The translations under genes were made by a program, and so were the position numbers. The notes beneath the pieces are model-generated. The model searched no databases, had not been told where the DNA came from, and saw only the letters and a list, made by a program, of their open reading frames with translations. A DNA stretch of 64,000 nt, taken from positions 496,001 to 560,000 of the forward strand of contig NZ_JACHIF010000002.1 in the NCBI RefSeq assembly GCF_014203045.1. Reading direction: 5' to 3'. Positions within the stretch are counted from its first letter, which is position 1. Each line of letters opens with the position of its first letter. Source of the DNA: Prosthecobacter dejongeii. Its GTDB lineage: Bacteria > Verrucomicrobiota > Verrucomicrobiia > Verrucomicrobiales > Verrucomicrobiaceae. Below, piece after piece: positions 1 to 64,000 of the stretch.

Positions 1-245
1 ATGGAGGCCGGGGATGGCAACTGCTGCCAGCCTGTCAAAGCGGACCAATAAACCGATTTTAAAGCGCCTTCCGCTCCCGAGCTAGCTGCCAGGACGGCTT
101 CAGAGCCACTGCGTGCCAGTTTGAGCGGACCGACGATGGTTTCTTGTGCGCTCGTTCGCCCGAGGGCGATGAACTCAGCCTCCTGTCCGTGGGCAGCAGA
201 CAGGCAGATGCCCAGAAGAAAAACAAGACTGCTTAGAGCTGCCAT
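1..245 (-). CDS. N-terminal part of a secreted protein of unknown function (runs off the left edge)
   Basis: Reading the minus strand from an ATG at 243-245 gives 81 uninterrupted codons to the window edge. The product begins MAALSSLVFLLGICLSAAHG, a clear Sec signal peptide with likely cleavage near residue 20. The next 60 residues (QEAEFIALGRTSAQET...) are small and polar with no motif I recognise. Only the N-terminus is visible, so no function is given. It is transcribed leftwards, in the same direction as rnhB, whose stop lies 77 bases upstream of this start, so the two could share a transcript. Confidence 0.6.
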   Translation of the reverse strand, partial: MAALSSLVFLLGICLSAAHGQEAEFIALGRTSAQETIVGPLKLARSGSEAVLAASSGAEGALKSVYWSALTGWQQLPSPAS

Positions 246-322
246 TTTGTGGAAACTATGAGGGGGTGTTTGCAAGGTGTTCTTAGCAAACTTAGGTCAA
301 TCGCACTTGATGCGCAAAGGCT

Positions 323-964
323 TTAGAGCGCTAGTTCCAATTGGGCAACGGGGCGAAAACTGCGACGATGTTCTGGGCAGGGACCTAGCTTTTTGAGGGC
401 GGCTTGATGGCTGGGAGTGGGATAGCCTTTGTGGATTTCGAATCCATATCCCGGATAGGTTTCGGCCAGTCGCAGCATGAGACGGTCGCGGCTGACTTTT
501 GCAATGATGCTGGCGGCGGCGATGGAGTAGCTGAGGCTATCTCCTTTCACCAACGCTACCTGAGGCAGCGGGAAATCGCGCACAGGTTTGCCATCAATCA
601 GCACAGCCGTGGGACGAGGATCCAACGCTAAAGCACAGCGCCTCATGCCTAACCAAGTGGCTTGTAAAATATTGATTCGGTCAATGTCTGCCACGGCAAT
701 CATTTCACAGTGCCAGCGGATGCGGGGATCCGTGGTCAGTTCCTCATAAAGCTGCTCCCGTTTAGCCTCCGTCAGCTTCTTGGAATCATTCAAAATAGCA
801 TGCTCAAAGTCCGGCGGTAAAATGACGGCGGCCACTGAAACCGGACCTGCCAAAGGGCCGCGTCCAGCCTCATCAATCCCGGCGATGAGGGGGTGGCCGG
901 CGGCGCGGAGCATTTTTTCGTGATCGAGACTGGGCATGGAGGTCGCAACGTCCCCAGAGATCAT
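323..964 (-). CDS. rnhB: Ribonuclease HII
   Basis: RNase HII removes ribonucleotides and RNA primers from RNA-DNA hybrids in the cytoplasm. The signature AGIDEAGRGPLAGPV near the N-terminus carries the catalytic Asp-Glu pair. Further acidic residues of the active site lie in VLIDGKPV and in KGDSLSYSIAAASIIAKVSRD. The length of about 213 residues is normal for the family. Two ATG starts are possible: 964 and, ten codons in, 937 (MPSLDHEKML), which would give a more typical short N-terminus. Neither has a strong ribosome-binding site. It diverges from the secreted ceramidase-like gene at 1030. Confidence 0.95.
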   Translation of the reverse strand: MISGDVATSMPSLDHEKMLRAAGHPLIAGIDEAGRGPLAGPVSVAAVILPPDFEHAILNDSKKLTEAKREQLYEELTTDPRIRWHCEMIAVADIDRINILQATWLGMRRCALALDPRPTAVLIDGKPVRDFPLPQVALVKGDSLSYSIAAASIIAKVSRDRLMLRLAETYPGYGFEIHKGYPTPSHQAALKKLGPCPEHRRSFRPVAQLELAL

Positions 965-1029
965 CAAAAGTCAAAATGAGGTGACGAAGTCATGCAAAGC
1001 TGCACCACGAAAGATGTATTGTTCTTCTC

Positions 1030-2535
1030 ATGAGAAACCTGCTCCTCATCCTTGGTCTCTTCACCTCGGCCCTCTGTGCCCAGACACCTGCACCCACCTC
1101 CAGCATCCAGGCGGGTTTTGCCGAACGGGACATCACCCCCGGCATCGGCATGGAGCAACCCGGCGGCTATGGTAAATCCTACCACTTGAAGTTTCACGAT
1201 GCCTGCAAAGTGCGAGTGGCCCTCTTTGATGATGGCAAAAAGAAGGTGGCCTTGGTCGGGCTAGATACTCTGGTGGTGCCGCGCCAAGTGGTGCTGGATG
1301 CACGGGCCAGGATCGAAAAAGAGCTGGGTATTCCTGGGGATGGCATCATGATCGGGGCCTCGCATTCTCACTCTTCCGGGCCCGTGGGCATGGTGCTGCC
1401 AGGAGAGTATGACACAGCTTCGGAGTTGGTGAAAAAGCTGGCTTATGAAGAGTCTTCCTGCGCGGATGCAGGCTTTCTCCTGCGGGTAACAAACGAGATC
1501 GTGGAAGGGGTGCGTGCCGCCTCTCTAGCGCGAGTGCCTGCGCAGTTGTGCTTCGGGTTTGGTCATGAGGATAAGGTGGCCTTTAACCGCCGTCTGCGCA
1601 TGAAGAATGGCCAGAGCTGGAGCCACCCAGGGCCCGGCAATGCCGACATCATTGAGTATGCTGGGCCTATTGATCCTCAGGTGGGGGTCATCGGGGCCTG
1701 GGACATGCAGGGTCAGCTTCTCGGCGTCATGGTCAATTACGCCTGCCACGCCACGACCAACCCCGGTGGCATCTCGGCGAACTGGATCTACTACCTGGAA
1801 AAAACCATCCAGGGAGCGCTTGGTTCCAAAGCCCCAGTCGTTTTCATGCAGGGCGCTTGCGGTGATGTGACGCAGGTGGATAACCTCAGCACTGCGCGCC
1901 GACCCGGGCCCGAGGAGTGGGCGCAGCTCGTCGGTGGTCGTGTCGGGGCTGAAGCACTGAAGGTCCTTTTCAGCAGCCCCCGCGGTACCGAGGCCGTTTT
2001 GGATACACGTCAACAGGTGCTGTCCATTCCGCGTCGCAAGCCTGCGCCAGATCGAGTGAAAAAGAGCCTCGAAATCGTGCAGGCAGGCAAGCCCAAGGGC
2101 GATACCTCTGGCTGGATCTTTGCCAAAGAAATCGTCATGCTCGACCACCTCTGCCAGGTCACTCCCAAGGTGGATTCCGAGGTGCAGGTCATCCAGGTGG
2201 GACCCGCCGCCTTTGTCAGCAATCCCGCAGAATACTTCGTCCAATTCGGTCTGGATATCAAAAAAGGCAGCCCTTTCCCCTTCACCTTTCCGGTCGAGCT
2301 GACTAACGGCATCGTTGGTTATGTCCCCACGGAGGAAGCCTTCGGCCCTCATGGCGGAGGTTATGAAACCCGGCTCACCGCTTACAGCAATCTTGAGATC
2401 ACCGCAGGTCGCCAAATGGCCGAGACGGGTATTGCTTTGACCCGAGAGATGAAACCCGCCCCAGCTCCTGTGGCCCCCAAAGCTATTTTCGGCAAACCCT
2501 GGACCTACGGCAACGTACCGCCCGAGCTGGAGTGA
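1030..2535 (+). CDS. Secreted neutral/alkaline ceramidase-like protein
   Basis: A 501-residue protein with an 18-residue Sec signal peptide (MRNLLLILGLFTSALCAQ). The body opens with AGFAERDITPGIGMEQPGGY and continues with IMIGASHSHSSGPVG and VNYACHATTNPGG. This is the pattern of the neutral/alkaline non-lysosomal ceramidase N-terminal domain, in which His residues of the HSHS and CHAT segments bind the catalytic zinc. MQGACGDVTQVDN is another conserved block. Planctomycete and verrucomicrobial homologues are numerous and mostly uncharacterised, so a ceramide substrate is not established. It heads a plus-strand run with two TIM-barrel enzymes. Confidence 0.8.
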   Translation: MRNLLLILGLFTSALCAQTPAPTSSIQAGFAERDITPGIGMEQPGGYGKSYHLKFHDACKVRVALFDDGKKKVALVGLDTLVVPRQVVLDARARIEKELGIPGDGIMIGASHSHSSGPVGMVLPGEYDTASELVKKLAYEESSCADAGFLLRVTNEIVEGVRAASLARVPAQLCFGFGHEDKVAFNRRLRMKNGQSWSHPGPGNADIIEYAGPIDPQVGVIGAWDMQGQLLGVMVNYACHATTNPGGISANWIYYLEKTIQGALGSKAPVVFMQGACGDVTQVDNLSTARRPGPEEWAQLVGGRVGAEALKVLFSSPRGTEAVLDTRQQVLSIPRRKPAPDRVKKSLEIVQAGKPKGDTSGWIFAKEIVMLDHLCQVTPKVDSEVQVIQVGPAAFVSNPAEYFVQFGLDIKKGSPFPFTFPVELTNGIVGYVPTEEAFGPHGGGYETRLTAYSNLEITAGRQMAETGIALTREMKPAPAPVAPKAIFGKPWTYGNVPPELE

Positions 2536-2582
2536 TCATTCTGTCGCCTTGACGGCACGCTCCTTGCATCCAAGGATATGGC

Positions 2583-3614
2583 ATGACTAGGCGCGGTCTT
2601 CTCACGGGGATGTTCGCGGCTGCGCTGCCATTGCACGCGGTCTTGAGTGAGCGACGACTGGGCTTGGCGATTGCTTCTTATTCTCATCGGTGGCGTGGCA
2701 GTTATTCCAGCTTCAAAGTCCCGCCCTTCAAGCACGCTCTCGATGTGATGGATCACATCCGAGGGCTCGGATTCTGTTCTTTGCAAATCGGAGTCGAGGG
2801 CTGGACCTTGGATTTTGCTAAACAAGTTAGGCAGACTTGTGAGTCTTATGACATGACCCTTGAAGGCTGTGTGAAATTGCCCGCTCATGCGGCAGATGTG
2901 ACCCGATTTGAACGCGAACTGCGTACAGCGCGTGAGGCTGGAGTTCGCATCTTGCGAAGCGCCCTGGGGGGACGCCGATATGAAGTCTTTACCCGCCGTG
3001 CGGACTTTGAGGGGTGGAAAGCGAATGCTCTTAAATCAATGGCGTTGGCAGAGCCGATCGCCCGGCGGTTGCAGATGCAGATTGGCATTGAAAATCACAA
3101 GGATTGGGAAGTGGCAGAACTGGTGGCTGCGCTGAAGGGGATGGCGAGTGAGCACATGGGGGCCTGTGTGGACACTGGCAATAGTTTGGCCCTTTTAGAA
3201 GATCCGATGGCGGTCGTTGAAGCGTTGGCTCCTTATGCCGTCACGGTACATCTCAAGGATCTGGCGGTGAAACCTTATCAAGAAGGATTTCAAATGAGCG
3301 AGGTGCCGCTGGGGCAGGGAAGTTTGGATTTGGCTGCGATGTTGGACGTGCTGATCGCAGCCCGGCCGAGTCTAAAGATGCACCTGGAAATGATCACGCG
3401 GGACCCTTTGGATATTCCCTGCCTGCGTGACTCTTATTGGATCACTTTTCCCGACAAGCCCGGACTGGATCTTGTGCGCACTTTGGCTTGGGTAAAAGCA
3501 AACGCAGCCGCCAAATTACCCCTCACTATTGGGCAATCAATGCTCGAGACATTGACTTTGGAGGAGGAAAATATTCGGCGCAGCGTGACGCATTACGCCC
3601 AGATGAAATCTTGA
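2583..3614 (+). CDS. Exported sugar phosphate isomerase/epimerase-like TIM-barrel protein
   Basis: A 343-residue protein. The N-terminus MTRRGLLTGMFAAALPLHA has a twin-arginine pair followed by a hydrophobic stretch, which suggests export by Tat or Sec. The rest fits the xylose-isomerase-like TIM barrel family (AP endonuclease family 2). GIENHKDWEVAELV, CVDTGNSLAL and VTVHLKDLAV carry the Glu, Asp/Asn and His/Asp positions that bind the divalent metal in this fold. LKMHLEMITRDP supplies a further acidic residue. It starts 47 bases after the ceramidase-like gene and is followed by a second barrel of the same superfamily. The substrate is unknown. Confidence 0.75.
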   Translation: MTRRGLLTGMFAAALPLHAVLSERRLGLAIASYSHRWRGSYSSFKVPPFKHALDVMDHIRGLGFCSLQIGVEGWTLDFAKQVRQTCESYDMTLEGCVKLPAHAADVTRFERELRTAREAGVRILRSALGGRRYEVFTRRADFEGWKANALKSMALAEPIARRLQMQIGIENHKDWEVAELVAALKGMASEHMGACVDTGNSLALLEDPMAVVEALAPYAVTVHLKDLAVKPYQEGFQMSEVPLGQGSLDLAAMLDVLIAARPSLKMHLEMITRDPLDIPCLRDSYWITFPDKPGLDLVRTLAWVKANAAAKLPLTIGQSMLETLTLEEENIRRSVTHYAQMKS

Positions 3615-3686
3615 ACGGTAGAATCCCTATCTCAATCCTGCATTGACTCAGTGACTGAGCTTGCCATGGGATGAAACTTCCTCTGC

Positions 3687-4622
3687 GTGACAGCCATCCC
3701 CCCCATCCTTTCACTCTCCACTTGCTGGAATAGTCACCGCCATACCGAAGGGCGGGCACTTGCGGCGGAGGCTCGTGAATTGGGATTCGAATGGATCGAG
3801 GTTAGTCACGGGACCAAGATTTCATTGCTTCCAGGTTTGCTAGACGCCGTCGCTGCGAAAGAGATCAAGGTCAGCAGCCTGCACAATTTTTGCCCACCAC
3901 CTGTGGAGGTGCTGATGGATGCGCCAGACGCCTATGAGTTCACCTCTGAAAAGGTTTGGGAACGGGAACGGGCGATCTCTCTGACCAAGAAGACTTTGGC
4001 CATGGCGACTCGTTTTGGCACAGATCGCGTGGTGGTGCACTTGGGCTGTGCGCGTGTGCGCTCCATCACGGAGAAGCTGGAAGCGATGGCCCTCCAGGGA
4101 CACCTCTATTCCCGTGATTACTCGGACTTGAAGTTGAAACTGGTGGCGCAGCGGGAACAGGCAAGCGCGCGTGCTCTGGATCGCATTAGGGCCGCCTTCA
4201 GTGAGTTACTACCTGTTTGTGAAAAGGAAGGAGTAAAGCTGGGTATCGAAACCCGCAGCCACTACGAGCAGATTCCCAATCAGCACGAAATGCAGAAACT
4301 GATGGCTGAATATGCCGACTGTCCCTGGATCGGGACTTGGCATGATTTTGGTCACGTGCAGCGGCAGGCCAATCTAGCCCTGGTGGATCATGCTCAATAT
4401 TTGTCGGAAATCGCTTCGCGGCTTCTCGGGTGTCATGTCCATGATGTGCGATGGCCGATGAAAGACCATCGCGCACCCTTGAGCACGGGTGGCGTGGACT
4501 TGGCCAATCTGCTACCTTTGGTGCCTGCGGGCGTGCCCCTGGTTTGGGAAATGAGTCCTGGAAATCGCAGACATGAGGTGGTGGAAGCTCTGCGTTTATG
4601 GCGTGAAAAATTCCCGGCCTAA
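3687..4622 (+). CDS. Sugar phosphate isomerase/epimerase-like TIM-barrel protein
   Basis: A 311-residue cytoplasmic-looking protein without a signal peptide, starting at GTG (3687). The in-frame ATG just upstream (3666) runs directly into a stop. It belongs to the xylose-isomerase-like TIM barrel superfamily: GIETRSHYEQIPN, GTWHDFGHVQRQANL, CHVHDVRWPMKDHR and LVWEMSPGNRR carry the expected metal-binding Glu, Asp and His residues near the strand ends. It is only distantly similar to the preceding gene, so the two are more likely separate enzymes of one catabolic module than a recent duplication. Substrate not identifiable. Confidence 0.75.
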   Translation: MTAIPPILSLSTCWNSHRHTEGRALAAEARELGFEWIEVSHGTKISLLPGLLDAVAAKEIKVSSLHNFCPPPVEVLMDAPDAYEFTSEKVWERERAISLTKKTLAMATRFGTDRVVVHLGCARVRSITEKLEAMALQGHLYSRDYSDLKLKLVAQREQASARALDRIRAAFSELLPVCEKEGVKLGIETRSHYEQIPNQHEMQKLMAEYADCPWIGTWHDFGHVQRQANLALVDHAQYLSEIASRLLGCHVHDVRWPMKDHRAPLSTGGVDLANLLPLVPAGVPLVWEMSPGNRRHEVVEALRLWREKFPA

Positions 4623-4679
4623 CGAAAAGATTTATTACGGTTTTTGAAAAAGTAGGAGGGCTTTAGCGTTGGTTTCTCC

Positions 4680-7034
4680 ATGAAACGCATGCGCCCTTAC
4701 GCTTTGCTCGGTTTATTCTTTTTCAGTGCAGCCGCACAGGCTGCTCCAGACGCTCTTTCAGCAGCTCGCGAAATTGATGCCGTCTTGGAAAAAGATTGGA
4801 AGAAGCACAATGTCAAAGGCAACCCAGAATTGGACGATACCACTTTTGTGCGTCGTATTTATCTGGATGTGACTGGCCGCATTCCTACCACGCGGGAGGC
4901 TGAGACTTTCATGAACTCCGAGGCGCCGGACAAACGGGCTAAATTGATTGACCATTTGCTAGCGACGGAAGGCTACGTTCAGCACTCGTACAATTATTGG
5001 GCAGATGTCTTGCGCACGCAGACCAATGGGAACCAGGCCGGCCCTATCACCGGTGCAGCCTATTCCAATTTCATCAAAGAAAGCCTGCGCCAGAACAAGC
5101 CTTATGATCAGTTTGTGAGGGAGATGGTAGCTGCTCAAGGCGAGTCTTGGGACAACGGTGCCATTGGTTATTACATGCGGGATCGCGGCATGCCGCTGGA
5201 TAATATGGCCAATACTGCCCGTGTTTTTCTGGGCACCCGTGTGGAATGCGCGCAGTGCCATAACCATCCGTTTGATAAATGGACGCAGATGCAGTTTTTC
5301 CAGATGGCTGCGTTTACGTATCCCGTTCAGACCAATGATTATTATGGAGGCAGCTCAGAAGGTGCACGTCAGATGTTAAGGGATCGTGAAAAGGCGGCAC
5401 GTGACAAGTTCGTGATGCCCGTCATGAATAAAAAAATGACCGCCGAAGAGCGTGCCAAGGCCAAGCGTGACGCCGAACAGATCGGCAAACAGGCACGCCT
5501 GGCCGGGGAGGCCGTCCGCAAAGAAAACCGCTACGTGGAAGAGGCGCTCACCGATGTGCGCAACCTCATGCGGTACACCTCAGTGAGCTTTAAGGATGAC
5601 CGTAAGTTGACTCTGCCTCATGATTATCAATACAGTGATGCCAAGCCAAGATCGCGTGTGGAACCCGCCACGATGTTTGGCCACGCTGCGGAGGTGAAGC
5701 CTGGAGAAACTCAGCTCCAAGCTTATGCCCGCTGGATGGCTTCCAAAGAAAATGATCGGTTTAACAAAGTGATCGCCAACCGTCTCTGGAAACGGGTGTT
5801 TGGTCTGGCTCTCATCGAGCCTCTAGATGAATTGATGGATAGCACCGTCCCGATGAATGCTGAACTACAAGCTCATCTAGAAAAACTGATCGTCACTCTC
5901 AACTATGACATGAAGGCCTACCTTCGAGTGCTCTACAACACCCGTGCTTATCAGCGCCAAGTCACGCGTGAAGAGATTGCGCCAGGGATTGTCTATCACT
6001 TCACCGGGCCTATCCTGCGTCGTATGACGGCAGAGCAGATGTGGGACTCTTTCGTGACTCTTATCAATCCCAACCCCGACATGCCCAATGAACCTTTGCG
6101 GGAGGCCTTCACCAATCGCATCCTTTCTGCTAAAAAGATCAGCGATTCCATGGAGTCGCTGACAGCTGAAGAGGTGCTGGCTGGTGCAGAAAAATCTGGC
6201 CAAAAGTACAAGGTGCAGGCGGAGACTGTGCGTGATTTGCAAATGAAGATCGCTGAAGCACGAGCTAAGGAAGATAAAGAGACGTCTAACAAACTGCGTG
6301 ATCAACTGAATAAACTCCAGCGTGAAACACGCACTTCAGTGAATCAAAACCTGATCCTGCCGGGCATGAAAAAATTGGCAGCCGATCTCGGGGTCGTCCC
6401 CGCTGTCTTGCAGACAGATGGGAAGGCTGGGCCTCAAGTCGTGGCAGCTACCGGGGGCATGGACATGATGATGGCCTCCATGGCCGATGGCGATGTGAAG
6501 GACAAAATCTTCCTGCCGGGTTATGATACGCCAAGAAAGACTCGGGATGAAGAAAAGGCGGCCCAAGCTGCGCGGGAGGAAGTTTGGAAAGAAGAGGCGG
6601 TTTATTATGGCCTGTCTGAAAAACAGCAGCGTGACTACTTCCGGGTTCGTGCTGAGCAGACCCGCAACTGGGTGCGTTCTGCGGAATTGGAAAGCCCTGC
6701 ACCTAGGGGGCATTATCTACGTGAGTTTGGCCAGAGTGATCGTGAGACCATTGAAAATGCCAATCATGAGGCCAGCGTGCCCCAGGCTTTGGCCATGATG
6801 AACGGACAGCTCATGCCGCAGATTCTCAGCCGTCACAGCCAGCTCATGCTGACGGTGAGCAAGGCTGTGTATCCGGATGATAAAGTGGAAGCCATCTATA
6901 AGACGGTGCTTTCTCGCAAGCCTACAGCCAAAGAAAAAGAGATCTGGATGAAAGCCCAGGACCAGGGACTGACCGCGATGGAAGACTTAGTCTTTTCCCT
7001 TTTGAATACCCAGCAATTCATTTTCATTCAATAA
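4680..7034 (+). CDS. Secreted DUF1549/DUF1553 protein
   Basis: A 784-residue protein with a signal peptide ending near AAAQA. The N-terminal half is DUF1549, recognised by FVRRIYLDVTGRIPTTREAE and the single CxxCH motif VECAQCHNHPFDKW, which may attach haem c. A charged helical insertion (about residues 230-290) leads to the C-terminal DUF1553 (NKVIANRLWKRVFGLALIEP onward, ending VFSLLNTQQFIFIQ). Another long helical stretch lies around residues 500-560. The DUF1501 gene 34 bases downstream is its standard partner. Such pairs are abundant in Planctomycetes and Verrucomicrobia and are tied to polymer or sulfated-glycan degradation, but the activity is unproven. This copy lacks the N-terminal cytochrome domain seen in the one at 35519. 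Confidence 0.85.
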   Translation: MKRMRPYALLGLFFFSAAAQAAPDALSAAREIDAVLEKDWKKHNVKGNPELDDTTFVRRIYLDVTGRIPTTREAETFMNSEAPDKRAKLIDHLLATEGYVQHSYNYWADVLRTQTNGNQAGPITGAAYSNFIKESLRQNKPYDQFVREMVAAQGESWDNGAIGYYMRDRGMPLDNMANTARVFLGTRVECAQCHNHPFDKWTQMQFFQMAAFTYPVQTNDYYGGSSEGARQMLRDREKAARDKFVMPVMNKKMTAEERAKAKRDAEQIGKQARLAGEAVRKENRYVEEALTDVRNLMRYTSVSFKDDRKLTLPHDYQYSDAKPRSRVEPATMFGHAAEVKPGETQLQAYARWMASKENDRFNKVIANRLWKRVFGLALIEPLDELMDSTVPMNAELQAHLEKLIVTLNYDMKAYLRVLYNTRAYQRQVTREEIAPGIVYHFTGPILRRMTAEQMWDSFVTLINPNPDMPNEPLREAFTNRILSAKKISDSMESLTAEEVLAGAEKSGQKYKVQAETVRDLQMKIAEARAKEDKETSNKLRDQLNKLQRETRTSVNQNLILPGMKKLAADLGVVPAVLQTDGKAGPQVVAATGGMDMMMASMADGDVKDKIFLPGYDTPRKTRDEEKAAQAAREEVWKEEAVYYGLSEKQQRDYFRVRAEQTRNWVRSAELESPAPRGHYLREFGQSDRETIENANHEASVPQALAMMNGQLMPQILSRHSQLMLTVSKAVYPDDKVEAIYKTVLSRKPTAKEKEIWMKAQDQGLTAMEDLVFSLLNTQQFIFIQ

Positions 7035-7068
7035 CCTTCGTTAGACCATCCTTCACCGCTTCACCTGT

Positions 7069-8382
7069 ATGCGCCAAGAACTCGCCAACAAACTCCTCCG
7101 CTCCGGCGAAATCAGCCGCCGTGACTTCGCCGCTAAGACGGCCTCCTCCCTGCTCGGCGTGGGCCTGCTGGGCAGCTACATGAATGGCAAATCCTATGGA
7201 GCTTTTGAGAATTCCTCCAAACTCAAGCAGGTAGCCACAGCCAAGAATGTGATCTATCTCTACATGTCTGGCGGGCAAAGCCACATGGACACTTGGGATC
7301 CTAAAGAAGGCGTGGAGACTGCCGGGCCGACCAAGCCGATAAAGACCAGTGCTGATGGTGTCCGTATTTCTGAATACCTACCGCTGAGCGCCCAGCAGAT
7401 GCATCATGCCTGCGTGATCAATAGTCTCACCTCCACCCAGGGGGCTCATGAGCAGGGGAACTATATGATGCACACCAGCTATGATCTGCGTGGCACCATC
7501 CGCCACCCGGCCATGGGGGCTTGGCTGAATGTTTTCCAGGGCGGCGGCAACAGCACGCTGCCCAACTTTGTCTTCATTGGCAATGACAGCCGCCATCCAG
7601 GTTCGGGCTTTTTCCCAGCTCAGTTCAGCCCTTTGTATGTGAGCAATCCTGAGAATGGCCTCAAAAACGTCAAACTCCAGCCTGGTCTCACGGAAGAACG
7701 TTTTGTGAAACGCATGGGATTGGCAGATGAGCTGGATCAAGATTTTCGCGCCACCTTTCCTCATCGGAACGTGAAGGCCTACAGTGACATGTATGACAAT
7801 GCTATGTCCATGATGAAGTCTGAAGACCTCAAAGCCTTCGATCTCACGGAAGAGCCTGAGGATCTGCGCAAAGCTTATGGCAAGGAAGCTTTTGGGCAGG
7901 GCTGCCTTCTGGCCCGCCGCTTGGTGGAGCGTGGTGTGCGTTTTGTCGAGGTAAGCCTCGGCGGCTGGGATACACATGCGGCCAATTTTGTGCGTGTGCC
8001 AGAGCTGTGTGATACTTTGGACAAGGGCCTCGCGACCCTGCTTCAAGATTTAAATGCACGCGGATTGTTGAAGGACACCTTGGTGGTCCTGACCTCCGAA
8101 TTCGGCCGCACGCCAGATATCAATCAGAACGTAGGTCGTGACCATTATCCAAAAGCCTTCTCAGCCGTCCTCGCCGGCGGCGGGATCGCCGGGGGGGCGA
8201 CTTACGGCAAGACGGACAAAGAGGGCCGGGAGGTGGCTGAGAACAAGGTCCAGATCTCCGATTTCAATGCCACCATCGCTTATGCTTTGGGGTTGCCGCT
8301 GGATCAGGTAATCTATAGCCCAAGTAAACGCCCCTTCACGATTGCTGACAAGGGACAACCGATCACAAGCCTCTTTGCCTAA
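7069..8382 (+). CDS. DUF1501 family exported protein
   Basis: A 437-residue DUF1501 protein, distantly related to the alkaline-phosphatase/sulfatase fold. The N-terminus contains ISRRDFAAKTASSLLGVGLL, a twin-arginine signal. Diagnostic blocks are [49 protein letters not shown] and VVLTSEFGRTPDIN followed by GRDHYPKAFS. The conserved Asp and His residues in these blocks are likely metal ligands. It follows the DUF1549/DUF1553 gene in the same operon and ends just before a strong terminator. The biochemical role of DUF1501 is not established. Confidence 0.85.
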   Translation: MRQELANKLLRSGEISRRDFAAKTASSLLGVGLLGSYMNGKSYGAFENSSKLKQVATAKNVIYLYMSGGQSHMDTWDPKEGVETAGPTKPIKTSADGVRISEYLPLSAQQMHHACVINSLTSTQGAHEQGNYMMHTSYDLRGTIRHPAMGAWLNVFQGGGNSTLPNFVFIGNDSRHPGSGFFPAQFSPLYVSNPENGLKNVKLQPGLTEERFVKRMGLADELDQDFRATFPHRNVKAYSDMYDNAMSMMKSEDLKAFDLTEEPEDLRKAYGKEAFGQGCLLARRLVERGVRFVEVSLGGWDTHAANFVRVPELCDTLDKGLATLLQDLNARGLLKDTLVVLTSEFGRTPDINQNVGRDHYPKAFSAVLAGGGIAGGATYGKTDKEGREVAENKVQISDFNATIAYALGLPLDQVIYSPSKRPFTIADKGQPITSLFA

Positions 8383-8415
8383 CCACACGTTTTTTTGGGA
8401 GGCATTCAGCCGTGC

Positions 8416-8446
8416 AGCCAGTCCCCTCGGGGACTGGCTTTTTTTT
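8416..8446 (+). terminator. Rho-independent terminator after the DUF1501 gene
   Basis: A perfect 11-bp stem (AGCCAGTCCCC pairing with GGGGACTGGCT) around a TC centre is followed by seven T. It lies 34 bases after the DUF1501 stop and ends the 1030-8382 plus-strand run. Confidence 0.9.
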
Positions 8447-9035
8447 GTCGTATGAATTCTTTACACGCGATGTGAAGAAACTGCTGTCAACCCGGCTTTT
8501 TCCGCTTTTCGGGGATACCTATTGGGTCAGTTAAAGTTACCAAAAAGTAATGAAAGTTAGACCTGAAAAACTAAGGGGTTCTCATTCTTGCAATTTGCCC
8601 CAAAAGAAACTTTTTAGTTTACATTTCCGCTTTCCACGCAGGCAAGCTCAGGCTGGAACAATTGCTTTGATGCTTCGGAAAGCTTAATGGATCTCTTTCA
8701 TCGAGTTGATAAAGTGTTGATAGTGAACGATTTGAGTGAATGAGGAATCTTTATCTGGAGCTAAAGAACGTGTGGAGGATCAACACCCCTTCGTGACGAT
8801 CCTGTTTCGTTCCTCTATGGCGAAATGCCTGTTCCACACCCTTGGGGGGCACTGCTTGAGGGGCATTTCCCAGGCTTGAGAGTGAATGCGGGAACGAGCT
8901 CAAAAACACCGTTTGAGCTACTTGTTTACCCATTGTGAATAAGTTGTGAATTAATGGGGGAAAAGGGGCGGCGTTCTGGGCAAAAGTGGTGGGTTGCTCT
9001 TGGGCAAATCCTCCCGAGATTGTTCACACTCAACC
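8447..9035. other. Gene-free interval of about 590 bases
   Basis: No convincing coding sequence is present on either strand; the open frames here are short, lack ribosome-binding sites and have no recognisable product. The left part is relatively AT-rich, with A-tracts around 8530-8620. The right part ends in a pair of TGTGAAT(A/T)A words before the Gfo/Idh/MocA gene. It probably holds the promoter region of that gene, but I could not pick a promoter with confidence. Confidence 0.5.
8934..8953 (-). promoter_or_regulatory. Two DnaA-box-like words one helical turn apart
   Basis: TGTGAATAA (8934-8942) and TGTGAATTA (8945-8953) start 11 bases apart in the same orientation. On the minus strand the first reads TTATTCACA, which matches the DnaA-box consensus TTATNCACA; the second differs at one position. 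No dnaA, dnaN or other origin gene is nearby and only two words are seen, so this is a weak candidate for DnaA binding or another regulator rather than an origin. Confidence 0.25.
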
Positions 9036-10106
9036 ATGAAACGCTGGCGCATCGCAGGAATTAATTTTGAACACTTTCACATGGGCGACCTGTTGCGGCA
9101 GACGTTCGATCATCCATCCGCCGAAATTGTCGGTATTTGTGATGAAGAAGTGACACGGATGGCGGGGGTGGCTGATCGTTTTGGTCTAAATGTTGAACAG
9201 GTTTTTACGGACTACCGACAGTGCCTGGAAGTGACCCAGCCAGACATCGTGATCCTTTGTCCAGCGGCTTCCAGGCATGGAGAATGGGTGGAAAAAGTGG
9301 CCCCCTTCGGCACTCACATCTTGATGGAAAAGCCTTTCGCGGCCTCTTTGGCCGAGGCCGATGCAATGGTGGCCGCCATGAAACCGACGGGTAAGCTTCT
9401 GGCCGTGAACTGGCCTCTAGTCTGGGATGCTGGGCAGCAAACCGCGCATCGTCTGATTCAAGAAGGCCTGATCGGCGAAGTGCGTGAGTTTCATCATCAT
9501 GGCGGAAATCGTGGTCCTTTATATCATGGGGCGGATAAGACAGAGCACGAGCCTTCCGCCGCTGAAAAAGCAGCCAGTTGGTTTTACAGTCGGGAGCAGG
9601 GCGGGGGCTCTCTCCTCGACTACATGGGCTACGGTGCAACTCTGGGCACCTGGCACCTAGGCAGCCGAGTGCCACTGGAGGTGACCTGTACCTGGGACCA
9701 TCCCAATGGCCTGGAGGTGGATGAGCACAGTGTGACGGTGATCCGTTATTCCACGGGCTTGAGTAAAACGGAGACTCGCTGGGGCACATTCACAGATCCC
9801 TGGACCTACCAACCCCAGCCTAAGTGCGGTTTTGTTTTGAAAGGTTCCGCCGGGACGATTTCTTGTTATGACTACGAGAAAACACTGCGAGTGCAGACCC
9901 TGTCCCGTCCTGAAGGTTTTGAAGTGCCTGTGGATGCCCTTGTGGCTCCCAATCGAAACCCCATTGAGCATCTGATTCATTCCTTGGAGACAGGTTCTCC
10001 GCTCATCGGCCCGCTGACCCTGGAGATCAGCCGGATCGGGCAGCAGATCGTGGACACAGCTTATCAAAGTGCGGTGCAAAAACGCACCCTACCTCTGCTG
10101 GGTTGA
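9036..10106 (+). CDS. Gfo/Idh/MocA family NAD(P)-dependent oxidoreductase
   Basis: A 356-residue protein. The N-terminal Rossmann part runs from WRIAGINFEHFHMGDLL through VGICDEE. The family signature HILMEKPFAASLAEAD contains the conserved EKP, whose Lys is usually catalytic. LLDYMGYGATLGTWHLG and the following strands form the C-terminal sheet domain. These enzymes oxidise or epimerise sugars or sugar derivatives, but the substrate cannot be read from sequence. The ATG at 9036 is preferred over an upstream TTG because the Rossmann strand begins immediately after it. The next gene, lpxA, follows after 32 bases. Confidence 0.85.
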   Translation: MKRWRIAGINFEHFHMGDLLRQTFDHPSAEIVGICDEEVTRMAGVADRFGLNVEQVFTDYRQCLEVTQPDIVILCPAASRHGEWVEKVAPFGTHILMEKPFAASLAEADAMVAAMKPTGKLLAVNWPLVWDAGQQTAHRLIQEGLIGEVREFHHHGGNRGPLYHGADKTEHEPSAAEKAASWFYSREQGGGSLLDYMGYGATLGTWHLGSRVPLEVTCTWDHPNGLEVDEHSVTVIRYSTGLSKTETRWGTFTDPWTYQPQPKCGFVLKGSAGTISCYDYEKTLRVQTLSRPEGFEVPVDALVAPNRNPIEHLIHSLETGSPLIGPLTLEISRIGQQIVDTAYQSAVQKRTLPLLG

Positions 10107-10138
10107 TTCCTTCGTGACCTTCTGCCATTGCTAAACCC

Positions 10139-10933
10139 ATGATCCACCCGACTGCGCTGATCCACCCTGCTGCTGAAATTGACCCAACTGCGGACATCGG
10201 CCCCTATGTGATTGTGGATGGCCCGGCCAAAATTGGCCCAAACTGCCGGATTGAGGCGCATGCTCAGATTGTAGGCCGGGTGGAAATGGGGGCCAAAACG
10301 GTCATCGGCCGTGCTGCAATCATCGGTGGAGATCCTCAAGACCTGGGGTTCAAACCCGAAACGGAAACCGGGGTCATCCTGGGCGTGGGCAACGTCATCC
10401 GGGAGCATGTGACCATTCACCGTGCCAGTAAGGCGGGTGGATTCACTCGTCTAGGAGATGGCAATTTTCTGATGGCGGGAGCACACTTGGCTCACGACGT
10501 GGTGTTAGGAGACAAAAATATCTTGGCGAATGCCTGCCTGCTCGCTGGGCACATCACGGTGGGGAGCAATACCTTCATCGGAGGTGGGGCCGTGTTTCAC
10601 CAGTTCATTCGTATCGGCGACTACTGTGTCATCCAGGGCAATGGCAGTTTTGGGAAAGACATTCCCCACTTTTGCGCCGCGCACCGGATCAATCGGCTCA
10701 TGGGATTGAATGTGATCGGATTGCGCCGTCAAGGTTTCAGTTCAGAGCAGCGGGCGGCCATCAAAGAGATGTTCAAATGCCTATTCTTATCTGGCGAAAA
10801 TCTTTCGCAGGCCGTCGCCACCGCCCGTCAGCAGGAATGGCCTGTGGCAGCTCAGCGTTTGCTGGACTTTGTTGCGATGCCGAGTAAGCGCGGCATCTGC
10901 GCTGTACGCCAGGGAGGGGCAGGGGAGGAATGA
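10139..10933 (+). CDS. lpxA: Acyl-ACP--UDP-N-acetylglucosamine O-acyltransferase
   Basis: LpxA carries out the first step of lipid A synthesis, moving a hydroxyacyl chain from ACP to UDP-GlcNAc in the cytoplasm. The 264-residue length is standard. The N-terminal two thirds is a left-handed beta helix of hexapeptide repeats (IHPTALIHPAAEIDPTADIG onward). GAHLAHDVVLGD contains His116 and His119, equivalent to His122 and the catalytic His125 of E. coli. IREHVTIHR is the conserved substrate loop. The C-terminal helical part (FSSEQRAAIKEMFKCLFLS) is intact. It sits directly before the LPS export gene lptD. Confidence 0.95.
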   Translation: MIHPTALIHPAAEIDPTADIGPYVIVDGPAKIGPNCRIEAHAQIVGRVEMGAKTVIGRAAIIGGDPQDLGFKPETETGVILGVGNVIREHVTIHRASKAGGFTRLGDGNFLMAGAHLAHDVVLGDKNILANACLLAGHITVGSNTFIGGGAVFHQFIRIGDYCVIQGNGSFGKDIPHFCAAHRINRLMGLNVIGLRRQGFSSEQRAAIKEMFKCLFLSGENLSQAVATARQQEWPVAAQRLLDFVAMPSKRGICAVRQGGAGEE

Positions 10934-11065
10934 TTCTCCCAGATGGGATTTTTCCCCTGCTTTTTCTTGTCACTCATGAGGCGGTGGCCTATTGAATGCT
11001 CCTGCTGGGTTTGACTCTTCCGATTTTTGTTGTTCCTGGCTGTTTCTCCCAATCTCTCTGGCATC

Positions 11066-13504
11066 ATGACATTCTCCCGACTGTGCGTCGTTCTCGGCTT
11101 TGCAGCTCTGATGGTCGCTCCTGGCTTACGAGCCCAGGCTCTGCTCGACTCTCTGACGAGCAATCTTAACATCGAGGGCCTAGATACCACCTATGACCCT
11201 GAAACCGGGCTGGCTACGGCCAAGGGCGATGTCCGAATCAGTTACACAGACGTCGAAATCCGTTGTGGCACAGCCAGTTACAATGCCACTACGGGTGAAA
11301 TCATTGCGCGTGATGGCGTGGTGATCTGGAAGGCTGGGACGACTTATCGCGGTGAAAACATCATCTATAACGCTAACTCTGGCGAACTCAGTGGCGATGG
11401 CGTGCGCAGCTCCATGCCGATGGAAATGGGCACCTTCTTTTATGAAACGGATAAGTTTGAGACGGAAACGAAGCTGATCCAGAAGCTGGAAGGGGGAGAT
11501 ACCTACTTCACCACTCACGATATTCAGAACCCGAACTTCCGCCTTCGTGCCCGCAAGATCACCATTTATCCTGGGGATCGTGTGGTGATGCGGAATGTCA
11601 CCGTCATCGCTGGTGACACACCCGTGTTCTACTTCCCGTATATTTCTCAGCCTTTGGCTGAAGAAGTGGGGTACCGTTTCACTCCGGGTTTCCAAAGCCG
11701 CTGGGGAGCTTTTTTGTTGGCTCAATATGGCGTCATCCATGGAGACCACACCCTGGCTAAATATCGCTTGGACCTTCGTTCCTCTCGCGGTGTGGGTGTT
11801 GGGGCAGATTTCCTTTCTCTGCGTCACAAGGACAACCGCAAAAACTTTGGCAACCTGAAGTTGTATTACCTGCGTGATTCGGACCCTGGAAATAATCGCA
11901 CCGGGGAGACTCGCGGCCCCGTGGGTGAAGATCGCTACCGGATCAATTTCCAGCATCGCATTTATTTGCCGGGTCCGGAGAAGAGCACTTGGTACCTGGA
12001 TTTCGACATCAACAAAGTCTCAGATGCGCATTTCTACGAAGACTTCTTTTTCAATGACTTCCGCGAGACTCCGGAGCCGGACAATCAGGTCTCCCTCGTC
12101 CACACGGACCCTTCTTATGTCGCCACCCTGATGACCCGTTTTCAGGCAAACGATTTTTACACCGTTGGTACAAGGCTGCCGGAATTGGCCATCGACTGGA
12201 CCCGCCGTCCGCTGTGGAATACGGGGATTTATCATCAGGGAACTTTCAGCGCAGGGATTCTCAAGGATGAACTCGGCGATGAAGAAGAGCGCGATTTTGC
12301 CAACCTCGTGCGTGATGGGCGGATCGAACTCAATGGCGGTGCCACAATGAGCCCAGACAATTTCCGCCGTTACCAGTCTTTACTGGGGCTAGATGCCAAC
12401 TCACCTTTGAGCGCAGCGGATCTGAGCCGGGGTATTGACCTGTTTGCTGCTCAGCTTGAAGGCGCGGGTTTCGCCCGTGTTCACACTTACCAGGAGTTGC
12501 TTTATCCGAAGACTTTCTTCGGCTGGTTGAATGTCGTGCCACGCATTGGCGGTGGTCTCACTCACTACTCGAATATTGATGGTGCTTCGCCAGAAATGTC
12601 TGACGAAACCAAGGCCATTTTCCACGCTGGGCTGGATGTCTCTTTCAAGCTGACGAAGACCTGGAACGATTTTTCCAAGCCTGAGTGGGGCCTGGATGGC
12701 TTGCGCCATGTGTTGCAGCCTTATGTGAATGTCTCCTATCTAGATGCCTCCCAGCCAGAGGGATTCCCATCCATTGATCGCCTGTCGCCGACGACACGTC
12801 CGCGTTCGCTGGATGTGCCGCTCTACACTGCTGTGGATGACCTGCGCTCTTGGAACATCGCCCGCATCGGGATGCGGAATCTTTTGCAGACAAAGCGTGA
12901 CTACACCTCCACCAACAACGGAAACTTTTACTCTGCCTCGACTGAAGACACACAGACTTACACATGGGCGGGTTTGAATACCTATGTGGACGTGTTCATG
13001 AAAGATCCTGAGTTTGATCGCAGCATGTCCAACCTCTACAATGAACTCTTCTGGCGCCCTGTGCCGTGGGTCAATTTCTGGATGGATGCCCAAATTCCGC
13101 TGGAGAGTGGTGAGGGCAGCTTCTCTGAACTGAACCAAGGCGTCACGTTCATGCCCGCTCGGAACATGCAGCTCACCCTGGGCCACCAGTATGTGAGTGA
13201 TAGCCCGTTCTTTGCAGATTCCAGCTTGGTGTTCTCCCGCATCTACGCCCGCCTGACAGACAATTGGGGCTTCTCCATGAACCACATTTTTGAAATGGAC
13301 GACGGCACCATGGAGTTTCAAAGCTACAGCGTGACGCGTGATCTCTCCAGTTGGGTGGCTTCCGTCGGTGCCATGGTGCGAGATAACCGGGATGGTCTTT
13401 CGGACTTTGGTATCTTGTTTTCTTTGACCCTGAAGGATTTTCCTCAGCTCAGCATCCCGCTGGACATCGATCCAAATCCTTCGGGTCGCGGCGGCAACCA
13501 GTAG
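11066..13504 (+). CDS. lptD: LPS-assembly outer membrane protein LptD
   Basis: LptD is the outer-membrane barrel that inserts LPS into the outer leaflet. An 812-residue product from the ATG at 11066 begins with a signal peptide (CVVLGFAALMVAPGLRAQA). Residues of about 30-180 form an OstA/LptA-like N-terminal domain (TYDPETGLATAKGDVRISY, TTGEIIARDGVVIW). VFYFPYISQPL marks the start of the barrel. The remainder is rich in alternating aromatic strands and ends in a strand-like stretch. The upstream TTG at 11027 would add 13 residues before the signal peptide and is less likely. Its position 132 bases after lpxA fits shared LPS biogenesis. Confidence 0.85.
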   Translation: MTFSRLCVVLGFAALMVAPGLRAQALLDSLTSNLNIEGLDTTYDPETGLATAKGDVRISYTDVEIRCGTASYNATTGEIIARDGVVIWKAGTTYRGENIIYNANSGELSGDGVRSSMPMEMGTFFYETDKFETETKLIQKLEGGDTYFTTHDIQNPNFRLRARKITIYPGDRVVMRNVTVIAGDTPVFYFPYISQPLAEEVGYRFTPGFQSRWGAFLLAQYGVIHGDHTLAKYRLDLRSSRGVGVGADFLSLRHKDNRKNFGNLKLYYLRDSDPGNNRTGETRGPVGEDRYRINFQHRIYLPGPEKSTWYLDFDINKVSDAHFYEDFFFNDFRETPEPDNQVSLVHTDPSYVATLMTRFQANDFYTVGTRLPELAIDWTRRPLWNTGIYHQGTFSAGILKDELGDEEERDFANLVRDGRIELNGGATMSPDNFRRYQSLLGLDANSPLSAADLSRGIDLFAAQLEGAGFARVHTYQELLYPKTFFGWLNVVPRIGGGLTHYSNIDGASPEMSDETKAIFHAGLDVSFKLTKTWNDFSKPEWGLDGLRHVLQPYVNVSYLDASQPEGFPSIDRLSPTTRPRSLDVPLYTAVDDLRSWNIARIGMRNLLQTKRDYTSTNNGNFYSASTEDTQTYTWAGLNTYVDVFMKDPEFDRSMSNLYNELFWRPVPWVNFWMDAQIPLESGEGSFSELNQGVTFMPARNMQLTLGHQYVSDSPFFADSSLVFSRIYARLTDNWGFSMNHIFEMDDGTMEFQSYSVTRDLSSWVASVGAMVRDNRDGLSDFGILFSLTLKDFPQLSIPLDIDPNPSGRGGNQ

Positions 13505-13629
13505 AGCAGTTTGACCTTGAGAGTGAAGGCCCCAAGGGCACAGTGTGCAAAGCCGTCAGGGCAGGAATGGCAGTTTCGGGGCCCTGGGGCTGCGGGCTGC
13601 AGCCTCTGCGACGACTCCCACCTTTACAC

Positions 13630-14946
13630 ATGAAGCTTACCATCATCGGTTCCGGTTACGTCGGACTTACCACAGGGGCCTGCTTTGCCGAAGCGGGGCA
13701 CCACGTGGTGTGTGTGGACAATGACGAGGCCAAGGTGGCCTCCCTGCTTGCCGGTGAGATCCCCATCTTCGAACCCGGGCTGGAGGCACTGGTGAAGAAG
13801 AATGTCTCGGCCAAGCGGCTGCGCTTTACCTCCTCGACGGAAGAAGGCGTGGATCATGGCGAGGTGCTTTTCATCGCTGTACCGACTCCGCCGCAGGCGG
13901 ATGGAAGTGTGGACCTGAGCTTCATGGAGAAGGTGGCGCGGGAGATCGCGCAGTACCTGACGAGCTATCGTGTGATTGTGGATAAAAGCACGGTGCCTGT
14001 CAAAACGGGGGAAAGGGTGGCACACACCATCCGTCGCCATGCCAAGCCTGGGGTGGAATTCGACGTGGTGAGCAACCCCGAATTTCTTCGAGAAGGCAGC
14101 GCTGTTGCAGATCTCATGAAGCCAGACCGCATCGTCATCGGTGGCAATAGTGATCGGGCACTGGCGCTCATGCAGAAGATCTATGAGCCTTTCATGGCCC
14201 CAGTGCTGGTGACGGATATCAACAGCGCGGAGTTGATCAAGCACGCGGCCAATAGCTTCCTGGCCCTCAAAATCAGCTACATCAATGCTCTGGCAGAAAT
14301 CTGTGAGATCAGCGGGGCGGATGTTTTGAAAGTCGCCGAGGGCATCGGTGCGGACAAGCGCATCGGGCGCAGTTTCCTCAATGCGGGACTGGGGTACGGT
14401 GGCTCTTGTTTCCCTAAAGACATCGCCGCTTTTATCGCCATCAGCGAACAGTTGGGCCTCCCTTTCAATCTTCTCAAAGAAGTACAGAGCATCAATAATC
14501 GGCAAATTGACCGTTTTTTAGATGCTATTCGTGAAGCCCTCTGGGTGCTGAAGGATAAAAAGATCGCGGTTTGGGGACTGAGCTTCAAACCCAACACGGA
14601 TGATGTGCGCTGCTCAGTCGCGGTGACTTTGGTCGAACGCCTGGTAGCCGAAGGTGCCTTGGTGAGTGCCTATGATCCGAAAGCGATGGAAAAGGCCCGT
14701 GAGCTGCCTTTTGCTTCGAAAATTCAACTGTCCGCCAGCGCGCTGGAGGCTGCGCAGGGCGCCGAGGTCCTGGTGATCGCTACCGAGTGGCCTGAATTCG
14801 CCTCGGTGGACCTGGCTGCCCTGCGTGAGGCCATGCACACGCCCTTGATATTTGACGGACGCAATCTGCTAGATCCTGCCGCGGTTCGTGATTTTGGCTT
14901 CCAATATCGTGGTATTGGCCGTGGTGTGGTGGCTGAGCGTGGCTAG
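13630..14946 (+). CDS. ugd: UDP-glucose/GDP-mannose 6-dehydrogenase family protein
   Basis: A 438-residue enzyme oxidising a nucleotide sugar (probably UDP-glucose to UDP-glucuronate) with two NAD. The Rossmann motif IIGSGYVGLTTGACFAEAGH opens the protein (GxGxxG at residues 7-12). SNPEFLREGSAV and the active-site segment GLGYGGSCFPKDI (nucleophile Cys260) are intact. The C-terminal NAD-binding part begins at KKIAVWGLSFKPNTDDVR. The ATG at 13630 is chosen because the upstream in-frame extension is unrelated to the family. The context (lpxA, lptD) suggests the product feeds surface polysaccharide. Confidence 0.9.
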   Translation: MKLTIIGSGYVGLTTGACFAEAGHHVVCVDNDEAKVASLLAGEIPIFEPGLEALVKKNVSAKRLRFTSSTEEGVDHGEVLFIAVPTPPQADGSVDLSFMEKVAREIAQYLTSYRVIVDKSTVPVKTGERVAHTIRRHAKPGVEFDVVSNPEFLREGSAVADLMKPDRIVIGGNSDRALALMQKIYEPFMAPVLVTDINSAELIKHAANSFLALKISYINALAEICEISGADVLKVAEGIGADKRIGRSFLNAGLGYGGSCFPKDIAAFIAISEQLGLPFNLLKEVQSINNRQIDRFLDAIREALWVLKDKKIAVWGLSFKPNTDDVRCSVAVTLVERLVAEGALVSAYDPKAMEKARELPFASKIQLSASALEAAQGAEVLVIATEWPEFASVDLAALREAMHTPLIFDGRNLLDPAAVRDFGFQYRGIGRGVVAERG

Positions 14947-14958
14947 AATGCTCTCTCT

Positions 14959-16260
14959 GTGACCGTTGACTCGATTGATCTTTTCCCTCTGACTCCGCTG
15001 AAAACCTCTCATTCATCTTCCCCTTCGACCAGCGTTCGTAACCATGCGCTGGATGTCCTTACTGATTGGCAAAAATCTGGGCGTTTCGCGACCGAGCTTC
15101 TCGACGAACGCGTGCGCCGTGCTGTCCTTTCTCCGCCGAATGCGGCCTTTCTGCATGACATCGTCTTCACCACGCTGCGGAATATCAGCTTGTTGGATTT
15201 TTGGGCGGATCAACTCACCGACGGTAAGCATTTAGACCATCGCACTCGTTGGCTGCTACGCATCGGACTGTGCCAGCTTCTTTTGCTCGGCGTTCCCTCT
15301 CATGCTGCCGTGAATGAAACTGTGGCCGCTGCGGGCCGCTCTGGTGCGCTGGTGAATGCGGTGCTGCGCCGCGCTGGCCGTGAAGAGGCGAAGTTGCATG
15401 CCATGGTGGAGGCGCAGCCCTTGGCTGTGCGCTACTCCCACCCTGAGTTCATGGTGCGGCGCTGGATCAAGATCATGGGTAAGGCCAAGGCGGAAGCGCT
15501 CTGCCAGTGGAACCAAGAGCCGCCACACACCTACGTGCGGCTGAATGCTCTGAACGAAGAGGCCGCAGAACGGCTGGCCAAGATGCCTGAACTGACGGAC
15601 GTTGGGGAAGGATTTTACCAGTGTGAAACGGCCCCTCGTGAAGCACTGAAGCATGGACTTTGCTATGCCCAAGATCCCAGCACGGCCCATGCCCCGCGCA
15701 TGCTAGCACCCAAGCCAGGTGAAATGGTGCTGGATGCCTGCGCTGCCCCCGGCGGCAAGACGGCTTTACTGGCTGAGATCATGTGCAATGAAGGACGTAT
15801 TTTTGCTTGTGATTCCTCACCCGTACGGTTGACGAGATTGCGTGAAAACCTCACTCGGCTCAAGGTACGCATCGCCCAGGTGCATGCATTTGATCTTTTG
15901 GGGGATGCCCCACCTCCTTTTGGAGATGTTTTGTTTGATCGTATCCTGCTGGACGTGCCTTGCTCAAATTCCGGCGTGATGCGTCGCCGCATTGATGTGC
16001 GCTGGCGTTTGCAGGAAGAGGAATTTGCCGTGCTGGCAGAAACTCAGCGTCGCATCGTGGCGTCCGCACTGCGCTTTTTAAAGCCGGGTGGTTCACTGGT
16101 TTACAGCACATGCAGCATTGATCCAGAGGAGAACCAGGGGGTGATCAAGGCCATCCTGGAAGCCCATCCAGAACTCGAAATGATCGAGAGCCGTCTCATT
16201 TTCCCGCCGAAGGAGCAGACTGATGGAGCCTTTGCGGCGCGACTTGTGAAGAAGGCATGA
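14959..16260 (+). CDS. rsmB: 16S rRNA cytosine-C5 methyltransferase (RsmB/NOL1/NOP2/Sun family)
   Basis: A 433-residue SAM-dependent enzyme. Residues of about 20-150 form the NusB-like RNA-binding domain (VRNHALDVLTDWQ, FLHDIVFTTLRNISLLDFW, AAVNETVAAA) that separates RsmB from other family members. The catalytic domain has the SAM motif LDACAAPGGKTALLAEI, motif IV LLDVPCSNSGVMRRR and motif VI VYSTCSIDPEENQ, whose Cys385 is the expected nucleophile. It starts at GTG 12 bases after the dehydrogenase stop; a nearby ATG at 14948 is out of frame. The stop overlaps the start of the S4-domain gene by four bases. Confidence 0.9.
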   Translation: MTVDSIDLFPLTPLKTSHSSSPSTSVRNHALDVLTDWQKSGRFATELLDERVRRAVLSPPNAAFLHDIVFTTLRNISLLDFWADQLTDGKHLDHRTRWLLRIGLCQLLLLGVPSHAAVNETVAAAGRSGALVNAVLRRAGREEAKLHAMVEAQPLAVRYSHPEFMVRRWIKIMGKAKAEALCQWNQEPPHTYVRLNALNEEAAERLAKMPELTDVGEGFYQCETAPREALKHGLCYAQDPSTAHAPRMLAPKPGEMVLDACAAPGGKTALLAEIMCNEGRIFACDSSPVRLTRLRENLTRLKVRIAQVHAFDLLGDAPPPFGDVLFDRILLDVPCSNSGVMRRRIDVRWRLQEEEFAVLAETQRRIVASALRFLKPGGSLVYSTCSIDPEENQGVIKAILEAHPELEMIESRLIFPPKEQTDGAFAARLVKKA

Positions 16261-16664
16261 GTGAGGCCGGACAGACTCAGCGGACAGATAAATGGCTGCA
16301 CCATGTGCGCATTTTCAAGACGCGCAGTCTTGCCACAGCAGCCTGCACGAAAGGCCAAGTGACTTTCGACGGACATCCCGTGAAGCCGGCGCGTGATTTG
16401 CATGTGGGAGATGTGCTCGAAGTGGTGCGCGGAGATTTACGCCTGCGCCTACGGGTTCTGGCATTTGCCCCCCGGCGTCTCAGCGCTTCACAGGTGCCGG
16501 AATTCTACGATAACCAAACACCTATCGAGTGGATCCAAAAAGCGGCTGAACTGCGTCGCCAAAAAGAACTGGAGACACCCCATGCCCATGAGATGGTGAC
16601 CAAGCCGAATAAACAGCAGCTACGCCAGTTGCGTGAGTGGCAGGAGCAAAATCACTCCATGTAG
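16257..16664 (+). CDS. hslR: S4-domain RNA-binding protein, Hsp15 (HslR)-like
   Basis: A 135-residue protein with an N-terminal S4 RNA-binding fold: RTDKWLHHVRIFKTRSLA, ACTKGQVTFDG and VKPARDLHVGDVLEVV. The C-terminal part is a charged helical tail. In E. coli, Hsp15 binds free 50S subunits carrying nascent peptide-tRNA and helps recycle stalled ribosomes. ATGA overlap with rsmB indicates translational coupling and a joint role in ribosome maintenance. Confidence 0.8.
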   Translation: MSEAGQTQRTDKWLHHVRIFKTRSLATAACTKGQVTFDGHPVKPARDLHVGDVLEVVRGDLRLRLRVLAFAPRRLSASQVPEFYDNQTPIEWIQKAAELRRQKELETPHAHEMVTKPNKQQLRQLREWQEQNHSM

Positions 16665-16836
16665 AGATACAGCGGTCGCGTAGGAATGCTTTTTGTTAGG
16701 CATTCGTGCAAAATGCGATAGGCCTCATTGAGGCCAAGCAATACATTCTTCTTCAAAACCCATTCGCTGGTGTAACTTCGGGTCATTCAAAGGGTGTCAT
16801 GATTAGACACTTTTTTAACACTCACCTGATGACCTC

Positions 16837-18675
16837 ATGAATGCTTCCTATAACTCTGTGCTTGAGCAGCTTGAACCCCGCTTGGCTCCTGCGGGAGTGA
16901 TTGCGGTCTCGGTGAATGCTGGGGGGACACTGGTGCTGGGAACGGTACCAGGGCTGGATGGGGATGAGCGGGTGACCATCGAGGGACTGTCAGATGGGAC
17001 TTACCGGCTGACACCGGATGCGGGCGTGCAGTTGCGCATCGGCGGGCTGAATTTTAATACGCCTCAGATCATCTCGGGCGTGACAGCGGGCCTGACGGCA
17101 AACCTGGGTGCTGGGGATGATGCGGTGACGCTGAATAATGCGTTTTTCGCGAAGGCGGTGAGCATCAATCTGGGGAACGGGACCAATGGTTTTACCATGA
17201 CGGACAGCAACATTGGCGGGGCCTTCAGTTACACCGGGGGAGAGGGCGGAGATGGGGTGATCTTTAGTGGGAATTTTGCCACGGTGGGTGGTATAGCAAC
17301 GATCAAGCTGGGTGGTGGGGCAGATGATGTCACGGGCACGGCAGATCGGCTGAATTTTGGGCTGGGACTGACGATCGATGGAGGTGGCGGGGATGATGAA
17401 GTGCGGCTGGCGAACTCGGACGGGGATGACCTCGCCATTTTAGGCAACTTCACGTTTGTCGGCGGGGCAGGGGATGATGTTTTGAGCTTTGGGTTTGCCA
17501 ATGCTGGGGTGTTGATCAGCGGTGCGCTGAAGCTGACGGATGTTACGGGAAATGAGTCGGTGCTGTTTGCGGGCAGCCGTGTGGATGTGGGGGCGCTGTC
17601 CTTAGCGGCAGGCAGTGGGAACAATACCCTGCTCAGCACGGTGACGGATTTCCTGGTGGCGAAGACGCTGCAATGGACGAGCGGCAGCGGGACGGATGAT
17701 GTGGACTTTAACGGAAGCCATCTGCGGGTGGGCGGTGCGGTGAGCATTTCTGTGGGCACGGGAGGTGGGGATGCCGAGCTGACCCCGCTGAACTCGCTCT
17801 ATGTGGGAGGAACCGTGATGGTCTCTGGATCTGGAGCAAACCGTGATTTGGATGTGAACGCCAGCGAGGTGTTCATTGGCGGCAAAGTGACGCTGGCGGC
17901 GGGCGTGGGGGATGGCAGCGCGCGTATTTTTGCCCTCAACGGGATGTTCTTGGGCGGCGGGGCGAACCTGACCTGCGGTGCAGGGGACACAAACCTAACC
18001 ATCAGCGGCAATTTTCGTCTGGTGAGCAACGGCAGCCTGACACTGACAAATGGAGGGGGGCTGGGAGGGACGTCGGTTTTTATTGGCGGGACAAGCACTG
18101 CCTCCACGATCAATGGGGCGGTCACTCTCAAAGGGGGAGCGTTTGTGAGCCTGGAAATGATGGGGACGATCTCGGGTGCGGTGAATTTGAGCACGGCTTC
18201 TTTGTCGGCTGCCTCCAATATCACGATTGACTGTTTTACGGTCGGGACGCTGCACATTGGTGGGGCGGTGAAGCTGAGCACACCGACGCTTGCGGGGCAG
18301 ACGGGAAGCATTCGCATCAATAGCGCCATTTTTGACAATACGCTGACCGTGATGGGGGGAGCCGGGGTGGAGACGCTGACCATCAACAATTCGGTCGTAA
18401 ACAAAGCTTTCACGGCAAGCCTGGGGGCTGGGAACGATTTGTTCAGCCTGGAGCAGGTGAATTCGGCGGGTGCATCGAACTACCGAGGGGCGGTGATGCT
18501 GAAGGGCGGGGCAGGGACGGATACGTTTTTGCTGGGGGGAGCAGGGGCGAACTTTGCGATCAACTTTGGCCAGAAGGTGACGGTGGATGGGGGGACTGAG
18601 AATGATGCGCTGACGACGGGGGCGAGTGTGACCTTTGCACCGGGACTGCCGCTGATGACGGTGAGTGTGCCGTGA
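16837..18675 (+). CDS. Glycine-rich surface protein with N-terminal LEPR motif
   Basis: A 612-residue repetitive protein. It lacks a classical signal peptide but opens MNASYNSVLEQLEPRLAPAG. This resembles the short LEPR-type N-terminal signature found on very large secreted proteins of Planctomycetes and relatives, thought to act in export or anchoring. The rest is Gly/Ala/Ser/Thr-rich with recurring GAGDDAVTL, GGGGDDEVRL and GGAGDDVLSF blocks about 30-50 residues apart, in the style of a parallel beta-helix or RTX-like repeats that could bind calcium. No enzymatic motif is seen. The DNA is strongly purine-skewed, which leaves long open frames on the other strand. Confidence 0.7.
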   Translation: MNASYNSVLEQLEPRLAPAGVIAVSVNAGGTLVLGTVPGLDGDERVTIEGLSDGTYRLTPDAGVQLRIGGLNFNTPQIISGVTAGLTANLGAGDDAVTLNNAFFAKAVSINLGNGTNGFTMTDSNIGGAFSYTGGEGGDGVIFSGNFATVGGIATIKLGGGADDVTGTADRLNFGLGLTIDGGGGDDEVRLANSDGDDLAILGNFTFVGGAGDDVLSFGFANAGVLISGALKLTDVTGNESVLFAGSRVDVGALSLAAGSGNNTLLSTVTDFLVAKTLQWTSGSGTDDVDFNGSHLRVGGAVSISVGTGGGDAELTPLNSLYVGGTVMVSGSGANRDLDVNASEVFIGGKVTLAAGVGDGSARIFALNGMFLGGGANLTCGAGDTNLTISGNFRLVSNGSLTLTNGGGLGGTSVFIGGTSTASTINGAVTLKGGAFVSLEMMGTISGAVNLSTASLSAASNITIDCFTVGTLHIGGAVKLSTPTLAGQTGSIRINSAIFDNTLTVMGGAGVETLTINNSVVNKAFTASLGAGNDLFSLEQVNSAGASNYRGAVMLKGGAGTDTFLLGGAGANFAINFGQKVTVDGGTENDALTTGASVTFAPGLPLMTVSVP

Positions 18676-18724
18676 CCTGGGCGGGGAGTGGAATCCCTGG
18701 TTGCCCCAGGGCGATGAGGTGCTA

Positions 18725-19717
18725 ATGAAAGGGTGCCCTATGCAGTGTTCTCCCCGTTTCAGCAGCTTTTCGAAGTGCGTTTTTGTCACCCTTTCCCTCG
18801 GGGCGGTAATGGCCGTCCTGATGCCGGTTTCGGCCTCGGCTCAGGCCGCCGTGCTCGCGGCAGATAGTTTTAACCGCAAGGTGCATGTGGCCAGTCAGGC
18901 CAATGACAAACGCCCTGTAGGCGGCTTGGCCAAAATCGCTACGGCGATGGTGACTCTGGATTGGGCTGAAGCTTCAAAAGTGGGGGTGAACATCCTGGCA
19001 ACGGTGCCTGCGTACGCACCTCAGGTCGCAGGTAGCAATACTTTGGGCTTGCAGCCTGGAGATCGTTTGACCCTGCGAGATCTCCTTTATGCCACGATGA
19101 TGACGGCGGATGATATGGCTGCAATCACCCTGGGCGATTTTGTCGGCCGTGACCATCTTCAGCGTCTGCAACGTGCAGGCGACCCGCTGAATGAGTTTGT
19201 ACGTCAGATGAATCAGCTCGCGGTGCGTGAAGGCGCTCGAAACACCCGCTTTACGAACCCCCATGGGTTTGAGAACACCCGCACGATGCCTTACTCCACG
19301 GCTGCTGACATGACCCGTCTCGGGCTGTATGCCATCTCCCGCCCAGCACTACGTTTCTACACCAATCAACGCACGCGAGACATCACCGTTTACCGTGCTA
19401 GTGGTCAGGTCAGCCTGCCATTAAACAATACCAATGAATTGCTTGGTGTGAGTAACATTGATGGCATCAAATACACGGCCACCCAGCGTTCGGGAAGTTG
19501 CATCGTCGTAACGGCTGAACGCCCTGCTTCAGTGACTAAGCAACCCGATGGATCAAGCCTGATTTACCGCCATCGTATGGTCGTGACAGTGGTAGGATCC
19601 GCGAATGCTGCGGCAGAAGCTCACGCATTACTCCAGCAAAGCTGGGCCGCGTATGATCGTTGGTTAGCCGCAGGTCGCCCCATCACGGACAAGCGCCAGT
19701 TGCTGAATCACTTTTAG
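18725..19717 (+). CDS. Peptidase S11 (D-alanyl-D-alanine carboxypeptidase) homologue with degenerate catalytic motifs
   Basis: A 330-residue exported protein (signal peptide ending near SASAQ) with the overall order of a PBP5-type DD-carboxypeptidase: LGLQPGDRLTLRDLLYATMM, FVRQMNQLAVREGARNTRF, TNPHGFENTRTMPYSTAADM and NIDGIKYTAT align in sequence. All three active-site motifs are altered. SxxK reads GLAK (Gly67 in place of the Ser nucleophile), SxN reads TAD (127-129), and KTG reads KYT (249-251). Peptidase activity is therefore unlikely, and a peptidoglycan-binding or regulatory role is an inference. The ATG at 18725 has a GAGG five bases upstream; a GTG at 18665 overlapping the previous gene is less likely. 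Confidence 0.75.
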   Translation: MKGCPMQCSPRFSSFSKCVFVTLSLGAVMAVLMPVSASAQAAVLAADSFNRKVHVASQANDKRPVGGLAKIATAMVTLDWAEASKVGVNILATVPAYAPQVAGSNTLGLQPGDRLTLRDLLYATMMTADDMAAITLGDFVGRDHLQRLQRAGDPLNEFVRQMNQLAVREGARNTRFTNPHGFENTRTMPYSTAADMTRLGLYAISRPALRFYTNQRTRDITVYRASGQVSLPLNNTNELLGVSNIDGIKYTATQRSGSCIVVTAERPASVTKQPDGSSLIYRHRMVVTVVGSANAAAEAHALLQQSWAAYDRWLAAGRPITDKRQLLNHF

Positions 19718-19791
19718 TCAGTCGTCCATTTGGCCTGCCCAGTGGAGGCAGGGTAAACGTAATTTCGATCCTAACCCCAACCCTACGAATC

Positions 19792-20883
19792 ATGCGAATC
19801 GGTATCTTGAATAGCGGCGGCGATTGCCCCGGTCTCAATGCGGTCATCCACGGCGTCGTCGGCGCAGCACACACCCTTGGCTGGGAAGTCGTGGGTTTTC
19901 GTGATGGTTTTGAAGGTCTTTTGCCTCCTGGTGACTACATGATGCTGGACCCCAGCCGCACGGTGGGCATCATGAAACTCGGTGGAACTATTTTGGGCAC
20001 TACCAATAAAGGTCACTTCGTCGCCAAAGTGGGCGAAGGAAACGTCGCTGAAGTGCCTCGTGAAATCGTCGAAAAGGCCAAAGCTACTCTGCGTCATCTT
20101 GAGATCGGCGCGCTCATTGTCGTGGGCGGAGACGGCTCACTCACCACAGCCCAGCAGCTCTTTGAAATGGATGTGCCCGTCATCGGTGTGCCGAAGACCA
20201 TTGACAATGACATCCAAGCCACGGCGATGACCTTTGGGTTTGATTCCGCATGTCACTCCGTGGTGGATGCGCTGGACCGCCTGCATACCACGGCTGAAAG
20301 CCACAAGCGCGTGATCGTGCTGGAAGTGATGGGACGTCATGCGGGCTGGATCGCCCTCTACGGCGGGATGTCTGGCGGGGCCGATGTGATCCTGCTGCCA
20401 GAGATTCCTTTCCAAATGGAGCACGTGGCCGATGCCATCCGCCAGCGAGATGCACGCGGTCTGCACAGCACCCTCGTGGTGGTGGCCGAAGGTGCTCGCA
20501 TGGAAACAGGTGAGCTTTTAAAGAAAGAAAACGTCGGGGGCAAAGGCGAAGATCGTCTGGGTGGTATTGGCGATTACGTCGCGAAAAAGATTGAAGCCAT
20601 GACCGGGAAAGAAACCCGTGCCTGCACACTCGGGCATCTCCAGCGCGGAGGTGCACCCACGGCGCTCGACCGCATCTTGGGTGTGCGTTTTGGTGCCAAA
20701 GCGGTTCACTTGATCGAAGAAGGTAAATTTGGCCGCATGGTGAGCTATCAGCATTACCAAGTGGGAGATGTGAGCATCCAAGAGGCGGTGAATCAGCTCC
20801 GCCTCGTGCAGCCAGACAGTGAAATCATCCGTGCGGGACGCAGCATCGGCATTTGCTTTGGTGATTGCCGTGTAGGCCGCTGA
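19792..20883 (+). CDS. pfkA: 6-phosphofructokinase (mixed-signature type)
   Basis: A 363-residue enzyme phosphorylating fructose 6-phosphate. The N-terminal RIGILNSGGDCPGLNAVIHG is the phosphate-donor loop. PKTIDNDI carries the catalytic Asp, and EVMGRHAGWIAL binds the sugar phosphate. The donor-specificity positions are mixed: VVGGDGSL has Gly115 (the ATP-type residue at E. coli position 104), but PKTID has Lys135 where ATP enzymes usually have Gly (position 124), as in PPi enzymes. This Gly/Lys combination is known from the so-called group III enzymes. The ATG at 19792 directly precedes the first strand. A terminator follows at 20909. Confidence 0.9.
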   Translation: MRIGILNSGGDCPGLNAVIHGVVGAAHTLGWEVVGFRDGFEGLLPPGDYMMLDPSRTVGIMKLGGTILGTTNKGHFVAKVGEGNVAEVPREIVEKAKATLRHLEIGALIVVGGDGSLTTAQQLFEMDVPVIGVPKTIDNDIQATAMTFGFDSACHSVVDALDRLHTTAESHKRVIVLEVMGRHAGWIALYGGMSGGADVILLPEIPFQMEHVADAIRQRDARGLHSTLVVVAEGARMETGELLKKENVGGKGEDRLGGIGDYVAKKIEAMTGKETRACTLGHLQRGGAPTALDRILGVRFGAKAVHLIEEGKFGRMVSYQHYQVGDVSIQEAVNQLRLVQPDSEIIRAGRSIGICFGDCRVGR

Positions 20884-20908
20884 TCTGTTTGGACCACCGT
20901 TTTAATAA

Positions 20909-20942
20909 GGGCAGGTTTCCGCATGGGAATCTGCCCTTTTTT
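20909..20942 (+). terminator. Rho-independent terminator after pfkA
   Basis: GGGCAG at 20909-20914 pairs with CTGCCC at 20931-20936, extended by further partial pairing around a GCAT loop, and is followed by six T. It lies 25 bases after the phosphofructokinase stop. Confidence 0.85.
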
Positions 20943-20992
20943 CGAGGATTAAGCGCTGAGCAACCTTTCAAACCCGTTTCCAAGCCTCAAGT

Positions 20993-21484
20993 TCACACCA
21001 GCCGCCGCCGTTCTAGGCCCAGTTGGTTGCGACGATCCCGGCGCAGGCGAAATTCTTCTTTTTGAGTTTGGGGCTGGCCCCTGAGTCCATATTCCACCAC
21101 CACGGTCACCACTTGAGGATCTGCCTGCAAAGTGCTGATGCGGAAGACAGGATCACGCTTGCTGCGAAAGAAGGCATGCAGAGGGATGTGAGGGTGACCT
21201 GCATTCCACAGCCAGCGGCCCGGGGGGAAATCTGATAAGTCTGACAGGGCGAGTAAAACCTCACGGATCAGAGTCTCTTCGTGCTGCTTCAGCAGCTTGG
21301 CCGCAGCACGGCGGCAGAGCATTTGTTCGATGAAAGCGACGGCTGGGTTCAGGTGATCTTCCTCCATCTCCACAATGACCTCACGGGCATGTTGCGCCAT
21401 GGATTCACGGAATTGCTCCTGCGTGATGCGTCCGGTATCGAGGAGGTGAAAAAGTTGCCGGGGGCTGGGGGGGAGGTCTGACAC
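20993..21484 (-). CDS. Conserved-looking protein of unknown function
   Basis: A 163-residue soluble protein read from a GTG start. The N-terminal half is helical and acidic (SPRQLFHLLDTGRITQEQFR, HAREVIVEMEEDHLNP, two Glu-rich helices). The C-terminal half is strand-rich (PVFRISTLQADPQVVTVVVE) and ends in a strongly basic tail rich in Arg. No signal peptide, membrane segment or catalytic motif is visible, and I do not recognise the family. It stands alone, convergent with pfkA across the terminator. Confidence 0.6.
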   Translation of the reverse strand: MSDLPPSPRQLFHLLDTGRITQEQFRESMAQHAREVIVEMEEDHLNPAVAFIEQMLCRRAAAKLLKQHEETLIREVLLALSDLSDFPPGRWLWNAGHPHIPLHAFFRSKRDPVFRISTLQADPQVVTVVVEYGLRGQPQTQKEEFRLRRDRRNQLGLERRRLV

Positions 21485-21644
21485 AGGCTGAATTAAAAAA
21501 GAACGCCGGCCGTGGCTGCAAGGATGAAATCGAGTTTCTTAACCCGCAGTTCTGCGGAGTTCGTGCTTGCTCCAGGGCCTGTTTATGGACCATTGTACGT
21601 GCGATGTGCATTGCAGCGGTGTGCATCGAATCTCTCGAAATGCC

Positions 21645-22319
21645 ATGAAAACGGTTTCCAAGCTTCGTTCTAACGTCATTCATCTAGCGGCCATGGGCAT
21701 GCTCCTCACCGCGATGACCAGTTGTGAACTTCCTCCACGGGATGCTTGGCGCATCATTCAGCGAGATGGCCTGCTGACTTACTGGGACAGGGAATATCAA
21801 CCTCAGGTGGCCCCCAGCCGCTATTTGAACCCGAATGGCCGCCCTTTTCAGCCCGTTCATCAGGTGCAGGTGCCTTATCGGCCCGAAAGTTCGCGAAATC
21901 GTTATCTCGCAGAGCAACCACGCGTTTACCGAGCAAAGCCGCGGGCCCAGTCCCCTCGTCGTTCTCAGCCTTCCCGCGTCGTGACGGAGGCACCAGTCGT
22001 GGTGGCACCGAAGATTCCTTTGGAAGCCGCGACACAAAAGACGGAACCCAAGGTGGCTGATGCCCCTAAGCTTTCCATGGAAACACTGCCCTACGGCACT
22101 CCTGTGGCTGGGCGCCCAGGCATGGTGACCAGTCCTTTTGCAGAAAAGCAACAGTTGGTGGATGTCACCGGCATGGCCGCTGGAGAAGCGGTCAAAGATC
22201 CTTACAGCGGCAAGCTTTTCCGGGTACCACCCACTCAGCAAGCTGCTGCGACAAAAACGGAGCCCAGCACACCTGAGAAGCTGCCAACGGTCAAAGATGA
22301 GGCCAAACCGCAGCCTTAA
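21645..22319 (+). CDS. Putative proline-rich lipoprotein of unknown function
   Basis: A 224-residue protein from the ATG at 21645. A hydrophobic N-terminus ends in the lipobox-like LLTAMTSC, so a lipid-anchored envelope protein is likely. The mature part is rich in Pro, Arg and Ala with low-complexity stretches (YRAKPRAQSPRRSQPSRVV, PTQQAAATKTEPSTPEKLP). A more ordered segment around LPYGTPVAGRPGMVTSPFA and VDPYSGKLFRVP-like sequence lies near the C-terminus. I do not recognise the family. Similar proline-rich lipoproteins often bridge the periplasm. Confidence 0.6.
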   Translation: MKTVSKLRSNVIHLAAMGMLLTAMTSCELPPRDAWRIIQRDGLLTYWDREYQPQVAPSRYLNPNGRPFQPVHQVQVPYRPESSRNRYLAEQPRVYRAKPRAQSPRRSQPSRVVTEAPVVVAPKIPLEAATQKTEPKVADAPKLSMETLPYGTPVAGRPGMVTSPFAEKQQLVDVTGMAAGEAVKDPYSGKLFRVPPTQQAAATKTEPSTPEKLPTVKDEAKPQP

Positions 22320-22426
22320 AGAGCCTTTGGTGGCAGATATGGGCGGTTCGATTGACATTCGGGCTTGATTCCACCCGCGATAGTGTCACTCTCCGCCCCG
22401 CTTTTAGCATCACAATACCTGCCACC

Positions 22427-22708
22427 ATGGGCCAGCAACTTAACAAAATCGTCAAACGTCGCCGTCGTAAACTCTATGTCGCTCGCAAGAAAGCTCTTGC
22501 GAAGTCCGGCCTGAGCCGCAAGTCCATCGTCCGTGAGCCAAAAGCCGCCAAGAAAACGGTGAAGAAGGCAAGCGCGCCGAAGAAAGACAAAGCCCCTACC
22601 AAAGCTGCTGCAGCCAAGGTTGAAGCCGCACCTGTGGCTGAAGTGGTAGCTCCTGTAGCTGAAGTGGCTGCGCCTGCCGTTGAGGAAACCGCTGCTGCGG
22701 CTGAGTAA
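22427..22708 (+). CDS. Small basic Lys/Ala-rich protein, histone-H1-tail-like
   Basis: A 93-residue protein from the ATG at 22427. The first 35 residues are strongly basic (KIVKRRRRKLYVARKKALAK). A central KAAKKTVKKASAPKKDKAP stretch resembles histone H1 or bacterial H1-like tails, and the last 40 residues are acidic Ala/Val/Glu repeats (APVAEVVAPVAEVAAPAVEE). The charge split suggests a nucleic-acid-binding head with an acidic disordered tail. A role as a nucleoid- or ribosome-associated protein is inferred from composition only. A strong terminator follows 37 bases downstream, so it is a short, probably well-expressed unit. Confidence 0.6.
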   Translation: MGQQLNKIVKRRRRKLYVARKKALAKSGLSRKSIVREPKAAKKTVKKASAPKKDKAPTKAAAAKVEAAPVAEVVAPVAEVAAPAVEETAAAAE

Positions 22709-22745
22709 TTTTGTCCAGTCCCCACGGACTGAGTCTTTTCTGAAA

Positions 22746-22774
22746 AACCCGCGCAGGTTCTGCGCGGGTTTTTT
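22746..22774 (+). terminator. Rho-independent terminator after the small basic protein
   Basis: A 10-bp perfect stem (AACCCGCGCA with TGCGCGGGTT), a GGTTC loop and a run of six T. Confidence 0.9.
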
Positions 22775-22803
22775 GTGTCCAACTTTCACGACTTCTTTTT
22801 ACC

Positions 22804-23508
22804 ATGTCTCATTCCGTGATCTCCTTCGATGCCGCCGGCACGCTCATTCAGGTATGCGAGCCTGTGGGGCAGACCTATGCGGCCTTTGCACGCGAGCATG
22901 GGGTGCACGTGGAAGAGGCTGCTCTCAAGCAGGCCTTTCGCAACGTCTGGGGAAGCCTGCCTGCGAAAGAATGGCCTGAAGGGCAATGTGCTGCTGATGA
23001 CGACCGTTCCTGGTGGCATGAATTGGTCAACCAAGTTTTTACCGAAGCACTTCGAGTACCTCTACCTGAAGCCACTTTGGAGCCTTTGTTCGAGGCTCTC
23101 TACATGCATTTTTCTCTACCGGAGGCCTGGTCCGTTTATGAGGATGTAAAGCCAGTTTTGGACAAGCTCGCTCAGGATCATCGCCTTTGTGTTCTCTCGA
23201 ACTTTGATCGTCGTTTGAGAGGCGTGCTGAAAGGGCATGGGCTAGATGGATATTTTGATCACATCATCCTCTCCAGTGAAGTTGGTGTCTCCAAACCTCA
23301 CCCACGTATCTTTGACACGGCCAAACGCCTCATGAATGCAGCGGAAGTGACCCGCTGGCATGTGGGTGATGATGAGCGCTGCGACATCCAAGGAGCTGTG
23401 GCAAATGGCTGGAAACCTGTCTGGATCTCTCGGCCTGAGCGCGATTTGTGGGATTTGGTAGAAAAAGTCCATTTGGAGGCAAATTCAAGCTTGCACATGT
23501 CGCAGTAA
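22804..23508 (+). CDS. HAD superfamily (subfamily IA) hydrolase, HDHD3-like
   Basis: A 234-residue cytoplasmic protein. Motif I is ISFDAAGTLIQV: the nucleophilic Asp is present but the second Asp of the usual DxDGT is Ala, as in haloacid dehalogenases and HDHD3/REG-2-like proteins. VGQTYAAFAREHG after motif I also fits the latter group. Motif II is LCVLSNFDRR, the motif III Lys lies in SSEVGVSKPHPRIF, and motif IV is HVGDDERCDIQGA. The cap domain is helical. Because the general acid is missing, classical phosphatase activity is doubtful. It is followed directly by two tRNA genes. Confidence 0.8.
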   Translation: MSHSVISFDAAGTLIQVCEPVGQTYAAFAREHGVHVEEAALKQAFRNVWGSLPAKEWPEGQCAADDDRSWWHELVNQVFTEALRVPLPEATLEPLFEALYMHFSLPEAWSVYEDVKPVLDKLAQDHRLCVLSNFDRRLRGVLKGHGLDGYFDHIILSSEVGVSKPHPRIFDTAKRLMNAAEVTRWHVGDDERCDIQGAVANGWKPVWISRPERDLWDLVEKVHLEANSSLHMSQ

Positions 23509-23531
23509 AGGGTAGGTAATCCGCCCCACTC

Positions 23532-23606
23532 GCGCGGGTAGCTCAGTGGTAGAGCAGTTGGCTTTTAACCAATTGGTCGTGGGTTCGAATCCCACCCCGC
23601 GCACCA
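23532..23606 (+). tRNA. tRNA-Lys (anticodon TTT), CCA encoded
   Basis: A 75-base cloverleaf: acceptor GCGCGGG pairs with CCCGCGC, D arm GCTC-AGTGGTAGA-GC, anticodon arm GTTGG-CTTTTAA-CCAAT, T arm GTGGG-TTCGAAT-CCCAC, discriminator A and encoded CCA. The anticodon UUU reads Lys AAA/AAG. Confidence 0.95.
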
Positions 23607-23628
23607 CCTTGTGGTTGTCAGTTTTATT

Positions 23629-23703
23629 GCCCAGGTAGCTCAGTGGTAGAGCAGTTGGCTCTTAACCAATTGGTCGTGGGTTCGAATCCCTCCCTGGGCA
23701 CCA
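23629..23703 (+). tRNA. tRNA-Lys (anticodon CTT), CCA encoded
   Basis: A 75-base cloverleaf 22 bases after the previous tRNA: acceptor GCCCAGG pairs with CCTGGGC, anticodon loop CTCTTAA gives CUU (Lys AAG), CCA encoded. The interior is identical to tRNA-Lys-TTT except for the wobble base and one T-stem base, which leaves a T-T mismatch in the T stem (GTGGG against CCCTC). A terminator follows. Confidence 0.95.
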
Positions 23704-23707
23704 CTGA

Positions 23708-23753
23708 AAAATGCGCTCCGTTGCTTGTAGAATCAAGAACGGAGCATTTTTTT
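23708..23753 (+). terminator. Rho-independent terminator after the tRNA-Lys pair
   Basis: AAATGCGCTCCGTT pairs with AACGGAGCATTT (one bulged base) around a 15-base loop and runs into seven T. It starts five bases after the second CCA and probably ends a joint tRNA transcript. Confidence 0.85.
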
Positions 23754-23880
23754 GTGGCTCACATGAGCACTTTGTTTTGTGTTCTATAGCTGCCTAACAA
23801 ACGGTGCATAGTTTCATCTTGTTTGTGGTTAGGCCTACCCCGATACCCGCGATTGAGGCTTGGCTTTCGAATCATCCTCA

Positions 23881-25209
23881 ATGAAAACGATCCAGCTTCT
23901 TTGCTTCAGCTCTCTCGCTGTCATTCATGGTGTTTCAGCGCAAGATGCAGCCACGCCATCATTGGCTGAACCGGGGCCTCCAAAACTTCTCACAGGCAAT
24001 GCGGCGATGGGGGACTGGACGACGGATGCCCCGGGGGTGAGGAGGCATCTGCGGGTGGGGGATTTGCCAGAGCCGAATGAGAAAGAATCGGCGAAAAATC
24101 GCCCCAAAGAAGTGAAGCGTCCTGAGGGGACTTGGCCAAAGGCTCCGGCGAATTTCACGGTGACTCAGTTTGCGACGGGATTGAAAAAGCCGCGTGTCAT
24201 CGTTACAGCGCCGAATGGCGATATATTCGTGGCGGAGAGCAAGGCGGGCCAGATCTCCCTCCTGCGGGATGCGGATGGTGATGGGAAACCGGAGCTACAA
24301 ACGGTGTTTGCGGTGGGGCTGAACCAGCCCTTTGGTCTTGCCTTTTATCCACCGGGGCCGGAGCCCACGCACCTTTACATCGGTAACACGGATGCGGTGG
24401 TAAGGTTGCCTTACCGCAACGGGCAGACGGAGGCCGAAGGCAAGCCTGATAAGCTGGTGGAACTCTCAGAGGGAGGTCAACTGACGGGTGGGGGCCACTG
24501 GACGCGAGACATTGTCTTTTCCAAGGATGGAAAGAAGCTTTTTATCGCAATCGGTTCTAAATCGAATGTGGACTGGAATAAGGAGGAGGAAGAGCGCGCG
24601 CGGATCTTTGAGACGGGTCCGGAGGGGCAGGACAAACGTGTGTATGCCTGGGGTATTCGGAATCCTGTGGGGCTCGCGATCCATCCTGTCACCGGCGAAT
24701 TGTGGGCTTCCGTCAATGAACGAGATGAACTTGGGGATAATCTGGTGCCAGATTACGTCACGAAGGTGAAGGAGGGAGGTTTCTATGGCTGGCCGTGGTA
24801 TTACATGGGCGGTCACCAGGATCCTCGACATCAAGGGGCGAAGCCGGAATTGAAAGAAAAAGTCCTGACTCCAGACGTGATTTTACAAGCTCATTCGGCG
24901 TCTCTGGATATGACTTTTTACGATGGGAAACAGTTTCCTGCTGCGTATCGTCAAGACGGCTTCGCGGCAGAGCATGGCTCCTGGAACCGCAGCCGTCGGA
25001 CGGGTTACAAGGTGGTGCAAATTCCAGTTAAGGAAGGAAAAGCCACAGGCGAGTACGTGGACTTTTTGACGGGTTTTGTGACGCCCGACGGGGATGTCTG
25101 GGGGCGACCTGTCGGGGTAACTGTGGCCAAAGATGGTGCCTTACTGGTCAGCGATGATACGGGCGATTGCCTGTGGCGTGTGGCCTATGAGAGTGCAGGA
25201 AACAGGTGA
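23881..25209 (+). CDS. Secreted PQQ-dependent sugar dehydrogenase-like protein (sorbosone dehydrogenase family)
   Basis: A 442-residue protein with a signal peptide (MKTIQLLCFSSLAVIHGVSA). The body is a six-bladed propeller of the soluble glucose/L-sorbosone dehydrogenase family: RVIVTAPNGDIFVAESKAGQ, GLNQPFGLAFYPPGPEP, GGGHWTRDIVFSKDGKKLFI, WGIRNPVGLAIHP and FAAEHGSWNRSRRTGYKVV are the recurring family blocks that shape the PQQ and calcium pocket. It probably oxidises a sugar or aldehyde in the periplasm, but the substrate is unknown. The ATG at 23881 begins the signal peptide; the upstream GTG-type extension adds seven residues without purpose. Confidence 0.8.
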   Translation: MKTIQLLCFSSLAVIHGVSAQDAATPSLAEPGPPKLLTGNAAMGDWTTDAPGVRRHLRVGDLPEPNEKESAKNRPKEVKRPEGTWPKAPANFTVTQFATGLKKPRVIVTAPNGDIFVAESKAGQISLLRDADGDGKPELQTVFAVGLNQPFGLAFYPPGPEPTHLYIGNTDAVVRLPYRNGQTEAEGKPDKLVELSEGGQLTGGGHWTRDIVFSKDGKKLFIAIGSKSNVDWNKEEEERARIFETGPEGQDKRVYAWGIRNPVGLAIHPVTGELWASVNERDELGDNLVPDYVTKVKEGGFYGWPWYYMGGHQDPRHQGAKPELKEKVLTPDVILQAHSASLDMTFYDGKQFPAAYRQDGFAAEHGSWNRSRRTGYKVVQIPVKEGKATGEYVDFLTGFVTPDGDVWGRPVGVTVAKDGALLVSDDTGDCLWRVAYESAGNR

Positions 25210-25258
25210 GTGAGATGGAACACATCCTGTCACCCCCACCCACGGAATAACAAAATGT

Positions 25259-25292
25259 GTGGCCACTCTGCGCTCAGAGCGCAGGTGGCTAC
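25259..25292. repeat. Long imperfect palindrome between convergent genes
   Basis: GTGGCCAC-T-CTGCGCTC pairs with GAGCGCAG-GTGGCTAC, giving about 16 paired bases with one bulge and one G-T. It lies between the ends of the dehydrogenase gene and ybaB and has no T-run on either side. It could be a bidirectional transcription stop or a REP-like element. A second palindrome with a CTGCG core is at 55335. Confidence 0.6.
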
Positions 25293-25301
25293 ATCGCATC
25301 T

Positions 25302-25616
25302 TTAAAAACCGAGTCCTGGAGGGAGGCCCAGGCCGCCCGTCATTTTGCTCATTTCGGCCGCCTGAGTGTCCTTTACTTTTTTCTGGACCTGCTGGACGGC
25401 GGAAAGGAGGAGGTCTTGGAGCATGTCCACATCTTCGGGATCCACCACTTCTTTGGCGATCTTGATGCTTTGGATATCGCCGTGACCATTGGCTGTGACG
25501 ATGATTTTGCCGCCTGCGACAGTGGATTCAAAGGATTTGGTGGCGAGCTGAGCCTGAGACTTTTGCATCTGGCTCTGCATGTCCTGCACCTGCTTCATCA
25601 TTTTCTGGATGTTCAT
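25302..25616 (-). CDS. ybaB: YbaB/EbfC family nucleoid-associated protein
   Basis: A 104-residue DNA-binding protein. The N-terminal helix MNIQKMMKQVQDMQSQMQKS is the coiled dimer arm. The strand region VAGGKIIVTANGHGDIQSIKI and the helix VVDPEDVDMLQDLLLSAVQQ complete the fold, and a Gly/Leu/Pro tail ends it. Members bind DNA as tweezer-like dimers. It follows dnaX by 34 bases, the widely conserved dnaX-ybaB order. recR, often third in that operon, is absent here. Confidence 0.9.
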   Translation of the reverse strand: MNIQKMMKQVQDMQSQMQKSQAQLATKSFESTVAGGKIIVTANGHGDIQSIKIAKEVVDPEDVDMLQDLLLSAVQQVQKKVKDTQAAEMSKMTGGLGLPPGLGF

Positions 25617-25650
25617 GGAAAAATAGTAGGGGGTTAAAGTGATTGAGGGA

Positions 25651-27672
<2,022 letters not shown>

Positions 27673-27771
27673 GCTGTGATGCTAGCGTGTGTGGCGGGGG
27701 AGGCGAACAGATTTTGGGGAAACTCATCCACATCCTTGGCTTTCCTGGGAAGGATGCTCTAGGATGGCAAC

Positions 27772-28335
27772 ATGTGGCCGATTAAATGTGTGCTTTTCCC
27801 CCTGGTCCTAGCGCTGGTGCTCCCAGGCTGTGGGCTATTCAAGAAGAAAAAAAAGCCGGAGCCGCAAGGTCCCAAAACCACCGTGGTAGGCATCGTAGAA
27901 ATGGTGAACCCTGAGCAAAATTACGTGCTCATCCGCTGTGACGTCGTGCCCAATCTCGGTACGGGAACAGAGCTGGTGGCCATGGATGCAGCCGGAACGG
28001 AGGCTAAATTAAAGCTGACCCAGGAACGCAAAGGCCGCTACCTGACGGCTGACATCGAGTCTGGTCAGCCCAAGGTGATGAATTTGGTGGTCCGTCGCAC
28101 CCGCGGAGATGGGCCTTTGGATGCGCCAGTAGTCCCTACGCCTGTTCCTGGTAATCCGCCAGGGGGGGCGGCACCGATGCCCCTCATGCCGACTTTGCCA
28201 GCTTTTTCATTGGATTCAGTGACCTCTCCACAGACTCCTTTGGAGCCTGGGCCCTCATTGCCTGGATCAGCACCGCCGGCCTCTCCTCCTGCCAATCCTG
28301 CGCCCGTGGGTGAACTCGAGCCTCCTATCCAATGA
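27772..28335 (+). CDS. Putative lipoprotein of unknown function
   Basis: A 187-residue protein with a signal peptide ending in the lipobox LVLPGC (Cys20), followed by a basic [11 protein letters not shown] stretch. Residues of about 38-108 form a compact, strand-rich domain ([49 protein letters not shown]). The last 75 residues are a Pro-rich low-complexity tail. The folded domain looks like a small beta-barrel of the kind found in other short envelope lipoproteins, but I cannot name a family. Its TGA overlaps the moeA start (ATGA), indicating coupled translation. It diverges from dnaX. Confidence 0.65.
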
Positions 28336-29507
28336 TTACTGAGATTGAAGCGCGCGAGCGAGTGCTGACGGCCATCGCGCCAGGACCGAAGATTGAAATG
28401 CCATTGCTGAATGCTCTGGGGCGCTACGCTGCTGTGGAGCTGCGGGCGACGGTGCCCCTGCCTGGGTTTGATAATTCAATGATGGACGGGTACGCCGTGC
28501 GAGCTGTGGAAACCACGGATCCTAGCTCTCCCATTTCCGTCGTCGGTGAGCAGCCTGCGGGCAGAGACCTGGGGCTAGAGTGTGGGCAGGGCCAAGCCAT
28601 CCGCATTTTTACTGGGGCACCTATGCCAGCTGGGGCCGATGCCGTGATCATGCAAGAAGATGTGGAACGGAAGGGGGAGGCGATTTTTTGTCGTGAATCC
28701 GTGGCTCAAGGGGAAAATATAAGGCATGCCGGCGCGGATCTGTGCGAAGGGCAGATCTTGCTGCGGCGTGGGGAATGCCTGACGCCGGGCCGACTAGGTG
28801 TGCTGGCTTCCCAAGGTCTGAACAATGTATGGGTGCATGCAACTCCACGGGTGGCGGTGCTAAGTACGGGGGATGAACTGGTGTCGGCAGGACAGCCACT
28901 GGCAGCGGGCCAGATTTATAATAGCAATGGCCTCATGCTCCAGGGGATGCTGGCCGTGCAAGGTATCCATGACACTCTTGCGGTGCATTGCCCAGATGAC
29001 CTGGAAGCAACGATGAGCACTGTGCGGCAGCTTTTGCAGTCTCACGATGTCATTCTACTGAGTGGCGGTGTTTCCGTAGGGGATCATGATCATATTAAAC
29101 CGGCTTTGTTAGCGCTGGGTATCACGCCGGATCTCTGGCGGGTAAAGGTGAAGCCGGGCAAGCCCTTTCTTTTTGCCCAGCATGCGGGTAAGTTCATCTT
29201 CGGGCTGCCGGGAAATCCGGTCTCCAGCTACATGACCTATCAGCTATTTGTACGTCCTGCCATGCTACGCTGGATGGGGGCTGCGGAGGTAGCGCCCGTT
29301 CAGATTTCAGCTATTTCGGCAGGGGATCTTCACAATGACGGCAATCGCCCGCATTATCTGCGTGGTGTATTAAAAGAGGGGGTATTTACTGTGCAGGGCT
29401 TGCAGCAAAGTCACGCCCTGTTCGCCCTCAGTCAGGCCAATGCGCTACTGCGCCTGGAGTCAGATGAACGTGTGACCGCTGGACAGATGGTGACAGTCTT
29501 GATCTAG
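28332..29507 (+). CDS. moeA: Molybdopterin molybdenumtransferase
   Basis: A 391-residue MoeA, which inserts molybdate into adenylylated molybdopterin in the cytoplasm. Family blocks in order: [13 protein letters not shown] near residue 50, [62 protein letters not shown] and [20 protein letters not shown]. All four domains appear present and the length is standard. No other molybdenum cofactor genes are in the window. It overlaps the preceding lipoprotein gene by four bases. Confidence 0.93.
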
Positions 29508-29608
29508 GAGATAAATCACCTTGGAGTGGCCGTTGTGGTCATCCCTTACCCTCCTGCGGTTTGACACTTGGCACCCCTCATGCGAGGGGATGGATGCTAA
29601 GAATTCGA

Positions 29609-30187
29609 ATGAAGTATCTCACCCTCGTCCGCCATGCGAAATCCAGTTGGGCCCAAGCCGGACTGGCGGATCACGATCGTCCGTTGAATGAGCGAGGTCT
29701 GCGGGCCGCGCCTGCCATGGCCTCATTTTTGCATCGAACCTATTTTGGAGGTGGTGAGACTCCGCCCCTGATTCCCCCTCCAGATCGGTTGGTTTCGAGC
29801 ACGGCGGCTAGAGCTCTCGGTACGGCGAAAATCATGATGGAGATCTCGCGCATGCCGTTAGAAACCTTGCTATTAGATTCGCGCCTTTATTTGGCGGAGG
29901 CCTCTCGGATCCTCGAAGTGGTGCGTGAGTTGGATGAAAACTGGAAGCACGCTGTGCTTTTCGGCCATAATCCAGGTATCCATGATTTCGCCGAGCGCCT
30001 GCTGGCGCGCGCGCATGTGCCTAAAATGCCCACTTGTACAGCCGTATTGCTAGCACTCCCCCACGCTTATTGGGGATTAGCTGACTGGTCCGAAGCGCAA
30101 TTGATCGGCTATGTTACACCGAAAGCCCTGGAGCGCCGTTTTCCAGAGCTCTACAAGGGCATTTCGCGCAGCGATGGCGAAGATTAA
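29609..30187 (+). CDS. SixA-like phosphohistidine phosphatase (histidine phosphatase superfamily)
   Basis: A 192-residue protein opening MKYLTLVRHAKSSW, the RHG-type motif whose His9 is phosphorylated during catalysis. HDRPLNERGLRAAPAMASFL, the Ser/Arg segment VSSTAARALGTAKIM and VLFGHNPGIHDFAERLL (second catalytic His) are typical of SixA, which dephosphorylates histidine phosphotransfer domains. No two-component partner is nearby, so the target is unknown and a small-molecule substrate is possible. The ATG at 29609 places the first strand directly at the N-terminus. Confidence 0.85.
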   Translation: MKYLTLVRHAKSSWAQAGLADHDRPLNERGLRAAPAMASFLHRTYFGGGETPPLIPPPDRLVSSTAARALGTAKIMMEISRMPLETLLLDSRLYLAEASRILEVVRELDENWKHAVLFGHNPGIHDFAERLLARAHVPKMPTCTAVLLALPHAYWGLADWSEAQLIGYVTPKALERRFPELYKGISRSDGED

Positions 30188-30261
30188 GCTTTCTGGAGGA
30201 AGGTGAAAACGAACACACCTAGAAGAAGAAAGCCGACGGCGACAAGGATTCCAATGATCAT
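30184..30261 (-). CDS. Candidate 25-residue single-helix membrane peptide
   Basis: On the minus strand an ATG at 30259-30261 opens MIIGILVAVGFLLLGVFVFT-FLQKA and a stop, almost entirely one hydrophobic helix with a basic end. The stop overlaps the sixA-like stop on the other strand. An AAGGAG lies further upstream, but between it and the ATG the frame contains no standard start, so translation is uncertain. The gap between the flanking genes is otherwise empty. Confidence 0.3.
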   Translation of the reverse strand: MIIGILVAVGFLLLGVFVFTFLQKA

Positions 30262-30347
30262 GAAAACCAGATTGCCACGTTCCGTCTGACTGACAAATGA
30301 AATTTCTCCTTGCTTAGTGTTCCACTTGAGGCAATTTCGCGGCCCCT

Positions 30348-30617
30348 ATGGCAAAAACAGCTTGGCTTGAGCGCGAGAAGCGCAAACAGAAGACCGTCAG
30401 TAAGTACGCTAAACTCCGTGCAGAGTTGAAGGCGAATGGTGATCACGTGGGCCTGTCCCTGCTTCCCCGCGATGCCAGCCCGACTCGCTTGACCAATCGC
30501 TGCCGCGTTTCCGGTCGTCGTCGCGCTTTCATGCGCCGCTTCCAGATGTCCCGTCTGACTTTCCGTGAAATGGCCCTTGCTGGTCTTATTCCTGGAGTGA
30601 CTAAGTCGAGCTGGTAA
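30348..30617 (+). CDS. rpsN: 30S ribosomal protein S14, zinc-free type
   Basis: The 89-residue S14, a protein of the 30S head near the decoding site. [40 protein letters not shown] and [10 protein letters not shown] are the conserved C-terminal blocks. Only one Cys remains where the zinc-binding form has CxxC-x12-CxxC, so this is the C-minus form, close in length and layout to Bacillus YhzA. It is a lone gene outside any ribosomal protein operon. The hairpin GGTCCAG/CTGGACC at 30630-30654 follows but has no T-run. Confidence 0.95.
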
Positions 30618-30683
30618 TCGCCAGTTCAGGGTCCAGGGAAAGTCTCTCTGGACCAAGTCCAGGGAGGCGTGGATACTCATGTT

Positions 30684-30935
30684 ATGCCCACGTATTCCTA
30701 CATTGCGGAAAATCTAGAAGAGGGATGTCCTTCTTGCAGGCGCGGTTTTGACTTACGCCGCCCTATGGATCGTGCCCCGCTGACTCATTGCCCTCTTTGC
30801 CGTAAACCGGTAAAAAAGCAGATCAGCGCCTTTTCTACTCCCAAAGTCACTAAGCCTGTGTCCATATCGGACGCAAAAAGTGCAGGCTTTACCATCCTGG
30901 AAAAACGCTGCGATGGTAACTACGAGCGGCTCTAA
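30684..30935 (+). CDS. FmdB-type putative zinc-ribbon protein
   Basis: An 83-residue protein beginning MPTYSYIAENLEEGCPSCRR. The two CxxC pairs (CPSC and CPLC) in the first 45 residues, with the MPxYxY start, match the FmdB/CxxC_CxxC_SSSS family of small regulatory zinc ribbons. The C-terminal half (SAGFTILEKRCDGNYERL) holds one more Cys. Its function is not established for the family. It lies 66 bases after rpsN, a neighbourhood that could reflect ribosome or zinc homeostasis. Confidence 0.75.
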   Translation: MPTYSYIAENLEEGCPSCRRGFDLRRPMDRAPLTHCPLCRKPVKKQISAFSTPKVTKPVSISDAKSAGFTILEKRCDGNYERL

Positions 30936-30968
30936 TCTTGCTGCATCGTTCTGCGTCAGCGCTCTCTC

Positions 30969-32390
30969 ATGAACGATTTCTTTTTTATTCGTCACCTGCT
31001 CGCCATGAGCAGTGCTCCGCATGAAGTCTTGCATGAGTGGAATCTGACTCCGAGTGAGATTGCATGGTCTGCCGCACTGGTGCTATTTTTTGTCCTGCTA
31101 AATGCCTTCTTTGTGGCCGCAGAGTTTGCGATCGTGAAGGTGCGCAGCACACAGCTTGATGCCCTTGTGGATGAAGGGCACGCCAGTGCCAAGGTAGCCC
31201 GCAAGGCGCTGAAGAATCTGGATGGCTATCTTTCGGCAACCCAGTTGGGCATTACGCTCGCGAGTATCGCGCTCGGGATGATCGGCGAGCCGTACGTGGC
31301 GCGAGTGATCCAGCCTCTGATGTGGAAATTGGGCGTGACGAGTGACCCTGTTATTTCTTCTGTTTCTATAGGTATTGGCTTTGGTGTGGTGACTTTCTTA
31401 CACGTCGTGTTGGGGGAGTTGACGCCTAAATCTTTGGCCATTCGCAAGTCGCTGGCCACGGTGCTGGTGATCAGCGCGCCACTGCATTTCTTCTACGTTC
31501 TCTTCAAGCCGGCGATTTGGGTGCTGAATGGCACAGCTAACTGGCTATTGAAGACCTTGTTCCGTCTAGAACCTGCTTCTGAAAGCGAGCTGGCCCACTC
31601 GGAGGAAGAGCTCCGTCACATCGTGGCAGAGAGCCAGAATGCCAAAGAGGTCACGGAGACAGAGAAAGACATTCTGCTCAACGCCCTAGCTCTCAATGAT
31701 CGCTGTGTGCGGGATGTGATGACGCCGCGTAATCAAGTCATCTCCCTGGATGCAGATGATTCCTTCGAAGCCAATCTTAAGGTCGCTGTGGACTGCAAAC
31801 ACACCCGTTACCCTCTGGTGGAAGGACATTTGGATCACAGCATCGGCCTGATTCACATCAAGGATCTGCTGGCTCTCATTGGCAAACCCTCAGCGGATTT
31901 GCGCAAGATCAAAAGGGATCTGCCCATGGTTCCAGAGATGATGCCTATTGATAAGCTTCTGCGCTTTTTCTTGGATCGTCACGTCCATATCGCCCTCGCT
32001 GTGGATGAGTATGGCGGCACCGTCGGGGTAGTCACTCTAGACAACGTTTTGGAAGAGATCGTCGGGGATATTCAAGACGAATTTGATCAGGAAAATAGTG
32101 AGTTCCGTCGGGTGGATGAAGATGAGTTCATCGTCGAAGGCACGCTTAATCTCTACGAATTGAAGGATCAAGCTGGCCTCGATATCGAAAGTGAAGATGT
32201 CACCACCATCGGGGGGTATGTTACCCATTTGCTGGGGCGACTGCCGAAGGTGGGTGAGAAAGTGATCATCGAAGGTTATGAGGTCACGACGACCAAAGCG
32301 GACCAACGCCGGGTGCTGCAACTGCGTTTCCAGCGAATGTTAGCTGAGCCGGATGGCCTCGTGGATGATGGGGATGATGGTGAGGAATAG
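30969..32390 (+). CDS. CNNM/CorC-type membrane protein with CBS pair
   Basis: A 473-residue hemolysin-family (DUF21) protein. After a short N-terminus, helices LVLFFVLLNAFFVAAEFAIV, LGITLASIALGMIG, IGFGVVTFLHVVLGELTPKS and TVLVISAPLHFFYVLF form the DUF21 membrane domain. VRDVMTPRNQVISLDAD opens the first CBS motif and VHIALAVDEYGGTVGVVTLD the second. FIVEGTLNLYELKDQAGLDI is the CorC_HlyC C-terminal domain. Relatives act in magnesium or cobalt export. It is followed by gmk after a short gap. Confidence 0.88.
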   Translation: MNDFFFIRHLLAMSSAPHEVLHEWNLTPSEIAWSAALVLFFVLLNAFFVAAEFAIVKVRSTQLDALVDEGHASAKVARKALKNLDGYLSATQLGITLASIALGMIGEPYVARVIQPLMWKLGVTSDPVISSVSIGIGFGVVTFLHVVLGELTPKSLAIRKSLATVLVISAPLHFFYVLFKPAIWVLNGTANWLLKTLFRLEPASESELAHSEEELRHIVAESQNAKEVTETEKDILLNALALNDRCVRDVMTPRNQVISLDADDSFEANLKVAVDCKHTRYPLVEGHLDHSIGLIHIKDLLALIGKPSADLRKIKRDLPMVPEMMPIDKLLRFFLDRHVHIALAVDEYGGTVGVVTLDNVLEEIVGDIQDEFDQENSEFRRVDEDEFIVEGTLNLYELKDQAGLDIESEDVTTIGGYVTHLLGRLPKVGEKVIIEGYEVTTTKADQRRVLQLRFQRMLAEPDGLVDDGDDGEE

Positions 32391-32435
32391 TGCTTTCAGT
32401 TGCAGGGATGCATTGTCATCGCTAAACGCTGGGGC

Positions 32436-33041
32436 ATGAATCTCGCGTCTCCTCGTCTCGGTCTCTTGGTGGTGGTCTCTGGCCCTTCAGGCACGGGTAA
32501 AACCACACTCTGCCGCAAAGTGTGCGATGGCGACCACGCTGTTTTTTCGGTCTCCTGCACTACCCGTGCCCCTCGTCCAGGTGAGGTGGATGGCAAAGAC
32601 TACTTCTTTCTTCAGGAAGAAGACTTTCTGGCCCGAGTGGATCGTGGGGAGTTTTTTGAATACGCCCGTGTTCACAACCGCTGGTATGGTACGCTCAAAA
32701 GTTACGTGTATGATTACCTGCGCCGTGGTGTGGATGTGTTTATGGACATCGATGTGCAGGGCGCGGGCCAAGTGCGCGGTTGTGAGGATGAGCTGGTGGG
32801 GCGCTGCCTGACGGATATCTTTGTCATGCCACCGAGCATGGAGGAGCTGCGCCAGAGGCTAAGCGGACGAAATACTGAAAGTGCTGAAGCCTTCGAGCTA
32901 CGCATGCGAAATGCCGAAGCGGAACTGCAACACTGGCGGGACTACCGCTACTGCTTGGTGAGTGACACCCGTGAGAGTGATGAGCTACGCTTCAAGGCCC
33001 TGCTTCAAGGGGAGAAGATGAAATCAAGCCTCGTGATTTAA
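32436..33041 (+). CDS. gmk: Guanylate kinase
   Basis: A 201-residue enzyme phosphorylating GMP to GDP. The P-loop VVSGPSGTGKTTL is at residues 14-25. SVSCTTRAPRPGEVDGKDYF is the GMP-binding segment, DIDVQGAGQVR follows Walker B, and PPSMEELRQRLSGRNTES is the lid. The ATG at 32436 is preferred; a TTG at 32400 would add 12 residues absent from typical members. It converges with the alcohol dehydrogenase gene, with only 16 bases between stops. Confidence 0.92.
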   Translation: MNLASPRLGLLVVVSGPSGTGKTTLCRKVCDGDHAVFSVSCTTRAPRPGEVDGKDYFFLQEEDFLARVDRGEFFEYARVHNRWYGTLKSYVYDYLRRGVDVFMDIDVQGAGQVRGCEDELVGRCLTDIFVMPPSMEELRQRLSGRNTESAEAFELRMRNAEAELQHWRDYRYCLVSDTRESDELRFKALLQGEKMKSSLVI

Positions 33042-33057
33042 AGTTGGTTAGCTGATT

Positions 33058-34089
33058 TCAGGATTGGGGGTATTCAATCAAGGCTTTGATCACCTTGCGA
33101 CGGGCGACTTCATCGAAGGCTTCTACAATTTGATGCAAGGGGAAGCGGTGGGTGATGAAGTCAGCGGAGGTGAGCTTGCCCTCGCGTATCCATTGGCAAA
33201 TCTGGGGCTGGCTTTCCTTTTCGTAGCGGCGTGTGGGCCACTGGTGTACCAGGAGATTGAAATTGAAATCAGCCTTGGATTTATCAATGTGAAGTATGGG
33301 GTGCGAAAGCACACCGTAGATACAATGTGAGCCGCCCCGGCGGAGCAGGGGAAGACCCTCGTGGAGGATATCGGGGTGCCCTACGGCATCAATCACCGCA
33401 TCCAGTTTTTTGGGGCATTCAATTTTGTCACCGGGGGCAAAGACGGCATCCGCACCGAAAGCGAGAGCCTTGGCCTGCTTATCGGCATGCCGGTCCACAA
33501 TGCCGATCCAGCCAAGACCGAAGAGACGGCCAAGTTTGACAAAGCTGAGGCCAACGGGACCTGCTCCATAGATGATCACGTCATCTCCCGGCTGGAGATG
33601 AAAGTCGCGGAAAGCACCGAGCACCTCGCGCCAAGTGCAGAGTAGGACAGCTTCTTCAGCAGGGATATCAGCATCTACTTTGGTTTGGATTTCATAGACT
33701 TCAAACCAGCCATGCGCTTCCTCGGCCACGCCATCTGCTACCATGGCCTCGTGGTCATTGGCCAAAGTATATTCGCCAAACCCTCCCCAACCGGAATCCA
33801 CGCCTTCCATTTGAAGATCGAAAGAGAGGCCTCCAACTGCGCGATCCCCGACTGCGAAGTGACGCACCTTTTCTCCCACTGCGACCACAATGCCTACGCT
33901 TTCATGACCCAGGGCAAAAGGGAATTTGTCCTCCATGCCCGGGAAATTCCCATGCAGCAGTTCACTGTCCGTCCGGTTGCACAGGCAGGCGCACTCAGTT
34001 TTGACGAGGGCCTGATAAGGACCTGGTTTTGGTGTGGGGGTATCGAGGATTTCGATCTGACGAGGATGCAGGGCGATGACGGATTTCAT
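33058..34089 (-). CDS. Zinc-type alcohol dehydrogenase family protein (medium-chain)
   Basis: A 343-residue medium-chain dehydrogenase. CLCNRTDSELLHG and FALGHESVGIVVAVG carry the catalytic-zinc Cys and the GHE signature. VIIYGAGPVGLSFVKLGRLF is the NAD-binding GxGxxG. The four-Cys structural zinc loop is absent. The C-terminal part reads GGSHCIYGVLS and INKSK-like strands, with KVIKALIEYP at the end. It probably oxidises a sugar alcohol or similar polyol. It is transcribed away from the IclR gene block, and inverted repeats at 34145-34178 sit about 60 bases upstream of its start. Confidence 0.85.
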   Translation of the reverse strand: MKSVIALHPRQIEILDTPTPKPGPYQALVKTECACLCNRTDSELLHGNFPGMEDKFPFALGHESVGIVVAVGEKVRHFAVGDRAVGGLSFDLQMEGVDSGWGGFGEYTLANDHEAMVADGVAEEAHGWFEVYEIQTKVDADIPAEEAVLLCTWREVLGAFRDFHLQPGDDVIIYGAGPVGLSFVKLGRLFGLGWIGIVDRHADKQAKALAFGADAVFAPGDKIECPKKLDAVIDAVGHPDILHEGLPLLRRGGSHCIYGVLSHPILHIDKSKADFNFNLLVHQWPTRRYEKESQPQICQWIREGKLTSADFITHRFPLHQIVEAFDEVARRKVIKALIEYPQS

Positions 34090-34144
34090 GAGGTGTAGCT
34101 CTCTGACCCTGGCATTTTAACAAGCGCCCGGGGAAAAGGATGAT

Positions 34145-34178
34145 TTTCCAAATTTAGAAGGCATTCTGAACTTGGAAA
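34145..34178. promoter_or_regulatory. Pair of 16-bp operator-like inverted repeats upstream of the dehydrogenase gene
   Basis: TTTCCAAATTTAGAAG (34145-34160) and ATTCTGAACTTGGAAA (34163-34178) share the pattern TTTCYRAAYTTRGAAA, a dyad with TTTC/GAAA ends, and are offset by exactly 18 bases. The same doublet with the same offset lies at 34692-34725 on the IclR start. Proximity and the resemblance to TGGAAA/TTTCCA half sites known for IclR suggest this is its operator; this is inference. Confidence 0.55.
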
Positions 34179-34304
34179 AGTAAATTCATTTGATGGAGTG
34201 ATCTCGGGATGATTCTCGAAGAAGCAGTTGGTTCCAAACGGTTCTCAAAATTCTCTGTGCCACTAGGGCAGGGCTTTGTCATGATCGAGAGGTAATCCAA
34301 TTGC

Positions 34305-34679
34305 ATGACCGCGATTCAACGAACGCCTGAAGTTCAGGCCTTCTGGGAGAGGCTGAAAAGGTTCCAGCTCAATGACAATGACGCTGTGTATGGATATGCT
34401 GACCGACTGGCACGTGAAAATGGCTGGAGCCACCGCTTTGCGGAACGCGTGATTTTCGAGTGTAAGCGCTTTTTGCTGATGACACAGCAGGCAGGGTCCC
34501 CGGTAACGCCCTCGGAGGAGATGAACCAGGCATGGCATCTGCATAGGGTCTATACCCGATCCTACGGGGATAAACTCTGCACTGAGGTGTTGAAGAAACC
34601 GCTGCATCATGAGCCGACCGCGGGTGTTGTGGAGGAGGGAGAGGGGACTGTACCTCAGTCGCCAATTTGTGAAAAATGA
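34305..34679 (+). CDS. Small protein of unknown function with a WHLH motif
   Basis: A 124-residue soluble protein. The middle is helical (FAERVIFECKRFLLMTQQAG). The conserved-looking segment is VTPSEEMNQAWHLHRVYTRS followed by YGDKLCTEVLKKPLHHEP. The order PS..E...AWHLH...TR.Y...LC..VL...LHH.P resembles an N-terminal module seen in some bacterial membrane proteins, where its role is unknown. The His and Cys residues could bind a metal. It lies between the two operator doublets and 45 bases before iclR, so it may belong to the same regulon. Confidence 0.6.
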   Translation: MTAIQRTPEVQAFWERLKRFQLNDNDAVYGYADRLARENGWSHRFAERVIFECKRFLLMTQQAGSPVTPSEEMNQAWHLHRVYTRSYGDKLCTEVLKKPLHHEPTAGVVEEGEGTVPQSPICEK

Positions 34680-34691
34680 AGTCTTGAAAGA

Positions 34692-34725
34692 TTTCCAAAT
34701 CTGGAAACGTTTCTGGATTTAGAAA
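34692..34725. promoter_or_regulatory. Pair of 16-bp operator-like inverted repeats abutting the IclR start
   Basis: TTTCCAAATCTGGAAA (34692-34707) is nearly a perfect dyad, and TTTCTGGATTTAGAAA (34710-34725) repeats it 18 bases on. The second ends on the A of the IclR start codon, so bound protein would cover the ribosome-binding region and block transcription or initiation of its own gene. This is the same architecture as 34145-34178. Confidence 0.6.
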
Positions 34726-35522
34726 TGAAACGATTTTCAGACGAAGACTCTGCCATTCAGTTGGATGACAATTCCGCCGCTCCAGGGACGGAGCGCACAC
34801 TGGCGATTCTCGAGTTATTGGGAAGGCATCGGGTCGGTTTGAGCCTGACTGAAATCGCGCGAGATCTGGACCTGCCAGTGAACTCAGTGTTTCGTATTGC
34901 AGGCACCCTGCATGCACGGGGCTATCTGCAGCGGCGCGAGGATGACAAACGCTTCGTTTTGACGAACAAACTATTCGATCTCTCGCGGCCGCAGGTGCGT
35001 GAAAAAAGTCTTGTGGTTTGTGCCCTGGAATCGCTGAAATGGCTGCGCGACGAAAGTGGCGAAACGGTGCAATTGCTTGCTGGGGTGAATCACAAAATGA
35101 CATTGTTAGAGCAGTGCATTTCCACGCAGCCTATCAAGGTAAGTGGCACCGTAGGCCTGCGGGTGCCCATGTATTCCTGTGCGCCAGGCAAGGCTGTCCT
35201 AGCTCACCTGCCGAAGGGAGAGCTGGAGGCTTTTTTCGAGCAGGTGACCCTCAAGCAATTCACTCCGACCACCTTGGCCACTCGGGAAGCATTGGAAGCG
35301 GATCTATCAAAAGTGCGCAAGCGTGGTTACTCCCTAGATCTCTCTGAAGGACTGGAGGGAATCCAGTGTGTGGGGGCTGCCATTTTGGATGAATACCGTT
35401 ATCCCGTGGCGGCGATCACGGTGATGGCCCCGGCTTTCCGGCTGAAGCGTGATCAATTCGACAAGATGGGACGTATCTGCATGCAGGCTGCAGAAAACAT
35501 TACACGGAGGCTGCTGGCATGA
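34725..35522 (+). CDS. IclR family transcriptional regulator
   Basis: A 265-residue regulator. Residues of about 20-85 are the winged helix (RTLAILELLGRHRVGLSLTE, LPVNSVFRIAGTLHARGYLQ, FVLTNKLFDL). The C-terminal effector domain begins near residue 95 and contains VGLRVPMYSCAPGKAVLAHL, RKRGYSLDLSEGLEGIQCVG and AAITVMAPAFRL, all typical of IclR. Family members bind small carbon metabolites. Its TGA overlaps the start of the downstream DUF1549/DUF1553 gene (ATGA), so it is cotranscribed with that pair and probably controls it, itself and the divergent dehydrogenase. Confidence 0.92.
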   Translation: MKRFSDEDSAIQLDDNSAAPGTERTLAILELLGRHRVGLSLTEIARDLDLPVNSVFRIAGTLHARGYLQRREDDKRFVLTNKLFDLSRPQVREKSLVVCALESLKWLRDESGETVQLLAGVNHKMTLLEQCISTQPIKVSGTVGLRVPMYSCAPGKAVLAHLPKGELEAFFEQVTLKQFTPTTLATREALEADLSKVRKRGYSLDLSEGLEGIQCVGAAILDEYRYPVAAITVMAPAFRLKRDQFDKMGRICMQAAENITRRLLA

Positions 35523-38500
35523 AGCGTTATTCTCTTATTCTTCTAGCGATCTCCAACGTCAGCTCCCTGGCTGCGGTGACACCCGAGCAGGTCGAATTCT
35601 TTGAGTCTCGCATCCGCCCCGTGCTGGCCCAGGAGTGTTATGAATGCCACAGCGAGGCCGGTAAACAAAAGGGAGGGCTGCTACTAGACTCTCGCCCAGG
35701 CTGGCTAGCGGGTGGAGACAGTGGAGCGGCGATTAAGCCTGGAGATCTAGGATCATCCTTGTTGTTAGACTCCATTAAGCACACGCATGATGACCTGAAG
35801 ATGCCAAAAAACGGCGCAAAGCTGGATGACAGTGTAATCGCTGATTTTGAAAAGTGGATTATCGAAGGTGCTTATGATCCGCGTGACAAAGCCCCCTCTG
35901 CAGCGCAGCTAGCTAAGGAGACAGACTGGACTGCCGTGCTGGAGAGACGTAAACAGTGGTGGTGCTTTCAACCCGTCAAATCGGGTGTGTTAAATGGGAA
36001 TGAAGATGCACAGCAAGTGGCCACAGAGATTGATCGGCAGCTTCTAACGAAGCTGAAAACAGAAGGTCTAGACCCAGCGGCACCCGCCGATGCCGCAAAG
36101 CTGATCCGTCGCGCCAGCTTTATCCTCACGGGCCTACCACCCACTCCAGAGCAAGTTCGAGCTTTTACTGCAGAATTTGAAAGTTCACCGAAAGCTTATG
36201 AGCAGCTTCTGGATCGTCTCTTTGCCAGCTCTGCTTATGGAGAACGCTGGGCTCGACATTGGCTTGACTGGGTGCGCTACGCGGAAAGTTATGGAAGCGA
36301 AGGTGATCCTCGCATCCCTTATGCTTGGCGTTACCGGGACTATGTGATCCGAGCTTTCAATGACGATGTGCCTTACCCGCAGATGGTGAAGGAAGCCATT
36401 GCTGGAGATCTTTTAGCGAAGCCTCGAATCAAAAATGGACTGAATGAAAGTGCGCTGGGCATCGGCCAATTGCGAATGGTGTTGCACGGATTTTCACCCA
36501 CAGATTCTTTGGATGAATTGGTGACTTTCACGGACAATCAGATTGATACCGTAACGAAGACTTTTCAGGCCTTGACCGTTTCATGTGCACGTTGCCATAA
36601 CCATAAGTTTGACGCCATCAGCCAAGCTGATTTTTACTCTTTATATGGTATTTTTACGAGCACGAAGCCGGCGGTGGTGGATGTGAATCCTCCCGATCTA
36701 GGACAGTCTCAGCGTGAAGAAATGAAGAAGTTAAAGCAGGAGATCAAAGCCGTCATGGCTTCTGCTTGGATGCAGGCAGTGGAAGGGATCCCTACCAAAT
36801 CACTGCCTGATCAGAGAGCGAAACCCAAGACGACAAAAGTGTGGGATCTCCATCAAGAATCTTGGTATCTGGACGGGCAGGGGCTCAAACAAGGGGTGAC
36901 TGCGGCGGGAGAATTCAGTCTGGAACACGAAGGCCAGGGGATCATCGCCCGTATTTATCCAAGGGGTTTATTCAGTGATCTGCTTTCGACTCAAGATCGC
37001 GCCATTGCGATGTCACCACGATTTAAAAACGAGGGCGGTTTTCTTTGGATGCGTGTGGCCGGTGGTGGTGGTGTGAAGGCGAAGTATATAGTGCAAAATT
37101 ATCCGCGCACAGGCACGGTGCATCGGGCTAAAGAGCTGAAAGAGGACGGGGATGCTGTTTTGGGCTGGCATAAGCTAGATCTCAACTATTGGAAGGGAGA
37201 CGATCTCTTTTTGCAGATGGCAACTGTGGCGGACATGCCCGCAGAGACGAAGGAGGATGCACGCTCTTGGTTTGGCATTACTGAAGCGTTTGTGACTGCC
37301 ACGGACGAAGCGCCTCCAAGCACACTGATCGGGGGTGATCCGCGTGAAGCCGTAGCTGCCTGGAAAACGGGTGCAATGACGGATGCGCAGGCGGAGTTGC
37401 TAGGTTCTTTGTTACGCCAGGGTCAGCTTCCGAATGATGTGAGGAGTGTTCCTGAAGCGGCTACGCTGATGAAACGTTATCGGGAGATGGAGGCGAAGCT
37501 GCCACAGCCTACACGAGCCCCTGGGGTTCTAGAGGCTGATAGCTATGATGCTGCATTGTTTGTTCGCGGTGATCACAAGCAGCCTGCTGAGATCGTCGCG
37601 CGTCGGTTTCTTGATGGCATCAATCCGACTCCGTATAAGACCAAGAGCAGTGGGCGACTGGAGCTGGCGCAAAGCCTCACCGATGCGGCCAATCCTTTAA
37701 CCTCGCGGGTGATGGTGAATCGTTTGTGGCATCATGTTTTTGGTCGTGGAATCGTGGGCACGACGGATAACTTTGGTCGGCTCGGTGAGTTGCCTTCGCA
37801 TCCGGAATTGCTCGATGCTCTCGCCACGCACTTTCAAAAAAGTGGCGGGAGCCTAAAAGCGACGATCAAAGCACTGATGTTGACGGAAGCTTTCCGACGT
37901 GGCGATAAAGGATCTGAACAGGCTGAACAGAAAGATCCGGAGAACAAGCTGCTGAGCCACTGGTCTGTCCGGCGCCTGGAGGCGGAGTCTATTCGCGATA
38001 GCATCCTCCTACTCTCCGGGAAGCTGGATCCGCAAATGTATGGCGAACCTGTGTATGGGAAGGATGGACGTCGCAGTATCTATGTGGGAGTCATCCGAAA
38101 CAGCCTGGAGCCCTTTTTAAACGCCTTTGACATGCCGGTGCCGTCCAGCACGCGAGGGCGGCGAGATGTGACAAATGTACCTGCCCAATCTCTGGCCTTG
38201 CTGAATGATCCCACGATTATTAATTGGAGTGGAAATTGGGCTCGACGTGCCCTGGTCGAGCCTAACGATGAAGCACGTGTGAACCAGATGTTCATGCAGG
38301 CGCTGGGAAGGCAGGCAACGAAACAAGAGTTCCTAGCGAGTCAGGCCTTTGTTCAACGATCCGCAGCTTTTGCACTCCAGCAGCGATCTGAAATCGCGAC
38401 ATTAGAAGCGAAACATACGGATCTCCAAAAACGCATCCAAGAGATCCTTTATCCTGTGCGTGCCAAGCTGTCGCAGGAAAAGCCCTTCGCTAACGTTGCC

Positions 38501-39328
38501 GATGCGCCACTGCCTTATGCCGAGTGGACTTTTGAAGACGGAACGGATGATTCACTCAATCGCCTGCCATTAAAGTTGGAAGGTCGTGCAAAGATCAAAG
38601 ATGGAGCGCTGATGTTGGATGGGCGCACAGCATTTGCGCGGAGTGCACCGTTAACCAAAAGTCTGGAAGATAAGACTTTAGAGGCCTGGGTGGTCTTGGA
38701 TACCTTGGATCAAAAAGGCGGTGGGGTGCTTACCTTACAGGATCGTCGCGGAAGTGTGTTTGATGCCATCGTGTATGCAGAGCGTGCTCCTCAGGAGTGG
38801 CTGTCTGGCAGTAACAATCACCGTCGCACGCAAGAGTTCGGTGGAGCCGCAGATACGGAAGCGGATAAACGCACGGTGCACATTGCCATCACTTATCAAG
38901 GCAGCAAAGTCACTGGCTATCGCGATGGACAGCCTTATGGTGAATCATACACAAATAAGGAGGTGAGCCAGTTTGAGGCAGGCGACGCTGAGGTGCTACT
39001 GGGCTGCCGCCACGGTGCCCCTGGGGGAAATCGCATGCTGCGAGGGCGCATCTTGCGGGCAAGACTTTATGACCGGGCTCTGACAGATAAAGAGATAGCC
39101 CTTTCTCGTCACTTGGAAGGTTCAACAGTGAGCGAACGTGATGTGCTAAATGCCCTTAGCGAAGGACAGCGTAAAGATCTGGAAAAAGCTAAAAGCGAAC
39201 TGAATGAGGTGATGGGGAATCTAACTCGCCTAACTGAAAATGCTGAATCATTGGACCCTACTAAAGCTGGTTGGGAAAGTCTGGCCCTCTCACTCATTAA
39301 TCTAAAAGAATTTCTTTACCTGAGATGA
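35519..39328 (+). CDS. Secreted cytochrome-domain DUF1549/DUF1553 protein with LamG domain
   Basis: A 1269-residue protein with a signal peptide ending near SLAAV. Residues of about 22-120 are a planctomycete-type cytochrome c domain with the haem motif CYECH. DUF1549 follows ([20 protein letters not shown]) with a second CxxCH in [18 protein letters not shown]1553 contains [20 protein letters not shown] and [20 protein letters not shown]. Residues of about 1000-1200 form a laminin-G-like lectin module ([40 protein letters not shown]). The chain ends in helices closing with [15 protein letters not shown]. It probably attacks or processes an external polymer. Starts overlap on both sides. Confidence 0.88.
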
Positions 39329-40740
39329 ATCCTTACCTCACACGTCGTCAGCTTCTTTCAAGGACATCCTCGGGCTTTGGGCTTGCTGCTCTGAGTGGGC
39401 TCATGGCGGAACAAGCCAGGGCAGATTCGGCAGTGCATCGGGCACGAAAGATCGCGCCGAAAGCACGCAGCGTCATTTTCTGCTACATGAGTGGTGGCGT
39501 GTCTCAGGTGGACTCGTTTGACCCCAAACCGACTTTGGAAAAGTATGCGGGCAAGCCGCCACCCTTTGCCACAGCGAGGACCCAATTTAACAATGATGGG
39601 GTAATTCAGCCCTCGCATTGGGGTTTCAAAAATTATGGGCAAAGTGGCTTGCCTGTGAGCGATCTTTTTCCCCACATGGGTAGTGTAGCGGATGAACTGG
39701 CCGTGGTGCGTAGCATGACGGCGAAGTTTAGCGAACACGCTCAGGGAAACTTTTTCATGCACACGGGCTTCCCTTTTGTGGGCTATCCGAGCGCTGGAGC
39801 ATGGACGAGTTATGGCCTGGGCACGGAGTCAAAGGATCTGCCTGGATATGTGGTGCTGCAGAGTGGTGGTGCCACGGCTCCGCATGGCGGCGTAGGGCTG
39901 TTTGGGAATGGATTTCTGCCTGCGCAGCACCAGGCTTCAATCATCAAAGCAGATAGCAGCGAACCTGTGCGCAATATTCAACCTCGCGAGGCGGCGATGC
40001 TGCAACGACAACGCCTGGATTTCATTGGCGAGATGGACCAGAGTTTTCTAGGTGAACTCGGAGCGAATAGCCAAGTGGAGGCTGCTATTCAAAACTACGA
40101 AATGGCCTGGCGCATGCAGGCGGCGGTACCTGAACTCTGCGACATCCGGGGGGAGACGGAAGCGACGAAAAAAATGTATGGCATGGATGGGCCTGAAAGT
40201 TCCCGCACTGCCTATGCACGGCAGTGTCTGCTGGCACGGCGGCTGGTGGAGCGTGGGGTGCGTTTTGTTGAGCTTAGCTGCTTAGCGCAAAACATCGGCG
40301 GTGGTCAGGCAGCGAACCCTTGGGATCAACATGGCGCTCTGAAGAGCGGTCATGGCAAGATGGCGCATCAGGTGGACCAGCCCATTGCCGCTTTGATCAA
40401 GGATTTGAAATCGCGCGGTCTATTGGATAGCACGTTGGTGGTCTGGGCAGGCGAGTTTGGGCGCACACCCTTTGCTCAAGGCAGCGATGGCCGTGATCAT
40501 GATCCTTACGGCTTCAGCATCTGGATGGCTGGTGGTGGCATCAAAGGAGGGACCACCTTGGGGGAGACGGATGAGTTTGGCTACAAGGCGGTGGATAAGC
40601 CGCAAACAGTCTATGATCTCTGGGCGACGGTGCTGCACCTGATGGGCGTGGATCATGAACAACTAACTTACCTTTTCAGTGGGCGAAACGTGCGGCTGAC
40701 GGATGTACACGGTCACGTGATGCGAGAAATTCTTTCCTGA
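39325..40740 (+). CDS. DUF1501 family exported protein
   Basis: A 471-residue DUF1501 protein, partner of the preceding gene with ATGA overlap. [20 protein letters not shown] is a twin-arginine-type signal. [79 protein letters not shown] and [20 protein letters not shown] carry the family's conserved Asp/His residues. It is longer than, and clearly different from, the copy at 7069, so the two pairs are not a recent duplication. A bidirectional terminator follows. Confidence 0.88.
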
Positions 40741-40748
40741 GACGAGAC

Positions 40749-40787
40749 AAAAAACCGCACCTGAGTCTCCCTCAGGTACGGTTTTGC
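40749..40787. terminator. Bidirectional terminator between the DUF1501 gene and ferritin
   Basis: AAAACCG-C-ACCTGAG pairs with CTCAGGT-A-CGGTTTT around a TCTCC loop, with one mismatch. The A-run and T-run at the ends make it work on both strands, as expected between convergent genes. Confidence 0.85.
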
Positions 40788-40805
40788 CTAACAAGAATTA
40801 GGTGC

Positions 40806-41336
40806 TCATTTACCGTGTCCGCCGTGACCCCCTGAGCCCGTAGGGCTCTGCCGCTGGGCGGCTTCGCGATCCAAGACGAGCAAGCTGGCTGGATCTGTGC
40901 CAGCAAGTCTCAGGCGGTCCAGCATGTCACGAACTGTTTTTTCTTCTTCGATCTGTTCGTTTAGGAACCAGAGAAGGAGATTCTTGGATGAGTGATCCTT
41001 GACCTGCTCTGCTACGTCATAAAGATCGTTGATCTGCTGAGTGACCAACTGTTCTTGTTTGAGGCTGTGTTCAAAGACATCAATGGGAGATTCGAAGGTG
41101 GCTTTTGGCTGAGCGATGGGCTGAAGAACGACCACGGCATCACGATCCACCACGTATTGGTAGAACTTCAAGGCATGCATGGTTTCCTCACGGCTCTGAT
41201 TAAACATCCAGCTAGCAAAGCCCATGTAGGGGGTCTGCTCGAACCACGCAGCCATGGCGAGGTAAACGTAGCTAGAAGACATTTCATTGTTGATCTGCTC
41301 ATTGAGCAGTTGGGTCAGTTTGGGATTCAAGGTCAT
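40806..41336 (-). CDS. ftnA: Ferritin
   Basis: A 176-residue non-haem ferritin that stores iron in a 24-subunit shell. The first helix has NNEMSSSYVYLAMAAWFEQ (ferroxidase Glu and Tyr), the second has SREETMHALKFYQYV (Glu and His ligands), and EHSLKQEQLVTQQI and NEQIEEEKTVRDML supply the remaining Glu ligands. The tail ends GSGGHGGHGK, a His/Gly extension not part of the fold. It is a monocistronic-looking gene, separated by 168 bases from the FAD enzyme upstream. Confidence 0.93.
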   Translation of the reverse strand: MTLNPKLTQLLNEQINNEMSSSYVYLAMAAWFEQTPYMGFASWMFNQSREETMHALKFYQYVVDRDAVVVLQPIAQPKATFESPIDVFEHSLKQEQLVTQQINDLYDVAEQVKDHSSKNLLLWFLNEQIEEEKTVRDMLDRLRLAGTDPASLLVLDREAAQRQSPTGSGGHGGHGK

Positions 41337-41504
41337 AATCTAAGATGGTTTGCGGGTGGCTGATGTGATTCAAAAGGCAATACGGATCTAAAGCAAGTTT
41401 TGGATGGCCTTGCCCCCTACATGTTGATGGGAATCAATCGCATGATGAGTCTGGGTTTCGCTCATGCATTCGTCTTCAGGCTACCTGCCTTTTGGCGGAT
41501 CCCG

Positions 41505-43067
41505 TTAACCTAACCACTGCTGGATAGCCTGTCCGGTGAGGATGCCGCGCGTGTAAGCTTCCTCAAAAAGAGACATGCCACTCATGTCAGAATGGGCATA
41601 GAAAAGCGGCGGTGCTTGTAGTAGCATTTGCGCGCGTTCAGGCCCCCAGATGAAACCGGGATCTGGGCGGATCATGCCATGGCCCCAGAGCCAGACATCG
41701 GTCTGTTGCACATGATGAGTGAGATCTGGATGGGCAGCTTGCAGACTGCTGAGTGCGCGCTGAGACCACTGCGCATGACTCTGCTGTTGCATCCACTGTC
41801 GGGCTTGTGCCGGTGGCTGATCACAGAGCGCTTCATAGTGTGTGATGACGGTGGCCTGAGGGACAGCCGTAAGGTTTTGATGCGTGGCATTGATGTAGCC
41901 AAGTGTGGGGCCCTGATAAATCACACTGTCCCAGGCGGGTAGCACGCCGGGGCTTGGGGGTAGCTCATCCAAGGTGAGATTGGTGACCACCCAGGGGGCG
42001 TAATTGAGGGCGAGTGGCTTGAGTCCCGGCACAATGCGCTGTGCGATGAAACGCGGCATGGCGCAAAGAGCCGCCCGGCTTTCATAACGAATGACTTCAC
42101 CTGTGTGGCTTTGGAGAATATCTGTTAAAACGCGATCACGCTCTGGCTGCATGTGCAGCACGATGCTGCCTGTGTGTAGGCGCTCACGGAGAGGTTTAAC
42201 CAATTGTTTGACCAAGTATCCATTGCCTTCAGGCCAAGTGAGCACTGTACTGCGAGTGGCATTTGCAGCCTCACCACTGCGGCTGGCGAAGTAATGAATA
42301 CCTGCCCAGGCGGAGACTTGCTGGAGTGTCCCGCCAAAGTCATCTCGGCAGGCGTAGTCCACATACCAACGCAGGGGCTTTGTCGTCCAACCTTGCTGAC
42401 TCATCCATGCATCCATCGTCAGGAGGTCAAGTGCAAGGAGGTCTGGATCCCGTGGGCTGCGATCTAGGGGAAGGGTAAAGGAGTGTTTCGCCTGCCATTG
42501 CTGAATGGCAGCATCAAAAGCGGCAAATTCCTCGCGCTCGCGTTGAGTCAGCCCGGTGACAGGTTGAAGGCCGTTTTCCCATTGGCCATGAATGAAAAGC
42601 CGCTCATGGGGTGCGTGACAGAGAGCCAGTTCATCGTAGATAGGACGCCCCGCTGCATCGTGACCGAGGATCAAGCCGAGCTCCTCAAAAAAAGCGAGGA
42701 CTTCATGGCAATCTCGACCTGGCAAAGGCACATAATGCGCTCCCCACGGATATCCCGAAACTGAATTGCTCCCTGAGGCCGAGTTACCTCCAGCATGGGC
42801 TTCCAAATCGAGCACAACAAAGGCTTCGAGCCCCTGTTTTTGCAACTGATGAGCCGCTGCCAAACCTGCGATGCCTGCGCCTGCAATCACAATGTCCGTT
42901 TTGACGGTGCGTGTCGGTGTCGGTATCCCTTTAAGGTCTCGCAGGCGGTGGCCGATGCTGGCTGCAGCTCCGACGATACTTCCGGGCATGGTTTGCCGTG
43001 GGGCGCAAGAGCCCGTGAGCAATGCTGGGGCTGCGACACTGGCCTGGAGAAAACGACGACGATTCAT
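41505..43067 (-). CDS. Tat-exported FAD-dependent amine oxidase-like enzyme, probable lipoprotein
   Basis: A 520-residue flavoprotein. MNRRRFLQASVAAPALLTGS is a twin-arginine signal (RRRFLQAS), and LLTGSC looks like a lipobox, so a folded, FAD-loaded, lipid-anchored periplasmic enzyme is likely. The FAD dinucleotide motif is DIVIAGAGIAGLAAAHQLQK followed by an Asp/Glu-ending strand and GGNSASG. The C-terminal part (RPDPGFIWGPERAQML, EEAYTRGILTGQAIQQWL) is typical of the flavin amine oxidase fold. It starts 42 bases after the spermidine-synthase-like gene, which suggests an amine, possibly a polyamine, as substrate. Confidence 0.75.
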   Translation of the reverse strand: MNRRRFLQASVAAPALLTGSCAPRQTMPGSIVGAAASIGHRLRDLKGIPTPTRTVKTDIVIAGAGIAGLAAAHQLQKQGLEAFVVLDLEAHAGGNSASGSNSVSGYPWGAHYVPLPGRDCHEVLAFFEELGLILGHDAAGRPIYDELALCHAPHERLFIHGQWENGLQPVTGLTQREREEFAAFDAAIQQWQAKHSFTLPLDRSPRDPDLLALDLLTMDAWMSQQGWTTKPLRWYVDYACRDDFGGTLQQVSAWAGIHYFASRSGEAANATRSTVLTWPEGNGYLVKQLVKPLRERLHTGSIVLHMQPERDRVLTDILQSHTGEVIRYESRAALCAMPRFIAQRIVPGLKPLALNYAPWVVTNLTLDELPPSPGVLPAWDSVIYQGPTLGYINATHQNLTAVPQATVITHYEALCDQPPAQARQWMQQQSHAQWSQRALSSLQAAHPDLTHHVQQTDVWLWGHGMIRPDPGFIWGPERAQMLLQAPPLFYAHSDMSGMSLFEEAYTRGILTGQAIQQWLG

Positions 43068-43109
43068 GCGATGATCACAAGAAAAAGGGAATCTATGTCG
43101 AGGCGTGAT

Positions 43110-44606
43110 TCATCGAGCCCAGTCGTCTTCAAAGTAGTGCACAAGCGCCTGATTATTGAGGCGATTGATTTCCGTTTCCACCCGAGCCATGTCGGGGGGG
43201 AATTGAGGGAGTTGACTCAGCACTTCTTCATTGATGAAGCGCAGGCCCTCGGGGAGGATCGCGGGACCACTCAACGGCTGACGAAAAGCCAAAATGAAAC
43301 CCCATTCGCCGAAGCTGGGGACGAGAGCGTGATAAGGCTCCGTCTGGAGGCCGCAAGCTCTCAAGGTGGCATCCACACACCAGAAGGACTGACGTGCGAC
43401 AAAAGGGGAGGTGCTTTGCACGACCAGGGCTGAATCAGAAGTCATCACCTTCAGCAGGCGCTGGTAAAAGGTGGTGGAATAGAGTTTGCCGAGGGAAAAA
43501 TTGGAAGGGTCTGGAAAGTCAATGATGACAAAGTCGAAGGGTTCATGCTTTTCCGCTAGCCAGGCAAAGGCATCGGCATTTTCCACCTTCACGCGCGGGG
43601 ATTTTAGAGCTCCTGCGTTTTGCTGGCTAAGCATGGCATTGCTGGAAAAAAGCTCTGTCATGGCGGGGTCGAGATCCACCAGCGTGATGCTTTCCACTCG
43701 GGGGTAACGCAGCGCCTCACGTGCAGCGAGTCCATCCCCACCCCCAAGAATGAGGATGCGCCTAGCCTGTGGCAGTCGCGATAAACCTGGGTGAACGAGC
43801 GCCTCATGGTAGCGGTATTCGTCCCTGCTGCTGAACTGGAGATTGCTGTTGAGGTAGAGACGCATTTCTTCCTTCCTTTTGGTTAGAACGATGCGCTGAT
43901 AAGGCGTGGAGTCTGCGTAAATGACCGGATCTGGAAACGCTGCATACTCTCCCCAACGGGTGATTTCACTGCCATGGATAAACCCTGCGATGAGTATGCC
44001 TGCAACACTGAGCCCCATGACCCAATGCACGCGCAGACGAGGGATTTCATGCTTCAGCATGATGAGGGCTAGGATCCCCACGGCTGTATTGATGAGGCCA
44101 AACAAAAAGGCTGAACGAACGAGGCCTAGGTGGGGGACGAGAACTAACGGAAACAGCAGAGAGGCAAGCAAGGCCCCGATGTAGTCGAAACTGAAGACAT
44201 TCGAGACTAGATCTTTAAAGGCGAACCGACCTTCTAGAATGCGTAGCAGCAGGGGTATCTCTAGTCCTACAAAGGTGCCGATGAGGAAGACGATGCTGTA
44301 AAGGGGAATGCGAAAAGAGATGGTCCAGCCAAAAATCAAAAATAGGATGGAGGCCGAGCAACCGCCAAGCAGAGCAATGAGAAACTCGACCCGAATGAAG
44401 GTGCCAATCAGGTTATTCGTGACAAAGCGTGAAAGGTAAGACCCCACGCCCATGGCAAAGAGATAGACCCCAATAATGGTGGAGAATTGGGTGACAGAAT
44501 CTCCCAATAAGTAGGAGGCGAGGGTGCCCGCAATGAGCTCATAAACCAAACCGCAAGTCGCGATGGCAAAGACGGAGAGCAGTAGGAGCCAAGGGCGTGC
44601 GTTCAT
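43110..44606 (-). CDS. Membrane-anchored spermidine/spermine synthase-like protein
   Basis: A 498-residue fusion. Residues of about 1-220 hold seven or so membrane helices (LLSVFAIATCGLVYELIAGT, IIGVYLFAMGVGSYLSRF, IPLYSIVFLIGTFVGLEI and others). The C-terminal half is a polyamine aminopropyltransferase fold: ILILGGGDGLAAREALRYP is the SAM-type loop, SITLVDLDPAM binds the ribose, and FDFVIIDFPDPSNFSLGKLYS holds the DxxDP-like catalytic segment. Usual soluble SpeE has about 290 residues. Fusions of this type tend to travel with DUF350 and DUF4178 genes, as here. No S-adenosylmethionine decarboxylase is in the window. Confidence 0.82.
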   Translation of the reverse strand: MNARPWLLLLSVFAIATCGLVYELIAGTLASYLLGDSVTQFSTIIGVYLFAMGVGSYLSRFVTNNLIGTFIRVEFLIALLGGCSASILFLIFGWTISFRIPLYSIVFLIGTFVGLEIPLLLRILEGRFAFKDLVSNVFSFDYIGALLASLLFPLVLVPHLGLVRSAFLFGLINTAVGILALIMLKHEIPRLRVHWVMGLSVAGILIAGFIHGSEITRWGEYAAFPDPVIYADSTPYQRIVLTKRKEEMRLYLNSNLQFSSRDEYRYHEALVHPGLSRLPQARRILILGGGDGLAAREALRYPRVESITLVDLDPAMTELFSSNAMLSQQNAGALKSPRVKVENADAFAWLAEKHEPFDFVIIDFPDPSNFSLGKLYSTTFYQRLLKVMTSDSALVVQSTSPFVARQSFWCVDATLRACGLQTEPYHALVPSFGEWGFILAFRQPLSGPAILPEGLRFINEEVLSQLPQFPPDMARVETEINRLNNQALVHYFEDDWAR

Positions 44607-44751
44607 GAACGTTGAAAATGTGCTCGGACTGAGATGCAGTCTCTCACATCATGAATGAAGAAATTTTGAGTTGCGTTGACCTTTTATAAAAAGGCCAAAG
44701 CTACTTTCAGTGGAGGCTATTGAGTCTCTACCCTCAATGGGGGAACGCTTA

Positions 44752-44955
44752 TCAATGAATCGCAGCGGCAATGATCTGGCAGATGCCGAGAGCTGCTGCG
44801 CCGACGACAATGGCTAAGGCAAGATTCTTTTCTTCGACGAGCTGTTTCCAGAGGTCATACGGCGTCAATTTATCCACAATGATGAAACCAGTGACGAAGA
44901 TGACGATGCCCAGGATGGCATAAATGATGGAATTGATGAGGATGGCGATGTCCAT
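44752..44955 (-). CDS. DUF350 small membrane protein, single unit
   Basis: A 67-residue protein with two membrane helices (NSIIYAILGIVIFVTGFIIV and LAIVVGAAALGICQIIAAAI) joined by the charged loop DKLTPYDLWKQLVEEKN. This is one DUF350 unit. YjfL-type proteins carry two or more in tandem, so this copy must oligomerise if the usual assembly is needed. Its role is unknown; a channel-like function has been suggested for the family. It lies 32 bases after the small secreted protein, within the DUF4178 cluster. Confidence 0.8.
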   Translation of the reverse strand: MDIAILINSIIYAILGIVIFVTGFIIVDKLTPYDLWKQLVEEKNLALAIVVGAAALGICQIIAAAIH

Positions 44956-44987
44956 AAAGGGTGGCGAGTGAATGTTGAGGAAGGGAA

Positions 44988-45185
44988 CTATTTATGTGAG
45001 CTGCCAAATGACCAGCCACCTCCCCCGCTGCTGCTGGAGAAGACGGAGGGGCGGTAACGGTAAGCAGTGTTGCTAAAGGCGCTGCGGTTTGCGCTGTTTT
45101 GCCAAAAAGACCAGCCGCGCGCATTCGATGTGGCGAGGAAGGCACAGGTCATTAGACCGAGAGCTGTGTAAATGGGGTGTTTCAT
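44988..45185 (-). CDS. Small secreted Ser/Gly-rich peptide
   Basis: A 65-residue protein. The first 23 residues are a signal peptide (IYTALGLMTCAFLATSNARG). The mature part of about 42 residues is rich in Ser, Gly, Trp and Tyr (WSFWQNSANRS, YRYRPSVFSSSSGGGGWSFG) and ends GSSHK. Its ATG shares one base with the stop of the DUF4178 gene (TGATG), so translation is coupled and the gene is very likely real. I know no family. In this context it is a plausible substrate or structural partner of the neighbouring enzymes. Confidence 0.6.
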   Translation of the reverse strand: MKHPIYTALGLMTCAFLATSNARGWSFWQNSANRSAFSNTAYRYRPSVFSSSSGGGGWSFGSSHK

Positions 45186-47098
45186 CAGTCGTCACTTCCT
45201 CCGTATGGATTGAATTCGCTCTCATACCAACGGCGTTTTTCAAAGCTGCCACTACGCAGCATGATCCAGATGGGCCAAACGCAGATTAAGATGAGGCCTA
45301 ACCAAAAATTAGACCAAAAGAGACCACCTCTTTCAATGGTGAACGTGACCGTGGCATTGGCCAATGTGGCTGAGGCATCTGGAGTGAGCCTCAGCACATA
45401 TTCACCGGAAGGAATACCGGGCAGGGTGACTTTTTGGCGGCTGCCATCAGGTGCCGTGGTGTAATTGGCCAGAGGAAAAGCGACGGGGAAACTACGCTGC
45501 GATTTGGATTCTACGAGGCTACCTTTGAGGCCTAAGTAGGTATCGCTAAGAAGCAGACCCGTGGCAGTGATGTGCAGTGGGGCCGAGCTACCCTCAAGTT
45601 TAAAAGGCTCTGAGACGAGGGTTTCACCAGCCCGTGCATTCTGATATTCAATGCCCGTGTGAGCCACATGTCTGGGCGTTCCCCATCCCATGAACAGCAC
45701 TTGGATGAGAATGTAGGCGATGACGGTGAAAATAAAGGTGGTGCGTACCTCTTTCCAGCGTTGGCCATGAGGATTGGGCTGGTTGAGGTAAGTGCCACTG
45801 GGCTGGGGAAGGGAACCCCCTGCTTTGACGAAGGCTTTTTGTACTTCAGCAGCTTCCACGTATTCACCACCCGACCAAGTGATTTCGTTCAGCCCTGGCA
45901 TCTCTTCTTTGGAGAGCACAAAGGGCGGAGAAACGTAGTCGGTCAGCAGGGCGCGCTCCCCATTTTTGACCCGCCAGTAAAACTCACCCAGCACGTCAGT
46001 GGTGACCGCCTCTTCTCGGGCGAAAAGTTTGAAGGTCTGGCCCTGCCACTGGTTTTGGCTGTGGTGGCCAGGAAGAATGCGAACAAAGCTCCAGTGACCC
46101 TGGAAGGTAACAAGGAAACGGAAGCCTAACCAAGGATTGAATAAAAGGTATTCATCCCATGAACACCAGCGGTCCTTCCTGCGCATGAAGCCCACCACTT
46201 CCCACATTTCATCTTTAAACAGTCCCCGAGTCCCGATCGGGAGCAGGAGATTCAGTTTCAGGGTAGTCTGGGCGACCTTGCCGATCTCTTGGAGATTGGG
46301 GGTGCTGGTATCTAAAATGGTAGCGCAAGAGCCACAGACGGCAGCCATAGACTGGCCTTCCGCTCGGAGGTTCACTGGTGCACCGCAGTTCGGGCAACCG
46401 AGGGCTTGACTCTGGCGGCGAGTGATTTCTGCATCTTTTTCCCAGCCAGGTAACTTGCGCAGTTCTGTGAAATGAAGGTCTGCAAATTCAGCATAAGCAC
46501 CCACGAAAAATTCACGCCCTTCAGGTGTGATTTCCACGCTGCCAAATTGCCCATCCGGACTTACCAAATCGATGCTAGTGCGTGACCAGCCTGGAGGGGC
46601 AACCATCGGCAGTTCCCCCTCGGCAGCGATGCAACGGCCTTCTTTGACATCTGCCACGCGCCAGGCTTCCCCGTTGATGTTGAGGATTTGTCCCGCAGGG
46701 ATGTCTTCTGTGACCAGAGGCACTTTCACGCTGTGGGCGAAACTTATCATGTAAAAGCCCATGACTTCTGCCACCCAGCCGTAGGTGCCTTGGCCGAAGT
46801 CCGCACACCACTCGGTCCATGAGCCATCCCCATAGTGAAGTCGCATGCGACCAATGAGGGTAAAGGCGCGGCCCTGCCAATGACCGCGTGTTCCAATCTG
46901 GAGGGGTGAAAGATCTGGCGGTAATTCAGCCACCTGCCCAAAAGTTTCCACCTGGAGATCTCGTCTTACGACGATGGAGCGGCAGTGACCGCAGACCGAC
47001 GAGAGACTTATGGAAGAACGAAACTCGACCGGTGCCCCGCATTGCGGGCAGTCGTAGCGGCGGCTGGCGTGTGTGTGATCAGTCGTCGGGGAATCCAC
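45185..47098 (-). CDS. DUF4178 zinc-ribbon membrane protein
   Basis: A 637-residue protein from a GTG start. Zinc ribbon one is YDCPQCGAPVEF...SVCGHC (Cys17, 20, 36, 39), followed by a DUF4178 unit (IGTRGHWQGRAFTLIGRMRL, WTEWCADFGQGTYGWVAE). A second ribbon (LGCPNCGAPVNL...AVCGSC, near residue 235) leads to a second DUF4178 unit (IGTRGLFKDEMWEVVGFM, GFRFLVTFQGHWSFV). Membrane helices near residues 450-470 and 595-620 bracket an external strand-rich domain that resembles a discoidin-like or jelly-roll module. DUF4178 has no assigned activity; it recurs beside DUF350 and aminopropyltransferase genes. Confidence 0.8.
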   Translation of the reverse strand: MDSPTTDHTHASRRYDCPQCGAPVEFRSSISLSSVCGHCRSIVVRRDLQVETFGQVAELPPDLSPLQIGTRGHWQGRAFTLIGRMRLHYGDGSWTEWCADFGQGTYGWVAEVMGFYMISFAHSVKVPLVTEDIPAGQILNINGEAWRVADVKEGRCIAAEGELPMVAPPGWSRTSIDLVSPDGQFGSVEITPEGREFFVGAYAEFADLHFTELRKLPGWEKDAEITRRQSQALGCPNCGAPVNLRAEGQSMAAVCGSCATILDTSTPNLQEIGKVAQTTLKLNLLLPIGTRGLFKDEMWEVVGFMRRKDRWCSWDEYLLFNPWLGFRFLVTFQGHWSFVRILPGHHSQNQWQGQTFKLFAREEAVTTDVLGEFYWRVKNGERALLTDYVSPPFVLSKEEMPGLNEITWSGGEYVEAAEVQKAFVKAGGSLPQPSGTYLNQPNPHGQRWKEVRTTFIFTVIAYILIQVLFMGWGTPRHVAHTGIEYQNARAGETLVSEPFKLEGSSAPLHITATGLLLSDTYLGLKGSLVESKSQRSFPVAFPLANYTTAPDGSRQKVTLPGIPSGEYVLRLTPDASATLANATVTFTIERGGLFWSNFWLGLILICVWPIWIMLRSGSFEKRRWYESEFNPYGGSDD

Positions 47099-47140
47099 AA
47101 GCGTATAAAAGCGGATACTGCGTCAGATTACAAATTACAA

Positions 47141-47812
47141 TTATCGACCAGGAATGGATCTCGGCAGGGGGGACCACGTACCGCTTTCCCAATCCAGCAC
47201 CTCCAGGCCATGAAGCTGCTTTTTATAATCGTAAGGGCTGGGCTCGACGGTGGCGTAGCCGGGATAATAATATTGGCAGCCTAGTGTCTGACTGTGCTCG
47301 ATCTCTTTCAACAGCGTCAAAGTGCCCAGACTGCGAGCAGAGTGCTCTGGCTCAAAGAGACCGTAAACTGCAGAGGTGGCCTGCTGTCCGATGTCCAAAT
47401 AACTGATGGCGATGAGTTCCTGGCCTAGATAGATGCGACATTCCTGACAGGTGCAGGGAGTGGTGGCGGGGGTTTCAGAGAGAAAGGTATCCAGATCGTC
47501 TGGCACATTGTCTTTGAAACGTGTCTTGTGGCGTTGGAACATCATGCGGGCCTGCATGGAAAGCGTAGCAGGAAGAAACTCACAGCGAAGATCCTCGTTT
47601 TTTCGCAGTACCCGGCGCTGGCTTTTGCTGGCGTGAAACTGGGCCAAGTCCAGACGTAGAGGTGTGATGGTGCGCACCCCTCCATCATCCACACTGAGGC
47701 TGTAACGATAAAAATGCGGGCCAAAATGTCGCCATCCCGCTTCCCAGAGACGATCCATCACCTCCGCAGGAACGGACGGGCAATGAAAAGCCTGGTTTAA
47801 GATGGGAGACAT
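47141..47812 (-). CDS. Arginyl-tRNA--protein transferase (ATE/Bpt)-like GNAT enzyme
   Basis: A 223-residue protein from the ATG at 47812. The two halves match the aminoacyl-tRNA protein transferase family: AQFHASKSQRRVLRKNEDL (SQRR at 64-67) corresponds to the N-terminal conserved block, and SAVYGLFEPEHSARSLGTLT with LGCQYYYPGYATVEPSPYDY to the GNAT-fold C-terminal block. The N-terminal Cys pairs of bacterial Bpt are missing; where CxxC is expected it has RYSLSVDDGGV. A CxCxxC appears instead at Cys120, 122 and 125. A longer TTG start at 47926 overlapping pstB is possible. It lies 42 bases before the DUF4178 gene. The acceptor and donor are unknown. Confidence 0.7.
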   Translation of the reverse strand: MSPILNQAFHCPSVPAEVMDRLWEAGWRHFGPHFYRYSLSVDDGGVRTITPLRLDLAQFHASKSQRRVLRKNEDLRCEFLPATLSMQARMMFQRHKTRFKDNVPDDLDTFLSETPATTPCTCQECRIYLGQELIAISYLDIGQQATSAVYGLFEPEHSARSLGTLTLLKEIEHSQTLGCQYYYPGYATVEPSPYDYKKQLHGLEVLDWESGTWSPLPRSIPGR

Positions 47813-47922
47813 ACGCGAATAAGTCCACAATGGGCAAAGGATGAGCCGACGGGTGACAATGACGCCACATCTCTCCCATAACGCAAACGCTCTGTAACCA
47901 GATCTTTGGTTAGGACCAAATT

Positions 47923-48684
47923 TCAACTGAACTTGCCGCGCACATAAGCCTCAGTCTGCGGATCTTTTGGCGTGCTAAATAGTTCGAGTGTGGGTCGGAA
48001 TTCGATCAGCTTTCCCAAGTAGAAAAAGGCGGTTTGGTCTGCGCAGCGTTTCGCTTGCTCCATATTGTGAGTGACGATGACGATGGTGAACTCCTTCTTG
48101 AGTCCATGCATGAGTTCTTCAATCTTCAGTGTCGCCACTGGGTCAAGCGCGGCGCAAGGCTCATCCATCAACAAGATTTGAGGACGGTTAGCGATCGCTC
48201 GTGCAATGCAAAGGCGTTGTTGCTGGCCGCCTGAGAGGCCAAAGGCGCTTTCATGCAGCTTGTCCTTGACCTCATCCCATAAAGCAGCGCCGCGCAGGCT
48301 TTGCTCCACCACATCATCCAACTCACTCTTGGCATTCCGCCCAGCGACTCGCAGAGAGAAGATCACGTTTTCGTAAATGCTTTTTGGGAAAGGATTGTAC
48401 TTTTGGAAAACCATCCCCACACGCTTGCGCAGAGAGATGACCTCCACTTCAGGATCATAGAGACTCTGGCCATCAATGAAGATGTCACCTTCATGCTTGA
48501 TGCCATCCACCAGATCATTCATGCGGTTGATGTTTCGCAAAAGCGTGGTCTTCCCGCAGCCTGAAGGACCGATGAAGGCCGTGATTTCATTTTCAGGGAT
48601 ATCCAGGCAAATATTGTGCAGCACCTGTTTGGCTCCGTACCAAAACGAGAACCTATCCACACGAATAAAGGGAGAAGAAAGCAT
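47923..48684 (-). CDS. pstB: Phosphate ABC transporter ATP-binding protein
   Basis: A 253-residue ATPase of the Pst high-affinity phosphate importer. Walker A is [20 protein letters not shown], the Q-loop is [19 protein letters not shown], the signature is [17 protein letters not shown], Walker B is [13 protein letters not shown] and the switch His lies in [16 protein letters not shown]. The ATG at 48684 gives the usual length; the longer frame to 48732 adds a non-family N-terminus. Its partners pstC and pstA lie 6.7 kb away on the same strand with a large plus-strand gene between them. pstS and phoU are not in the window. Confidence 0.95.
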
Positions 48685-49239
48685 GACAAAAAACAGCGGA
48701 AAGAATGCTTTAGCTAAAGGCTGGCTAGGCATCAGAACGCACTAATGAGCAGCATGTAGAGGATCTTCTACCAACACAAGCAAGTGACAAAAAAGTTTCT
48801 GTAATGGGGGAGCGAACTTGGGTGCCAGTGAGCGTGCCTCAGAGGGATGTTTCAGCCCCGATCACGTTGGACTCAAAGATTAAGAAACCATGAATACGTG
48901 AGTGTACGAGCACAACGTCAGAGTAAAAGTGGATAAAATTCGTCCATGCCTACAAGGCCCAGTTATTTCGATTCAGCCTGCCCAAAATCGCATTTGATGG
49001 TTACAAAATGCAAATTTTTGAAGAAAATAGATTAAAATTAAGAAAAATGACTGTTTATATGTCATCTTTGAGGTAAAAATAAGTGTAGGGATAAGGTTAA
49101 AATTGCAGATGAAGTAAAAAATCGATTCGTGAATGGCTATTTTGTATCTTATGTACTATTTAGTTGATCACTATTTGATCGTGTGATTTGCTTTATTTTG
49201 TAGGCAGAAAAAGTCACGTCACCCCGAAAACACTGCAAT
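48685..49239. other. AT-rich gene-free interval before the giant secreted protein
   Basis: About 550 bases without a supported gene. Composition changes near 48990: from there to 49230 the DNA is clearly AT-rich with many A and T tracts, unlike the rest of the window. This is consistent with a promoter or silencer region for the 49240 gene and with a foreign origin of that block. The divergent pstB start is at the left edge. Confidence 0.5.
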
Positions 49240-52200
49240 ATGCTCACTAATTCGATTTCATTGTTATGGAAATTACTGTTTGTGTTGCTGATATTTTTTT
49301 CCTTTCAGGGAAAGGATATTCAGGCAAGCCCAACCATTAACATAGGCACAGAAAATGCTGCGGGCACACGTGATTTGAGTGCCGGATCTGCTGGGGTGTG
49401 GAATTTTCGTATATCCGCAGCCGCAGGTTCTTTAATGCGTGTAGATAAATCCTACTTTCGATTGAGCAAAAATGTCGGAACCACGGAGCCTGTTACATTC
49501 ACGCTATATTCAGGACTAGGTGGAAACACTGGTGGGAATGCTGTGGTGGCCCAGGTTTCGTTAACACCAGCACAGGTGGACAATTCTGTGGAGACTGAAG
49601 AGCTTTTCGGCTTTGCTGAGCAGTTGCTGCTGGCGGGTGATTATTCCATCACGCTGACCACAAACGCTGTTGATGCAGCCTCCGGGTATTCGGTCAAGTT
49701 GGGGCGCCTCGCCATTTATGATTCCTCTACCTACTTGCCCAACGGGGTAAACTCCTTGCTGTCTTCGGTCTTTTGGATTCAAGATGCCCGCGATGCGGGG
49801 GATGCGGATACAAATTTCAATACTCAAGGAGCGCAGGCTGTTGGCAGTGCTTTGATGGTGGCAGACGTGAGTCTTTTTAATGGAACGACAGTGCTGGATC
49901 CGGCTTTGAGTGATGACCAAGCTGCTGCGGTGGACTTTGGTAGCATGACCGCAGGTGGAAGCATTGATCGAGTGTTCACTTTGCGGAATGACGGTGCGGG
50001 TGGGATGAGTGGGATCGCAGTTAGTTTTGCAGGCACTCATGCAGCGCAGTACAGTCTTCAGTCCGCTCCGGCTAGCACACTCGCTGCGGGCGGCGTGACC
50101 AACTTTACTGTGCGTTTTCAATCGGTGGCAGCACTCAATGCGAGCGCTCAACTGCTGATTGCCTCGAATGATCCGGATGAAAATCCTTTCAATCTGCCAC
50201 TGACTGCGCGGGCTCAAAGTGTCCCCGTCATCAGCGATCGCTTAGCAGTGACAACAAGTTCTACTGCTGCGACTTTGACGGCGAAAGTCAATCCAGGTGG
50301 CGCGGCGACTTCGGTTAGATTTCAGTATTCCACCAGCGCTGCTTTTGACGTGGGATTGGTGACCACCGCAGTGCAAAACATTGGGAGCAGCACCGCTTTG
50401 GTGAATGTGAGCGCCCCCATCTCAGGGCTGAATGCGAGCACCGTTTATTATTGGCGCGTTGTCGCGACGAATAGCCTGAACACGACGACCTCCACAGGCC
50501 TGGCACTTTTGAAAGTGTCCATGATGCCCAGCTACACGCAGAATCCCACCTATGCGAATGCGCTGATCAATACCTCCATCAACGTGTGGGGTCGCGTCTG
50601 GGGTGGCACAGCCCCCTTTACCTATCGCATGAGTTATGGGGACGGCACGGCTGACACCAACGGCGTGGTGAGCAATGTAAAATACATCACAGCTCCCCAC
50701 ACCTTCACGACATCCGGTTCCAAAACCGTGACTCTGACCGTGACGGATTCCACGGGGGCCAGCGCCTCTCGCTCGTCGGTTGTGCGTGTGCTGCCTTCGG
50801 TGGATCTGGATGAGAAGTCCAACATCGCCATCGAAAAAGCCTTGGTGTATCTTTACAACAGCGCCCTCGAACAGAACTCGGACCGCATTTATTGGTATCA
50901 GTCGAATTCGGATTATGGTTTTGGCACGACTGGGGCCAGTGTATTGGCCTTTGAAGAGCAGGGGCATCTTCCTGGAAATGATTCCGTAGAGTGGGTTTAC
51001 ACAGATACCGTTCGTCGCGGTCTAAACACTTTGTTAGGTATTGGTGCTGGCACAAACTACGGTGCCATGCAAAACATCGCCGATCATAGCGATGGCATCG
51101 CGGTACGGGATGTGGATGACGATAACGATGGCAAGGGGGCCTATCTTTGGAATGGCGGCCACGGAACGTATGTCAATTCCTTTGCCGGTATGGCCGTCAT
51201 CTTTGCTTACCGTAATCCAGCGGCTGCTCAGGCATCGATCATCCCCAGCGGTCCCTTCGTCAATATGAGCTACTACGATGTGGTGATTGACCTGCTGGAC
51301 ACTTTCAAATGGTGCATGGGAGATGGAGCTTACCGTGGCGGATATGAATACACGGTGACGGCAACGAGCGGTGGCCGATACGACGGTTCGTCTCAACAGT
51401 GGCCGGTGCTATGCTATAAGGCTGCGCTAGATCGGCTCAAGATCACGCCTCCGACATGGTATTTAGACAATGTGGTTTATGGCTTCAAGCAGATGCAGAA
51501 TGCCAATGGCGGTGTGGGCTACAGCAGCAATACCCAATGGGTTAATACGGCTAAGACCGGTGGGTTGCTGACTGGAATGGCGTTTAGTGGCCGATTCCAA
51601 GGCACTTCGGAAGTGGATACTGCTTTTTCCTATATCCAGACTTACTGGGATGCGAATCGCGGTGGCGACAGCTCCTTTATCAATTCGGGTTGGGCAGGAA
51701 ACTGGTATGCGATGTACGGGATCAAAAAAGGCCTGACTCTGCAGGGAATCACTCATGTGACGGTCGGTGGAGTCTCCCGTGACTGGAAGAAAGAAATGAC
51801 CGCTTGGCTGCTGGGAGAGGCTTCGTATTTGCCTGGGACTTTGTCCCCTAGCTATCGCACGGCAAACGACATGTTCGGTCAGCAGTCTGATGGGCGCTGG
51901 ATCAGCCAAGATTGGCCGAGTTCCACGAGTTACAATGACCTGAGCACCGCCCATGGCGTTTTGATCTTATCTGCCTCCGTCACTCAGGCTCCACCTGTGC
52001 CCGTGATCTCTGAAGTCGGTGAGCAGAGCAATAAAGTCGGTTTCCGTTCTTTCAATCTCAGTGCCTCCGGCTCTTATCACCTGGACCCAGACCGCGCCAT
52101 TGTGGAATATCTGTGGGACTGGAACGCCGCTGACGGGCTGAACTGGACCACCCCAGATGCCACTGGGGCACAGGTAACCAACCCTGGTTATGCCACCACT

Positions 52201-54858
52201 GGCACATACACGGTGACGCTTCGTGTGAAAGATAACAATGATCCCGCGCTAACCAAAACCTCGACCGTGCAGGTGACCGTGGTGGCTACCGATGTGGCCC
52301 CGGTGGCTGTCGCTTTGCCGTTGGGCGGCTTCCAGGGATATGCAGGCAAGGTCGGCGTGCCGATCACCTTGAATGGCTCCAATTCTTATGACCCAGATGG
52401 CGATGTCATCGAAAGTTATAGCTGGGATTTGAATGGCGACGGTATCTATGGGGATGCCACGGGCGTGACTGTCACCGTGACGTATAACTCGCCTTATGTC
52501 GGCAGCCTCGGGCTACGCGTAACGGCCAATGGCAAGACGAGCAATAACACCGCCGTGGTGGACATTCAGGCCGCAGATGCAGACATCAGCCTGGAATCCG
52601 TCACGCTGTCAAATCTAGTGCCGCGCACCTCTGCCGACTTCAGTATCCAAATCAGCAACGATCCAGGATCCGGTCAGTCGTTTAACAATGTGGTGCTGCG
52701 CATTTACAACGGTAATCCTTATGCAGGCGGTGGGCCGATTGGTTTGCCCTATTTGGTGAACCTGCCTTCGGGATTGACCACGACCGTGAATCTGACTGGA
52801 GTGAATCTAGGCGGGGCTACCTCCGTGTGGGTTTACCTGGATTCAACCCAGGCTGTGATCGAGGCCAATGAAGCCAATAATGCTTCAGGCCCTTACAATG
52901 TGGATCAGCTCCCTGCGGACATCACTGTGCAGTATCCAACAGGCACATCGCTTGTCTCCGGGGCTTCCACGATCGTGATTCCAGAAGTTGTGTTGGCCGG
53001 ACAAAGCGGCACGCCGATCACCTTCACGGTGCGCAATGACGGCGAGGCCAACTTGGAGAATCTGGTCATCACCAAGGCTGGTACAAACCCGGCTGATTTC
53101 ACGGTCTCTGCTCTGGGGAGCACCACAGTTGCGGGTTCCAACTTCACCACCTTTAACCTTACGTTTACTCCAACAGGCTATCTAGGTGGTATCCGTTCGG
53201 CCACGCTGCAAATCGCCAGCAATGATCCGAATGAAAACCCTTTCGTGATCGCCGTGCAGGCGAAGGCCCGTCTCACCGTCATTCCTGTGGCGAAAGATGC
53301 GGGTAAGGACATCGTGACGCAAAACCCTGTGAAAGGGGCGGATGGGGTGTCGGAGATCGGTCTTTACGACATTTTGCGTCGTGGCGGTTTTGTGGCGGAG
53401 AATGGGGTGGTCGTTTTCCCAGGCTCTCTCTTGATCGGTTCTGGCTCACCTGCCGTGACGGTGAACAACTCTCAAGGTGTCTGGAAAGCAGGGACCACGG
53501 GAGATGTCTGGATGATCGCCCGCACGGGAGAAACCGTGCCGGATGTGGCTGGCACGACCTTTGATTACCTCCCCATTGTTCCTGGTATCAACGAAGATGG
53601 CGAGGTGACTTTATTGGCCTCCCTGCGGATCGGTGTCGGGGGAATAACCTCCGCCAATGATGTCGGAGTATGGAGCGAGTTGGGTGGGTCGACCATGCGT
53701 TTGCTGGCTCGGGAGGGAGATCCGGTGGTGGGTCTGCCGGGCGTCTTTATCAAGACTTTCTGTGCAGGTGTGTATGCCACGGCAAAAATAGCCGCAGATA
53801 GAGGCGATGCGGTTTACTCCGTCGGTTTTGGCGGTGCGAGTGTGGATACCGCCATCCTTCGTAGTCGAGTGAATCGTACGCTAGGCACCGTTTCCATGCA
53901 GGTGCTGGCGCGTGAAAATTCCCCGGCTCCTGGCACCGCAGAAAACTTCGGCAACCTGATGGGCAGCTTCTCTGATCCTGCCCGTATGGATGGCACGGGT
54001 AACGCAGTCTTTGCGGCCGTTACCAAAACGAATAAAGAAGGCATCTGGTATCATGCAGCTAACAATGCTGGCGCTCCAGTGCGGGCGGTCTTCACAGGAG
54101 ATGTCGCTCCTGGAACAGGCGGTGCTACCTTCTCTCGCATTCAGCGTCCGACGATGGGCTCTAATAGCGTGATCAGCTTCCGTGGCTTGCTCAACCGCAA
54201 CGGGGACAATACAGGCGGGCTCAAAGGCGATGGTATCTGGCGCGGCAGTGCGGCGACAGGTACCTACACCTGTGTATTGCGCAGTGGTGATAGTGGCATC
54301 GCAGGCATGCCTGTGGGGTCCAAGGTGGGCAACACCTGGGGTGGCTGGCTGACAAACCAAAATCATGGGGCCTGGAAAACCTGGCTGGATGTGAATGGCG
54401 ATGGCGTCAGTAAGGCACCCACGGATGTACACGCTCTGTTTACCGATGTCTCCGGCACGATGCGCATGGTCGTCAAAGTTGGCGATGCCGCGCCAGGGAT
54501 CACTGGAGCAACCTTCTCCAGCCTTGAAATCCCGATGGTGGGTGGGCAGGAGCAGATGATCTTCCTGGGCAAAGTCACTGGGCCTGGTATCGTGGCCGGC
54601 GTGAATGACAAGGGCCTATGGCGTCAAGAGCCGAACGGCGGTGAATTGGAATTGGTGCTGCGCAGCGGTGACCCCCTTGGGACGACTCTGCATGGGATGA
54701 AAACCGTCTCCACCATTGACTTCCCCGGTTCTGACACCACCAGCACCACGGACCGCCGCTGGGAGCAGTTGGTCATTGATGGCGATGGAAACATCGTGGT
54801 TCTCATCGTCTTTACAGATGGTTCGACCAGCCAGGCCATGGTTCCAGCTGGCCTTTAA
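49240..54858 (+). CDS. Giant secreted multidomain protein (HYDIN, Fn3, PKD, toroid, CARDB and C-terminal repeats)
   Basis: A 1872-residue protein with a signal peptide (LLFVLLIFFSFQGKDIQA). Approximate order: strand-rich N-terminal domain 30-200; HYDIN/choice-of-anchor-like domain 217-326 (LLIASNDPDENPFNLPL); Fn3-like 328-424; PKD 429-517; an alpha-helical toroid of the terpene-cyclase/prenyltransferase type 521-867 (YGFGTTGASVLAFEEQGH, QMQNANGGVGYSSNTQW, GWAGNWYAMYGIKKGL); two PKD-like domains 917-1110; CARDB-like 1111-1221; second HYDIN-like 1224-1346; then tandem repeats to the end (VWMIARTGETVPDVAGTTFD, MRLLAREGDPVVG, LRSGDSGIAGMP). No membrane anchor or sorting tail is evident. A surface or extracellular role is likely; the toroid may be an enzyme. 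Confidence 0.75.
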   Translation: MLTNSISLLWKLLFVLLIFFSFQGKDIQASPTINIGTENAAGTRDLSAGSAGVWNFRISAAAGSLMRVDKSYFRLSKNVGTTEPVTFTLYSGLGGNTGGNAVVAQVSLTPAQVDNSVETEELFGFAEQLLLAGDYSITLTTNAVDAASGYSVKLGRLAIYDSSTYLPNGVNSLLSSVFWIQDARDAGDADTNFNTQGAQAVGSALMVADVSLFNGTTVLDPALSDDQAAAVDFGSMTAGGSIDRVFTLRNDGAGGMSGIAVSFAGTHAAQYSLQSAPASTLAAGGVTNFTVRFQSVAALNASAQLLIASNDPDENPFNLPLTARAQSVPVISDRLAVTTSSTAATLTAKVNPGGAATSVRFQYSTSAAFDVGLVTTAVQNIGSSTALVNVSAPISGLNASTVYYWRVVATNSLNTTTSTGLALLKVSMMPSYTQNPTYANALINTSINVWGRVWGGTAPFTYRMSYGDGTADTNGVVSNVKYITAPHTFTTSGSKTVTLTVTDSTGASASRSSVVRVLPSVDLDEKSNIAIEKALVYLYNSALEQNSDRIYWYQSNSDYGFGTTGASVLAFEEQGHLPGNDSVEWVYTDTVRRGLNTLLGIGAGTNYGAMQNIADHSDGIAVRDVDDDNDGKGAYLWNGGHGTYVNSFAGMAVIFAYRNPAAAQASIIPSGPFVNMSYYDVVIDLLDTFKWCMGDGAYRGGYEYTVTATSGGRYDGSSQQWPVLCYKAALDRLKITPPTWYLDNVVYGFKQMQNANGGVGYSSNTQWVNTAKTGGLLTGMAFSGRFQGTSEVDTAFSYIQTYWDANRGGDSSFINSGWAGNWYAMYGIKKGLTLQGITHVTVGGVSRDWKKEMTAWLLGEASYLPGTLSPSYRTANDMFGQQSDGRWISQDWPSSTSYNDLSTAHGVLILSASVTQAPPVPVISEVGEQSNKVGFRSFNLSASGSYHLDPDRAIVEYLWDWNAADGLNWTTPDATGAQVTNPGYATTGTYTVTLRVKDNNDPALTKTSTVQVTVVATDVAPVAVALPLGGFQGYAGKVGVPITLNGSNSYDPDGDVIESYSWDLNGDGIYGDATGVTVTVTYNSPYVGSLGLRVTANGKTSNNTAVVDIQAADADISLESVTLSNLVPRTSADFSIQISNDPGSGQSFNNVVLRIYNGNPYAGGGPIGLPYLVNLPSGLTTTVNLTGVNLGGATSVWVYLDSTQAVIEANEANNASGPYNVDQLPADITVQYPTGTSLVSGASTIVIPEVVLAGQSGTPITFTVRNDGEANLENLVITKAGTNPADFTVSALGSTTVAGSNFTTFNLTFTPTGYLGGIRSATLQIASNDPNENPFVIAVQAKARLTVIPVAKDAGKDIVTQNPVKGADGVSEIGLYDILRRGGFVAENGVVVFPGSLLIGSGSPAVTVNNSQGVWKAGTTGDVWMIARTGETVPDVAGTTFDYLPIVPGINEDGEVTLLASLRIGVGGITSANDVGVWSELGGSTMRLLAREGDPVVGLPGVFIKTFCAGVYATAKIAADRGDAVYSVGFGGASVDTAILRSRVNRTLGTVSMQVLARENSPAPGTAENFGNLMGSFSDPARMDGTGNAVFAAVTKTNKEGIWYHAANNAGAPVRAVFTGDVAPGTGGATFSRIQRPTMGSNSVISFRGLLNRNGDNTGGLKGDGIWRGSAATGTYTCVLRSGDSGIAGMPVGSKVGNTWGGWLTNQNHGAWKTWLDVNGDGVSKAPTDVHALFTDVSGTMRMVVKVGDAAPGITGATFSSLEIPMVGGQEQMIFLGKVTGPGIVAGVNDKGLWRQEPNGGELELVLRSGDPLGTTLHGMKTVSTIDFPGSDTTSTTDRRWEQLVIDGDGNIVVLIVFTDGSTSQAMVPAGL

Positions 54859-54883
54859 CACTTCGCAGTAAAGCTGCTCTCTT

Positions 54884-54921
54884 AGCTCCCTGGATTCGCA
54901 AGAGTCCAGGGGGCTTTTATT
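54884..54921 (+). terminator. Rho-independent terminator after the giant protein gene
   Basis: AGCTCCCTGGA pairs with TCCAGGGGGCT (one G-T pair) around a ten-base loop and is followed by TTTTATTT. It lies 26 bases after the stop. Confidence 0.85.
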
Positions 54922-55378
54922 TGGGGCGTGGGTGGATGATACGAGGAAAGGCCCAACGAGCGTGACTTTTCAAGGCCAGTGGTTGGAGGGAGTGCGTGAA
55001 ATGGACGAAGGGCCAGTGGCCGAGACTTGGCAAGTCCCGCTTCTTGGGAGCTATTCCGTCATCTTCGCTTTCCGTTCACGCCAGCTTGGCAGGTTCTCCT
55101 TGCGACGATTCGGAGAAAGGTAGGTCATTGAGTCGCCTAAAGGCTAGACACCGACAGACCGAACAAATTCACCGCCTTCCCACACATTTTGTTAATCCTG
55201 TAAACTTGCCCCCATTCAATCATTGATCTCAATCTGCCTAAGCGGCTCACAAAAACAGAGGACTCGGTAGGTCTCGTACTTGGGGGAGAGGAAGCTCAAG
55301 GGGGAGTTGGCTTTCCGTCCAGAGCATCGAGCATCCTGCGTGCGGGACGCAGGCGGCTAAGGAGCAGCGATTATCTGC
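54922..55378. other. Gene-free interval between the giant gene and pstA
   Basis: About 450 bases. Two short open frames on the plus strand have no ribosome-binding site and no recognisable product. A short inverted repeat sits at 55335-55353, close to the pstA stop. No terminator with a T-run is visible for the pst transcript. Confidence 0.5.
55335..55353. repeat. CCTGCGT palindrome downstream of pstA
   Basis: CCTGCGT and ACGCAGG flank a GCGGG loop. It shares the CTGCG/CGCAG core with the longer palindrome at 25259-25292 and, like it, lies just downstream of a gene. No T-run follows on the pst strand, so it is not a classic terminator. Confidence 0.5.
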
Positions 55379-57199
55379 TCAAAAGGCGCTGGCCTGGTAG
55401 CGTTTGCGCAGTCGGGCTCGGATCTTAATGGCAGCGAGATTCAGGGCCACAACGAGGAGGATGAGCAGGAGCGTGGTCGCAAAGACCATGGGCTTGGCCC
55501 CTTCGGAATCGGGGGACTGAAAGCCGAGGTCGAAGATGTGGAAGCCGAGGTGCATGAACTTGCGCTCGGCATGGATGAAGGGCCAGGAGAGATCCAGGGG
55601 CAGGGAAGGTGCCAGTTTGACCACACCAGTGATCATGAGAGGGGCGACTTCGCCTGCGCCACGTGCCATGGCCAAGATGACACCCGTCATCACACCGGGT
55701 AGAGCGCTGGGAAGCACGATTCGCTGAATCGTCTGCCATTTAGAAGCACCACAGGCAAGGGCCGCCTCACGCACGCCACGCGGCACTGCGACAAGGGCTT
55801 CTTCTGTGGCGACGATCACCACAGGCAGGGTCATCAGGGCCAGGGTGAGCGATGCCCAAAGAATGCCGCCGGTACCAAAGGTGGGCGTGGGCAGGCTATC
55901 GCTGAAAAAGCCGCCGAAATAGGGGCAACGGGCCACGGTGATGATGACAAGGAAGACACTGGAAATCCACAGAACACCTTCGACCTTTTGCAGAAACTTT
56001 TGCCGTTTTTGCTGGGTAGGAATGGCGGTGCGATTATGGGTGGAGAGGTAAACAGCGAGGCCGATGCAGGCCAGAGCACCAAAGCCTGCGGCGAACCACC
56101 AATTCGGCGCGAGGGGATACTGCACGCCGCCATCGATGAAGCCACCGACTCCGTAAACGAAGAAGCCCAAGCCGAAAACACCGAAGACGATGGATGGCAC
56201 CCCGGCGAGGTTATTGACGCAAATACGAACCACCTGCACCAGAAAACCTTGGCGAGCATATTCGCGCAGGTAGATGGCGGCGATGATACCAAAGGGGGTG
56301 ACCATCACAGCCATGAGCACAGTCATGACAAAAGTGCCGAAAATGGCGGGGAAGATACCCCCTTCGGTATTGGCTTCACGCGGCTCCGCCATGAGAAATT
56401 CCCAGATGGCTTGGAGGAAAACGATGAACTGATCGAACACTCCAATGTCGTTTGGCTGGTAGAAATGGAGGATGTCACCGACGTTCTGCGAGCGCTCTTC
56501 CCCTGAGGCTAGCTTGTAGATAAGTTTATCCGCTGTCTGGGCCGTGCGGAGCTTCTGAGCCTGATCAGCGAGTGTCTGATAAAGCGCCTGCTCTTTAGCA
56601 ATCTCTGCTTTGACGTCTTCTTTGCGTGAGCGGATCTCTAGCCGCTTCATGCGAGCATTGATGTCGCCGATTTCATGCTTTTCAATCCGCAGGATTTCTT
56701 CGCGTCGTTCGTTCCCCTCTTTGACCAGACGGGCAAATTCGCTGGCGAAGGCGGCATCCTCGCCGGGGACTTTTTTACCATCGCCTAATTGGAGAGCGAC
56801 GGGGGTGAAGATAGCATCGCCATACTCCATACGCTCGGCTACATAGATGCCTTTGGCATCTGTTTGATTGACGATGTCAGAGTCGTTGATGAAACGGAAG
56901 GCGAGATTGTAGGCGTCTTTGTTGCCGGTAAAAATAGAGTGTTCGCTGACAAAGCTGCCGTCAGGTTTGCGGCGCTGCTGTGTTTTGACCAAGCTGCCTG
57001 CAATACGGGTTTCCTTATCACCTTCTTTGATGGTATAAACAGCCACGCGGTCTGGCCAAAAGACTGAGAGACCATTGATGGCAATGAGCAGCAGCAGGCC
57101 GCTGATCATGATGAGGCCGAGCGTGAGTCCTGCGGCGGTGAGCCACACTTTCACCTCACCTTTGGTACGGGCCGGCTGTTGGGGAGTCGGGGAAGGCAT
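55379..57199 (-). CDS. pstA: Phosphate ABC transporter permease PstA, extended
   Basis: A 606-residue inner-membrane subunit; usual PstA has about 290. After a first helix (LTLGLIMISGLLLLIAINGL) a periplasmic insertion of about 220 residues contains a charged coiled coil (KHEIGDINARMKRLEIRSRK, EIAKEQALYQTLADQAQKLR). The permease core begins near residue 285 (FGTFVMTVLMAVMVTPFGII, IYLREYAR). The coupling segment EALVAVPRGVREAALACGAS and LPSALPGVMTGVILAMARGA are the EAA-type loop that contacts PstB. Such long forms also occur in some gamma-proteobacteria. Its ATG overlaps the pstC stop by one base (TGATG). Confidence 0.9.
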   Translation of the reverse strand: MPSPTPQQPARTKGEVKVWLTAAGLTLGLIMISGLLLLIAINGLSVFWPDRVAVYTIKEGDKETRIAGSLVKTQQRRKPDGSFVSEHSIFTGNKDAYNLAFRFINDSDIVNQTDAKGIYVAERMEYGDAIFTPVALQLGDGKKVPGEDAAFASEFARLVKEGNERREEILRIEKHEIGDINARMKRLEIRSRKEDVKAEIAKEQALYQTLADQAQKLRTAQTADKLIYKLASGEERSQNVGDILHFYQPNDIGVFDQFIVFLQAIWEFLMAEPREANTEGGIFPAIFGTFVMTVLMAVMVTPFGIIAAIYLREYARQGFLVQVVRICVNNLAGVPSIVFGVFGLGFFVYGVGGFIDGGVQYPLAPNWWFAAGFGALACIGLAVYLSTHNRTAIPTQQKRQKFLQKVEGVLWISSVFLVIITVARCPYFGGFFSDSLPTPTFGTGGILWASLTLALMTLPVVIVATEEALVAVPRGVREAALACGASKWQTIQRIVLPSALPGVMTGVILAMARGAGEVAPLMITGVVKLAPSLPLDLSWPFIHAERKFMHLGFHIFDLGFQSPDSEGAKPMVFATTLLLILLVVALNLAAIKIRARLRKRYQASAF

Positions 57200-59589
57200 C
57201 AGACGATTTTGAATTTGTCGCGCAGTTTCTGGCGCAGGACTTCGGCCACGGTGTTCAGCACAAAGGTCATGCCGAAGAGAACCAGGGCACCGAGGAAGAG
57301 GGTGCGGTAGTGGGTGGAGTTCTGGGCTGCTTCAGGCAGTTCCACGGCGATATTGGCGGAAAGGGTGCGCATGCCGTTGAAGGGGTTCCAATGATCTGCC
57401 AGAGGAAACTTACCCGCACCGAGGCCTAATTCGCCTAACAAAAAGTTGCCTGAAGCATCGAAAAAGCCGGTATTACCTGTAGCCATCACCACAACCATCG
57501 TTTCTCCGACGGCACGGCCTAGGCCGATCATGACTGCTGATAGGATGCCAGCAGAGGCGACGGGCAATACAACGGTGCGCACCACCTGCCAGCGTGAAGC
57601 ACCGAGGGCCTCTGAGGCCGAGGTGAGGGAAGGCGGGACATTGGAAAGGGCATCCTCCGCGATGGTGAAGATGACGGGAATGACGGCGAAGCCCATCATG
57701 AAACCGACAACGAGACAGTTACGTTGGTCATAAGACATGCCGGTGAAGCGCGGCCACCACATGCGGAAATCTGCGATCTGGCTGCCATCTGGCATGGTGG
57801 CGACAAAAACGGCTTTTTCCAGAGCGGGGCCCAGTTGCCATCCTAACCAGGCGAAACCCAACATCACGGGGGCTATGATTAAGTACTCAGTGCCTTTGGG
57901 CAGGCGGTTGCGATAAACAATCGGCATGCGACCCCATAAAATGCCCAGAAGACTGGCGGAAATAGGGATGGAGATGACCAGCAAGATGACCGAGGGCACG
58001 CGGTTTTCTATCAGAGGGGCCAGCCACAGGGCTGCCAGGAAACCCAGCACGACGGAGGGCAATGAGGCCATAATTTCCATCGCCGGTTTGACGATCTTTT
58101 TCATGCCCGGAGCCAGGAACTGAGATGTGTAAATGGCGGCTAGTAGGGCAATCGGCACCGCAAAGAGCATGGCATAAAAAGTGCCCTTTAAGGAACCCAT
58201 GATGAGGGGGATCAAAGACAGCTTGGGCTCAAAGTCATCTGTGCCGCTGGTGCTCTGCCACTCGTATTTGGGACCGGCAAAGCCTTCATACCAGACCTTG
58301 CCAAAAAAAGCGCTCCAGCCAGCCTCGGGGTGTGGATCACTAATCTCGTAGAGGTGCATGCTGCCCTGGGTATCGAGAAAACCGATGTGCTCCGCCTTGG
58401 CATCCATGGCCACGGAGACGGCTTCGAAAGGTAGCTTCACATTGCGGCGAACACTGGCAGTGGTGGCATAGCAGAGGGCACACTCCTGAGCATTGCCGAC
58501 GAGGAAGGATTTATTCCTCTGGCTGGCACGGTAGTAGGTGATGGGGCCATTGATCGGTTGGAACTCCTTGGTCTGGCCAAAAAGCCGTGTGGTGCCGCCC
58601 TCCGGCACGAAGAGGCTAAAGATGCGGACTTTCCCCTGATTGTTGTAACAAACGAGGCTGACCTGGCCAAAAAGATAGTCCACTCCAGAGACTTGGCCAC
58701 CATCGAAAGGCTTGAATCGCTGGCGCAGTTCCCAGCCGCTGCTCAGACGGTAAAAATACAGCACCTCTCCGGCATCAGTGAGGGCCACGAGGCTATCGGC
58801 CGTCCCTGCGACGAGCACCCGCTGAGGCTTGGCCCCTGCAAGAAGCGGTGTGAGATCTTCCCGGGCGTCGATCTCGGTTTTACCCTTGCCCATGAGGCTC
58901 TTTTTTTGTCGCAGGCTCATGGTAGTGAGCTGGTGCTGACCATTGACCTCCTGAATCGCCGCGAAGAGCTTTTTGTCCCCCGAGTCTGCGTAATCCATGT
59001 CTAGAATCGGAGTCAAGTTGGCAGGGGCAGAGGTGCCGGCCTCGCGGAGGGGGAGCAGGGGCTCGGCTTTAACCGCTGGTTTGATCACAGGTTTGCTCTG
59101 ACCTTGATACTCAGACTGGTATTGAATAGCGACGAACCCTACCTGACCGTCTGCAGTACCGATGGCCATGCGGCCTGTGACGGGATTGTGACGTTTCGCA
59201 GTGATTTGGGTGCCAGTTGGCAATCCGGTGGGCAAGCGCTGGGCAGGTCCGCCTTTGACGGGTTGGAAGACCACCTCGCTTCCGCCATCGAAGTAAAAAG
59301 GTAGCTCGGACCATTCATCGAGGCCCACGAGTGCACCCGAAGGTGCGGCCAGCGCGATCTTGGTTTTTTCTTCCACGCGGGCACCCTGGAAGAGCGGTGC
59401 GATCTCCAGCGCGATAAAAGCAAAAATGCCTGAGACTGCGACGATGATGCCAATGCCACCGAAGACGATGGCCGAATTCATAAATCGGTCCCAGCGCAAA
59501 GTGCCTTTAGAGACAATGAAGCGTTCTGGAACTGGGCGTGATGCACCCGGTGTCTTCGTGGCGGGTGCGTCTGAGGGACTGGGCGGCAT
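57199..59589 (-). CDS. pstC: Phosphate ABC transporter permease PstC, extended
   Basis: A 796-residue subunit; usual PstC has about 320. From the ATG at 59587-59589 a cytoplasmic tail leads to the first helix (FGGIGIIVAVSGIFAFIALE). About 380 residues of strand-rich periplasmic sequence with propeller-like repeats follow (VLVAGTADSLVALTDAGEVL, GQVSLVCYNNQGKVRIFSLF). The permease core starts around residue 460 (MGSLKGTFYAMLFAVPIALL, IYTSQFLAPGMKK). ALSNVPPSLTSASEALGASR is the EAA-type loop. A longer frame to 59799 lacks family resemblance. A GTGAC-N6-GTCAC dyad lies 86 bases upstream. Confidence 0.9.
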   Translation of the reverse strand: MPPSPSDAPATKTPGASRPVPERFIVSKGTLRWDRFMNSAIVFGGIGIIVAVSGIFAFIALEIAPLFQGARVEEKTKIALAAPSGALVGLDEWSELPFYFDGGSEVVFQPVKGGPAQRLPTGLPTGTQITAKRHNPVTGRMAIGTADGQVGFVAIQYQSEYQGQSKPVIKPAVKAEPLLPLREAGTSAPANLTPILDMDYADSGDKKLFAAIQEVNGQHQLTTMSLRQKKSLMGKGKTEIDAREDLTPLLAGAKPQRVLVAGTADSLVALTDAGEVLYFYRLSSGWELRQRFKPFDGGQVSGVDYLFGQVSLVCYNNQGKVRIFSLFVPEGGTTRLFGQTKEFQPINGPITYYRASQRNKSFLVGNAQECALCYATTASVRRNVKLPFEAVSVAMDAKAEHIGFLDTQGSMHLYEISDPHPEAGWSAFFGKVWYEGFAGPKYEWQSTSGTDDFEPKLSLIPLIMGSLKGTFYAMLFAVPIALLAAIYTSQFLAPGMKKIVKPAMEIMASLPSVVLGFLAALWLAPLIENRVPSVILLVISIPISASLLGILWGRMPIVYRNRLPKGTEYLIIAPVMLGFAWLGWQLGPALEKAVFVATMPDGSQIADFRMWWPRFTGMSYDQRNCLVVGFMMGFAVIPVIFTIAEDALSNVPPSLTSASEALGASRWQVVRTVVLPVASAGILSAVMIGLGRAVGETMVVVMATGNTGFFDASGNFLLGELGLGAGKFPLADHWNPFNGMRTLSANIAVELPEAAQNSTHYRTLFLGALVLFGMTFVLNTVAEVLRQKLRDKFKIV

Positions 59590-59674
59590 GCTAGGGGGAG
59601 ACCGGGTCTCACCGACCCGAGTGGCTAGAAAGACGGTGGTGGCGGTTTTTGCAAACGACAAAAACGACGCAAAG

Positions 59675-59690
59675 GTGACGGAATTGTCAC
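59675..59690. promoter_or_regulatory. GTGAC-N6-GTCAC dyad between pstC and superoxide dismutase
   Basis: A perfect 5-bp inverted repeat with a six-base GGAATT spacer, placed 86 bases upstream of the pstC start and 225 bases upstream of the divergent dismutase gene. Its position suits an operator of the pst operon. It does not match the tandem CTGTCAT-type Pho box of proteobacteria, so the regulator is unknown. Confidence 0.35.
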
Positions 59691-59914
59691 ATTGGAGGGC
59701 ATCAAAGCGGTGCAAAAAATCCTTCGAGTGACAAGATTCACGAAAATCAGGAGCGTGAATGCCGCTGCTGCTGCGAAGATGATGGATGAAGTGATTCATT
59801 CCAAAGCTGGACAGTCCAGGCTTTCGGTTCTTTTTTTGACGAGTTTGTTGAGAGCGACCTTGCCCCGCGGCGTATCGCCCTCTACCTACCCATTCTAACC
59901 CAAACCAAACGATT

Positions 59915-60526
59915 ATGGCTCATACACTGCCCGCACTCCCCTACGACAAGACGGCACTCGAACCACACATTGACGCTGCTACTATGGAGATCCATCATGG
60001 TCGCCATCACAACGCCTATGTGACCAATTTGAACAACGCCATCGCTGGCAAGGCTGATCTTGAGGCTCTTTCGATCGAAGATCTGTGCAAGAAAATCAGC
60101 AGCGTGCCTGCTGACATCCAGGCTGCCGTTCGCAACAATGGCGGTGGTCATTTCAACCACAGCCTGTTCTGGAATATCATGGGCCCGAACGCTGGTGGAG
60201 CCCCGACGGGTGAGTTGGCAGAGGCCATCAATGCCGCTTTCGGAAGTTTTGATGCCTTCAAAGAAGCCTTCGCAAAGGCAGGTGCCACTCGTTTCGGCTC
60301 CGGCTGGGCATGGCTGGTGGTGAAAGATGGCAAAGTGGCCGTGACCTCCACCCCGAACCAGGATAACCCCCTTATGGATGGTAGCGGCACCCCGATCCTG
60401 GGTTGCGACGTCTGGGAGCACGCCTACTACCTGAAGTATCAGAACAAGCGCCCTGACTACATCACTGCCTGGTGGAATGTGGTGAACTGGACGGCGGTGG
60501 CGGATCTTTTTGCCAAGGCCAAGTAA
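59915..60526 (+). CDS. Superoxide dismutase, Fe/Mn type
   Basis: A 203-residue enzyme converting superoxide to oxygen and peroxide. Metal ligands are visible in [16 protein letters not shown] (first His), [17 protein letters not shown] (second His) and [20 protein letters not shown] (Asp and third His). The motif [10 protein letters not shown] is nearer to manganese enzymes, but metal choice cannot be settled from sequence. No signal peptide, so it acts in the cytoplasm. It has its own terminator at 60550. Confidence 0.95.
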
Positions 60527-60549
60527 GCCACGCTGGATTGAACTTTGAG

Positions 60550-60581
60550 GCGGGACCATCGCGAGAGGGTCCCGCTTTTTT
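60550..60581 (+). terminator. Rho-independent terminator after superoxide dismutase
   Basis: GCGGGACC pairs with GGTCCCGC around a ten-base loop, followed by six T. It lies 23 bases after the stop. Confidence 0.9.
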
Positions 60582-60663
60582 GTGCCCAAGTAGAAAGTGC
60601 GATCCATCAAGAGTCACCGCACTTTTGATTGAAGCCTTGGATTCAAACCGATACTGTTTCACC

Positions 60664-61890
60664 ATGCGTTTTGTTTTGCCCTTCCTGTTTGCTGCCACGC
60701 TCCATGCTGAGAACTGGCCGCAGTGGCGAGGACCGCGCCTGGATGGCACGAGCCTGGACCGGGGCTTTCCCACGGAGCTGACAGAAAAGACGCTGGCCTG
60801 GAAGGCGGAACTCCCTGGGGAGGGCCATGCCTCACCCATCGTGTGGGGGGACCGTATTTTTACTGTGGCCTCCCTGCCGGAGGAGCAGGTGCGTGTGCTG
60901 CTGTGCCTGGACCGCGCTACGGGCAAGGTGCAGTGGCAAAAGGAGGTACTGAAAACAGGCCTGGAAGGGAAGCATCGTCTGAACAGCCACGCCTCCAGCA
61001 CGCCAGCGACCGATGGCGAGAAGGTATTCACCGCGTTCCTAGACCAAACGGAGGTGGTTATCAGTGCCCATGACTTTAGTGGCAAGCAGGTGTGGCAGGT
61101 GCGGCCGGGCACGTTCGCTAGCAAGCATGGCTTTTGCTCCAGCCCCATTCTGTTTGAGGACAAAGTGATCGTGAACTGCGACCACGATGGTCCAGGCTAC
61201 ATGGTGGCTCTGTCCCGTGCTGATGGGCGCGAGCTGTGGCGTATCCAGCGGCCCAACCAGACGCGCAGCTACTGCGTGCCACTGATTCGTGAGATGGCTG
61301 GGCGCACCCAGATGGTCCTGACGGGCAGCAAGTGCGTGACCAGTTATGATCCACGCGATGGCCGCCTGCTGTGGATGATGGACGGGCCGACCGAGCAGTT
61401 TGTGGCCTCGCCTGTCTTTGATGAAAAGTCGGGCCTGTTACTGCTGAGTGGCGGTTTTCCTGAGCACCACATCCTGGCGATCCGCCCTGATGGCGCGGGG
61501 GATGTGACGAATACCCACATCGAATGGCGCACGAACAAGGGCGTTTCGTATGTGCCCAGCCCTATCTGCGAAAAGGGTTGGCTGCTCATCGTTAGCGATT
61601 CCGGCATCGGTCACTGCTTTGATGCGGAGACGGGCGAGATCGTGTGGGAAGAACGGATGAAGGAGCACCACGCCTCCCTGGTAAGTGCCGAAAGGCATGT
61701 CTATTTCATCAATGACTTCGGTCTGCTGCGTACCGTGAAGCCGGGCACGAAGTATGAACTGCTGGCTGAAAGCGAACTGGATGAAAAGGTGTATGCCTCC
61801 CCCGCCATGAGCGAGGGGCAGATTTTTGTCCGGGGTAGCAAGCACCTCTTCTGCATCGGCAAACGCACAGCCGCGACAGCAGCGCGGTGA
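60664..61890 (+). CDS. Secreted PQQ-like beta-propeller repeat protein
   Basis: A 408-residue protein with a short signal peptide (MRFVLPFLFAATLHA). The mature part starts NWPQWRGPRLDGTSLDRGFP, the W-P-Q-W-R-G-P opening common to verrucomicrobial and planctomycete PQQ-like propellers. Blades follow: LAWKAELPGEGHASPIVWGD, LCLDRATGKVQWQKEV, VALSRADGRELWRIQRP, TSYDPRDGRLLWMMDGP and HCFDAETGEIVWEERM. There is no clear PQQ-binding active site, so it may be a structural or binding propeller rather than a dehydrogenase. The ATG at 60664 begins the signal peptide. It converges with the aldolase gene, three bases from its stop. Confidence 0.82.
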   Translation: MRFVLPFLFAATLHAENWPQWRGPRLDGTSLDRGFPTELTEKTLAWKAELPGEGHASPIVWGDRIFTVASLPEEQVRVLLCLDRATGKVQWQKEVLKTGLEGKHRLNSHASSTPATDGEKVFTAFLDQTEVVISAHDFSGKQVWQVRPGTFASKHGFCSSPILFEDKVIVNCDHDGPGYMVALSRADGRELWRIQRPNQTRSYCVPLIREMAGRTQMVLTGSKCVTSYDPRDGRLLWMMDGPTEQFVASPVFDEKSGLLLLSGGFPEHHILAIRPDGAGDVTNTHIEWRTNKGVSYVPSPICEKGWLLIVSDSGIGHCFDAETGEIVWEERMKEHHASLVSAERHVYFINDFGLLRTVKPGTKYELLAESELDEKVYASPAMSEGQIFVRGSKHLFCIGKRTAATAAR

Positions 61891-61893
61891 GGA

Positions 61894-62931
61894 TCACAGG
61901 CAGGCCTGGGCATCGGCCAGGAAGGCCTGCACATCGGCCTCGGTGGTGGCCCAGGAGCACATGAGGCGGGAGCCACCACCGATGAAGCTGTAAAAGATCC
62001 AGCCGCGCTCCTTCAGCCCGGTTTTGATGGACTCAGGAAGGCGGGCAAAGACGGCATTGGCATCCACGGGGTAAAGGATCTGCACCCCGGGCAGGTGGCC
62101 GAGGCCATCGGCAAGTTTGCGGGCCAGGTGATTGGCGCTGTTGGCGTGCTTGCGCCAAGTGTCATCGCTGAGGATGCGTAGCCACTGGGCAGAGATGAAG
62201 CGCATTTTGGAACAAAGCTGCCCGGCCTGTTTGCAGCGGTATTCAAAGTCGCGGGCGAGGTCGCGGTTGAAGAAGACGACGGCTTCTGTAACGGCCATGC
62301 CTAGCTTCGTTCCGCCACAGCACAGCACATCCACTCCGGCCTTCCAGGTGATGTCTGCGGGCTTGCAGCCCAGGGCGGCGAGGGCATTGAAAAAACGCGC
62401 TCCATCCATGTGCACGTGCACGCCATGCTGTTTCGCCACCTGACAGAGCCCGGCGATTTCACCAGGGCGGTAGGTGCTGCCCAGTTCGGTGCTTTGGCTG
62501 AGGCTCAAAGCTCTAGGGCGGGGATAGTGCAGGTCCGTGCGATGGGTGATGAGGCGTTCGACATCTGTAGGGTCCAGCTTGCCTAACGAACTTTTCGCCA
62601 GCAGCAGCTTTGAGCCATTGGAAAAGAACTCGGGTGCGCCGCATTCATCGGTCTCCACGTGGGCTACATCGCTGCAGATCACGCTGTGGTAGCTCTGGCA
62701 CAGGCTGGCGAGAGAGAGGGAATTGGCCGAGGTGCCATTGAAGACAAAGAACACTTCGCAGTCAGTCTCGAAAAACTGACGGAAGCTTTCGCATGCGGCG
62801 GCTGTGATGGCATCGGCCCCGTAGCTGGGCTGGTAGCCCGCATTGGCCTCCGCCATAGCCTGCCAGGCCTCCGGGCAGATGCCGGAGGTATTGTCTGAAG
62901 CGAAGTGGTATTTGGCGGCGGCCGTGCTCAC
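61894..62931 (-). CDS. Low-specificity L-threonine aldolase-type PLP enzyme
   Basis: A 345-residue fold-type I PLP enzyme (GTG start) cleaving threonine or related beta-hydroxy amino acids to glycine and an aldehyde. FASDNTSGICPEAWQAMAEA and YGADAITAAACESFRQFF open the family. FVFNGTSANSLSLAS is the phosphate-binding region, HVHMDGARFFNALAALG carries the Asp that pairs with the pyridine nitrogen, and VLCCGGTKLGM contains the PLP Lys. All key residues are present. The gene precedes a Dabb protein on the same strand in divergent genomic context with the propeller. Confidence 0.88.
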   Translation of the reverse strand: MSTAAAKYHFASDNTSGICPEAWQAMAEANAGYQPSYGADAITAAACESFRQFFETDCEVFFVFNGTSANSLSLASLCQSYHSVICSDVAHVETDECGAPEFFSNGSKLLLAKSSLGKLDPTDVERLITHRTDLHYPRPRALSLSQSTELGSTYRPGEIAGLCQVAKQHGVHVHMDGARFFNALAALGCKPADITWKAGVDVLCCGGTKLGMAVTEAVVFFNRDLARDFEYRCKQAGQLCSKMRFISAQWLRILSDDTWRKHANSANHLARKLADGLGHLPGVQILYPVDANAVFARLPESIKTGLKERGWIFYSFIGGGSRLMCSWATTEADVQAFLADAQACL

Positions 62932-62952
62932 AGGGATGGAGGGCAGGGGGGC

Positions 62953-63318
62953 TTACTTGGCCACGTAGTCGAGCACACAGACCTTATCCAGGATCGGCTT
63001 GAGCTGGGCGACAAAGCTCTGGTGGGATGGGTGGGGGAGGTAGGTTTCCAGTCCGGCTTTGTTGGCGAAGGTGACGAAGAAACAGTGGGTGAAGCCGTCG
63101 TTAAGGTTCTCCGGGCTCACATTGGTGCCCCACTCGAAGGCCTCTACGGTATCAATCTTTTTGGCCAGTTCGATGAAGGCTTTTTCGATGGTTTGCACCT
63201 GCTCAGGCGTGGCGGTGTCCTTGAATTTGAAGAAAACGACGTGGCGGTAGGGAGCTTCAGCGGCGGCGGAGGTCATGAGGAGAACGGTAGTGGCGAGGGT
63301 GAGGAACAAGAGTTTCAT
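62953..63318 (-). CDS. Secreted Dabb (stress-responsive alpha/beta barrel) protein
   Basis: A 121-residue protein with a signal peptide (LLFLTLATTVLLMTSAAAEA). The mature part is a single Dabb domain: YRHVVFFKFKDTATPEQVQT at the N-terminus, GTNVSPENLNDGFTHCFFVT and HPSHQSFVAQLKPILDKVCV. Dabb proteins form ferredoxin-like dimers; most exported copies in this phylum have no known function. It lies 21 bases upstream of the threonine aldolase gene on the same strand and may share its transcript. Confidence 0.85.
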   Translation of the reverse strand: MKLLFLTLATTVLLMTSAAAEAPYRHVVFFKFKDTATPEQVQTIEKAFIELAKKIDTVEAFEWGTNVSPENLNDGFTHCFFVTFANKAGLETYLPHPSHQSFVAQLKPILDKVCVLDYVAK

Positions 63319-63429
63319 GGCAGTAAAAAACGCAATATCCCGCTTTCATGATGCAGAAGATATCCGGTGTCGAGCCTGCATTCGCTCTGGCGTGTGAAGT
63401 TCTGCCGGGTATGTCTTGCGCCCCCCGCT

Positions 63430-64000
63430 ATGCCCCCGCCGACTGCTGCCCTCCTTTCCGCCAATGAACTGGCCCTTTCCTATGGCAATCAACGCCTGCT
63501 GGAAGAGGTGACGCTGGCGGTGGCCGCCGGTGAGAAAGTAGGCCTGGTAGGTCGCAATGGCTGTGGCAAGACCAGCCTGCTGAAGATCCTGGCTGGGGTG
63601 GAGCGTCCCGATTCGGGTGAGCTCTCCCTCCGCCGTGGCTTACGCATGGGCTACCTACCGCAGGAGTTTGAGCTGGACATGAACGGCACGGTTTTGGAAA
63701 ACATCCAGGCCGGTGCGGCGGATTTGGTAAGCTGGATCACCCGCTACGAAGCCGGGGACGGCAGCGATGCTGAGCTAGCGGAAATGCTGCACCAGATCGA
63801 GGCGGCGGATGGCTGGAACCTGGACGCGCGCATCCGTGCCACAGCCACGGCTTTGTCTGCCCCGCCCATGGAGGCCATCGTGGCGCCGCTTTCCGGGGGT
63901 GAAAAACGCCGCGTGGCCCTGTGTCGCGCCCTGGTGGCGCAGCCGGACCTGCTGCTGTTGGATGAGCCGACCAACCATCTGGATGCCGACTCCATCCGCT
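63430..64000 (+). CDS. ABC-F family ATPase, N-terminal part (runs off the right edge)
   Basis: 190 codons from the ATG at 63430 to the window end. The first nucleotide-binding domain is complete: Walker A is LVGRNGCGKTSLLKILAGVE, the signature is PLSGGEKRRVALCRALVAQP, and Walker B with D-loop is LLLLDEPTNHLDADS. The absence of membrane segments, the SGGEKRR form and the LDEPTNHLD ending fit the soluble ABC-F (Uup/EttA-like) group, which acts on ribosomes. GEKVGLVGRNG near the start also fits Uup. The second domain and linker lie beyond the window. Confidence 0.88.
   Translation, partial: MPPPTAALLSANELALSYGNQRLLEEVTLAVAAGEKVGLVGRNGCGKTSLLKILAGVERPDSGELSLRRGLRMGYLPQEFELDMNGTVLENIQAGAADLVSWITRYEAGDGSDAELAEMLHQIEAADGWNLDARIRATATALSAPPMEAIVAPLSGGEKRRVALCRALVAQPDLLLLDEPTNHLDADSIR

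Follow-up and report, generated by a model that had tools for sequence, protein, structure and literature searches.

The window analysed here, a stretch of 64,000 nucleotides from the genome of Prosthecobacter dejongeii, carries a coding sequence for 330 amino acids plus stop (18725–19717, + strand) that its open reading frame, a match to Pfam family PF00768 and its orthologues identify as the gene for an exported, putatively inactive relative of the S11 DD-carboxypeptidases. The frame is uninterrupted from the ATG at 18725 to the stop codon that ends at 19717, and a GAGG that probably serves as ribosome-binding site (18716–18719, +) lies five bases before the ATG. Residues 1–39 (18725–18841, +) form a signal peptide, judged by eye from the sequence, with the cleavage site inferred in the same manner between VSASA and QAAV. 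Coordinates, open frame and signal peptide agree with a preliminary description of this DNA, which had placed an S11 gene with intact frame and signal peptide at this position. A promoter scan around the gene found none, and a terminator scan gave two terminator-like matches as compared to a mean of 1.3 in shuffled sequence.

At a distance of 74 bases and on the same strand, the S11 gene is followed by a gene for 6-phosphofructokinase (pfkA, 19792–20883, +; PF00365, 336.6 bits), a conserved downstream neighbor that was used as a synteny marker. The same-strand pair, which spans positions 18725–20883 of the window, is conserved across the Verrucomicrobiae, and among the open reading frames flanking the S11 gene only pfkA and the frames overlapping it recur in related loci. 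A distance rule puts the S11 gene immediately before pfkA in 81 of 104 nonredundant loci; the remaining 23 comprise 15 loci with room downstream but no pfkA, five without room and three with pfkA outside the rule. In a further 88 loci, some of them repeats, S11 precedes pfkA in 68 cases, while 12 offer no room and eight have room without pfkA. NCBIfam models do not settle the phosphate donor of the phosphofructokinase in the window, PFK_mixed scoring below and the ATP-dependent subfamily model above cut-off. Upstream of the S11 gene, positions 16837–18675 (+) encode a repeat-rich protein of 612 amino acids with an N-terminal LEQLEPRLAPAG stretch, which we take to be a LEPR-type start as in large surface proteins of the superphylum. 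This protein has no Pfam or NCBIfam match at E ≤0.001, and among the related loci compared it is not a recurrent neighbor of the S11 gene.

The encoded protein matches PF00768 (Peptidase_S11) with 95.7 bits against a cut-off of 27.6, and at E ≤0.001 PF00768 and PF13354 are its only Pfam matches. The best match by sequence among solved enzymes is DacB from Bacillus subtilis (3mfd; phmmer, E 1.4e-15). AlphaFold2, run on an alignment of 72 sequences (the window protein and 71 of 80 orthologue loci), predicted a structure with a pLDDT of 95.3 across the 291 mature residues, which VIA-align superimposed on the Streptomyces K15 DD-transpeptidase (1es2) with Z 33.3 over 246 residues at 2.0 Å, on B. 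subtilis DacB with Z 32.8 and on Escherichia coli PBP6 with Z 31.9. An orthologue with intact motifs (L095) was predicted alike (pLDDT 92.4 from an alignment of 36; Z 34.1 to 1es2). Both the profile match and, on the predicted structure, the fold place the protein in the S11 homologous family, and the earlier statement that the S11 framework is well preserved is borne out by the PF00768 match and the confidently predicted fold.

Positions of the catalytic motifs were set by alignment to orthologues and to solved S11 enzymes. The nucleophilic serine of SxxK is replaced by Gly67 (codon GGC, 18923–18925, +), as the preliminary description had it, while the lysine of this motif is kept as Lys70 (18932–18934, +). 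SxN, which reads SDN in intact orthologues, is replaced by A128-D129-D130 (19106–19114, +), i.e., Ser has become Ala and Asn has become Asp; the TAD originally assigned here lies one residue too early. The KTG motif is represented by K249-Y250-T251 (19469–19477, +), the KYT recognized before, with Lys249 retained. Of the features that characterize serine DD-carboxypeptidases and penicillin-binding proteins, the protein thus has the SxxK lysine and lacks nucleophilic serine, SxN and KTG/KSG. Each of the three motifs as a whole is indeed lost, as had been claimed, but the active-site lysines K70 and K249 are both still in place. A motif scan found no intact motif set elsewhere in the protein: SxxK strings occur solely at residue 14, within the signal peptide, and at residue 269, while the pattern [KHR][ST]G is matched once, by RSG at 255. 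An intact motif exposed by realignment would have spoken against loss; none came to light in the scan, the phmmer alignments to solved enzymes or the orthologue alignments, and a misalignment concealing such a motif was rejected on the same grounds. On the predicted structure, the window protein is a DD-peptidase frame with the chemistry removed, and we infer that it is catalytically dead.

Orthologues were searched for in 68 Verrucomicrobiaceae genomes and are present in 65 of them; one of the three genomes without a match is 93% complete. The sequence pattern first used began at the SxxK lysine, where K or Q was allowed, such that the serine column was left unselected; it could miss rows with other lysine losses, and the best 80 of 142 matches were used. 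In total, 170 non-identical orthologue rows entered the final alignment, where they were grouped by genus or family code, named records being assigned by their place in the tree. In the following, g1 stands for Prosthecobacter in a wide sense, as identical copies of g1 proteins occur in records under the names Prosthecobacter sp. and Brevifollis gellanilyticus, and f2 stands for Akkermansiaceae, two f2 proteins having identical copies in records with this name; the rows from Verrucomicrobiaceae span 11 genus codes, and the Chthoniobacterales clade comprises records named Chthoniobacterales, Chthoniobacteraceae, Spartobacteria or just Verrucomicrobia.

Within the Verrucomicrobiaceae, glycine occupies the nucleophile position in 64 of 64 readable rows, and the full triad is present in none of 65 rows, two of which are fragments. 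This applies to g1 (Gly in 44/44 readable among 45 rows, one being a fragment without this part; triad in 0/45) as well as to the remaining genera (Gly in 20/20, triad in 0/20). As the 64 sequences are non-identical, an assembly or sequencing error at this codon was rejected. Lys70 is found in 61 of the 64 readable rows, the exceptions reading GGLSQ (twice) and GGVTM (once). The 27 rows of the Chthoniobacterales clade, which share 39–44% identity with the window protein, all have the serine as well as intact SxxK/SDN/KTG. Other lineages, some of them named Akkermansiaceae, likewise have serine throughout (27/27) and a full SxxK/SxN/K[TS]G triad in 25 of 27 rows. The f2 sample retains serine in 42 and the triad in 29 of its 48 rows, and family f6 has glycine in all three of its rows and no triad (0/3). 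Taken together, the triad is intact in 54 of 78 rows outside the Verrucomicrobiaceae and the Chthoniobacterales clade. A survey of orthologues had been proposed before as a check: the loss of serine is indeed family-wide, whereas loss in all three motifs is limited to a part of the family that includes the window's clade, and orthologues with SxxK/SxN/KTG, which had been named as evidence to the contrary, do exist outside the family but not inside it (0/65). Two proteins from records titled Akkermansia muciniphila (L058 and L078) are located inside the Prosthecobacter clade and probably stem from mislabelled metagenome-assembled genomes.

Linkage of S11 to pfkA spans intact as well as dead forms and speaks for vertical descent of the locus. 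The genome encodes two further S11 genes, both with intact motifs. The same two types were inspected in the genus, in up to 30 loci each; this covered 30 of the 32 genomes that have a match to the first type and all 30 that have a match to the second, and the triad was kept in 30/30 and 30/30 loci. Because the paralogues are intact in all 60 loci, the motif loss is, to judge by this comparison, specific to the pfkA-linked locus. A mix-up of paralogues is disfavoured by synteny with pfkA and by the long starred branch that separates the S11 paralogues L001 and L002, which served as outgroup, from the other proteins.

Several lines of evidence bear on whether the dead form is maintained. Between the window gene and its nearest relative, 17 nonsynonymous and 164 synonymous differences were counted, dS being saturated. 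Among the 25 pairs listed with lowest dS, 20 show dN/dS values of 0.03–0.16 and five values of 0.23–0.45; four of the latter involve L007 and one is the pair L010–L030. In these pairs, dN is larger than so low a dS would suggest, and shared codon bias is likely. Codon models (GY+F3X4, one omega per tree, quick search), the values of which are approximate because dS is saturated in most comparisons, gave an omega of 0.048 for 40 dead family rows (37 from g1 and three from other genera; 0.060 under MG+F3X4), 0.022 and 0.025 for six and eight rows, respectively, of the window's clade, 0.030 for 19 rows from other genera of the family, three of them shared with the 40-row set, and 0.046 for four rows with the SxxQ variant described below. 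The corresponding values are 0.084 for the 27 intact rows of the Chthoniobacterales clade and 0.056 for a set of 15 rows of which 14 are intact. Judged by these estimates, omega of the dead form (0.02–0.05) is no higher than in groups of which all or nearly all rows are intact. Gene-specific decay is disfavoured by the substitution counts as well as by the codon-model omegas.

One may nevertheless ask whether the gene is a redundant carboxypeptidase on its way out, given that further motif residues have been lost within Prosthecobacter, that two intact S11 paralogues are present and that three of 68 family genomes, among them the one that is 93% complete, have no match. We consider such a decaying relic highly improbable, since the frame is open, the signal peptide is kept, the gene occurs in 65 of 68 family genomes, omega lies at or below that of intact orthologues and Gly67 is itself invariant in 62 rows. 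Catalytic residues are lost while frame and predicted fold are under purifying selection, as would be expected of a pseudoenzyme; the original view of a selected pseudoenzyme rather than a product of decay is thus supported by the absence of the nucleophile from every readable family row together with purifying selection.

The distribution of constraint along the protein is informative. In 62 family rows, D129, K249, C259, N235, N237, S191 and D195 are invariant along with Gly67, and K70 is kept in 59 of them. In the same rows, residues 250 and 251, both invariant in the intact clade, are among the more variable positions (82nd and 84th percentile). Within this alignment, drift thus affects the catalytic contacts, and the framework is preserved together with Gly67. 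In addition, six residues outside the three motifs (N50, H54, F139, R168, E169, and H283) are fixed in the 40 dead rows and absent or rare in 81 intact rows. These residues, together with the lost SxN and KTG contacts in the window's clade, would suit an exported structural or envelope protein unrelated to peptidoglycan peptides, in which the S11 fold is reused as a platform, e.g., for outer-membrane or surface attachment. We regard this as unlikely, because conservation of K70, K249, D129, C259 and N235/N237 suggests that the pocket still matters.

With regard to the order of events, other genera of the Verrucomicrobiaceae have kept SDN in 17 of 20 rows and KTG in 12 of 19 readable rows. The proportions in g1 are 22/45 for SDN and 14/45 for KTG, the replacements of the latter including KAA, KAS, KTA, KYT, and others. 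The eight rows of the window's clade combine ADD, SDD or GDD with KYT, KYA or KSA and show changes in all three motifs without exception (8/8). Since SDN and KTG are kept in many family rows with glycine fixed, the pattern suggests that serine was lost first, by the stem of the Verrucomicrobiaceae, and that SxN and KTG eroded later, furthest in the window's clade. The early branches L083–L085 already have KTA or KVA, so that KTG would have been lost repeatedly or partly regained. In one orthologue set, serine is encoded by AGT or AGC in 59 of the 60 rows that have it (including two paralogues and four SxxQ rows), and its replacement by glycine therefore needs a single A-to-G transition. That many proteins lack little but the serine (KTG in 12/19 and SDN in 17/20 rows of the other genera), with K70 kept in 61/64 and K249 in 62/62 rows, could also be read as re-purposed catalysis, in which water or another residue acts on a different substrate with the help of both lysines. 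This appears less probable still than a structural role: position 67 is fixed as glycine and not as another nucleophile, three family rows lack K70, and in many Prosthecobacter species the remaining machinery has eroded, unlike what catalytic selection would produce.

Catalytic residues have also been lost in other lineages. In g2 of the Akkermansiaceae, whose genomes measure 2.7–3.2 Mb, four of five distinct rows read SxxQ/SDN/KAG and the fifth (G035) has MxxN, all four rows of g24 show SxxQ or ExxQ, g27 has PxxS at the SxxK position, and g22 features several degenerate forms next to one intact row (L142). The natural Lys-to-Gln variants with KAG instead of KTG (L041, L042, L043 and L046 as well as L153, L178 and L179) belong to g2 and g24, two genera of the Akkermansiaceae. 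Orthology is less sure for the very degenerate S11 proteins L183–L186 and L188 from g22 (f2), four of which have room downstream yet no pfkA, while L185 is without room. On each of two quick trees, the Ser-Lys state requires a minimum of five changes (undirected). The AU test rejected a single clade of 28 dead rows (p 0.0048) but neither a clade of Prosthecobacter and the SxxQ genus g2 (p 0.376) nor one of Prosthecobacter and f6 (p 0.535), the latter constrained tree being slightly better; the free tree unites the two SxxQ genera weakly (support 80). Loss of catalytic residues on more than one occasion at the pfkA-linked locus is supported by these trees, and any number beyond this depends on genus and family codes as well as long branches. 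It is conceivable, although we would put the chances somewhat below even, that the pfkA-linked S11 protein of Verrucomicrobiae also serves the cell wall in a non-catalytic capacity that is older and of greater importance than its enzyme activity. In this case, the sampled Verrucomicrobiaceae, the SxxQ lineage of small Akkermansiaceae genomes, the second SxxQ genus and f6 could have dropped catalysis, probably independently, and yet have kept the protein, and the intact Chthoniobacterales forms would be bifunctional.

In our preferred reading, which we hold to be rather probable, the window protein is a selected periplasmic pseudoenzyme of S11 fold that does not cleave but binds, its ligands being stem peptides or partner proteins. 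Its ancestor would have been an intact serine DD-carboxypeptidase encoded upstream of pfkA in much of the Verrucomicrobiae. At or before the stem of the Verrucomicrobiaceae, the nucleophile probably changed from Ser to Gly and then stayed Gly. Purifying selection would have held the fold, K70 (with three exceptions), K249, Asp129, Asn235, Asn237, Ser191, Asp195 and Cys259, and drift appears to have affected parts of SxN as well as Thr and Gly of KTG, which contact the substrate, furthest in the window's clade. In S11 chemistry, no acyl-enzyme forms without the serine, and neither trimming of D-Ala nor acylation by penicillin would therefore be expected. In proteins that lack nothing but the serine, the old pocket could plausibly still bind stem peptides, and such proteins may then resemble the Ser-to-Gly substrate traps made from serine beta-lactamases in the laboratory. 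In the window's clade, ADD and KYT should leave the protein a poor binder of its former substrate, and the eroded SxN and KTG speak against stem peptides being bound at the original site. With the SxN and KTG contacts gone, partner proteins of cell-wall synthesis would be the likelier ligands in this clade, and their binding could modulate or position the intact S11 enzymes that other loci of the genome encode. The role as peptidoglycan sensor or scaffold suggested in the preliminary description is treated here as a hypothesis.

Dead cell-wall enzymes that act as regulators are known in other folds, e.g., EnvC, NlpD and CwlM. EnvC, NlpD and DipM are degenerate LytM proteins, dead cell-wall hydrolases kept as regulators of live ones; they offer a model of a possible way of working only, as their fold is unrelated to that of the S11 protein in the window, in which no LytM (Peptidase_M23) domain was detected with Pfam at E ≤0.001. 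A close comparison is with the S11 low-molecular-mass penicillin-binding proteins and DD-carboxypeptidases (E. coli PBP5 and PBP6, B. subtilis DacB, Streptomyces K15, and Rv2911 and Rv3330 from Mycobacterium tuberculosis), with which the window protein shares fold, domain family and both active-site lysines and from which it differs by the missing nucleophile, ADD instead of SxN and KYT instead of KTG. According to an excerpt of PMC4281109, Rv2911 and Rv3330 keep STIK/SVIK, SGN and KTG, and an inhibitor was bound to the serine. Intact verrucomicrobial orthologues such as L095 from the Chthoniobacterales clade occupy the same locus upstream of pfkA and have the same predicted fold. If the binding role holds, they provide matched controls and the other losses replicates. 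Annotation as S11 would over-count penicillin-binding enzymes in Verrucomicrobia. Excerpts of PMC12283558 report canonical tri- and tetrapeptides among the muropeptides of Verrucomicrobium spinosum and describe an established TraDIS library and targeted mutagenesis for this verrucomicrobial model. Trimming of stem peptides thus takes place in V. spinosum, and intact enzymes presumably carry it out. From the family survey, V. spinosum would be expected to have the Gly form, and these tools could make the binding role testable.

Among titles and opening parts of abstracts of open-licence articles on pseudoenzyme penicillin-binding proteins, dead S11 proteins and cell-wall work in Prosthecobacter and Akkermansia, no report of a family-wide dead S11 carboxypeptidase was found. 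With respect to binding by dead enzymes, the portion of PMC13104611 consulted describes an inactive peptidoglycan amidase mutant whose binding to peptidoglycan was stronger than that of the active form, and discusses this mutant as a substrate trap. In class A beta-lactamases, the S70G exchange traps unhydrolysed substrate, as stated in extracts of PMC5829062 and PMC11843585. The same Ser-to-Gly change at the equivalent nucleophile is found here, with the difference that S70G enzymes are laboratory mutants while the change in Verrucomicrobiaceae is natural and fixed; should the binding role prove true, a bacterial family would have kept a natural Ser-to-Gly substrate trap.
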